From: a virus
DNA length: 31,444 bases
IMG/VR virus record: IMGVR_UViG_3300042914_001053
Span: 1 to 31,444 of that record
Direction: 5' to 3' (one strand)
Made by a program: the position numbers and the translations under genes. Positions 1-31,444 of this stretch are shown here, one piece after another (positions within the stretch are counted from its first letter, which is position 1; each line of letters opens with the position of its first letter). Below the pieces are notes generated by a model. It ran no database searches, was not told the origin of the DNA, and saw only the letters and a list, made by a program, of their open reading frames with translations.

Positions 1-5
1 GTATC

Positions 6-1262
6 GTGGCTGAGATCGTCATTGACTACGAGCCTAGAGCGCAGCAGCTAGAGATACATGATGCCATTGAGCAGCATCGTTTTACTGTGGTGGTTGCCCA
101 TCGTCGTATGGGAAAGACTGTTAGCGCAATCAATCATCTTATCAAGTCCGCTATCGAGTGCGACAAGCCAGACCCAAGATTTGCCTACATTGCGCCTACC
201 TACGGGCAAGCCAAGCGAGTAGCGTGGGATTACCTTCAGAAGTACACCAGACCACTAGGAGCTACCTACAATGTCTCTGAGTTACGTGCTGATTTTTATG
301 GGCGTAGGGTTAGTCTATATGGGTCTGATAATCCTGACAGTCTTAGGGGTCAGTATTTTGATGGCGTGGTTATCGACGAAGTTGGCGATCAGAACCCACG
401 TATTTGGAACGAAATCATCCGACCTGCTCTTGCCGACCGTCGTGGGTGGGCTTGTTTCATTGGCACTCCTAAAGGTGCTAACCATTTCGCTGAACTAGCG
501 GATAGAGCCAAGTCTGAGGAAGGCTGGAAGTTCCTAGAGTTCAAGGCTAGTCAGACAGGCGTATTACCTAACGAGGAACTCAAAGCAGCCTATCGAGAGA
601 TGGGTGAGGACAGGTATAACCAAGAGTTCGAGTGTTCCTTTAACGCAGCGGTTGAGGGGTCTTACTATGGCAAGCTCATTAACGATCTTGAGAGCAATGG
701 TCGTATTGCTGACTTTCCTAACGATAGTCTGTGCCGTAGCTATGCTGCTTGGGATTTGGGCATGGGTGATTCGACTGCGATTTGGATTGCTCAACTGGCA
801 GGGAAAGAGATCAGACTTATTGACTGCATCGAGAATCATGGCGTAGGTCTGGACTGGTACGTGGGCTGGCTGAGGGATAACGGCTATGAGAAATATGAGC
901 AAATCCTGCCCCATGACGTACAGGTTAGAGAGCTTGGAACAGGCAAGAGTCGTAAGGAAGTGCTGGAGGAAGCTGGACTTAACATCAGGGTTGCTCCGAG
1001 ACTTAGCGTTGCCGACGGGATACAGGCTGTGCGACGTATGTTGCCGAGATGCTGGTTTAACCCAAAGGTCAAGAACGGACTAGATGCGCTACGGAACTAT
1101 CGTCGAGAGCATGACGAGCGTAGGCAGATATTCTATGAAAAGCCTCTCCACGATTGGTCATCACACTTTGCCGATGCGTTTAGGTACTTGTCTATAGGGC
1201 TTGACGAGACTGATTCCTCATGGCAGTCAGCATTGCCAATTTCAACGAAATGGATTGTATAA
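6..1262 (+). CDS. terL: Terminase large subunit
   Basis: The motor ATPase and nuclease that packages DNA into the prohead. In the 418-residue product I see a Walker A-like HRRMGKT at residues 32-38, Walker B VVIDE at 121-125 and the coupling motif FIGTPKG at 151-157. The C-terminal RNase H-like nuclease shows its expected acidic residues at D250 (AAWDLG), D304 (LPHD) and D390 (HFADAFRY). The order and spacing are those of a complete terminase. The GTG at position 6 is the first start in the window, but no ribosome site is visible and the gene may begin further upstream, where a small terminase would be expected. The portal gene follows 24 nt downstream, as usual in phage packaging modules. 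Confidence 0.95.
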   Translation: MAEIVIDYEPRAQQLEIHDAIEQHRFTVVVAHRRMGKTVSAINHLIKSAIECDKPDPRFAYIAPTYGQAKRVAWDYLQKYTRPLGATYNVSELRADFYGRRVSLYGSDNPDSLRGQYFDGVVIDEVGDQNPRIWNEIIRPALADRRGWACFIGTPKGANHFAELADRAKSEEGWKFLEFKASQTGVLPNEELKAAYREMGEDRYNQEFECSFNAAVEGSYYGKLINDLESNGRIADFPNDSLCRSYAAWDLGMGDSTAIWIAQLAGKEIRLIDCIENHGVGLDWYVGWLRDNGYEKYEQILPHDVQVRELGTGKSRKEVLEEAGLNIRVAPRLSVADGIQAVRRMLPRCWFNPKVKNGLDALRNYRREHDERRQIFYEKPLHDWSSHFADAFRYLSIGLDETDSSWQSALPISTKWIV

Positions 1263-1286
1263 TTGGCAAAATCTTAGGGGTTTGCT

Positions 1287-3386
1287 ATGAAGATGGATCA
1301 AGGTGAAATCAAAAGTATCCTAGATAACGAGATTGATAACTCGATTGGATACATCGACACCGAAACGACCGACCAGAGGGCTAAGGCTCTCGAATACTAT
1401 CTTCGTTATCCGTATGGCAACGAGGTAGAAGGCAGAAGCCAGATCGTAACTGGCGAGGTAGCTGAAGCTATCGATGGTGCTTTGCCACAACTTATCCGGG
1501 TGTTCACCACCACAGAGGATATTGTCAGTTTCGAGCCTCAGACTCCTGATGACGAGCAGTCAGCTAAACAAGCCACAGACTACTGTAATTGGGTCTTTTA
1601 TCGTGAAAACGATGGGCTAATCATCCTGCATAATTGGTTCAAAGATGCGCTAATGGCAAAGGTTGGCGTAGTTAAAGCCTATTGGGATGCTAAGGAAGAT
1701 GTCAACAAAGAAAGCTACAAGAATCTGACCGAGGATGAGTTAGCCATGCTGCTATCTGATCCTGCCATTGAGGTGACTAGCCAGAACGTCGAGTTGATCG
1801 ATGGTGGCGTTGACCCGATGGGGATGCCGATTCAGATTCCTTTGTATTCGGTCAAGGTCAAGAAGGTCAAGAAATACGGCTGCGTCAAGATTGAGAACGT
1901 ACCACCTGAAGAATTCCTGATTAGCAAGTCGGCTAGAACGATTGAAGATAGTCCGTTTGTGGCTCATCGTAAGCTGATGACTCGTAGCGAACTAGCGGCT
2001 ATGGGCTTTGACAAGGACATTATTGATGGCTTGCCTAGCTATGATGATCTTCAGTACACCACAGAGCGTATTGCTCGATTCAGTCAGGGTGAGCAGCCTG
2101 ATGAGAACATTAGCCTTGATTACACGATGCAGGTGGTTGAGGTCTACGAGTGCTATATCCGCATTGACGTTAACGGTGACGGAATCGCTGAACTGCGTAA
2201 GATTACCTATTCTGGCAACGAAATCTTAGATGACGAGGAATGTGACTTAGTTCCGTTCCACAGCCTGTGTCCAATTCCGATCCCGCACAAGTTCTTTGGT
2301 CAGTCGTTGGCAGACCGGACAATGGACATCCAGTTAATCAAGTCCACCGTGACTCGTCAAATGCTGGATAACTTGTATCTAACGAATAATGCGCGTGTTG
2401 CTATCGTTGACGGTCAAGTAAACCTAGACGATGCTCTTAATGCAACTCCGGGCGGTATTGTTCGGGTGAAGTCTGCTGGTGCTGTGATGCCGCTAGAGGT
2501 TCCTGCGGTAACGGCTCAGGCTTTCCCATTGCTTGAGTACATGGATCAGGTTCAGGCTAAACGTACTGGTGTTAGCGATCAGCAACAAGGTCTTGACCCT
2601 GACGTACTGAATAATGTTTCCGCTACAGCCATTGCCGCGATGATGAAGTCGAACTCTGGCAAGCTGGAGTTGATAGCGAGAATCTTTGCTGAGACAGGCG
2701 TAAAGTCGCTGTTTAAGGGGATTCTGCATCTATTGGGCAAGTATCAGGATACGGCAAAGATTGTCCGTATGCGTGGCAAGTTTGTGACGTTTGATCCGAG
2801 GACTTGGACTAACCAGTACGACGTAGCGATTAACGTGGGTTTGGGTTCAGGTGATCGTGAGCAGAAGCTAGCCATGTTGCAGATGATTCTAGCCAAGCAA
2901 GAGCAGATTCTGACTCAGTTTGGCCCATCAAATCCGCTGGTATCTGTGGCTCAGTATCGAGATACGTTGGCACGACTTATTGAATCGGCTGGTTTCAAGG
3001 ATGCTAACGCTTTCCTTAACGAGATTACGCCTGAGATTAACGAGAAGTTGTCACAGCCACAGCCTCCTAGCCCGGATCAGCAAGCAGAAGCTACTAAGAT
3101 ATTTGCTGAAGTAGAGCGAGAAAAGACCCAAGCTAAGAGCGAGATTGAGGCTGCTAAGTTGCAACTAGAGCGTCAGTCGTTAGAGGCTGAGTACACTCGT
3201 AAGGGTCTTGAGATGGCGATGAAAACCCGCCAGCAAGAAGCCGATATGAAGATTAAAGAGGCTGAGTTAGCGGTTAAGCAGCTACAGGCTATCTTAGCGA
3301 TGGACTTAGCAGACGAGGAAACACGCCAACGTCAGGCTGATATTGTCCTGAAGGCAATCAAAGAGCTAGGGAGTTTGACTTCATAA
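1287..3386 (+). CDS. Portal protein (P22-type, long form)
   Basis: Forms the dodecameric ring at the head vertex through which DNA enters and leaves. The 699-residue length, the position right after the large terminase and the N-terminal pattern (LEYYLRYPYGNE, then GEVAEAIDGALPQLIRVF) match the long P22-like portals of podoviruses. A central segment with PHKFFGQSLADRTMDIQ and DNLYLTNNARVA is typical of the family. Residues about 600-690 are a highly charged, heptad-like Glu/Lys/Gln stretch likely to form a long coiled coil (barrel) that reaches into the head. An AGGGG ribosome site lies 6 nt before the ATG. The stop codon overlaps the next start by one base. Confidence 0.93.
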   Translation: MKMDQGEIKSILDNEIDNSIGYIDTETTDQRAKALEYYLRYPYGNEVEGRSQIVTGEVAEAIDGALPQLIRVFTTTEDIVSFEPQTPDDEQSAKQATDYCNWVFYRENDGLIILHNWFKDALMAKVGVVKAYWDAKEDVNKESYKNLTEDELAMLLSDPAIEVTSQNVELIDGGVDPMGMPIQIPLYSVKVKKVKKYGCVKIENVPPEEFLISKSARTIEDSPFVAHRKLMTRSELAAMGFDKDIIDGLPSYDDLQYTTERIARFSQGEQPDENISLDYTMQVVEVYECYIRIDVNGDGIAELRKITYSGNEILDDEECDLVPFHSLCPIPIPHKFFGQSLADRTMDIQLIKSTVTRQMLDNLYLTNNARVAIVDGQVNLDDALNATPGGIVRVKSAGAVMPLEVPAVTAQAFPLLEYMDQVQAKRTGVSDQQQGLDPDVLNNVSATAIAAMMKSNSGKLELIARIFAETGVKSLFKGILHLLGKYQDTAKIVRMRGKFVTFDPRTWTNQYDVAINVGLGSGDREQKLAMLQMILAKQEQILTQFGPSNPLVSVAQYRDTLARLIESAGFKDANAFLNEITPEINEKLSQPQPPSPDQQAEATKIFAEVEREKTQAKSEIEAAKLQLERQSLEAEYTRKGLEMAMKTRQQEADMKIKEAELAVKQLQAILAMDLADEETRQRQADIVLKAIKELGSLTS

Positions 3387-4135
3387 TGGCTGGCTTACTA
3401 TCTGACATCGTTGGGATGATTGACAGAGCAAAGCAGAGTGCTAAGGCTAATGTTGGTCTATTGGTAAGTGATCCTAGAGAGTACATGGCATCGGTTAACG
3501 ATCAGGCTAGGGCGTTTAATCAGGCTGGTAACCTAGCGGCTCAGGCTAAGTTAAACGAGCTTAGAGGGCTTCTGGTGACTCCTGAACAGGCTGCTGCTAA
3601 GGAGTATGTGGATCGGGTGAATCAAGACCTAGCGATGGGCTTTGCTGGAACCGTTGGTACTGGTGCTAGAAAGTTGCCATTGCCTGATCTGGGTGAGATT
3701 ACGAAGTTCTCTAAACCATTGCCATCAGGTGCGTTGTATCGAGAAACAAGCGCGAATAGTCTAATGGATATGGCTAAAGGAAGTAGCCCATTCGGTGCGC
3801 CAGTTACTTATTTTGCTGAGATTCCAGAGATGGCATTGGGTCAAGGTGCGAACAAAGGGGTTATGTTCAAGGTTCAGTCAGAAGGATTGACAGGGAGACC
3901 TTACTTAGGAAAGCCGGGGCTAGAGCAATCGTATCTTGGTAAGGCAGGTGAGTTTGAGATTAAAGAACAGCCGGGGAAGATTGCAAAGGCGATAACTGAG
4001 GTTTGGGTATCTCCAGAGGCTTACAAAGGTTTAAGGAAAGCTGAAAAGGTTATGTTTGATCGGTATTTAACCAATCTGGAAAAGACTGGAATATCCGTAA
4101 ACAAGGTGGACAAACTACCTAACGCAATGGATTGA
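3386..4135 (+). CDS. Head-module protein, possible ADP-ribosyltransferase-like fold
   Basis: A 249-residue protein translationally coupled to the portal (TAATG overlap). I do not recognise a firm family. Residues 1-90 are helical and rich in Ala and Lys. Residues 110-215 look like a compact beta-rich domain: LYRE at 117-120, TYFAEIPEMALGQGAN at 141-156, GEFEI at 188-192 and VWVSP at 206-210. The order Arg in a first strand, then a Y-F-x-x-x-P-E-x-A segment, then an acidic strand near the end resembles the R-S/T-E layout of ADP-ribosyltransferases. Phages often carry such domains beside the portal, for example on MuF-type proteins. This function is inference from pattern only; the gene itself is certain from its coding character and position. 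Confidence 0.8.
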   Translation: MAGLLSDIVGMIDRAKQSAKANVGLLVSDPREYMASVNDQARAFNQAGNLAAQAKLNELRGLLVTPEQAAAKEYVDRVNQDLAMGFAGTVGTGARKLPLPDLGEITKFSKPLPSGALYRETSANSLMDMAKGSSPFGAPVTYFAEIPEMALGQGANKGVMFKVQSEGLTGRPYLGKPGLEQSYLGKAGEFEIKEQPGKIAKAITEVWVSPEAYKGLRKAEKVMFDRYLTNLEKTGISVNKVDKLPNAMD

Positions 4136-4136
4136 T

Positions 4137-4367
4137 ATGAGCAAAGTTATCTGGGCTGAGAATCTACTGAAGGATGAATTCTTTCAGGAAATGATGACTG
4201 ATCTTAGGACTGCTGAACTTAATAAGTTCGCAACTAGCGATTACGCTGATCTTCAGTCCAGAGAGACTGCTTATATGCGGCTACGGACATTAGAGTTGAT
4301 TGAGACTTACTTGGAAGGGCTTTCAGCAAACAAGCTCATCGAGGAGAAAAGATTAAAGATTTTGTAA
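4137..4367 (+). CDS. Small conserved head-module protein
   Basis: A 76-residue, probably all-helical protein with no cysteines, signal peptide or membrane segment. It starts one base after the stop of the preceding gene, so it is probably co-translated, though the ribosome site is weak. It sits between the portal-linked gene and the scaffold gene, where podovirus-like genomes often carry a short helical protein of unknown role. The central part (FATSDYADLQSRETAYMRLR) is polar with regularly spaced leucines and aromatics, suggesting a helical hairpin. I cannot assign a function; a role in head assembly or as a minor virion component is inference from position. Confidence 0.7.
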   Translation: MSKVIWAENLLKDEFFQEMMTDLRTAELNKFATSDYADLQSRETAYMRLRTLELIETYLEGLSANKLIEEKRLKIL

Positions 4368-4408
4368 CCCGTTTCGGGCGGTTCCCGATATAATTTAGGA
4401 AAGAAAAA

Positions 4409-5380
4409 ATGAGCGATACTCAAGGAACGACACCGGAATCCGGTAGTCCAGAGTTAACTGTAGGTAGTGCAGCCGACGCTATCTTGGGTCTGATGGGTGC
4501 AGAAGAAGGCTCCGAACAGGAACAACCAGAACTGCAAGCAGAGGCCAACGATAGCGAAGCCGAATCTGATGAGTCTTATGATGAGTCAGAGGTAGAACAA
4601 GAAGATGAGCAGGATGAGCAAGAGGAGCCTCAGACGTTCCGGGTAAAAGCAGCCGGTGAAGAACGTGAGGTAACCCTTGATGAGCTTATCAAGTCTTATC
4701 AACTTGGCACAGACTATACAAAGAAATCGCAAGCCGTAGCTGAGGAACGTAAGGTAGTCGAGGCTGAACGACAGCGTATCGAAGAAGCCAGATACTTGCG
4801 GGATCAGTATGCGGAACGGTTGCAGATTATTGAGCAAATGCTCAATCAGCAGCCAGAAGGTGAAAACCTAGATGAACTGAAGGAAAGAGACCCCATTGGG
4901 TACGCTTTAGCATATACGGATCAACAAAGGCGGAAAGAGCAAATAGCTCAAGTTCAGGCTGAACGACAGCGAATTGCAGAGCAGCAACAGCAGGAACGTC
5001 AGGAGCAACTTGGTCAGGTAATACAGGCTGAGTCTCGTAAGCTGGCAGAGGCAATACCTGAATATGCTGATCCGCAAAAGGGTGAAGTAACTCGGCGAGA
5101 ACTAAGGGAGTTTGGCCTAAAGTTAGGGTTTTCAGACCAAGAGTTATCGGGAATCTATGATTCTCGGCAGGTTCTAACGCTATACAAGGCGATGCAATAC
5201 GACAAGTTGCAATCCTCTAAACCGGGGATTACGAAGCGTGTTAATGAGGCTCCGAAGGTTGTTAAGTCGGGTGTTTCTCAGCCTCGGGAAGGTAGCGATG
5301 AACTGAGGAAAGCAAAAGCGCGAGCAAAGCAGACCGGAAGGGTTGCTGATGCCGCAAAAGCATTTGAACGATTCTTATAG
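4409..5380 (+). CDS. Capsid scaffolding protein
   Basis: Guides assembly of the capsid protein into a prohead and is then removed. The 323-residue product has an extremely acidic segment at about 30-75 (Glu, Asp, Gln, Ser). It continues with a long Glu/Gln/Arg/Lys coiled coil at about 105-215 and a basic C-terminus (KAKARAKQTGR followed by FERFL), the end that normally contacts the coat protein. Its position directly before the major capsid gene fits. AGGA lies 8 nt before the ATG. The 41-nt gap upstream holds a TATAAT at 4389-4394 without a good -35 box, and a short CCCG-TTT-CGGG hairpin at 4368-4378. A separate promoter for scaffold and capsid is therefore possible but not shown. Confidence 0.88.
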   Translation: MSDTQGTTPESGSPELTVGSAADAILGLMGAEEGSEQEQPELQAEANDSEAESDESYDESEVEQEDEQDEQEEPQTFRVKAAGEEREVTLDELIKSYQLGTDYTKKSQAVAEERKVVEAERQRIEEARYLRDQYAERLQIIEQMLNQQPEGENLDELKERDPIGYALAYTDQQRRKEQIAQVQAERQRIAEQQQQERQEQLGQVIQAESRKLAEAIPEYADPQKGEVTRRELREFGLKLGFSDQELSGIYDSRQVLTLYKAMQYDKLQSSKPGITKRVNEAPKVVKSGVSQPREGSDELRKAKARAKQTGRVADAAKAFERFL

Positions 5381-5389
5381 GAAATTATC

Positions 5390-6334
5390 ATGCCTACATT
5401 TACAGCACACAGCGCGATTGGTCAGCGCGAAGATTTGACCGACATCATCTATGACATTTCTCCAACGGAAACGCCGTTTATGTCATCGATTGGCAAGACC
5501 AAAGCTACAGCCGTTTACCATGAATGGCAGACTGATAGCTTGGCTGCTGCTACTACTGCTAACGCAGCGATTGAAGGTGCAGACGCTACATCGGCAACTC
5601 TGGCTCCTACCGTTCGTCTTGGTAACTACACTCAGATCATCCAAAAGACCGTTCAGGTTTCGGGTACTCTGGACACAGTAAACAAGGCAGGTCGTAAGTC
5701 AGAAAAGGCTTACCAGTTGGCTAAAGCATCGGCTGAACTGAAGCGCGATCTGGAAACTATCCTGTGCGCTAACCAAGGTCGTTCGGCTGGTACATCGACG
5801 ATTGCTCGTAAGCTCGGTTCGATCCTGTCATGGATCAAGACTAACTCGGACGTAGGTTCGGGCGGTGCTGATCCTGCAACTATCGGCGTATCGACTCGTA
5901 CTGATGGCACACAGCGTACTTTCACCGAGACTCTGCTCAAGACTGTGGTGTCTGAGGTGTTTGTATCTGGTGGCTCACCTAAGATTCTGATGGTTGGTGC
6001 TGCTGGTAAGCAGAAGGTTAGCTCGTTTGCTGGTATCGCTGCACAGCGTTACATGGCTCCGGGTAACACTCCGACCACCATTATCGGTGCGGCTGACGTT
6101 TATATGTCTGACTTTGGCACGATGTCGGTTGTTCCTAACCGCTTCATGCGTACTCGTGATGCTCTGGTACTTGATCCAGAATACGCAGCACTAGCGTATC
6201 TGCGTCCGTTCCAGACTAACGATCTGGCTAAGACTGGTGACTCTGAGAATACTCAGTTGCTGGCTGAAGTCACTCTTGAAGTTAAGAACGAAGCTGCTCA
6301 TGGCGGAATCTTCGATCTGGACATGGCTCTATAA
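5390..6334 (+). CDS. Major capsid protein (SU10-like, HK97 fold)
   Basis: The shell-forming protein. The 314-residue sequence begins with HSAIGQREDLTDIIYDISPTETPF, the signature opening of the SU10-type capsid family (Pfam DUF5309). It continues with GNYTQIIQKTVQVSGTLD, an N-arm/E-loop-like segment, and ends with LLAEVTLEVKNEAAHGGI. Both are typical of this family. No separate maturation protease is visible nearby. An AGGAAA ribosome site overlaps the scaffold stop codon, 9 nt upstream of the start. Use of preferred codons is strong compared with neighbours (many CGT, GGT, CTG, GCT), as expected for the most abundant virion protein. A strong hairpin follows 25 nt after the stop. Confidence 0.95.
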   Translation: MPTFTAHSAIGQREDLTDIIYDISPTETPFMSSIGKTKATAVYHEWQTDSLAAATTANAAIEGADATSATLAPTVRLGNYTQIIQKTVQVSGTLDTVNKAGRKSEKAYQLAKASAELKRDLETILCANQGRSAGTSTIARKLGSILSWIKTNSDVGSGGADPATIGVSTRTDGTQRTFTETLLKTVVSEVFVSGGSPKILMVGAAGKQKVSSFAGIAAQRYMAPGNTPTTIIGAADVYMSDFGTMSVVPNRFMRTRDALVLDPEYAALAYLRPFQTNDLAKTGDSENTQLLAEVTLEVKNEAAHGGIFDLDMAL

Positions 6335-6358
6335 CGGATGTTTGTATAAGTAGCAAAT

Positions 6359-6382
6359 CCTCCTAGCCTACGGGCTAGGGGG
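6359..6382 (+). terminator. Strong UACG-loop hairpin after the capsid gene
   Basis: A 10-bp stem CCTCCTAGCC / GGCTAGGGGG with one G-U pair closes on the tetraloop TACG, an exceptionally stable UNCG loop. It lies in the only sizeable gap of the head module, 25 nt after the capsid stop. There is no run of T after the stem, so it is not a classical intrinsic terminator. It may act as a partial terminator or as a 3' stabiliser or processing site that keeps capsid mRNA more abundant than downstream mRNA. Confidence 0.6.
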
Positions 6383-6398
6383 AACTACGAAAGGATTT

Positions 6399-6701
6399 AT
6401 GAGTACTCCGATACGGACTCAAACAGCATACGAGGATGGTGACGGTGGTATCGTCATCGAGACTAAACAGGACGTTACCGAGATCATTGAGGCTAACAAG
6501 GCTCAGTTAGATTTCGATAAACAGAGGTCAGGCGGTCTAAACGATTTGCACCATGTAGCCAGAATTCCTTTTACGGTTATAGATGTACTTAACCAGATGG
6601 GGATTATGAAGGGCTTTAACGTGGTGGATGACGTTGGGTTTGCTAAGTGGCTGAACGATCCTGATAATGCTGTTTGGAAAACGTATCGAGGAACTATATG
6701 A
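6399..6701 (+). CDS. Conserved phage protein of unknown function
   Basis: A 100-residue protein with an acidic, Gly-rich N-terminus (YEDGDGGIVIETKQD) followed by a helical part (LHHVARIPFTVIDVLNQMGIM) and a mixed C-terminus. AAAGGA lies 5 nt before the ATG, just after the capsid hairpin, so this is the first gene of the next transcript segment. The stop codon overlaps the next gene as ATGA. No catalytic motif, membrane segment or signal peptide is visible. Its place between capsid and adaptor genes suggests a head-related or accessory role, but I cannot say more. Confidence 0.75.
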   Translation: MSTPIRTQTAYEDGDGGIVIETKQDVTEIIEANKAQLDFDKQRSGGLNDLHHVARIPFTVIDVLNQMGIMKGFNVVDDVGFAKWLNDPDNAVWKTYRGTI

Positions 6702-7351
6702 GAGTTGGTGTTTGCGTACCATGTAGGGATGAGGTTCACACAGGTTTTGCTTTTGATTTTGCTCGGATGGCGGCTCATGATGCGTCAGTTCGTTGTAAAG
6801 ATGGCAAAGGCGGTTTGAGCCTATATACAATGCCGGGAACGCTGATATTTGACCAGCGTGAGAAGTTGGCAGAAGTAGCGTTTAAAGAAGGTTGCGACGC
6901 AGTATTGTTTATTGATAGCGATATGCGGTTCCCTCACGATATTATTAGCATCATGCTAAGTCGTGAAGTGCCGATAGTTGGTGTCAATGCAACGACTAGA
7001 CGTAAGCCAGTAACACCGACTGCGAAGATGTTGCGTAAGTACATGGATGGGGAGACTCTCGTTCATGAATGGTCGAACATTGATTCTCGCGGGAAAGAAG
7101 GTATCGAGGAAGTTACAGCGGTAGGGTTTGGTGCTGTGATGATTCGTAGAGAGGTGTTTGAAAAGACTGGCAGACCTTGGTTTGACGCTGGATGGGGTTC
7201 TAGTGGTGTTTGTGGTGAGGATGTGTATTTCTGCGTTAAAGCCGGTTCTGAGGGCTTCCAGACGTATGTAGACCATGAGTTATCGATGCACATCCGGCAC
7301 ATTGGCACTTACGAATATGGCTGGAAAGATTTCGAGCAATTAGAGGAATGA
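6698..7351 (+). CDS. GT-A type glycosyltransferase (family 2-like)
   Basis: A 217-residue protein starting MRVGVCVPCRDEVH, like the first beta strand and nucleotide-sugar loop of GT-A enzymes. The metal-binding DxD motif is clear in VLFIDSDMRFP (D73-S-D75). A later acidic motif GED at 173-175 followed by a conserved His (MHIRHIG, near 198-201) is where family-2-like enzymes carry the catalytic acid and last metal ligand. The acceptor is unknown: capsid or tail protein, modified DNA bases, or host surface sugar are all possible. The start at 6698 uses an ATGA overlap with the preceding gene and a GAGGAA site 4 nt upstream; an ATG at 6674 in the same frame is less likely. Its position inside the head module favours a virion target, which is inference. 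Confidence 0.85.
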   Translation: MRVGVCVPCRDEVHTGFAFDFARMAAHDASVRCKDGKGGLSLYTMPGTLIFDQREKLAEVAFKEGCDAVLFIDSDMRFPHDIISIMLSREVPIVGVNATTRRKPVTPTAKMLRKYMDGETLVHEWSNIDSRGKEGIEEVTAVGFGAVMIRREVFEKTGRPWFDAGWGSSGVCGEDVYFCVKAGSEGFQTYVDHELSMHIRHIGTYEYGWKDFEQLEE

Positions 7352-7352
7352 A

Positions 7353-7973
7353 ATGGCGATCACGACCTACAGCGACTTAAAGAATACGGTAGCGAACTAC
7401 CTAGCGCGTAGTGATCTGACTTCTGTTATTCCTGATTTTATTCAGTTGGCTGAGTACCGTTTGCAGCGAGACTTACGGATTCGGCAAATGTTGGTAGTTG
7501 CTACAGCTTCAACAACTGGCGGTGATTCAACTCTAGGGTTGCCGACAGACTTCTTATCGATGCGCGATATTCACTTGAATACCACCCCGGTATTTACATT
7601 GCGCTACAAAGCTCCTAATTCATTCTACGAAACAGCCCGTGTAACTGATTCTGGCAGACCAGTTGATTACACGATCTTAGGTGCTGAGATGCAATTAGCT
7701 CCAGTTCCTGACACGGCTTATACGGTTCAAATGCTGTATTACGCTAAACCTGCGCTATTGAGTGACACTAACGCTAGTAATACGTTCTTAGCAAACTGTC
7801 CTGATGCGTTGCTGTATGCGGCTCTAGGTGAGGCTGAACCGTATTTGATGAATGATGCGAGGTTGCAGACTTGGGCTTCCTTGTATTCTAGGGCGATTGA
7901 GGGAATCTCAACGACCGACCAAGCAAGTGAGTATTCTGGTCAACCAATGAGTATGTCTTATAACGTGAGGTGA
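7353..7973 (+). CDS. Head-tail adaptor protein (SU10 adaptor-like)
   Basis: A 206-residue protein beginning with a helical segment TYSDLKNTVANYLARSDL and IPDFIQLAEYRLQRDLRI, then LPTDFLSMRDIHLN, followed by beta-rich and helical parts ending in QTWASLYSRAIE. This N-terminal pattern is that of the adaptor or connector proteins that bind under the portal ring in SU10-like and P22-like phages. AGAGGA lies 6 nt before the ATG and the gene follows the glycosyltransferase by one base. It sits where the first tail-side genes begin, supporting the call. T7 gp11-type tubular proteins are related in role. Confidence 0.82.
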   Translation: MAITTYSDLKNTVANYLARSDLTSVIPDFIQLAEYRLQRDLRIRQMLVVATASTTGGDSTLGLPTDFLSMRDIHLNTTPVFTLRYKAPNSFYETARVTDSGRPVDYTILGAEMQLAPVPDTAYTVQMLYYAKPALLSDTNASNTFLANCPDALLYAALGEAEPYLMNDARLQTWASLYSRAIEGISTTDQASEYSGQPMSMSYNVR

Positions 7974-7977
7974 AATC

Positions 7978-8364
7978 ATGGCAGAGATGTCAAACTATCT
8001 GGAGAACGCGCTTATTAATGCCACTCTCCGTAATACATCCTACACCAGCCCAACAACGGTTTATGTAGGTCTTTACACTAGCGATCCGGGTGAAGGTAAT
8101 ACAGGTACTGAGGTATCTGGTGGCTCGTATGCTCGTACTGCTGTAACGTTTGGTGCGCCTAGCAATGGTGTATCAACGAATAGCGCATCAGTTACTTTCC
8201 CGACTGCAACTGGCACATGGGGAACTGTGACACACATCGGCATTTTGGATGCTTTGACTAGCGGTAATCTACTGTATTACACACCACTAGATGCGTCTAA
8301 ATCGATTGCTTCTGGCGATGTATTTACGATTTCGACTGGCAACCTTTCCGTTACTCTGGAGTAA
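7978..8364 (+). CDS. Small beta-rich virion protein
   Basis: A 128-residue protein with VYVGLYTSDPGEGNTGTEV, GGSYARTAVTFG and a C-terminal GNLSVTLE. These phrases belong to a widespread family of small phage virion proteins (Gp80-like), usually found among tail or head decoration genes. A C-terminal Thr/Ser/Gly-rich beta sandwich seems likely. An AGGTG site lies before the ATG. It leads a run of surface-type proteins up to the LamG adhesin. The exact location on the particle cannot be told from sequence. Confidence 0.78.
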   Translation: MAEMSNYLENALINATLRNTSYTSPTTVYVGLYTSDPGEGNTGTEVSGGSYARTAVTFGAPSNGVSTNSASVTFPTATGTWGTVTHIGILDALTSGNLLYYTPLDASKSIASGDVFTISTGNLSVTLE

Positions 8365-8367
8365 TTT

Positions 8368-9204
8368 ATGCCTCTTATAATTGCTGACCGAGTTCGTGAA
8401 ACGTCCACCACGACTGGCACAGGCACATTGACGCTGGACGGGGCTGTAACGGGTTTTCGGACTTTTAGTTCAGCAATTGGCGATACTAATACTTGCTACT
8501 ACACAATCACGCTAGGTTCTGATTATGAGATAGGCGTAGGTACGGTAGGTGCTGGTACGTTGGCTAGGACTACGATCCTAAAATCGTCGAACAGTAACAA
8601 TGCAGTTAATTTCGGTGCTGGAAGTAAAGACGTATTTGCCACTTATCCGGGTGAAAAGGCTGTCACTAATGACGGTACTGAAACACTTACCAATAAGACG
8701 ATTAGCGTTGATAACAATACTGTAAGTGGTATTGCTGCATCGTCATTTGTTTTATCTAATGGTAGCGGAAATATTGATGGCTCCGCTGCTCAGAAGGCTA
8801 TTCCTTCTGGTACGGTAGTTGGTACAAGCGATACACAAACGCTAACGAATAAGACGCTGACCGATCCGGCCATTATCGGAACAATCCTAGAGGATGTATT
8901 CACCATTACTGACGGTGCTGCATTTGAGATTGACCCCGGTAACGGTTCTATCCAGCTAATTACGCTAGGTGCTAACAGAACGCCAAAGGGAACTAACTTC
9001 GCTGCTGGTGAAGCTGTGACGTTGATGGTAGATGATGGCTCTGCGTACACACTAACGTGGTCTGACTCAACCTTTGGCACATCAGGCGTTAGCTGGAAAA
9101 CAGACTCTGGATCGGCTCCGACTCTGAACACAACAGGCTATACGGTCATCGTGTTGTGGAAGGTAGGAACTCAGGTTTACGGTGCTAGAGTGGGGAATAA
9201 CTGA
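8368..9204 (+). CDS. Tail-fibre-like structural protein
   Basis: A 278-residue Thr/Ser/Gly/Asn-rich protein. The N-terminus (IADRVRETSTTTGTGTLTLDGAV) is a common attachment-type opening in phage structural proteins. Two copies of the fibre motif TLTNKT occur near residues 105 and 158, each preceded by a GT(E/Q)-type segment, a pattern seen in trimeric fibre shafts. The C-terminus (VSWKTDSGSAPTLNTTGYTVIVLWKVG) looks like a beta-sandwich tip of the kind common in phage fibres. The stop overlaps the next gene by one base, linking it to the LamG protein; the two may form one appendage. Confidence 0.75.
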   Translation: MPLIIADRVRETSTTTGTGTLTLDGAVTGFRTFSSAIGDTNTCYYTITLGSDYEIGVGTVGAGTLARTTILKSSNSNNAVNFGAGSKDVFATYPGEKAVTNDGTETLTNKTISVDNNTVSGIAASSFVLSNGSGNIDGSAAQKAIPSGTVVGTSDTQTLTNKTLTDPAIIGTILEDVFTITDGAAFEIDPGNGSIQLITLGANRTPKGTNFAAGEAVTLMVDDGSAYTLTWSDSTFGTSGVSWKTDSGSAPTLNTTGYTVIVLWKVGTQVYGARVGNN

Positions 9205-11279
9205 TGCTGTCCAAAGCTCTACAAGGTGCTGCGAAAGGCGTTGCTGTTGACTCAGACTTTGAGAACGTCACACTATTGCTGCATGGCAACGGCACTAACG
9301 GCGCACAGAACAATACGTTCACAGACGGTTCTAGCAACGCTTTTTCGATCACCCGTAACGGCAACACGACTCAGGGTACGTTCTCGCCTTATGGGGATAA
9401 CTGGTCGAACTACTTTGGTGGTAGCCAATCCATTAATCCGGCTGCTTCAACGGATTTTCAGTTGTCTGGAGACTTTACAATTGAAGCGTGGATATACACA
9501 ACATCAACAGTTGATGCTTCTGTCTTTGTTCAACAAAGCAGCACAAACTATTTTGCTTTGAATGTAACTGCTGGAACCAACATCAATGTTTATCTAAATA
9601 ACCCATCAGCAAACTTTACGGTAACGGACAGAATTCCATCGGCAAACACTTGGAATCACATTGCGCTGGTAAGGAGTGGTAGCGGTTCTGGAAATCTCAA
9701 AATTTATTTGAATGGTGTCGCATCTTCAACGACTGCAACCAACACATCAACCCTTGGTTACAACGCAGCTTTTTATATAGGCGCTCTCGGCACACAATCT
9801 GGAGGTAGTTTTAACGGATACATATCTAATCTGCGCGTTGTTGCTGGAACAGCAATCTATACAAGCAATTTCACGCCTAGCACGACACCATTAACGGCTG
9901 TCACCAATACCAAGCTACTGACTTGCCAGAGCAACAGATTCATTGATACGAACACGCAGGTGACTGCCAAGACAATTACTGTCAACGGCTCCCCATCAGT
10001 CCAGCGTTTCTCTCCGTTCTCACCTACTGCTGCGTATGCTTCCGGCACTATAGGAGGTAGTGGGTATTTTGATGGTACGGGGGATTATTTAAGTCTTGCT
10101 GCAAACACGGCGCTTAATCCGGGGGCTTCGACTACACCGTTTAGTATTGAGTGCTGGCTATACCCGACATCAACACCAGCGGAGAACAGGGCTGTTTACG
10201 GAAACTTTAAGGTGATCTCGTACCCGTCAAATTGTGATGGGTTCGATATGTTGTATGCGACCAATAGAACATTGGTACTTCGTTGGGGGTATCCAACGTA
10301 TGCTGATTCTGGTGGTAGTGCAGCAATGAACTTGAACACATGGAATCATCTTGTAATTTGCAGAAATACCAGCGGCTCAATGTCTGGTTTTCTGAATGGG
10401 GCAAGATGGTTCAATACTTCGAGCAACACAAGCATCACTAATTCAACCGCATCTTCTTTCTGGATTGGTTGGGCTGGTGATCTTTCTGGCAGCACTATCC
10501 CACCATTCCCTGGCTACATCTCTGGTTTCAAGATGTTGAAAGGAACCAGCGCGTATGACCCTACGCAGACAACGCTAACCGTGCCAACTGCTCCCCCAAC
10601 GAATACGACAGACACCAGCCTACTCCTCAACTTCACCAACGCAGGCATCATCGACAACGCGATGATGAACGATCTGGAGACTGTGGGTAATGCTCAGATC
10701 AGCACGACGCAGAGCAAGTTCGGTGGTAGCTCGATGTACTTCGATGGTACGGGGGATGCGCTGTTTTCTCCTTATAGCCCCAATTTAAACCTTGGTAGCG
10801 GCGATTTCACTATTGAGGGGTGGGTTTACTTTAGTTCGTTGCCATCAAACAATTATGTTTTGTTTGCGTCATACGGTAATTCAACTTCAGCACAGCGCTG
10901 GATATTTGGGTATGACACGCGCTCAGTAACGTCATCGCCGGGTTTGTTTTTTACTGTTATCAATTCGTCGAACTCTGTAATAGTGGATGTTCCGGGCGGG
11001 GGAACATCTGGATGGGCAACTGGCACTTGGTATCACGTTGCCATAACTAGAAGCGGTAGCTCATGGAAACTGTTTAGGGATGGAACGCAAAACGGTTCTA
11101 CCGTTACAGATACTGATGCAATTCCAGACCCAACAGCTAACGGATTAAATATTGGAACAGAGCCAGACAAATCTAGCGCTGCATTCAACGGTTACATTGA
11201 TGACCTTCGTATCACCAAAGGCGTAGCCCGTTACACAGCTAACTTTACTGCGCCTACTGCGCCATTTGCCGATCAATAA
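9204..11279 (+). CDS. Adhesin with three LamG/ConA-like lectin domains
   Basis: A 691-residue protein with three copies of the concanavalin-like (LamG_3) jelly-roll fold at about residues 40-225, 285-455 and 505-685. Each copy carries the same landmarks: YF(D/G)G, FTIEAW / FSIECW / FTIEGW at 91, 313 and 535, then W(N/Y)H(I/L/V)-type strands near 150, 380 and 609. GYIS-x-L-R-like ends follow near 205, 437 and 663. Such domains bind sugars or glycoproteins, so the protein is probably a receptor-binding tail appendage. It starts in a TGATG overlap with the preceding fibre gene and is followed by a tail-fibre assembly-type protein, which supports that role. The three copies have diverged well, pointing to old duplications. 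Confidence 0.87.
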   Translation: MLSKALQGAAKGVAVDSDFENVTLLLHGNGTNGAQNNTFTDGSSNAFSITRNGNTTQGTFSPYGDNWSNYFGGSQSINPAASTDFQLSGDFTIEAWIYTTSTVDASVFVQQSSTNYFALNVTAGTNINVYLNNPSANFTVTDRIPSANTWNHIALVRSGSGSGNLKIYLNGVASSTTATNTSTLGYNAAFYIGALGTQSGGSFNGYISNLRVVAGTAIYTSNFTPSTTPLTAVTNTKLLTCQSNRFIDTNTQVTAKTITVNGSPSVQRFSPFSPTAAYASGTIGGSGYFDGTGDYLSLAANTALNPGASTTPFSIECWLYPTSTPAENRAVYGNFKVISYPSNCDGFDMLYATNRTLVLRWGYPTYADSGGSAAMNLNTWNHLVICRNTSGSMSGFLNGARWFNTSSNTSITNSTASSFWIGWAGDLSGSTIPPFPGYISGFKMLKGTSAYDPTQTTLTVPTAPPTNTTDTSLLLNFTNAGIIDNAMMNDLETVGNAQISTTQSKFGGSSMYFDGTGDALFSPYSPNLNLGSGDFTIEGWVYFSSLPSNNYVLFASYGNSTSAQRWIFGYDTRSVTSSPGLFFTVINSSNSVIVDVPGGGTSGWATGTWYHVAITRSGSSWKLFRDGTQNGSTVTDTDAIPDPTANGLNIGTEPDKSSAAFNGYIDDLRITKGVARYTANFTAPTAPFADQ

Positions 11280-11288
11280 GGAGCGACT

Positions 11289-11744
11289 ATGCTTATCGCT
11301 AAAGTAGAAAACAATGCGGTGCTAGAGGTTGCGGATTACCGCAGCATCTTCCCGAATACCAGCTTCCCACCATCAGGCATATCGGCTGAGTTCATGGCTG
11401 AAAATGGCTGTCTTCCTGTGACCGTATGGAAGCAGCACGACCAGACTCAGAAGCTAGTCAGTTGCGATCCTTACGTTGAAGATGGTCAGGTTTATACGGT
11501 TCAAGTACAGCCAAAAACTCAAGACGAGATAGATGCTGAATTAGCAACAATGGCTCAGAAGGCAAGGGCTAGACGTAATCAGTTGTTAAAAGATAGTGAT
11601 TGGACTCAGGTAGAGGATGCTGCTGTGGACAAGGCTGCTTGGGCTATATATCGACAAGCATTGCGTGATTTGCCTTCTCAAGATGGATTCCCTGCGAATA
11701 TAGTATGGCCTAATGATCCAACCGTAGTTATCTCGGAGCCATAA
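11289..11744 (+). CDS. Tail fibre assembly chaperone-like protein
   Basis: A 151-residue protein. The C-terminal part has the pattern ARRNQLLKDSDWTQ, then WAIYRQALRDLPSQDGFP and WP at the end, typical of phage tail assembly chaperones (Pfam Phage_TAC / tail fibre assembly families). The N-terminal part (VENNAVLEVADYRSIFPNTSFP) is likewise common in this group. An excellent AAGGAG site lies 6 nt before the ATG. It directly follows the LamG adhesin, the probable client. In relatives the domain sometimes remains a small virion component rather than a chaperone. Confidence 0.8.
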   Translation: MLIAKVENNAVLEVADYRSIFPNTSFPPSGISAEFMAENGCLPVTVWKQHDQTQKLVSCDPYVEDGQVYTVQVQPKTQDEIDAELATMAQKARARRNQLLKDSDWTQVEDAAVDKAAWAIYRQALRDLPSQDGFPANIVWPNDPTVVISEP

Positions 11745-12281
11745 ATGCTCGGATTTAATCCGCTATCGTCTGCTGCTATATCCGAACTAAGGGTAACGAC
11801 TTTAGTTCCTGCGACTGGTAGCGTTACTGGTCGTGCTGTTGTAACGGCTGCTGGTACTCGTCAGACTAATGCGTCTGCTGCAATCCTCGGTAGGGCTATC
11901 GTAACGGCCTATGAGGGCGCGATACAAGGCAATGCTTCTATCATAGGTAGAGCAACGGTAACGGCTAACGGTGGTTATGTACGAGTTGGAACTGCTGCTG
12001 TTATAGGTAGAGCAGTAGTAACGGCTGCTGGTGGATCGGCTAAGTTCGCATCAGGCGCGATTACTGGCAGAGCGTTGATGACTGCTCTTGCTAATAATGA
12101 TGTTTTTGCAAGTGCAGGAATATTAGGCAAAGCTGACGTTAGGGCTGTTGGTGGTGTGCGTAGATCAACTGCTGTAGGGTCGATTACTGGTCGGTCTGTG
12201 GTAACGGCTAAAGGCATGATTTACGGTGAAGAATGGGTAAAAGTTTCCCCTGTGGGTGATACATGGCTACGACAAGAATAA
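11745..12281 (+). CDS. Tandem-repeat structural protein (GRAxVTA repeats)
   Basis: A 178-residue protein made mostly of seven imperfect repeats of about 20-23 residues with the core (I/V)-x-GRA-x-VTA-x-GG. Clear cores are at GRAVVTA (three times), GRAIVTA, GRATVTA, GRALMTA and GRSVVTA, with one decayed copy (GKADVRA). It has no cysteine, signal peptide or membrane segment. A short-period repeat of this kind suggests a beta solenoid or stacked strand fold, as in phage fibre or spike shafts. The start follows the previous stop immediately and its 3' end overlaps the next gene by 19 nt. I recognise no family. Confidence 0.72.
11805..12230 (+). repeat. In-frame tandem repeats encoding GRAxVTA units
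   Basis: Within the gene at 11745-12281 the DNA repeats about every 60-69 bases around a core like GGTAGAGCAGTAGTAACGGCT, with strong but not perfect identity between units. Seven units are recognisable. Substitutions are mostly synonymous or conservative, so the repeat is kept at protein level. Unit number could change by recombination, giving length variants. Confidence 0.6.
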
Positions 12282-13900
12282 ACTTTGGTGAGTGGACACC
12301 AGACCAGCCGGGAATTGCTGGCGGTGTGACGGATGCCAAGAACTGTTATCCGGTACTTAACGGTTATGCGCCTATTCGAGATGTAGCTGATTACTCATCT
12401 AACGCAGGTCAATCGTTACTGGTAGCATTTGCGGGTAAGTACGCTGGTACTAACTCGCTATTTGCTGCTGGTGCGACTCAAATCTATAAGTTTGACTCTA
12501 GCGATACGACACTCGATCCGTTAACGACTACGGGTTATACGACTGTTTCATCATGGGATGTGACTCAGTTTGGGTCAAAGATGATCGTTGCTAACGGATT
12601 AGACAAGCTGCAATCGTTTGATTTGTCTGGCGGTGCATACTTCTATGGGCTAGATGATGCTCAGTTCGCAGGCTCTATTTCAGGCACTACGCTGACTGTT
12701 TCTTCTATGGCTTACGGAAGTGTCGTAGTAGGCCAGACCATTAGCGGAACAGGTGTTACAGGCGGTACTAGGATCACGGCTTACGGTACTGGAACTGGTG
12801 GCACAGGTACTTATACGGTAAGTGCTAGTCAAACGGTATCTAGTACGACCATCACAGCGACTGGTAATGCTCCACCAGCTAAGTTTGTAACGGTAGTTCG
12901 TGACTTTGTGGTCGCTGCTAATATTTCTGGCGGTGAATCTACCGTCTACTGGTCAGACATTAACAACGAATTGAATTGGGTTGCTAGCTTTTCTAGTCAG
13001 TCTGACTCTCAATACCTACCTGATGGTGGGAATATCACAGGTTTAGCGGGTGGTGAGTATGGTCTAGTGTTCCTAGAACGTGCGATTTATCGCATGACGT
13101 ACTCAGGTAGCCCGTTTTTCTTCCAGTTTGACGCTATTTCTCGCACTTTGGGCTGTATTTCTGCTGGTTCTATCACTCAGTTCGGTGGCGTAACGTATTT
13201 CCTAGCTGATGACGGGTTTTATCTCTGTGATGGGCAGAATGTTCAGCCGATTGGACTAGAAAAGGTGAATCGTTGGTTCTTTGATACGGCTGTTCTGACC
13301 AATATTGCCAATACGATGTCGGCAACGATTGATCCTATCAGGGGATTAGCGGTTTGGTGCTTCCCTGCTAAAGAAGGTGGTAGTTTATTGCTAATTTATA
13401 ACATTCAGTTGAAGCGATGGGCTTATGCTTCTACGGATGCAACGTCTATTTCGTACATTCTTACACCGTCAGCAACATTAGAGCAGGTTGATAACTACGA
13501 TAACAACATAGATACGTTAGATATTCCGTTGGATTCACCTGTTTGGGCTGGTGGATTGCTTCAGTTTGCTGGTGTTAGGGCGCAAAAGATTATTGTGTTT
13601 GACGGTACTGTGATGTCTGCGACCGTATCAACGGGTGACGTAGATGCTGGCCCTAGTATGGTAACTATGGCTCGTCCTTACGTTGATGGCTCTACCGGAT
13701 CGGTGGCTATAGCGACTCGTCAGGCTTTATCTGCTCCTCCGCAGTACACCAGCTATTCTGCTGCTAACAGCGATGGTCGTTGCCCACTAAGGTCTAACGG
13801 TAGATTCCATAGGATTTCAGTTCAGACAACAGCCGGTGATACTGGATGGGATACGATTGTTGGCGTAGATGTTGAGATTCAGAAGTCAGGGGCGAGATGA
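12263..13900 (+). CDS. Tail nozzle / stabilisation protein (P22 gp10-, T7 gp12-like)
   Basis: A 545-residue protein with [27 protein letters not shown] at the N-terminus, followed by propeller-type strands. Examples are [46 protein letters not shown] and [14 protein letters not shown]. This is the pattern of podovirus tail proteins that extend the portal-adaptor channel (P22 gp10 stabilisation protein and T7 tubular protein B families). An extra Gly/Thr/Ser-rich module at residues 135-201 interrupts the propeller (see findings). The start overlaps the repeat-protein gene by 19 nt, and the stop overlaps the next gene as ATGA. The adjacent virion genes match a short-tail assembly order. Confidence 0.83.
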
Positions 13901-14685
13901 CACAGTTTCGTACATTACCTGTATTCGGTGCTGATCCTCGTCAGACTTCTGAGGTTGTTCGTGGGATTATGGACGGTAAGACGAATAACACCGGCTTACT
14001 GACTTTAGCGACTGGCAATGCTACGACAACGACCCTATTTGACGAGCGTATAGGCTATGACAGCCTGATTTTCTTTATTCCGGTATCTAACGCTTCTGAG
14101 AATGATTCGGCTCCTTACGGGGCGTTTCAGGACACCACAGACCAGACTGCTGCGAATACGACTACTGCCTACGCTGTTACATTAGATACAACGGACTATA
14201 GCAATGGAGTTTATCTTTCTAACAGTTCTCGTCTTAACGTCAGGAATTACGGTATTTACAACATTCAGTTCTCGTTACAGTACAAGAACACGACGAATGA
14301 CGGTCAGGATGTAGATATTTGGTTTAGGAAGAACGGAACGGATGTAGATGGCTCTAATAGCCGTTTTCATATGCCAGCGAGAAAGAGTACAGGTGACCCG
14401 TCACACTTAATTGCTGCAATGAATTTCTTTATGGAAATGAACGCTGGTGATTATGCTGAGATTATGTGGCGAGTAACTAATACAGGCGTTTCGCTAGAAC
14501 AATATCCAACTAGCACAAGTCCTACCAGACCTTCGATTCCTTCTGCTATTGTTACGGTAGGTTATGTAGCTCCGGCTGCAACGACGAACCTATACGTTTC
14601 TGATAGGCAACAAGGGTCTGCTACTGTTGCTCATTGGGCAAACGATACGGCAGACAAAACTTACGGATACATCATAGTCGGATGA
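13897..14685 (+). CDS. Virion protein with jelly-roll-like (C1q/TNF-type) domain
   Basis: A 262-residue protein. Residues about 100-225 form a beta-sandwich pattern ([19 protein letters not shown], then [16 protein letters not shown], then [19 protein letters not shown] and [12 protein letters not shown]) resembling the C1q/TNF-like jelly roll found in phage tail and fibre proteins. The C-terminus ([22 protein letters not shown]) is recurrent in phage tail genes. It is coupled at both ends by ATGA overlaps with the nozzle protein and the GNAT-like protein. A tail or spike component is likely. No catalytic residues are evident. Confidence 0.75.
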
Positions 14686-15083
14686 CAGAATTTAACTTTG
14701 TACCGCAGCAGGAGATACGAAATTGGTGGCCTACGATAAAGCCGGGGTTAGATGAGATTAAAGAAAAAAGTCCTGAGCCGTGGATAGTTGAGGATGTTTA
14801 CGTCGATCTGTTTAACCAGAAATCGATGCTGTGGATAGCGTTAGAAAATAAGCATTTTGTAGGGTTCTTTGTATTGCAGCCGCTAGGTCATGAGCTACAT
14901 ATTTGGGCTGCTTGGACGGTAGAAAACGATTATCAAGTGGTTGAAAAAGGTTTACAATTCATTAAGAATATGGCACAGAATTCTAGTGTCAAATACTTAA
15001 CCTTTTCCAGTCATCGTCAGGGTTGGCAACGTAGGGCGAGCCATTACGGATTCCGTCCTAGAAAATGGATTTGCGAGGTCTAA
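14682..15083 (+). CDS. GNAT-like fold protein, possible internal virion protein A
   Basis: A 133-residue protein with a GNAT-like order: beta strand DLFNQKSMLWIALENKHFVGFFVLQP, then LHIWAAWT, a helix (EKGLQFIKNMA), then VKYLTFSSHRQGWQRRASHYGFRPR. The last phrase matches the late GNAT segment with the Tyr-Gly-Phe turn. A clear acetyl-CoA pyrophosphate loop (Q/RxxGxG/A) is not visible, so enzymatic activity is uncertain. T7-like phages carry a GNAT-fold internal virion protein (gp13) in the same gene order, just before larger ejection proteins. The ATG at 14682 overlaps the preceding stop as ATGA; the same frame is open to 14634 but that start would overlap much more. Confidence 0.7.
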   Translation: MTEFNFVPQQEIRNWWPTIKPGLDEIKEKSPEPWIVEDVYVDLFNQKSMLWIALENKHFVGFFVLQPLGHELHIWAAWTVENDYQVVEKGLQFIKNMAQNSSVKYLTFSSHRQGWQRRASHYGFRPRKWICEV

Positions 15084-15084
15084 T

Positions 15085-16083
15085 ATGGGTGGCGGTGGAC
15101 AAGAAAGTCGGACAGAGATAGGGCCAGAGTTTAAGCCTTTTATCACTTTTGCTTTAGAGGAAGCCAAGAAACGCTATCAGGCGATGCCAGAGGCTCCTAG
15201 CACTCTAGCAGTTGGCCCATCTTCAGCGACTCAGCAAGCAATGTCTATGGCTGAACAGAGGGCTTTAGCTGGCTCTCCGCTAACAGCACAGGCTCAGAAC
15301 CTAATCTCTCAGCAAATGGGCTATACGAGTCCTTATGCCGCAAAGATTGAAGCTATGGGCATGGGTGCTGTTGATCCTAGTTCCGGTTTCTATCGTTCAA
15401 TGATGGAAGGTCAGCCGGAGTCAGAGGCTGCTCGTCTAACTCGTTCTACGGCTGGTGGTGCTTATCTTGGTGGTGGTAGCGAATATCTACAAGGTGCTTT
15501 GTCACAGGCTAACCGTCTAGCGGGTGAGCAGTTTGGCGAGAGCATGAAGAACCTACAGGCTCAGGCTGCTGCTGCTGGTCGTTATGGCTCAGGTGCAATG
15601 GCACAGCAAACGGCTAAATCTCAAGATATTTTGGCTAGAGGATTAGCAGAACAGAATCAGAAAGCCTACCTAGCGAATTACATGGCAGAGCGTCAGGCTC
15701 AAGAGGCTGCTATGGGTCGTTTAGGCGGCATGGAGCAACAGGCTATAGCTAACAGATTTGCTGGTGCTGGTGGTCTAACGGCAGGCGAGCAACAAGCCCT
15801 ACAGACTCGTTTAGGGGCTTTAGGAACGGCTCAACAGATTAGTGCGGCTGACCTAGCTAGACAGCAACAAGCGGCTTCTATGGCTCCGGGATTGGCTGCT
15901 CAGGATTACGCAGACATTCAGAAGTTGTTACAAGTTGGTCAGGGTCGAGAGGCTTACGATCTACAGGCTATTCAGGGTCAATTGGCTGCACAAGACTTGC
16001 CATTGGATCGTCTGCAACGTGCTGCGAATATCTTCTATGGTGCGCCATTGGAAACAACTACTAGTTCTGGTGGGGGTAAATAA
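15085..16083 (+). CDS. Ejection / internal virion protein, Ala-Gln-rich
   Basis: A 332-residue low-complexity helical protein very rich in Ala, Gln, Gly and Met. It carries repeats such as AQAQNLISQQMGY, AQAAAAGRYGSGAMAQQ and LARQQQAASMAPGLAAQDYADIQ. The opening MGGGGQESRTEIGPEFKP and the phrase ARLTRSTAGGAYLGGGSEYLQGAL are typical of phage ejection proteins, small proteins packed in the head and pushed into the cell envelope with the DNA. A GAGGT site precedes the ATG. It starts a four-gene block of the same character, as P22 gp7/gp20/gp16 do. Residue 165-180 GRYGSGA is a likely turn between helices. Confidence 0.75.
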   Translation: MGGGGQESRTEIGPEFKPFITFALEEAKKRYQAMPEAPSTLAVGPSSATQQAMSMAEQRALAGSPLTAQAQNLISQQMGYTSPYAAKIEAMGMGAVDPSSGFYRSMMEGQPESEAARLTRSTAGGAYLGGGSEYLQGALSQANRLAGEQFGESMKNLQAQAAAAGRYGSGAMAQQTAKSQDILARGLAEQNQKAYLANYMAERQAQEAAMGRLGGMEQQAIANRFAGAGGLTAGEQQALQTRLGALGTAQQISAADLARQQQAASMAPGLAAQDYADIQKLLQVGQGREAYDLQAIQGQLAAQDLPLDRLQRAANIFYGAPLETTTSSGGGK

Positions 16084-16613
16084 TGAGTGGAATGGAACCT
16101 ATGCTCATCGGGGCAATGTTAGGCGGTGGTGTATCTGCTGCTAGAGGCGGCAATCCGCTTAAAGGTGCGTTGCTAGGTGGTATCGGTGGCGGCATTGGTG
16201 GGGCTGCTTTAGGGGCTGGTAGTGCTGCTTCTACTGCTGGTATGACTGGTGCTGCTGCTGTTCCTGTTGGTTCTACCGCTAGTGCTGCTTTACCTGCTGC
16301 TGCGGGTGCTAAAGGCATATTTGCTACGGCTACAAATCCTGTTTTTGCTGCTACTGGTGGGTCAACAGGTCTTATCCCATCGATAACTGCTCCAGCTACG
16401 CTTATGGATCAACTAAGTGCAGCAGGAAAATTTGCTAAAGAAAACCCGTTTCAAATGAATCTAGCATCAAATGTTATGCAACAAGATATGCAAAACGCAG
16501 AAATGAGAAACGCTGAGATGAGAGCTAGGTCAGGTTTGATAACTGGTAAGCAAATACCAATGCAGCAGCAACAAATGTCAAATTTTGGTGTGCCACAGTT
16601 TAGCTTAATGTAG
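16083..16613 (+). CDS. Glycine-zipper membrane-active virion protein
   Basis: A 176-residue protein overlapping the previous stop by one base (TAATG). Residues about 7-60 form a long Gly/Ala zipper (LIGAMLGGGVSAARGG, then LLGGIGGGIGGAALGAGSAAS) that can insert into membranes. The rest is Ala/Met/Gln-rich with two copies of NAEMR at about 137-146. Glycine zippers in proteins of the ejection block are thought to help form the trans-envelope channel for DNA. It has no signal peptide. That function is inferred from composition and position. Confidence 0.7.
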   Translation: MSGMEPMLIGAMLGGGVSAARGGNPLKGALLGGIGGGIGGAALGAGSAASTAGMTGAAAVPVGSTASAALPAAAGAKGIFATATNPVFAATGGSTGLIPSITAPATLMDQLSAAGKFAKENPFQMNLASNVMQQDMQNAEMRNAEMRARSGLITGKQIPMQQQQMSNFGVPQFSLM

Positions 16614-16621
16614 GTGACATT

Positions 16622-18007
16622 ATGGCAATAGAAGATTATGTACCTAATATCTTTGGTGGTGTACCAGTAGGCTATGAGGGTCTACTAGGGCCAGAACAGT
16701 CTGCTGCACTTCAGAAACGGTCTAACCTAGCGGGATTGCTAGGTTTTGGTGCTGCATTGGCTCAGGGTATGGGTGCTGGTGGTGCTAGACGTTCTGCGTT
16801 ACAGAATGTTCTAACGGCTGCTGCTCAAGGGTTTTCTGGTGCTGGTCAGACCTATGAGGCTGGCATTGGGCAAATGATTAATGCTCAGAAGATTAAACAA
16901 ACTCAGTCAGACTTAGCAAGACAGCAACAAGCTAGAGAGGCTGTTGAGAAAGTAATTCAGACTCCAGAGGTCGCTAATAATCCTACGATGGTTGCTTACT
17001 TCAGGGCTAATCCTGATAAGGCACTAGAGCGTTACATCAATATTGAAGAAGGTCGTTTAGCTAGGGGTATAACTACTCGTCCTGAAGCTGCTCCGACTAT
17101 TCCTCCTACTGATTTAATGGGTATGAAGCCAGAAGGTGCGGAAAAGTTAGCCCCAACTGAGGTAATTGGTTCACGTTATCAGCAACAGTTAAAAGAAGCA
17201 GAAGCAGCACAGGCTTATTTCTCTCGTACTGGAAATACTGAACGAGCCAAAGCAGCTAGAGAAGAAGCAGATAGTTTGCGTAACCTGATGCGTCAGGAAG
17301 AACTTGCTGGTTCTGTTCCGAAAAGCCTTGCGAATGTTCATCCGATGTTGCAGCCAATGGTTGACTCATTGAACGAGAACGCTATCAGCATGACTCCTGC
17401 TGAGATTCAGTCTGCCATTTCAGAGATTCGTAAGAAAGACGCTGATTTCAGATTGAATTCTGAGACTGATTTGCGTAAGGAATTTGCTGGTTTGCCAGCG
17501 ATTAAAGAGTTTTCTACGGTTCAGACTGCCCATAAGCAGGTTATCAATGCTCTTAATAACCCGTCTGCTGCTAACGACTTGGCTGCTGCTACCAAGTTTA
17601 TGAAGTTGCTTGATCCGGGTTCTGTGGTTCGAGAGTCTGAATTGGGTATGGCTATGGCTGCTACAGGTGCTATTGACCTGATGGGCAACTACTTACAGCG
17701 TTTGCAGAATGGTGAGCGTCTGAACCCTGCTCAACGTGCTGACTTTAAGAAAGCCGCTGAATTGGCTTATAGAGCTGCTGAAGATACGTACGGTCAGATT
17801 AGACAGCAATACGTTGACTTAGCAAAAGGCTATAACCTAAATCCAGACAATATTGTTTTGAAGCAAGGTAAGGCTTCCTCTACTCCTACTCCTGCTGCTG
17901 AGTCTCGCCCGGAAGGTGTCGGCAGAGACTGGCGATTGAGCGTTGATGCTAATGGCAATAGGGCTTATGTTAGCCCTGACGGAACACAGTTCAAGGAGGT
18001 CAAATAA
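16622..18007 (+). CDS. Large internal virion / ejection protein
   Basis: A 461-residue, mainly helical protein. The N-terminus has a Gly/Ala-rich stretch (LAGLLGFGAALAQGMGAGGARR) followed by helical, Gln-rich segments. A conserved-looking block at about 300-400 (LRKEFAGLPAIKEFSTVQTA, VIDALNN-like, LLDPGSVVRESELGMA) occurs in many phage internal proteins. The last 30 residues (DWRLSVDANGNRAYVSPDGTQFKEVK) look like a small beta module. No lytic transglycosylase Glu motif is visible. AGGTGA lies 4 nt before the ATG. Stop and next start overlap (TAATG) with a near-perfect AAGGAGGT site for the next gene inside this gene's end. Confidence 0.77.
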   Translation: MAIEDYVPNIFGGVPVGYEGLLGPEQSAALQKRSNLAGLLGFGAALAQGMGAGGARRSALQNVLTAAAQGFSGAGQTYEAGIGQMINAQKIKQTQSDLARQQQAREAVEKVIQTPEVANNPTMVAYFRANPDKALERYINIEEGRLARGITTRPEAAPTIPPTDLMGMKPEGAEKLAPTEVIGSRYQQQLKEAEAAQAYFSRTGNTERAKAAREEADSLRNLMRQEELAGSVPKSLANVHPMLQPMVDSLNENAISMTPAEIQSAISEIRKKDADFRLNSETDLRKEFAGLPAIKEFSTVQTAHKQVINALNNPSAANDLAAATKFMKLLDPGSVVRESELGMAMAATGAIDLMGNYLQRLQNGERLNPAQRADFKKAAELAYRAAEDTYGQIRQQYVDLAKGYNLNPDNIVLKQGKASSTPTPAAESRPEGVGRDWRLSVDANGNRAYVSPDGTQFKEVK

Positions 18008-19476
18008 TGGCATTTGATCTAGCTACTGCTCGTCCTGTTGGACAGAGCGAGTCAATGACTGGTAAAGAGGTAGTTACTCAGGCTGTTAAAAGTTTCCCTA
18101 GTTCACTTAAAAATGTACTGGTTGGAACTTATGAGGCTGTTACTAGCCCATTGCAGACTGGTAAGACCGTCTTAGATATTGGTGCTGGTGCTTTACAGAA
18201 TGTATTGCCTGAGAGCGTTGTAAAGGCTCTCGGCGAGGATAAAGCATCTAGGGAAGTCGCTAATAAAGTTGGGCAAATGTATGTTCAGCGTTACGGTGGT
18301 GTAGAGCAAGCTAAACGTACTATCGCTAACGATCCTGCTGGCTTTCTATCTGATGTTTCTGCTGTGCTAACAGGTGGTAGTTCTGTTGCCCCTAAGTTGG
18401 GTAAAGCGGCATCAATGGTTGATCCTCTGTCGCTAACCGCAAAAGCTGTAGGAACTGCTGGCAAGGCTGTAGCTCCTGTATTGGGAATGACTACTGGTGC
18501 TGGTGCTGAGTCTTTCAGACAGGCTTATAAAGCGGGTCGTGAGGGTGGTACTGCTGCTGAACAGTTCCGGTCGAATATTACTGGTACTGCGCCAATGACT
18601 GATGTTCTGGATATGGCAAAGCAGAATCTTGCCAATATGAACCAAGCTAAACAGGCTCAGTATCGTTCTGGCATGGTCAATATCAAGGGTGATAAGACCG
18701 TACTAGACTTCAAAGGTATCGATCAAGCAGTACAAACGGCTCAGAATAAAACATCTTACAAAGGTAAGGTTGTTAACGAACGTGCATTTAATGAGCTTCA
18801 GACTGTTAGGGATATTGTAGATGATTGGAAGGCTCAGAATCCTACTGACTTTCATACGCCAGAGGGTCTTGATGCTCTAAAGCAAAGAATTGGCGATGTC
18901 TTAGAGAATATTCCTTACGAGCAGAAGCAAGCTAGAGCAGCCGTTGGTGGTGTTTATGATTCTGTAAAGTCAGAAATTACTAAACAGGCTCCTACTTACT
19001 CTAAGGTAATGAAAGAGTATTCTGAATCTGCTGAACTTATTAAAGAGATTGAGAGATCATTGTCGCTAGGCCAGAAGGCTAGTGCTGAGACTGCTACTCG
19101 TAAATTGCAGTCGTTGATGCGTAAGAATGTAAATACGAACTTTGGTCAACGAGTTGCATTAGGTAAACAATTAAGTGAAGCTGGTGGTGGAGATATTTTC
19201 CCTGCTTTAGCTGGTCAATCATTGGCTGAACTTACTCCTATGGGTCTGCAACGAGCTACATCTTTAGGTACTGGTGCTGCTGCTTTCTCTGCTGGTGGTG
19301 TTCCATTGGCTACGGCTTCATTGCTTGCGTCATCTCCTAGACTGATGGGTGAAGCTGCTTACGGTACTGGATTGCTATCTCGTATTCCTGCTGGCGTAGA
19401 GACAGTTATTCCACAAGCATTTGATCCTAGAGCATATAACATCATGTATCAAGCGAATCGCGCTAAAAGGAAGTAA
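18007..19476 (+). CDS. Large internal virion / ejection protein
   Basis: A 489-residue protein with hydrophobic Ala/Gly stretches at about 145-175 (GTAGKAVAPVLGMTTGAGA) and 400-450 (LGTGAAAFSAGGVPLATASLLASSPRLMGEAAYGTG), and long amphipathic helices between (FNELQTVRDIVDDWKA; SKVMKEYSESAELIKEIE). The end is basic (YQANRAKRK). The composition and position as the last of four such genes before a tail fibre suggest a DNA ejection protein. Its ribosome site AAGGAGGT at spacing 7 is the best in the window, predicting strong expression. I find no peptidoglycan hydrolase motif. Confidence 0.77.
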   Translation: MAFDLATARPVGQSESMTGKEVVTQAVKSFPSSLKNVLVGTYEAVTSPLQTGKTVLDIGAGALQNVLPESVVKALGEDKASREVANKVGQMYVQRYGGVEQAKRTIANDPAGFLSDVSAVLTGGSSVAPKLGKAASMVDPLSLTAKAVGTAGKAVAPVLGMTTGAGAESFRQAYKAGREGGTAAEQFRSNITGTAPMTDVLDMAKQNLANMNQAKQAQYRSGMVNIKGDKTVLDFKGIDQAVQTAQNKTSYKGKVVNERAFNELQTVRDIVDDWKAQNPTDFHTPEGLDALKQRIGDVLENIPYEQKQARAAVGGVYDSVKSEITKQAPTYSKVMKEYSESAELIKEIERSLSLGQKASAETATRKLQSLMRKNVNTNFGQRVALGKQLSEAGGGDIFPALAGQSLAELTPMGLQRATSLGTGAAAFSAGGVPLATASLLASSPRLMGEAAYGTGLLSRIPAGVETVIPQAFDPRAYNIMYQANRAKRK

Positions 19477-19478
19477 TC

Positions 19479-20645
19479 ATGCCAAAGACAAAGATCAGCG
19501 AATTTAGCGCAACAGCAGCAAACAATACCGATATTGACGGTATTAACATTGCTGAAGGCTGTCCACCATCGACGATTAACAATGCTATCCGTGAGTTGAT
19601 GGCACAGTTAAAAGACCAGCAAGATGGCTCGTCAGGAGATAACTTTAGCGTAGGTGGAAATCTTAGCGTTTCTGGTAGCGTCACGTTAACTAATGCTTTG
19701 CCTATTGCTCAGGGTGGTACAGGCCAGACTACGGCTTCTACGGCTATCAATGCGTTGATGCCTAGCCAGACCAGTAACTCAGGTAGATACCTTACGACTA
19801 ATGGCGTTAGCGTTTCTTGGGGTACTGTAACGCCGGGGAGTGGTACGGTTACTAGCGTAGCACTTCAGTCTAACCTTTCGGGTATCACGGTATCAGGTTC
19901 TCCAGTTACTACATCAGGAACATTGATTCTTTCTGGCACTTTAGCGGTTGCTAACGGTGGTACTGGTCAATCTACCTTATCAACTGGTGCGGTTCTTGTT
20001 GGAAACGGCACTTCTGGCATTTCCTCAGTCTCTCCGGGTGGTAGTGGTCAAGTCCTAACGTCTAACGGCTCGTCTTGGTCATCGTCGGCATTGCCTACGG
20101 CTTCTGCTACGGTTTCAGGTGTTGTAACAACAGGTAGCCAGAGTTTTGCTGGTGCTAAGACATTTGACACAGGGATTATTTCACCTAACGGCTATAACTT
20201 TACATCGACAGGGAACTCGATTTATTGGACTGGTGCTGTAATGGAGGTATATATCGGTTCAGCGATGAAGTTTTTCGTTGGGTCATCCTCAGCCGGTTTC
20301 AGTATCTCAGACGTTCAAAAAGTCGGTGGTGGTACGTTTAACTCGTACTCAGACTCGCGTTACAAGCAGGATATTTCTGCTTACGGTAAGGGTTTGGCTG
20401 AGATCAAGCAGGTAGAACCTAAGAACTACCGTTATACCGCTGAGTTCATGAAGTCTGATAGCCCATCACAGGCTTTTGTTGGTGTTATTGCTCAGGAACT
20501 AGAGGGTACAGCCTTTGCTAACTGTGTAAAAACTGACGCTAATGGATATAAAATTGTGGATACATCAGAGCTAACCTTTGCTCTTATCAATGCTGTAAAA
20601 GAACTAAGTGTAAAAATTGACCAGTTAGAGGCTAGAAATGTCTGA
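19479..20645 (+). CDS. Tail fibre with C-terminal S74 self-cleaving chaperone
   Basis: A 388-residue fibre. The N-terminus (ISEFSATAANNTDIDGINIAEG, then INNAIRELMAQLKDQQDG) is the usual anchor-type opening of phage fibres. Shaft repeats follow: LPIAQGGTGQTTA at 74-86 and LAVANGGTGQSTL at 155-167. The C-terminal 100 residues are an intramolecular chaperone (Peptidase_S74): SDSRYKQDI with S291 and K296 as the catalytic Ser-Lys pair, then GVIAQEL at 335-341 and a helix ending in a coiled coil. In this family the chaperone drives trimerisation and then cuts itself off just before the Ser. The fibre stop overlaps the next gene by 8 nt. Confidence 0.88.
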   Translation: MPKTKISEFSATAANNTDIDGINIAEGCPPSTINNAIRELMAQLKDQQDGSSGDNFSVGGNLSVSGSVTLTNALPIAQGGTGQTTASTAINALMPSQTSNSGRYLTTNGVSVSWGTVTPGSGTVTSVALQSNLSGITVSGSPVTTSGTLILSGTLAVANGGTGQSTLSTGAVLVGNGTSGISSVSPGGSGQVLTSNGSSWSSSALPTASATVSGVVTTGSQSFAGAKTFDTGIISPNGYNFTSTGNSIYWTGAVMEVYIGSAMKFFVGSSSAGFSISDVQKVGGGTFNSYSDSRYKQDISAYGKGLAEIKQVEPKNYRYTAEFMKSDSPSQAFVGVIAQELEGTAFANCVKTDANGYKIVDTSELTFALINAVKELSVKIDQLEARNV

Positions 20646-20844
20646 TATTGACCCTAAAGAGTTCGGTATGCTACAGGCTGATGTTCGTACCCTAATCAAT
20701 GAAATCCACCTGCTACGTCAAGAGATGGCTCAGGTTAATGCCGTTATCAACAAAAGCAAAGGTGCTATGTATATGCTGATGTCTGCCTCTGGATTGGTAG
20801 GCTCTGCATTTACTATCTTTGTAACTAAGGTATTTGGGTTGTAA
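20638..20844 (+). CDS. Small coiled-coil membrane protein, holin-like
   Basis: A 68-residue protein with a helical N-terminus of heptad pattern (MLQADVRTLINEIHLLRQEMAQV) and one membrane segment at the C-terminus (AMYMLMSASGLVGSAFTIFVTKVFG). This two-part layout is like XhlA/hemolysin-type phage proteins that anchor at the inner membrane and support lysis. It overlaps the end of the fibre gene and heads the lysis cluster. Its stop codon TAA at 20842-20844 lies in the same frame as the following long open stretch. Confidence 0.65.
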   Translation: MSDIDPKEFGMLQADVRTLINEIHLLRQEMAQVNAVINKSKGAMYMLMSASGLVGSAFTIFVTKVFGL

Positions 20845-20847
20845 GAA

Positions 20848-21540
20848 ATTGACCCTATAACGATCCTTGCTGCTGCTAATGCTGCTGTTGCTGCGGTTAA
20901 GAAGGGTTGTGAGCTTTACAAGCAGATTAAAGGTGCAGCAGGAGATGTTAAGGAAGTACTAGACGATCTAAAGTCGCAGTACGAGAAAGCAACAGGTGGT
21001 AATCCGACTCCTGCACAGAAGCAACAGTATTACCAAGAAGTTCAACGAGTTCAAGAAGTCGCTAAGTCTGATCCTAATGATGTTTTTACAGACATTGGGA
21101 ACCAGCTAGGTGCTTTGATGGATTCCTACGATGCAATCAGTAAACTATTCCTAAAAGAACAACTAGACGCGAAACAGGTTTACAAGGGCGAGGAATCAAT
21201 AGGCAGGAGAGCATTAAAAAGAATACTGATTACGTCGAGACTTGATGCAATGCTAGTAGAGATACGTGAAACCATGACGTATCGTGCGCCACCAGAACTA
21301 GGTGCTTTGTGGAGCAAGTTCGAGGAAATGTGGCAGAGGATTGTCGCAGAGCAAGAAGAAGCTCATGCCGAGGAACTTAGGATAGCGCAGATTGCATCAT
21401 GGCAACGAAGAAAAAGGATAGCGGAAGCCAAGTCAAAAATAGCATGGGTTTCAGCAGTAGTTTTCGTAGTAGCGTGGGCGGTGGGAATAATGTGGCTAAC
21501 AACGAAAAGCGCGAGTCAGAAGATGTACCTTGGTCTTTGA
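20848..21540 (+). CDS. Membrane-anchored coiled-coil protein with apparent AUU start
   Basis: The frame is open from 20845 to 21540. It reads as a normal protein from its beginning: DPITILAAANAAVAAVKKGCELYK, then a charged coiled-coil region (KEVLDDLKSQYEKA), SKLFLKEQLDAKQ, and a C-terminal membrane segment (IAWVSAVVFVVAWAVGIMWL). There is no ATG, GTG or TTG in frame before 21115. A start at ATT 20848 would give MDPITIL, a natural N-terminus, and one base change (ATT from ATG) would explain it. Other options are an internal start at 21118 with AGGTG 5 nt upstream, giving about 140 residues, or readthrough of the preceding in-frame TAA. The protein probably belongs to the lysis cluster; the topology (N-in, C-terminal anchor) is that of a membrane-bound accessory. 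The family is unknown to me. Confidence 0.55.
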   Translation: MDPITILAAANAAVAAVKKGCELYKQIKGAAGDVKEVLDDLKSQYEKATGGNPTPAQKQQYYQEVQRVQEVAKSDPNDVFTDIGNQLGALMDSYDAISKLFLKEQLDAKQVYKGEESIGRRALKRILITSRLDAMLVEIRETMTYRAPPELGALWSKFEEMWQRIVAEQEEAHAEELRIAQIASWQRRKRIAEAKSKIAWVSAVVFVVAWAVGIMWLTTKSASQKMYLGL

Positions 21541-21704
21541 TAACGGTGGTGATGGCAGTCTTGTTAATGTTCTTCATCATCATGCCTGTCCTAGCGTTTA
21601 TGTACTACGATATGTATTATGCAACACAGGCTGCGGTTACTGAAGTCAAGAAGATGAAAGAGTTAAGACGAGAAATCCTAGAGGAACGGATGTATGGTCG
21701 ATAG
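21399..21704 (+). CDS. Small membrane protein, overlapping gene
   Basis: A 101-residue protein in a different frame from the preceding gene, sharing 142 nt with its end. The N-terminus is Lys/Ser/Gly-rich and polar (MATKKKDSGSQVKNS), a membrane segment runs at about 46-68 (LITVVMAVLLMFFIIMPVLAF), and the C-terminus is a charged helix (VKKMKELRREILEER). The layout resembles a signal-anchor lysis accessory. Its stop overlaps the endolysin start. Because both overlapping frames encode a membrane helix in different places, at least the downstream part is certainly coding; an internal ATG at 21444 would shorten the overlap. Confidence 0.6.
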   Translation: MATKKKDSGSQVKNSMGFSSSFRSSVGGGNNVANNEKRESEDVPWSLITVVMAVLLMFFIIMPVLAFMYYDMYYATQAAVTEVKKMKELRREILEERMYGR

Positions 21705-22332
21705 AAAAGCCTTCAGAGCGTTTATTCCTCACTCTAAGTATTCAGACCATTGGTATGAAGCTCTGTTTAGTTCACAGACAGAGTTAGGTGGTAAGTCACT
21801 CCTTGAAGAATACGAGATTACGACTCCACAACGAATAGCTGCTTTCCTAGCCCAATGCCATCATGAATCAGGTGGATTTGTCTGGCTAACGGAGAACCTA
21901 AACTATAGTGCTTCAGGACTTCTTAAAGTCTTTCCTAAGTATTTTTCTACAGACTCACAGGCTAAGTCCTACGCTAAACAGCCGGACAGGATAGCTAATT
22001 ACGTCTATGCGAATCGTATGGGTAACGGTGATGAAGCGTCTGGAGATGGTGCTAGGTACAAGGGCAGGGGCTTGATCCAGCTAACAGGCAAGGATAACTA
22101 TTTTTGGTTTGCTGCTTCCTTAGAGATGACTCCTGAACAAGCCTCAGAATATACACAGACGTTCGAAGGTGCTGGTCAGTCTGCTTGCTGGTTTTGGGAG
22201 ACTAATAAGCTCAATCGATTCGCTGATACTAGTGACTTGAGAGGCATGACTAAGGTGATTAACGGTGGTTACAAGGGAATGGAAGATAGAGAGGCTCAGT
22301 ATGCGCGTGCTTTACGTTTGCTTGGTGCTTAG
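21694..22332 (+). CDS. Endolysin, GH19 chitinase-like lysozyme
   Basis: Cleaves the glycan strands of peptidoglycan for lysis. The 212-residue protein has the GH19 pattern found in phage lysins. AAFLAQCHHESGGFVWLTENLNYS contains the catalytic Glu (E58, with E67 as the likely second acid). GDGARYKGRGLIQLTGKDNY follows at 117-136, then CWFWETNKLNRFAD and a closing MTKVINGGYKGMEDR. No signal peptide or anchor is visible, so it should need a holin. GAGGAA lies 8 nt before the ATG, inside the preceding gene. The last 32 nt overlap the lipoprotein gene. Confidence 0.93.
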   Translation: MVDRKAFRAFIPHSKYSDHWYEALFSSQTELGGKSLLEEYEITTPQRIAAFLAQCHHESGGFVWLTENLNYSASGLLKVFPKYFSTDSQAKSYAKQPDRIANYVYANRMGNGDEASGDGARYKGRGLIQLTGKDNYFWFAASLEMTPEQASEYTQTFEGAGQSACWFWETNKLNRFADTSDLRGMTKVINGGYKGMEDREAQYARALRLLGA

Positions 22333-22534
22333 TCTGTTTGGATGCGATAGGTTTAGGTATCCCTGTAGCAACCCTGATAATTGGGAAACTAAGCAATGCA
22401 AAAGACCCTATTGCGCTGTTACCGGAACTTGTCCAGACCAGCTAATGAAACCAGAGGAAGTTAAGGATGAATCCCCTAAAATTAGTCAGCCAGTTTCTTG
22501 CAATGACGCAGGAACAACACGATGCAGTAATTAA
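22301..22534 (+). CDS. Small Cys-rich lipoprotein
   Basis: A 77-residue product from ATG 22301: MRVLYVCLVLSLFGC-DRF, a short lipoprotein signal with a lipobox-like L-F-G-C. The mature part holds several cysteines in the motif YPCSNPDNWETKQC, followed by RPYC and TGTCPDQL, a pattern seen in small lysis-cluster proteins of other phages. It overlaps both the endolysin end and the holin start (22467). An upstream in-frame start at 22265 would place a charged sequence before the signal and is unlikely. It could be an extra outer-membrane lysis or exclusion factor; it is not Rz1, which lies at 23318. Confidence 0.68.
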   Translation: MRVLYVCLVLSLFGCDRFRYPCSNPDNWETKQCKRPYCAVTGTCPDQLMKPEEVKDESPKISQPVSCNDAGTTRCSN

Positions 22535-22922
22535 GTTCTGTATCGCTGTAACTTTCTGTTGTACGGTCATTATCATGGTTGGTGTGTCACTCTATAGTGT
22601 TGTATTTGTGACACAGCCTATGAACGGCATGGCTCCTGCTGATAAGCAGTTCTTCCTGATACTGTCCGATATGTCTAAGTACATTCTCGGATCATTGGCT
22701 ACTTTACTAGCGGTCAAGGGTAAGGATGCTCTGCCTCAGTTCACTCCACCCGGACTATCGACTAAAGAGGAGCGTGATGATAAGCCTCCAGCACCAAAAG
22801 CCCCTAGTCCTACTCATGCACCAGTACGCATGGAACCGTCGATAGAGCCTATTTCGTCACAACTAGCAGGGTATAACGGCAAAGCTGCTCCTGAACAACC
22901 ACCACACCCGGAGATTTCATGA
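22467..22922 (+). CDS. Holin candidate (two membrane segments)
   Basis: A 151-residue protein with two hydrophobic helices, FCIAVTFCCTVIIMVGVSLYSVVFV at about 24-48 and YILGSLATLLAVKG at about 71-85, a short polar loop between them, and a Pro-rich charged tail of about 60 residues. Two helices plus a polar tail next to endolysin and spanin genes fit a class II-type holin. The start is preceded by GAGGAAGTTAAGG within the lipoprotein gene. The stop overlaps the next gene as ATGA. The long Pro-rich tail is unusual for a holin and may be a periplasmic or cytoplasmic partner-binding part. Confidence 0.62.
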   Translation: MNPLKLVSQFLAMTQEQHDAVIKFCIAVTFCCTVIIMVGVSLYSVVFVTQPMNGMAPADKQFFLILSDMSKYILGSLATLLAVKGKDALPQFTPPGLSTKEERDDKPPAPKAPSPTHAPVRMEPSIEPISSQLAGYNGKAAPEQPPHPEIS

Positions 22923-23104
22923 TTATCTACCTACGCATGGCTGCTACTGTTTTGCTAAGTTCATTTTTAGTGTTCCAGATTCATGCAGCAGAAACTAAGA
23001 AGGTCTGTCACGCTGAGAAGGATCGTAAGGGTAAAGAGGTTCAGGTCTGCCGTGAGGTTAAAGTCCACAAGAAGCTAGACGCGACTAAAGTGCCTCCTAA
23101 ATGA
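22919..23104 (+). CDS. Small secreted basic protein
   Basis: A 61-residue protein with a clear signal peptide (MIIYLRMAATVLLSSFLVFQIHAA, cleavage after HAA) and a short, Lys-rich mature part with two cysteines (KVCHAEKDRKG, VQVCREVK). Two cysteines in a small exported protein suggest one disulfide. It overlaps the holin candidate before it and the Rz gene after it (ATGA at 23101). Its function is unknown; it is probably a periplasmic lysis accessory. Confidence 0.6.
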   Translation: MIIYLRMAATVLLSSFLVFQIHAAETKKVCHAEKDRKGKEVQVCREVKVHKKLDATKVPPK

Positions 23105-23562
23105 ATCCTTGGTTTATTTCCGGTTCCCTTATTGCCATTATCCTCGCAGCAGCAGGAGGATATTTTCAGGGTTCAGAGCATGGTAAGGCGCAGGTGCAAC
23201 AAGCATGGGATAAGGAAAAAGCTGCTCAATATGCGGAGTACGCCAAGGGTCAGGAAGCGGCTAGGAAGAAGGAGCAGGAGCTACAGGCAAACGCAGACCA
23301 GCTAAGGAGAGAGAAGGATGTTGAAATTAAGAATCTTAACGCTAGGGCTGTTGCTCTCACTAACAGCTTGCAGCAGCGTCCGTCCATCTCCACCCAAGCA
23401 AGTGCCGTGTCCGGTTCCTCCGGTGCTGGACAAAGTGGATGTACCCCAAGACAGCTTTATCGAGAAAGTGCAGAAGATTTTGTCAAAGTAGCACTAGAGG
23501 CTGACAATCTTAGGGTAGCTTTAGCCCAATGCTATGCACAATACGATTCACTCAGAAAGTGA
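23101..23562 (+). CDS. Rz: Rz-like inner-membrane spanin
   Basis: The inner-membrane half of the spanin complex that fuses inner and outer membranes at the end of lysis. The 153-residue protein has one N-terminal membrane anchor (WFISGSLIAIILAAAGGYFQ) followed by a long periplasmic helix (VQQAWDKEKAAQYAEYAKGQEAARKK and on to LRREKDVEIKNL) and a C-terminal globular part with two cysteines. This is the standard i-spanin design. It carries the o-spanin Rz1 inside it in the +1 frame at 23318-23491. The stop codon lies within a hairpin shared with the convergent gene. Confidence 0.85.
   Translation: MNPWFISGSLIAIILAAAGGYFQGSEHGKAQVQQAWDKEKAAQYAEYAKGQEAARKKEQELQANADQLRREKDVEIKNLNARAVALTNSLQQRPSISTQASAVSGSSGAGQSGCTPRQLYRESAEDFVKVALEADNLRVALAQCYAQYDSLRK
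23318..23491 (+). CDS. Rz1: Rz1 outer-membrane spanin embedded in Rz
   Basis: A 57-residue lipoprotein read in the +1 frame wholly within Rz. The signal MLKLRILTLGLLLSLTAC has a clean lipobox (L-T-A-C) with SS after the Cys, as in outer-membrane lipoproteins. The mature part is Pro-rich (RPSPPKQVPCPVPPVLDK), the hallmark of Rz1 proteins, and ends with a short helix (FIEKVQKILSK). AAGGAGA lies 7 nt before the ATG, a strong ribosome site inside the Rz coding sequence. Known Rz1 genes are embedded or overlapping in just this way. It binds the Rz C-terminus across the periplasm. Confidence 0.88.
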   Translation: MLKLRILTLGLLLSLTACSSVRPSPPKQVPCPVPPVLDKVDVPQDSFIEKVQKILSK

Positions 23563-23565
23563 GTC
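23545..23565. terminator. Hairpin at the convergent gene junction
   Basis: An 8-bp stem GATTCACT / AGTGAGTC with one G-U pair and the loop CAGAA spans both stop codons: Rz (23560-23562, plus strand) and the 64-aa gene (23548-23550, minus strand). The two genes overlap by 15 nt. Without a T run it is not a classical terminator on either strand, but its position suggests it reduces readthrough or protects both 3' ends. Confidence 0.4.
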
Positions 23566-23742
23566 CTGAGCCTCTGTAGCGATCTGTGAAGCCGTTTTTA
23601 TGAGTTGGTCATAGGATAGACCACCCTTAGCGATTAAGCCTCCTAGAGCCGCTGCAAAGAACAATTGCCAGTCGTAATCTTTGGCAGTTGGCTTAGGTTC
23701 CTGCCACTTAGGATCATCCGGGTTCTTACGTGGTCTGCCCAT
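23548..23742 (-). CDS. Small phage protein of unknown function
   Basis: A 64-residue protein, MGRPRKNPDDPKWQEPKPTAKDY, followed by a hydrophobic Ala/Gly/Leu stretch (LFFAAALGGLIAKGG) and a polar amphipathic C-terminus. The basic Pro-rich opening GRPRKNP is AT-hook-like. The start at 23742 is favoured over an upstream in-frame start at 23784 because AGGGA lies 8 nt before this ATG. It is the last gene of the leftward operon and its end is inside the lysis operon's terminal hairpin. Function unknown. Confidence 0.62.
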   Translation of the reverse strand: MGRPRKNPDDPKWQEPKPTAKDYDWQLFFAAALGGLIAKGGLSYDQLIKTASQIATEAQDSLSE

Positions 23743-23744
23743 TG

Positions 23745-23972
23745 TTAATCCCTTGCTCGAATAATGTGTATGGCTCTTAGACATCCTTCTTGTCCATGAA
23801 GAATGTTACTTATATTTTTTATGCAAGCCTCTCGTTCAGCAGAAGCTACAAGTTTAGCGAACTTTTCTAGGCAATTTACAAAATCATCTATATCTGAAAG
23901 TGTTGGGCAAAGAGCAAAATACCCATCTAATTCTGCCTCTGTTATTAGTTCGTCAATTTCATCCTTGGTCAT
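23745..23972 (-). CDS. Small phage protein of unknown function
   Basis: A 75-residue acidic helical protein. The opening MTKDEIDELITEAELDGYF and the segment FAKLVASAEREACIKN are common in phage early genes, where the AEREAC helix recurs. The ATG at 23972 has AGAGGA 5 nt upstream and overlaps the preceding gene's stop as ATGA, which makes it better than the TTG at 23987 in the same frame. It has no membrane segment and no recognisable motif. Confidence 0.7.
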   Translation of the reverse strand: MTKDEIDELITEAELDGYFALCPTLSDIDDFVNCLEKFAKLVASAEREACIKNISNILHGQEGCLRAIHIIRARD

Positions 23973-24163
23973 AGTTTCCTCTGGCAACTAAATGCCTGAA
24001 TATCTACTCGAAAAGCGTTAGCAAACTTACAATCTGACGCTATCCGTATCTCGGTCTGGATTGCTCCTACGTTATAACCAATTACGGCTAAAACAATAGC
24101 GACCATAGACTTAGCCCACCATGTATTGACCATAGCTATAACCTTCTGGAGTTCTTCAAGCAT
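23969..24163 (-). CDS. Small single-pass membrane protein
   Basis: From ATG 24163 the product is 64 residues: a helical start (MLEELQKVIAMVNTWW), one membrane segment (SMVAIVLAVIGYNVGAI) and a polar tail with two cysteines (ASDCKFANAF, FSCQRKL). An ATG at 24187 in the same frame would give 72 residues; AGGAG lies between the two starts, 12 nt before the second. It overlaps the MazG-like gene upstream and the next gene downstream, as expected for a coupled early operon. Function unknown; a phage membrane-associated early protein is likely. Confidence 0.6.
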   Translation of the reverse strand: MLEELQKVIAMVNTWWAKSMVAIVLAVIGYNVGAIQTEIRIASDCKFANAFRVDIQAFSCQRKL

Positions 24164-24461
24164 CTTTGACGAATACTCCTGTGGCATTGAGATAGCCCTT
24201 TCTATCTTTAATCTGTTCGTAAGCTGACAGGAAACATTGTTTTAGATCGACATCTTCAATAGCAGCAACCATAGTGAGGCATACAAGAATATCCCCAAGT
24301 CCATCGATAACTGCGTCACGGTCTCGTTTGGTAATCGCATCTGCTAGTTCCCCCATTTCGCTAAAAGCCTTGAGTAACTGCGTCTTGCTATCTGAGTTCT
24401 GGATAATGCCTCTGGCTTCACCCCAACGGACTACCAGTAGTTCAGTCTGTTCGTAGCTCAT
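24156..24461 (-). CDS. MazG-like nucleotide pyrophosphohydrolase
   Basis: A 101-residue all-helical protein of the NTP-PPase superfamily that hydrolyses nucleoside triphosphates. The metal-binding motif appears as FSEMGELADAI (E35 and E38) followed by RDAVIDGLGDILVCLTM (D53 and D57), and the C-terminus YEQIKDRKGYLNATGVFVKDA is typical of phage members. In phages these proteins are thought to adjust the nucleotide pool or ppGpp-type signals. It is coupled to the XRE gene by an ATGA overlap (24458-24461). Confidence 0.85.
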   Translation of the reverse strand: MSYEQTELLVVRWGEARGIIQNSDSKTQLLKAFSEMGELADAITKRDRDAVIDGLGDILVCLTMVAAIEDVDLKQCFLSAYEQIKDRKGYLNATGVFVKDA

Positions 24462-24649
24462 ATCATTGCCTTAATTTCCTTGATAGGAATATCGAAAGTC
24501 TCATGCACTTTAAGGATGAAATCAGCGGTAATCGTAGTGTGTCCGTTACGAATCTTGCTGATAGCTGGCGCACGAACACCCATAGTTAAGGCTAGTTGTC
24601 GGTCATTCTTAATGTCAAATTGCTTCTTTAAAAAGTCTAGTAGTTTCAT
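24458..24649 (-). CDS. XRE/Cro-family DNA-binding regulator
   Basis: A 63-residue helix-turn-helix protein. The HTH runs at about 17-36 (RQLALTMGVRAPAISKIRNG) with the typical Q-L-A and A-I-S-x-I recognition spacing, preceded by a capping helix (LLDFLKKQFDI) and followed by two helices. Single-domain XRE proteins of this size act as dimeric repressors. GAGGAA lies 5 nt before the ATG. It begins a transcript part after a 206-nt structured gap, so it may have its own control there. Possible targets are the dyads at 26662-26701. Confidence 0.85.
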   Translation of the reverse strand: MKLLDFLKKQFDIKNDRQLALTMGVRAPAISKIRNGHTTITADFILKVHETFDIPIKEIKAMI

Positions 24650-24855
24650 GGGTTCCTCGGTTAGTTAAGCCGGTCTTTCCCGGCAGTCAGCATACTCACA
24701 ACGAGGGAGCAAACACGTAAAGGAGTCATTGCGTATGCTGCTGGAGTTATTGCCGCCACTCACAGCTAGGCGGGAAAAGGTGGGGTACTCGCTACACCAG
24801 TTCTATCCTTGACGATCTTACAATCGAAAAGCTGGCATCTGCTTTTCCCCGTAGG
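24650..24855 (-). other. Structured non-coding gap upstream of XRE gene
   Basis: No coding frame is convincing in this gap, but it is full of inverted repeats. They are GCCGG/CCGGC with a 6-nt loop (24669-24684), CAGCATAC/GTATGCTG with 37 nt between (24688-24740), CCGCC/GGCGG with 11 nt between (24753-24773), a 7-bp stem with one mismatch around 24780-24803, and GAAAAGC/GCTTTTC (24826-24847). The gap separates the recombination genes from the XRE-MazG genes. It may hold a structured leader RNA, an operator or a small RNA. I find no clear promoter. Confidence 0.4.
24826..24847 (-). terminator. Hairpin just after the SSB-like gene
   Basis: GAAAAGC / GCTTTTC, 7 bp, with an 8-nt loop, begins 8 nt after the SSB-like stop codon on the minus strand. 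The 3' arm has TTTT, but no T run follows (the next bases are GATTGT). It may act as a weak terminator or mRNA end. Confidence 0.4.
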
Positions 24856-25107
24856 TTAAAAAGGTACATCAGCTAAGTCATCACCCTGAAAATCATCCTT
24901 CTGACGAGCTTTAGAAGGCTTTGAATCTTTAGCCTTTACCGCTAGAGAGAAGAACTTGCTACCGTCTTTCTTAGACTCTTTAAGCCAGCCTGACAGCCAG
25001 TAATCAGTTCCATCGATGTTGATCTGACCTGAATAGTCAGGATGCGTATCTGATTTCTTGTTATGGTTCTTGCCTAAAGTACCTTTGTTTGTATTGTCGT
25101 ATTCCAT
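24856..25107 (-). CDS. Single-stranded DNA-binding-like protein
   Basis: An 83-residue protein of a common phage family with the core HPDYSGQINIDGTDYWLSGWLKESKKDGSKFFSLAVKAK. These are small OB-like beta segments where a DNA-binding surface would lie. The C-terminus ends in an acidic stretch plus ADVPF, similar to the acidic tip of SSB (DDIPF) used to recruit partner proteins. It directly follows ERF with a 2-nt gap, fitting an annealing module. AAGGAT lies 6 nt before the ATG. The DNA-binding role is likely from the tail and context; the fold call is moderate. Confidence 0.68.
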   Translation of the reverse strand: MEYDNTNKGTLGKNHNKKSDTHPDYSGQINIDGTDYWLSGWLKESKKDGSKFFSLAVKAKDSKPSKARQKDDFQGDDLADVPF

Positions 25108-25109
25108 GA

Positions 25110-25775
25110 TTATCCTTGAGCAAATTTCTTGATTGCACTACGCTGTTTACTATCTAACTGGCTCCAGAGTGCTGTTTTCCAGTCAGCATCTAGCTCCAGA
25201 CTATTGATGTACTCGACTGCTTCTCCGACCCTATCCTTATGAATCATCATGATGATGTCGGCTGCATAGCTTTTAATCTCGTTCTGAGATTGCTGGTCTA
25301 ACGTATCGAATACCGACTTAGTGATCGGCTTTGCAGACTTAGGCTCGTCAGCACCAGTCGTAGCGTCTAAGGCATCATGTTCACAGATAGCCAGAGCCAT
25401 GACCAACAGGTAGCGAGTGATATACGTTATCGAGGCTCCGAGGTTCTGGACTGGATGACAGCCTTTAAGTTCAGCATTAGCCATAGGGCAAGTAAACTTT
25501 GCATGACCACCGTTTTCTGTATCAATGACGTACATAGTAGCCATAGTGTCTGAGAACTCTAGCGTATGTGCCAAGCCTAGCTCAAAGAAAATGCTATTAA
25601 CGGTAGGCAGGAAGTCTGATAGCTCGAAATACTTATAGCCAGCAAATTTATTGTGACCGGACTTCTCTAACTTTACGCCTTGTAACTTGACTCTGGCTGT
25701 CTGTAGCTTCTGGTAAACGATCCATTGCTGATGTTCGTCTTGTTCCTGCTGTCTGTTATCTAGTTGGTTATCCAT
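25110..25775 (-). CDS. erf: ERF-family single-strand annealing recombinase
   Basis: Anneals complementary single strands for phage recombination and genome circularisation or repair. The 221-residue protein has the ERF core: VKLQGVKLEKSGHNKFAGYKYFELSDFLPTVNSIFFELGL at about residues 29-68, then HPVQNLGASITYITRYLLVMALAI near 106-129, which carries the family's G-A-x-x-T-Y-x-x-R-Y motif. The helical C-terminal third is not conserved. AAGGGAT precedes the ATG. It is followed by an SSB-like protein. No exonuclease partner is seen nearby, as is often the case with ERF. Confidence 0.9.
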   Translation of the reverse strand: MDNQLDNRQQEQDEHQQWIVYQKLQTARVKLQGVKLEKSGHNKFAGYKYFELSDFLPTVNSIFFELGLAHTLEFSDTMATMYVIDTENGGHAKFTCPMANAELKGCHPVQNLGASITYITRYLLVMALAICEHDALDATTGADEPKSAKPITKSVFDTLDQQSQNEIKSYAADIIMMIHKDRVGEAVEYINSLELDADWKTALWSQLDSKQRSAIKKFAQG

Positions 25776-25779
25776 TTAT

Positions 25780-25962
25780 TTATCCCTTAGCGAATTTCTT
25801 ATTGAAAATGATATTGTGAGATTGTGTTTGCGTAGTAGTTTGTATCGTTGAAGCCTCCTTTTGCTCTTTGCGAATACGGTCGAAAGTCTTGCGAATGTTC
25901 GTTTTGCCTGACGGAACATATTTAAAATCTTTATCTAAGATACAAGGAAATGTTTTCTTCAT
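25780..25962 (-). CDS. Small basic phage protein
   Basis: A 60-residue protein with the conserved-looking core FKYVPSGKTNIRKTFDRIRKEQKEAS followed by a Thr/Gln-rich stretch and the end FNKKFAKG. The core resembles small early phage proteins found next to recombination genes. Its start overlaps the preceding 37-aa gene as ATGA with no good ribosome site of its own, so it is probably translated by coupling. Its end is nearly identical to the end of the ERF gene (see findings). Confidence 0.65.
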   Translation of the reverse strand: MKKTFPCILDKDFKYVPSGKTNIRKTFDRIRKEQKEASTIQTTTQTQSHNIIFNKKFAKG

Positions 25963-26072
25963 GCAAAGCTGTCCATTAGTAACGCTAGTAACAGCATACC
26001 AGCTAACACAGCACCAGCATGACGGTCGATAAAGTCTGCTAGTTTATCGTCTGGATTAAATAGCTTTTTCAT
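25959..26072 (-). CDS. Tiny single-pass membrane protein (37 aa)
   Basis: A 37-residue product MKKLFNPDDKLADFIDRH followed by a hydrophobic helix AGAVLAGMLLLALLMD and SFA. Both ends overlap neighbours as ATGA, at 26069-26072 with the gene before and at 25959-25962 with the gene after. GAGAGG lies 6 nt before the ATG. The perfect overlap chain makes it real despite its size. Function unknown; small early membrane proteins often act as toxins or as inhibitors of host proteins, but that is only a possibility here. Confidence 0.65.
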   Translation of the reverse strand: MKKLFNPDDKLADFIDRHAGAVLAGMLLLALLMDSFA

Positions 26073-26269
26073 TGGTTGCCTCTCTCTAGTTCGTCTACGA
26101 TCTGCTTAATAACGTGTGGAGTATTCTCTAACGCACGATAAGCCATGTAGACAATTTGTTTATCTTCATCCGATGCTGTTCTGCGTTCTACTCTATCAAT
26201 CAATAGACGCAAAACATAGACAATTTCAGCGAGTTGCCAGTTATCGATTTCTGTACGGCTAGGGTTCAT
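26069..26269 (-). CDS. Small helical early protein
   Basis: A 66-residue charged helical protein: WQLAEIVYVLRLLIDRVERRTASDEDKQ, then IVYMAYRALENTPHVIKQIVDELERG. The leucine/valine spacing suggests two antiparallel helices. The start overlaps the upstream stop as ATGA (26266-26269). No motif or cysteine is visible. It is the second gene of the leftward operon. Confidence 0.65.
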   Translation of the reverse strand: MNPSRTEIDNWQLAEIVYVLRLLIDRVERRTASDEDKQIVYMAYRALENTPHVIKQIVDELERGNQ

Positions 26270-26598
26270 CTTCCCTCCGCTTCTCTGTCTTTCATTTCTT
26301 GATAGAGCCAGTCTCCTCGATCACGTTCTAAATCCGCTTTAGTTTCAACGTAATCTGGAAGTGTAGATTCTTTGACCAGTCGATTAACGATACCGACCAT
26401 GTTGCGACGAGTAGCTGCTTGCAGCTTGATAGGGTCTGACTGGAATACAGCGCAAATCTCTAAGAGGATGCAAAGTTCTTGCTCTAACCGTTCCTCGCGT
26501 GACTGTTTTAATGTATCTTTGAAACAGGCAGTCAACTCGCCGGGAAACCCGTCTTGTAGCGTACCAATTAAGAACTGCTCGTAACCCTGCTTATCCAT
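26266..26598 (-). CDS. First gene of leftward early operon, unknown
   Basis: A 110-residue acidic, helical protein (YEQFLIGTLQDGFPGELTACFK, then REERLEQELCILLEICAVF and DRGDWLYQEMKDREAE). It is the first gene after the leftward promoter at 26629-26657, with AGGAG 9 nt before the ATG and a short leader. First genes of such early operons often encode anti-host or regulatory proteins. I see no domain signature and cannot say which. Confidence 0.7.
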   Translation of the reverse strand: MDKQGYEQFLIGTLQDGFPGELTACFKDTLKQSREERLEQELCILLEICAVFQSDPIKLQAATRRNMVGIVNRLVKESTLPDYVETKADLERDRGDWLYQEMKDREAEGR

Positions 26599-26628
26599 AA
26601 TTTAATCTCCTAGTTGCAGTTCCGAAAT

Positions 26629-26657
26629 ACTAAACCGATTCAAGATTTGTGTGTAAA
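26629..26657 (-). promoter_or_regulatory. Leftward sigma70-like promoter
   Basis: On the minus strand, TTTACA (-35, five of six bases match the consensus) lies 17 bp before TTTAGT (-10, four of six). Transcription should start near 26622, giving a leader of about 25 nt with AGGAG before the ATG at 26598. It reads into the whole leftward chain to ERF and the SSB-like gene and possibly on to the convergent junction. Confidence 0.65.
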
Positions 26658-26684
26658 AACATTTCTAATAGGAATCCATATCCC

Positions 26685-26701
26685 AATAGAAACATTCTAT
26701 T
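26685..26701. promoter_or_regulatory. Operator-like dyad at the rightward gene start
   Basis: AATAGAA-ACA-TTCTATT is a perfect 7-bp inverted repeat with a 3-nt spacer ending at the base before the ATG of 26702. A related, weaker palindrome (TTCTAATAGGAA, 26663-26674) lies upstream, close to the -35 box of the leftward promoter. Both fit operator sites for the XRE regulator, though no binding has been shown. Confidence 0.5.
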
Positions 26702-26884
26702 ATGAAACACCCTAACTCTGGCACAATTATGGTTAAGAAAAAAGACTTACCAAAAGAGCAACCTAAACAAGAAGTACAAAGATTTTTGCCTAAAACTAGC
26801 CCTAGAGGTCAACCCATTGGAAATAGACCCTTCAAAACCCTTGCGTCGAAAGTCCGATTCACGTGGAACGGAAACGACTTATAA
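26702..26884 (+). CDS. Small basic protein, overlapped by a zinc-ribbon gene
   Basis: A 60-residue basic protein (VKKKDLPKEQPKQEVQRFLPKTSPRGQ then GNRPFKTLASKVRFTWNGNDL) starting directly after the operator-like dyad. It has no own ribosome site near its first ATG; a second ATG lies at 26729. Its 3' half overlaps the zinc-ribbon gene in another frame by 68 nt. The basic nature suggests nucleic-acid contact. It may be an early regulatory protein, but I do not recognise it. Confidence 0.45.
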   Translation: MKHPNSGTIMVKKKDLPKEQPKQEVQRFLPKTSPRGQPIGNRPFKTLASKVRFTWNGNDL

Positions 26885-26990
26885 CTTTGGCACTAAGCTG
26901 TGTCCGGCTTGTAAGCGGACTAGATCACTAGCTCAGTTCGTTGATAGCCAGCTATGTAAGATTTGCCAACTCCGTAACGTAAAGGTATAG
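26817..26990 (+). CDS. Zinc-ribbon protein with a TTG start
   Basis: A 57-residue frame with a classical four-cysteine zinc ribbon: CPAC, about 16 residues, then CKIC, with charged residues around. There is no ATG; TTG at 26817 has AGAGGT 7 nt upstream, a strong site. The product would begin MEIDPSKPLRR. It overlaps the preceding basic protein gene by 68 nt in another frame. Zinc ribbons of this size in phages often bind DNA or RNA polymerase. A frameshift joining the two genes is an alternative. Confidence 0.55.
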   Translation: MEIDPSKPLRRKSDSRGTETTYNFGTKLCPACKRTRSLAQFVDSQLCKICQLRNVKV

Positions 26991-27000
26991 TTCATAGGGA

Positions 27001-27180
27001 ATGGCTAGGGAGTGCAACCCGAAAAGACGATTCGTTACCGTCCTGCCTGACCCACCTATTTCAGTAACGACAGCCAATAACGTGAGGCTTATATGCGACT
27101 CATACCCAAAAACTGGAGAGCCTTCCAGCATTACGGCAATCGCCGACCACCTTGGATCAAACTGCATCGTGAACTCCTAG
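27001..27180 (+). CDS. Possible small overlapping protein
   Basis: An ATG-started frame of 59 residues: a basic, Pro-rich start (MARECNPKRRFVTVLPDPP), then TTANNVRLICDSYPKTG and the end ADHLGSNCIVNS. AGGGA lies directly before the ATG, too close for an ideal ribosome site. It overlaps the replication protein gene by 88 nt in another frame. The first 90 nt fill an otherwise gene-free gap, which favours it slightly, but I cannot exclude chance. Confidence 0.3.
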   Translation: MARECNPKRRFVTVLPDPPISVTTANNVRLICDSYPKTGEPSSITAIADHLGSNCIVNS

Positions 27181-27710
27181 ACGATAGGGAATTCATGAGC
27201 TTGCCTATGGCTAGCAAAGCTATGGCTCCCCTACTCTGGTTGCTTGCTTCTGAATCCGAAGATGCTAGTTTTGACGCTGCTATCGATGAGCTAGCGTTCC
27301 GCTTGCGTCTTGCTAGCAAAGAAGTTGAGGAAGGACTTAAACCTTTGATAGATAAAGGATTCTTCCTTGATGCTAGCACCATGCTAGCAGCTTGCTTGCA
27401 ACTCGCTAGCCCAGATAAAGAGACAGAGACAGAGAAAGAGAAAGAGAAGAGGCAAAAGGTTGAAATTCCTGACTTCATTCCTTTGCAAGATTGGAACGAT
27501 TTTGTTGAAATGAGGAAACATACTAAGAGATCAATGACAGAACGAGCTATGAAGATAATGTTTAATAAATTACAACAAATGAAAACTAAGGGATTTGATA
27601 TTTCTGAGGTGTTGCAAAAAAGCATTGCCAATAATTGGTCTGACGTTTACGAGCCTAAAGATAAAAAACCTAGTGAGTCAACCTTTCCTTTCGGAAGGAG
27701 AATCCTATGA
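27093..27710 (+). CDS. Replication initiation / helicase loader-like protein
   Basis: A 205-residue protein with a winged-helix-type N-terminal part of the phage O/DnaD kind (RRPPWIKLHRELLDDREFMSLPM, then KAMAPLLWLLASESED and IDELAFRLRLASKEVEEGLKPLIDKGFFL). A charged linker follows (KETETEKEKEKR), and the C-terminal part DWNDFVEMRKHTKRSMTERAMKIMFNKLQQM is like the helicase-recruiting end of phage replisome organisers. GAGG precedes the ATG. It sits directly before the primase, QueD, DpdA and helicase genes, matching a role in origin recognition or helicase loading. The origin may lie in this gene or just upstream. Confidence 0.75.
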   Translation: MRLIPKNWRAFQHYGNRRPPWIKLHRELLDDREFMSLPMASKAMAPLLWLLASESEDASFDAAIDELAFRLRLASKEVEEGLKPLIDKGFFLDASTMLAACLQLASPDKETETEKEKEKRQKVEIPDFIPLQDWNDFVEMRKHTKRSMTERAMKIMFNKLQQMKTKGFDISEVLQKSIANNWSDVYEPKDKKPSESTFPFGRRIL

Positions 27711-28123
27711 TTGGCGATTTCCTAAACCGGCTTGAGAAGGTTCAGGGCAAGCGAGGGCATTGGATAGCCTGTTGTCCAGCGCATCAAGACAAACGTCCAT
27801 CACTTGCCATAACGGAAACTGACGATGGCAGGATTTTGCTGAAGTGCTTTGCTGGTTGCTCGGCTTACGAAGTGGTTTCAGCCGTAGGTATGGATTTGAC
27901 TGATCTGTTTCCTAAAGATCAATCTTTTATGCCTAGCGAAACCAGTAAACCTGTCCGCAGACCGTTCTATGCCACAGACCTAATGAAAATAATCCATTTT
28001 GAGGCACTTATTACGGGCATAGCGGCGTTTGATATGGCTGAGGGTAGGCAGGTATCAGACACCGATAAAAAACGGCTTAAAACGGCTTTTACGCGAATTA
28101 ACGAAGCCGTTAGCTATTTATAA
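27707..28123 (+). CDS. Primase zinc-finger protein (CHC2-like, no TOPRIM)
   Basis: A 138-residue protein with the primase zinc motif: CCPAHQDKRPSLAITE (C22/C23 and H26), then GRILLKCFAGCSAYEVV (C47 and C51). This is the P4-alpha/DnaG type zinc finger that recognises template sequence. There is no TOPRIM catalytic domain, so it cannot prime alone; it must work with another primase subunit or help the helicase. The start overlaps the preceding gene as ATGA. It is located 5' of QueD and DpdA, with a 10-nt gap. Confidence 0.83.
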   Translation: MIGDFLNRLEKVQGKRGHWIACCPAHQDKRPSLAITETDDGRILLKCFAGCSAYEVVSAVGMDLTDLFPKDQSFMPSETSKPVRRPFYATDLMKIIHFEALITGIAAFDMAEGRQVSDTDKKRLKTAFTRINEAVSYL

Positions 28124-28133
28124 AGATTGCGCT

Positions 28134-28535
28134 ATGGAAATCTCTCAAACATTCACATTTGAAGCCGCACATACGTTAGCGAGACTTGTGCCGTTAGTCG
28201 AGTATGAGCCAAGCATGAGAATTCATGGTCATTCTTACGTTGCTACGGTTGCGGTAAAGGGCAAGATTGGTGACAACGGGATGGTGCAATTTTTTAGGTT
28301 GCCAAAGAACAAACGTAGCACGGTTGATTTGTACTATTTACGCAAAGAAATAGCAGACGTTAGAGAAAAGCTAGACCATCGATTCCTGAACGAAGTTGAG
28401 GGTTTGCCTTACCAGACGCTAGAGGCTTTATGTGTTTTTATTTACGACCATATCAAAAAGGAGTTTCCTGTTGCTTGGGTGAAAGTCGAGCGTCCGTTAA
28501 GTGGTGATGCCTGTCGTTATGATGGTGACGCATGA
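28134..28535 (+). CDS. queD: QueD-like 6-carboxytetrahydropterin synthase homologue
   Basis: A 133-residue member of the PTPS/QueD family, which in canonical form makes the carboxytetrahydropterin precursor of 7-deazaguanine. Zinc ligands H13 (FEAAH), H31 and H33 (HGHSY) are present, as are the D81-H82 pair (KLDHRFLNE) and E119 near the end. In place of the catalytic Cys of E. coli QueD (C27, in CxxxHGH) there is S27 (SMRIHGH). About 14 extra residues follow GMV (QFFRLPKNKRSTVD). The ATG at 28134 is chosen over an upstream in-frame start at 28029 because only it matches the family N-terminus and avoids overlapping the primase. The stop overlaps the DpdA gene as ATGA, so the two are translated together. 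Confidence 0.8.
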   Translation: MEISQTFTFEAAHTLARLVPLVEYEPSMRIHGHSYVATVAVKGKIGDNGMVQFFRLPKNKRSTVDLYYLRKEIADVREKLDHRFLNEVEGLPYQTLEALCVFIYDHIKKEFPVAWVKVERPLSGDACRYDGDA

Positions 28536-29272
28536 TTCATTATCACGGTCTGCCAATAACTCCGGCTACAGCTGCTCTTAGGGCTATCAGCGGTGGTCAT
28601 GCTTTTATTTCTTTCCGACATTCGGATCAACTAACGATAGCTTTGGATGCAGCTCAGTCATTTGCTGTGGATAACGGAGCCTTTAGCGCATGGAAATCTG
28701 GTAATCCAGTAGAGGATTGGACTCCATTTTATGAGTGGGTTGATAAGTTACGTCGGTTTCCAGCGTTTGATTTTGCGGTTATCCCTGACGTTATAGATGG
28801 GGATGAGCAAGCCAATGACGAGTTGCTAGATGAGTTTCCGTTCCCGGCTTATGTAGGCGCACCAGTCTGGCATTTACATGAAAGTCTTGACCGGCTAGAT
28901 CGACTGGCTACGAACTATCCGAGGCTTTGCTTAGGTTCCTCTGGTGATTTTGCCAATATCGGAACTCCTGCTTGGTGGAATCGGATGTCTCAGGCTATGG
29001 ATGTTTTATGCGATCAGGAAGGGTTGCCAAAGACCAAGATTCACGGTTTACGGATGCTGAATCCTGATGTATTTACTAGGTTCCCATTTGCGTCTGCTGA
29101 TAGTACGAATATCGGTCAAAACGTGGGTATTGATAGCGCATGGCGAGGAACTTATACGCCACCTACGAAAGAGGCTAGAGCTGCTCTTATGAGAGAGCGT
29201 ATTGAGTCGCACCAAAGTCCGCAGGTGTGGAATAGAGAGATAGCACCAATTCAGGAAAACTTATTTAATTAA
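28532..29272 (+). CDS. dpdA: DpdA-like DNA 7-deazaguanine transglycosylase
   Basis: A 246-residue protein of the TGT-like DpdA family, which swaps guanine in DNA for a 7-deazaguanine base such as preQ0. Family landmarks are in order: ISFRHSDQLTIALDAAQSFAVDNGAFSAWKSG with D47 in DNGAF at the place of the TGT catalytic Asp, FAVIPDVIDGD at 82-91, PVWHLHES at 111-118, GSSGDFANIG at 135-144, HGLRMLNPD at 171-179, and ASADST at 187-192 where the second TGT Asp sits. It starts in an ATGA overlap with QueD. FolE, QueE and QueC are not in the window, so the substrate may come from the host or from genes outside. Related stand-alone DpdAs occur in other phages with modified DNA. Confidence 0.75.
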   Translation: MIHYHGLPITPATAALRAISGGHAFISFRHSDQLTIALDAAQSFAVDNGAFSAWKSGNPVEDWTPFYEWVDKLRRFPAFDFAVIPDVIDGDEQANDELLDEFPFPAYVGAPVWHLHESLDRLDRLATNYPRLCLGSSGDFANIGTPAWWNRMSQAMDVLCDQEGLPKTKIHGLRMLNPDVFTRFPFASADSTNIGQNVGIDSAWRGTYTPPTKEARAALMRERIESHQSPQVWNREIAPIQENLFN

Positions 29273-29280
29273 AGGTAATG

Positions 29281-29451
29281 ATGACGGAATCAAAGTTAGT
29301 TGAGTTAGGCTTTAGCGAGGTAGTACCGGGGTTTTGGGTTGGTAGCGTTTTTTCACTTAACAGGCTTTACGAACTAGGGAGACAAGATGAGTCTGGAGCA
29401 GAGAGCAGCGGAGTTAGACGAAGCGAGACGGTTGAGGATAATCAAGTCTGA
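29281..29451 (+). CDS. Small phage protein overlapping helicase start
   Basis: A 56-residue protein (MTESKLVELGFSEVVPGFWVG then SVFSLNRLYELGRQDESG), sharing 65 nt with the helicase gene in another frame. AAAGG lies 5 nt before this ATG; the ATG at 29278 is too close to it. The first half has a well-formed protein character of the small, GF-rich phage type. Function unknown. It probably couples translation from DpdA into the helicase. Confidence 0.5.
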   Translation: MTESKLVELGFSEVVPGFWVGSVFSLNRLYELGRQDESGAESSGVRRSETVEDNQV

Positions 29452-30388
29452 CTCGATAGATGTAGAGAAGTATCTACATTCAAACGACGTAACGATAAAG
29501 GTTAAACAGGCTAGAGACTTCCTAGATTCGATTAAGGAAAGCTATCTAAACTCTTCTAAAGATACAAAAATCCTACTGCCTTGGACTAATACGCATAGCA
29601 GTTTTGCGTTTAGACCGGGAGAGGTTACGGTTTATGCTGGTTCTAACGGTGGTGGTAAGTCGCTGTTGACCGGACAAATCGCGCTGCACCTAGTGAAGCA
29701 GAAACAATGCGTTTGCATTGCCTCGTTCGAGATGAAGCCGCAAAAGACGCTAGAGAGGATGCTGCGACAGTTCTCAGGTGAGTATGTGGATGACCCGTTA
29801 GCGTCGGATCGTGAGGCTTACATTACTAAACTTCTAGGAAGATTAGAGAAGTATACGGCTGATTCCTTATATCTTTACGACCAGCAGGGTACGACTAGCC
29901 CTGACAAGGTTATTGCTATGGCGAGATATTGCGCTATGGAATTAGGTGTACAGCACATTTTTATTGATTCCTTGATGAAATGCGTCAAGAACGAGGATGA
30001 CTTTAACGGACAGAAGAACTTTATCGATGAGCTAACGGCATTGGCTAGAGATCATAACGTCCATGTTCACCTAGTCCACCATATCCGCAAGCAAGCCTCA
30101 GACGAGGTAACACCGAATAAGAATGACCTGAAAGGCTCTGGTTCTATTAGCGATCAGGTGGACAACGTCTTTCTTGTGTGGCGCAACAAGAAGAAAGAAA
30201 ACCAGCGAAATCGTGGTGAGCAGATAGATGAGAGTCAGGGCGATACGTTCTTAATGAACGAGAAGCAGCGTAACGGAGAGGCTCAGGAGTGGTATCAACT
30301 CTGGTATCACACAGCAAGCCAGCAGTTTGTGGAATCGGCAGGATCAAGACCAATGGACTTTGACAACAATGGACGTTTTAGAGACTGA
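29387..30388 (+). CDS. DnaB/gp4-type replicative helicase
   Basis: The 5'-3' helicase of the phage replisome. The 333-residue protein has Walker A AGSNGGGKS at 84-92, Walker B QHIFIDSLM at 189-197, HLVHH at 228-232 and the DnaB H4-like motif DLKGSGSISDQVDNVFLVWRN at 247-267. The N-terminal region is short (about 60 residues), so there is no fused primase domain; the primase zinc domain is separate at 27707. The C-terminus (GEAQEWYQLWYHTASQQF) is typical for phage RecA-fold helicases. It overlaps both the small gene before it and the next gene after. Confidence 0.88.
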   Translation: MSLEQRAAELDEARRLRIIKSDSIDVEKYLHSNDVTIKVKQARDFLDSIKESYLNSSKDTKILLPWTNTHSSFAFRPGEVTVYAGSNGGGKSLLTGQIALHLVKQKQCVCIASFEMKPQKTLERMLRQFSGEYVDDPLASDREAYITKLLGRLEKYTADSLYLYDQQGTTSPDKVIAMARYCAMELGVQHIFIDSLMKCVKNEDDFNGQKNFIDELTALARDHNVHVHLVHHIRKQASDEVTPNKNDLKGSGSISDQVDNVFLVWRNKKKENQRNRGEQIDESQGDTFLMNEKQRNGEAQEWYQLWYHTASQQFVESAGSRPMDFDNNGRFRD

Positions 30389-30578
30389 AAGACATCGATG
30401 TGAGGTTAGGCAGGTATTAGCTTGGAGAGCAGCGGACAGGGATTCAGCGTTGCGGTATTTGAGCGTTGTTAGGCAGAAACGTGGGCATGAAGTTGCTGAC
30501 CAGTTAGAGGCTGACTGTAAATCTCAATGGGGTTTAGGGAACCGTGGCAAGAAAGGGGATTGGCGTGAAATGTCCTGA
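30369..30578 (+). CDS. Small conserved phage protein, DUF-type
   Basis: A 69-residue product starting MDVLETERHRCEVRQVLAWR with the core DSALRYLSVVRQKRGHEVADQLEADCKSQWGLGNRGKKGDWRE. The ending GNRG-x-x-GDWR recurs in small phage proteins found beside replication genes. It starts within the end of the helicase gene and overlaps the zinc-ribbon gene. A longer in-frame start at 30327 lies inside the helicase gene and is less likely. Its role is unknown. Confidence 0.7.
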   Translation: MDVLETERHRCEVRQVLAWRAADRDSALRYLSVVRQKRGHEVADQLEADCKSQWGLGNRGKKGDWREMS

Positions 30579-30783
30579 GTGCAAATTTAAAGCTACGGCG
30601 ATAGATACTCGCCATGTTCGGGATTATGTTAGGCGCAGGTTTTTTTGCCCAAGTTGTAATACAAGGTTTACTACTCATGAAAGAGTTATTGATACTGGCA
30701 GACAAGCGGGCGGAAGGCGTACACCTGAACACATGGCTGAGATGAGAAAACTAGCAAACCGATGGGGCAACAATGGTCTATAA
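30565..30783 (+). CDS. NrdR-like zinc ribbon protein
   Basis: A 72-residue protein with KCPECKFKATAIDTRHV, then VRRRFFCPSCNTRFTTHERV. These are the two CxxC knuckles and the RRRxxC-PxC-xxRFTTxER signature of the N-terminal zinc ribbon of the ribonucleotide reductase regulator NrdR. The ATP-cone domain of NrdR is absent. The GTG at 30565 is chosen because AAGGGG lies 7 nt upstream and the family begins M-x-C-P; an earlier GTG at 30544 in the same frame would add seven residues. It may bind DNA or act as a phage transcription factor. The stop overlaps the next gene. Confidence 0.8.
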   Translation: MKCPECKFKATAIDTRHVRDYVRRRFFCPSCNTRFTTHERVIDTGRQAGGRRTPEHMAEMRKLANRWGNNGL

Positions 30784-31063
30784 GAAGGTGGACACAAACC
30801 AGACGCAGATCGTCAAGGAACTCCGACGGGTAGGCATGGATGTCCAGCACTTACATGGGGTAGGTCAAGGATGCCCGGATATTCTTGTGGGCTATCGTGG
30901 CAAAAACATTTTGTTAGAAATAAAGAAAGACGAGAAAGCCAAGCTGACACCGGATCAGGTTATCTGGCATCAAACATGGCGAGGTCAGGTGGCGGTAGTG
31001 TCGAATCCACAGGCTGCGATTAAGGCTGTAAGGGTTGCTTGTTCGGAAACTATTGAGGAATGA
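30773..31063 (+). CDS. VRR-NUC-type nuclease (PD-(D/E)XK)
   Basis: A 96-residue nuclease with the core GCPDILVGYRGKNILLEIKKDEKAKLTPDQVIWHQTW. The active-site residues D36 (PD) and E49-x-K51 form the PD-(D/E)XK set, and the end QVAVVSNPQAAIKAV is the usual last helix of the VRR-NUC family. Phage VRR-NUC enzymes cut branched or junction DNA, for example to resolve replication intermediates before packaging. The start overlaps the previous gene by 11 nt. It follows helicase and zinc-ribbon genes in a replication operon. Confidence 0.85.
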   Translation: MVYKKVDTNQTQIVKELRRVGMDVQHLHGVGQGCPDILVGYRGKNILLEIKKDEKAKLTPDQVIWHQTWRGQVAVVSNPQAAIKAVRVACSETIEE

Positions 31064-31100
31064 TTCTTGATAGAAATATTTATATTGAGAAATATGAGAT

Positions 31101-31444
31101 ATGAGAGTTAATCTTACGGATGAGGAACTATTTATTTGCAGGACGTTAGGCGTTATGAGGCGTTCTGTAGCGATGAAAAATGTAAAAGACCAGCAAGTAG
31201 GAAATGATTGCGTTTGGTCAATAGATATTGATGGTGTAGTTGCTGAATACTGTGTAGCGAAAATGCTAAATGTTTGCGTTGATTTGTCAGTTAGCCCAAG
31301 AAACGGCGGTCATGATTTGGTTTCTAAAGGGAACACGATAGATGTAAAGTCAACAAGGCATAAAAACGGCAGATTACTTGCGACGTTAAAGAAAAAAGAT
31401 AGTCCTTGTGATGTGTACATATTGGCTATTGTTGATGATGGTGG
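31101..31444 (+). CDS. Partial PD-(D/E)XK-like protein (cut by window end)
   Basis: The frame stays open to the end of the window, giving at least 114 residues. Near 40-95 it has the pattern SIDIDGVVAEYCVAKML, then SPRNGGHDLVSKGNTIDVKSTRHKNGRLLAT. The combination of E49, D72 in GGHDL and D81-V-K83 fits a PD-(D/E)XK endonuclease-like active site (E...D...DxK) of the kind found in many uncharacterised phage nucleases. The ribosome site is weak. The 37-nt gap before it is AT-rich and holds no clear promoter. The gene continues beyond 31444. Confidence 0.65.
   Translation, partial: MRVNLTDEELFICRTLGVMRRSVAMKNVKDQQVGNDCVWSIDIDGVVAEYCVAKMLNVCVDLSVSPRNGGHDLVSKGNTIDVKSTRHKNGRLLATLKKKDSPCDVYILAIVDDG

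Follow-up and report, generated by a model that had tools for sequence, protein, structure and literature searches.

The presence of a queD-family gene that overlaps a dpdA-family gene, among the replication genes of an uncultured phage, raises the question of whether one enzyme of the preQ0 pathway, coupled to a single transglycosylase, can amount to a DNA modification system. The pair lies in IMGVR_UViG_3300042914_001053, positions 1-31,444 (hereinafter the window, that is, the whole 31-kb stretch of DNA analysed). We consider it likely that the two genes together form a minimal module, dependent on the host, for the modification of DNA with a 7-deazaguanine.

The queD-dpdA locus

The features of the locus, in the order in which they occur, are the following:

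27093..27710, + strand: O-like replication initiation protein (phrog_26426, E 2.8e-32; phrog_678, E 7.3e-20), upstream context
27707..28123, + strand: short primase-like ORF (phrog_6088 DNA primase, E 4.2e-17, residues 3-76), upstream context
28134..28535, + strand: queD-family gene (6-carboxytetrahydropterin synthase), 133 aa; PF01242, E 1.2e-19; Ser-type motif SxxxHGH
28532..28535, + strand: ATGA stop/start overlap of queD and dpdA, read from the sequence; identical 4-base overlap in 24 loci
28532..29272, + strand: dpdA-family gene (DNA-guanine transglycosylase), 246 aa; phrog_887, E 2.7e-69; stand-alone small type
29278-29451: 57-aa ORF between dpdA and the helicase gene
29387..30388, + strand: DnaB-like replicative helicase (phrog_239, E 7e-57; phrog_19, E 1.4e-31), matching DnaB/primase-helicase families, downstream context

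Both ORFs of the pair and their ATGA overlap are where the original prediction had put them. Its placement of the pair between primase and helicase genes holds insofar as the pair is flanked by both, with the qualifications that the primase-like ORF is short, its similarity to phage primases being confined to their N-terminal ~75 residues, that is, to the N-terminal primase domain alone, and that the 57-aa ORF comes before the helicase. The record is of the linear class, has no end repeats, and is cut through ORFs at both ends, starting inside a terminase gene and ending inside an ORF; it is probably a fragment. Its nucleotide similarity to phages is limited to short patches. In line with the original prediction, no further gene of preQ0 supply was detected in the window: searches of these 31 kb gave neither FolE nor QueC, and local profiles gave neither QueE nor Vut_1. 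For phage QueE, the general radical SAM model performs weakly, the QueE of locus L206 having scored below its cut-off.

Elsewhere in the window, a 79-aa ORF with paired CPxC motifs (30544-30783) resembles an NrdR-type zinc ribbon, and a similar small CPRC-motif ORF is located downstream of dpdA in loci L239, L242, L245, and L247. A MazG-like pyrophosphatase (24156-24461, - strand) and an Erf-like annealing protein (25110-25775, - strand) are encoded divergently from the replication genes.

At most one supply gene per DpdA

In the preQ0 pathway, FolE produces dihydroneopterin triphosphate, QueD yields 6-carboxytetrahydropterin, QueE yields 7-carboxy-7-deazaguanine, and QueC yields preQ0, for which YhhQ is the importer (PMC6884629; PMC11888242). 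The combination of a DpdA with a single member of this set is not peculiar to the window. The queD-dpdA order and the ATGA junction recur in 16 other contigs and, because this arrangement is shared and the non-synonymous divergence (pn) is low compared to the synonymous divergence (ps) in both genes, the pair is not a chance juxtaposition. The small DpdA itself is common: each query detected over 500 viral contig stretches that encode it, and it is present in 117 phage records, many of them from lambdoid or P22-like temperate phages in which dpdA has no further pathway gene as a neighbour.

We collected 251 dpdA loci, mainly from three queries (the window, BTP1-type, and L092-type), which formed 80 clusters at 90% identity; each query contributed its 80 best matches, so that the following cluster fractions are not population frequencies. 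A Vut_1/YhhQ-like gene is the partner in 30 of the 80 DpdA clusters, QueD in 7, and QueE in 1 (L206, where the protein matches TIGR04508 with E 5e-34), and 42 have no recognised supply gene. Thus, in related phages, QueD is replaced by a Vut_1/YhhQ-like transporter or by QueE; exactly one kind of supply gene is present in 38 of the 80 clusters, and two kinds occur together in none. All QueD, Vut_1, and QueE matches in the 251 loci directly adjoin dpdA on the same strand, typically with 4-base overlaps (24 QueD loci and 27 Vut_1 loci). The original prediction regarded a system with a single pathway enzyme as unusual; in fact, such systems are recurrent, and the one adjacent gene is most often that of a precursor-transporter-like protein. 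No complete pathway was detected in the contigs examined: QueC over the cut-off and radical SAM proteins were absent from the 49 larger dpdA contigs and FolE from 50 dpdA records, the contigs that lack FolE, QueE, and QueC beyond the named partners being themselves fragments. The suggestion that the phage takes precursors from its host fits both this absence and the recurrence of single-gene partners.

The precursor-transport role of the Vut_1-like partner is suggested by distant homology. Seven of the eight members tested score over the Pfam cut-off for Vut_1, and the eighth (L227) falls just below it (E 3.5e-5); for the transporter-like protein of L193, the nearest NCBIfam families are those of the queuosine precursor transporter and the preQ0/preQ1 transporter, with weak scores, and nothing in NCBIfam matched the transporter-like protein of phage LHE71. 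Among cultured phages, the Vut_1-DpdA pair is present in Pectobacterium phage PEAT2, Escherichia phages LHE71 and Opt-719, and Acinetobacter phage AB3P2. No QueD-DpdA pair came to light in cultured phages, among which only two records contain any relative of the window QueD. In phage mEp021 (L350, 2459-3726), the gene of a Vut_1-like membrane protein overlaps an annotated DNA cytosine methyltransferase gene rather than dpdA; the DpdA profile did not match this neighbour gene, which makes the locus an exception to the rule that Vut_1 lies beside dpdA. Automatic clustering also delineated a family of ~80-aa proteins (MNCYKHKFAVTCPNNGK...) whose genes immediately flank dpdA, on one side or the other, in 33 non-identical loci (L022, 5750-6001, with 32 further dpdA loci; L092, near 6530-6937, as well); this family may represent an additional component of the module.

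Origin and maintenance of the pair

A tree built from 91 QueD proteins places the nine phage sequences encoded upstream of dpdA, that of the window included, in one clade (98/87). Its sister group consists of 19 sequences from Aquabacterium and related bacteria, the 28 rows grouping together with support of 98/83. The sister group of the phage clade thus appears to be a Burkholderiales QueD, the exact sister being unsure given the short alignment and some long branches. This tree, the only basis for such an assignment, suggests a Burkholderiales host for the window phage. The QueD of L230, encoded downstream of dpdA, and that of L003 are placed elsewhere in the tree; by this sequence evidence, there were two or more separate acquisitions of a QueD gene beside dpdA, on its upstream side in the one clade and on its downstream side in L230. 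The independently acquired protein of L230 (5735-6097) carries ENIHGH, an instance of ExxHGH, in addition to the serine discussed below. The L003 locus (5364-7080; MT835580), from a human faecal phage scaffold, comprises a queE-queD-queC cluster in which queD is of the Ser type.

Both genes of the pair evolve under constraint. The pn values are 0.06-0.17 and the ps values 0.64-0.76, the non-synonymous divergence per site being ~0.1-0.2 of the synonymous one; in the comparison of the window with L006, pn and ps are 0.083 and 0.73 for QueD and 0.055 and 0.65 for DpdA, with synonymous changes near saturation. Such low non-synonymous divergence against near-saturated synonymous divergence implies that both genes have been maintained by strong purifying selection.

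These observations bear on the possibility that the DpdA is a relic or a diverged protein that makes no useful insertion, as might be the case for the singleton DpdA groups of Hutinet et al., with the supply genes being incidental cargo. The DpdA-only phage Orion indeed has no modification, and in phage 7-11 the modification amounts to ~0.02% of G (PMC6884629); a supply partner is missing, moreover, in 42 of the 80 clusters. Nevertheless, the strong purifying selection on both genes, the invariance of the DpdA catalytic-site residues in the alignment, the confinement of three supply-gene families to positions directly next to dpdA, mostly in overlapping frames, and the arrival of QueD on at least two occasions all argue for a working pair, and we consider a relic unlikely. 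Stand-alone DpdAs may be weak or diverged, as the cases of Orion and 7-11 illustrate.

A small DpdA with a TGT-type fold

The match of the window DpdA to phrog_887, a viral family annotated as 'queuine tRNA-ribosyltransferase', covers the first half of the 509-position profile. The protein is 26% identical to the DpdA of phage 9g (BLASTP, E 1e-10; hhalign probability 93.5%) and is nearer to that of Salmonella phage 7-11 (35% identity, E 2e-39), the closest relative that has been assayed experimentally. The alignment with the 9g protein retains D[NS]GAF, H114, KxHG, and [AC]DS, the corresponding window residues being DNGAF (D47), H114, H171, and D190 in SADS; H171 aligns with the conserved histidine H196 of 9g, to which DpdA2 has no equivalent (PMC6884629).

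The relationship to tRNA-guanine transglycosylases (TGT) proved elusive by sequence: the window DpdA matched no Pfam or NCBIfam family, nor any Pfam family at E 10, PF01702 (TGT) included; it had no meaningful match in PDB, either as a single sequence or as a profile, and an hhalign comparison with E. coli TGT was unsuccessful. The AF2 model (pLDDT 78.5, pTM 0.79) likewise recovered no Foldseek match at E <= 0.001, generic barrels being on top. However, when the 1000 best chains were re-aligned with VIA-align, all 50 listed rows were TGTs (Z 13.3-14.7 over 215-232 residues), the best being the archaeosine TGT 1j2b (Z 14.7, rmsd 3.3 over 219 residues). It is this structural re-alignment, together with the link to 9g, that resolves the kinship with TGT where the sequence-only routes failed. 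The original prediction of a DpdA-like transglycosylase with a TGT/DpdA fold is thereby borne out, and the small 246-aa protein is probably a DpdA, of the DpdA type rather than DpdA2, with a TGT-type fold and, by homology, a DNA-guanine transglycosylase.

The substrate cannot be read from fold or homology, and the model resembles tRNA TGTs throughout, which would be expected if the pair acted on tRNA, with QueD boosting host queuosine and a reduced tRNA-modifying TGT supporting phage translation. Bacterial tRNA TGTs possess a three-Cys zinc site; the window DpdA contains two cysteines only and, therefore, cannot carry this site. Queuosine boosting has been raised by Hutinet et al. for phages that have pathway genes but lack DpdA, whereas the homologous DpdA of 9g modified DNA and did not complement the E. 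coli delta-tgt mutant (PMC6884629). In phage 7-11, with its closest assayed DpdA, dADG was likewise present in DNA. A role in tRNA modification, therefore, appears quite improbable.

A Ser-type QueD that is probably active

The window QueD belongs to the PTPS family, and its best NCBIfam match is TIGR03367 (queuosine_QueD), with 58.9 bits against a cut-off of 89.25. Its predicted fold is that of PTPS, the best Foldseek match being E. coli QueD (3qna, E 5e-9), and the zinc histidines H13, H31, and H33 are invariant in the alignment. The signatures of PTPS-I and PTPS-III are CxxxHGH and ExxHGH, respectively (PMC5041015). In the window QueD and all aligned phage relatives, the former is changed to SxxxHGH, a substitution of the motif cysteine that the original prediction had missed and that became apparent in the alignment; the canonical PTPS-I motif is thus absent, and so is ExxHGH.

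The closest bacterial relatives of this protein, mostly from Burkholderiales, share the serine. An automatic count found it in 79 of the 80 closest loci, and in the single exception, L316, the pattern had matched an unrelated stretch, the sequence also showing SRRIHGH. Furthermore, queE is located nearby in 72 of these 80 loci, and among 25 genomes, all of which encode QueC and TGT, the Ser-type QueD is the sole PTPS in 11. Because the serine is common to nearly all 80 bacterial kin, queE is nearby, and 11 of the 25 genomes have no other PTPS, the Ser-type protein is probably active, a working QueD being the simplest reading. Accordingly, we place the window QueD in the PTPS family as a Ser-type protein, one that probably functions as QueD, and not as a canonical PTPS-I enzyme. 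The alternative that the loss of the motif cysteine signifies a dead enzyme was dropped after the survey of Burkholderiales, in view of the queE context and the sole-PTPS genomes. A C-terminal cysteine (C127, in SGDxC) was considered as a substitute for that of the motif and was rejected, given that the E. coli and P. aeruginosa proteins also have a cysteine at the aligned position. We know of no enzyme assay of a Ser-type QueD; the substitution marks a group of probable QueD enzymes without the textbook cysteine that deserves one.

It is very improbable that the PTPS gene encodes a folate-type (PTPS-III) or other pterin enzyme for nucleotide synthesis that is only coincidentally linked to dpdA: although the window protein lacks CxxxHGH and the L230 relative has the PTPS-III signature (PMC5041015), the window protein lacks that signature too, its bacterial kin are encoded beside queE and include the sole-PTPS cases in genomes with QueC and TGT, and every PTPS gene in the dpdA contigs adjoins dpdA.

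In a separate observation, in Pseudomonas argentinensis (L312, 2208-6360), a Ser-type QueD is encoded near QueC and near a ~440-aa ORF that weakly resembles TGT, a full-length TGT being located elsewhere, and genomes G053, G055, G062, G065, G066, and G068 show the same layout with a separate full-length TGT. This arrangement looks like a bacterial dpd-type operon.

A probable host-dependent modification module

Under the reading that we favor, a minimal module dependent on the host, the phage QueD would divert host dihydroneopterin triphosphate (H2NTP), a product of the host FolE that folate synthesis also uses, to the formation of 6-carboxytetrahydropterin. This would be the committed step of preQ0 synthesis, at the branch point away from folate. 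Host QueE and QueC would then complete preQ0, which may become the amide ADG, and the phage DpdA would swap guanines in phage DNA for the resulting 7-deazaguanine, the inserted base probably masking restriction sites. A phage with QueD only would increase the input into a pathway for which the host already provides the later enzymes, whereas a phage with the importer only would draw on external precursor. The original prediction of 7-deazaguanine modification is, in this respect, supported by the fold and homology of DpdA and by the recurrent partners, the modified base itself being one that we infer. By analogy with 7-11 and Orion, the level of modification in phages with this pair could be low. 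Several findings weigh against the module: the motif cysteine of QueD is a serine and the protein scores below the NCBIfam equivalog cut-off, DpdA has no sequence-level match to PF01702, 42 of the 80 DpdA clusters lack a recognised supply gene, and the record is probably a fragment.

A broader and more tentative proposition, to which we give somewhat less than even chances, is that small-DpdA phages carry, instead of the whole pathway, one exchangeable supply gene (for an importer, QueD, or QueE) matched to the limiting step of the host. If so, the choice of the supply gene would mark the metabolic bottleneck of the host.

In the main survey of Hutinet et al., DpdA-only phages are the largest group, their modification status having been left open, and YhhQ was noted in some phages with no correlation with any phage group (PMC6884629). 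The apparently new element here is the phage version of the association, in which dpdA is accompanied by a single gene drawn from three interchangeable partners. From the tight pairing of DpdA with one supply gene, it is predicted that such phages do modify their DNA, with precursors obtained from the host; LHE71 and Opt-719, two culturable phages of E. coli, lend themselves to direct measurement of the modification. Later work by Cui et al. 2023 reportedly addresses DpdA subfamilies, DpdA3 and DpdA4, and may already describe part of the one-supply-gene pattern.

Comparison with known systems

The bacterial dpd islands resemble the window pair in the combination of a TGT-like DpdA with a QueD nearby; QueD is present in 78% of the islands and YhhQ in about 9% (PMC11888242). 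They also include dpdB/dpdC and, in many cases, a restriction operon; no such genes were recognised beside the window pair.

Among phages, the clusters of the 9g type (preQ0/G+; DpdA, FolE, QueD, Gat-QueC, and QueE; Queuovirinae) and the preQ0 clusters of the CAjan type share with the window a homologous DpdA with the same aligned motifs and a QueD near replication genes. The DpdA of 9g acts on DNA, inserting dG+ (PMC6884629). It is 317 aa long, compared to 246 aa in the window, and 9g encodes the whole pathway, whereas here there is one pathway gene in a 31-kb fragment. The DpdA-only phages, the third group of Hutinet et al., exemplified by Salmonella phage 7-11 with its 35% identical DpdA, have no other pathway genes; unlike in the window pair, no supply gene is recognised beside the 7-11 dpdA, and the DNA of this phage contains only 50 dADG per million nt, that is, ~0.02% of G (PMC6884629). 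The same DpdA family beside a single preQ0-supply-type gene is found in the Vut_1/YhhQ-DpdA phages (PEAT2, LHE71, Opt-719, and AB3P2), where the partner is a membrane protein resembling a precursor transporter, whereas in the window it is a synthesis enzyme.
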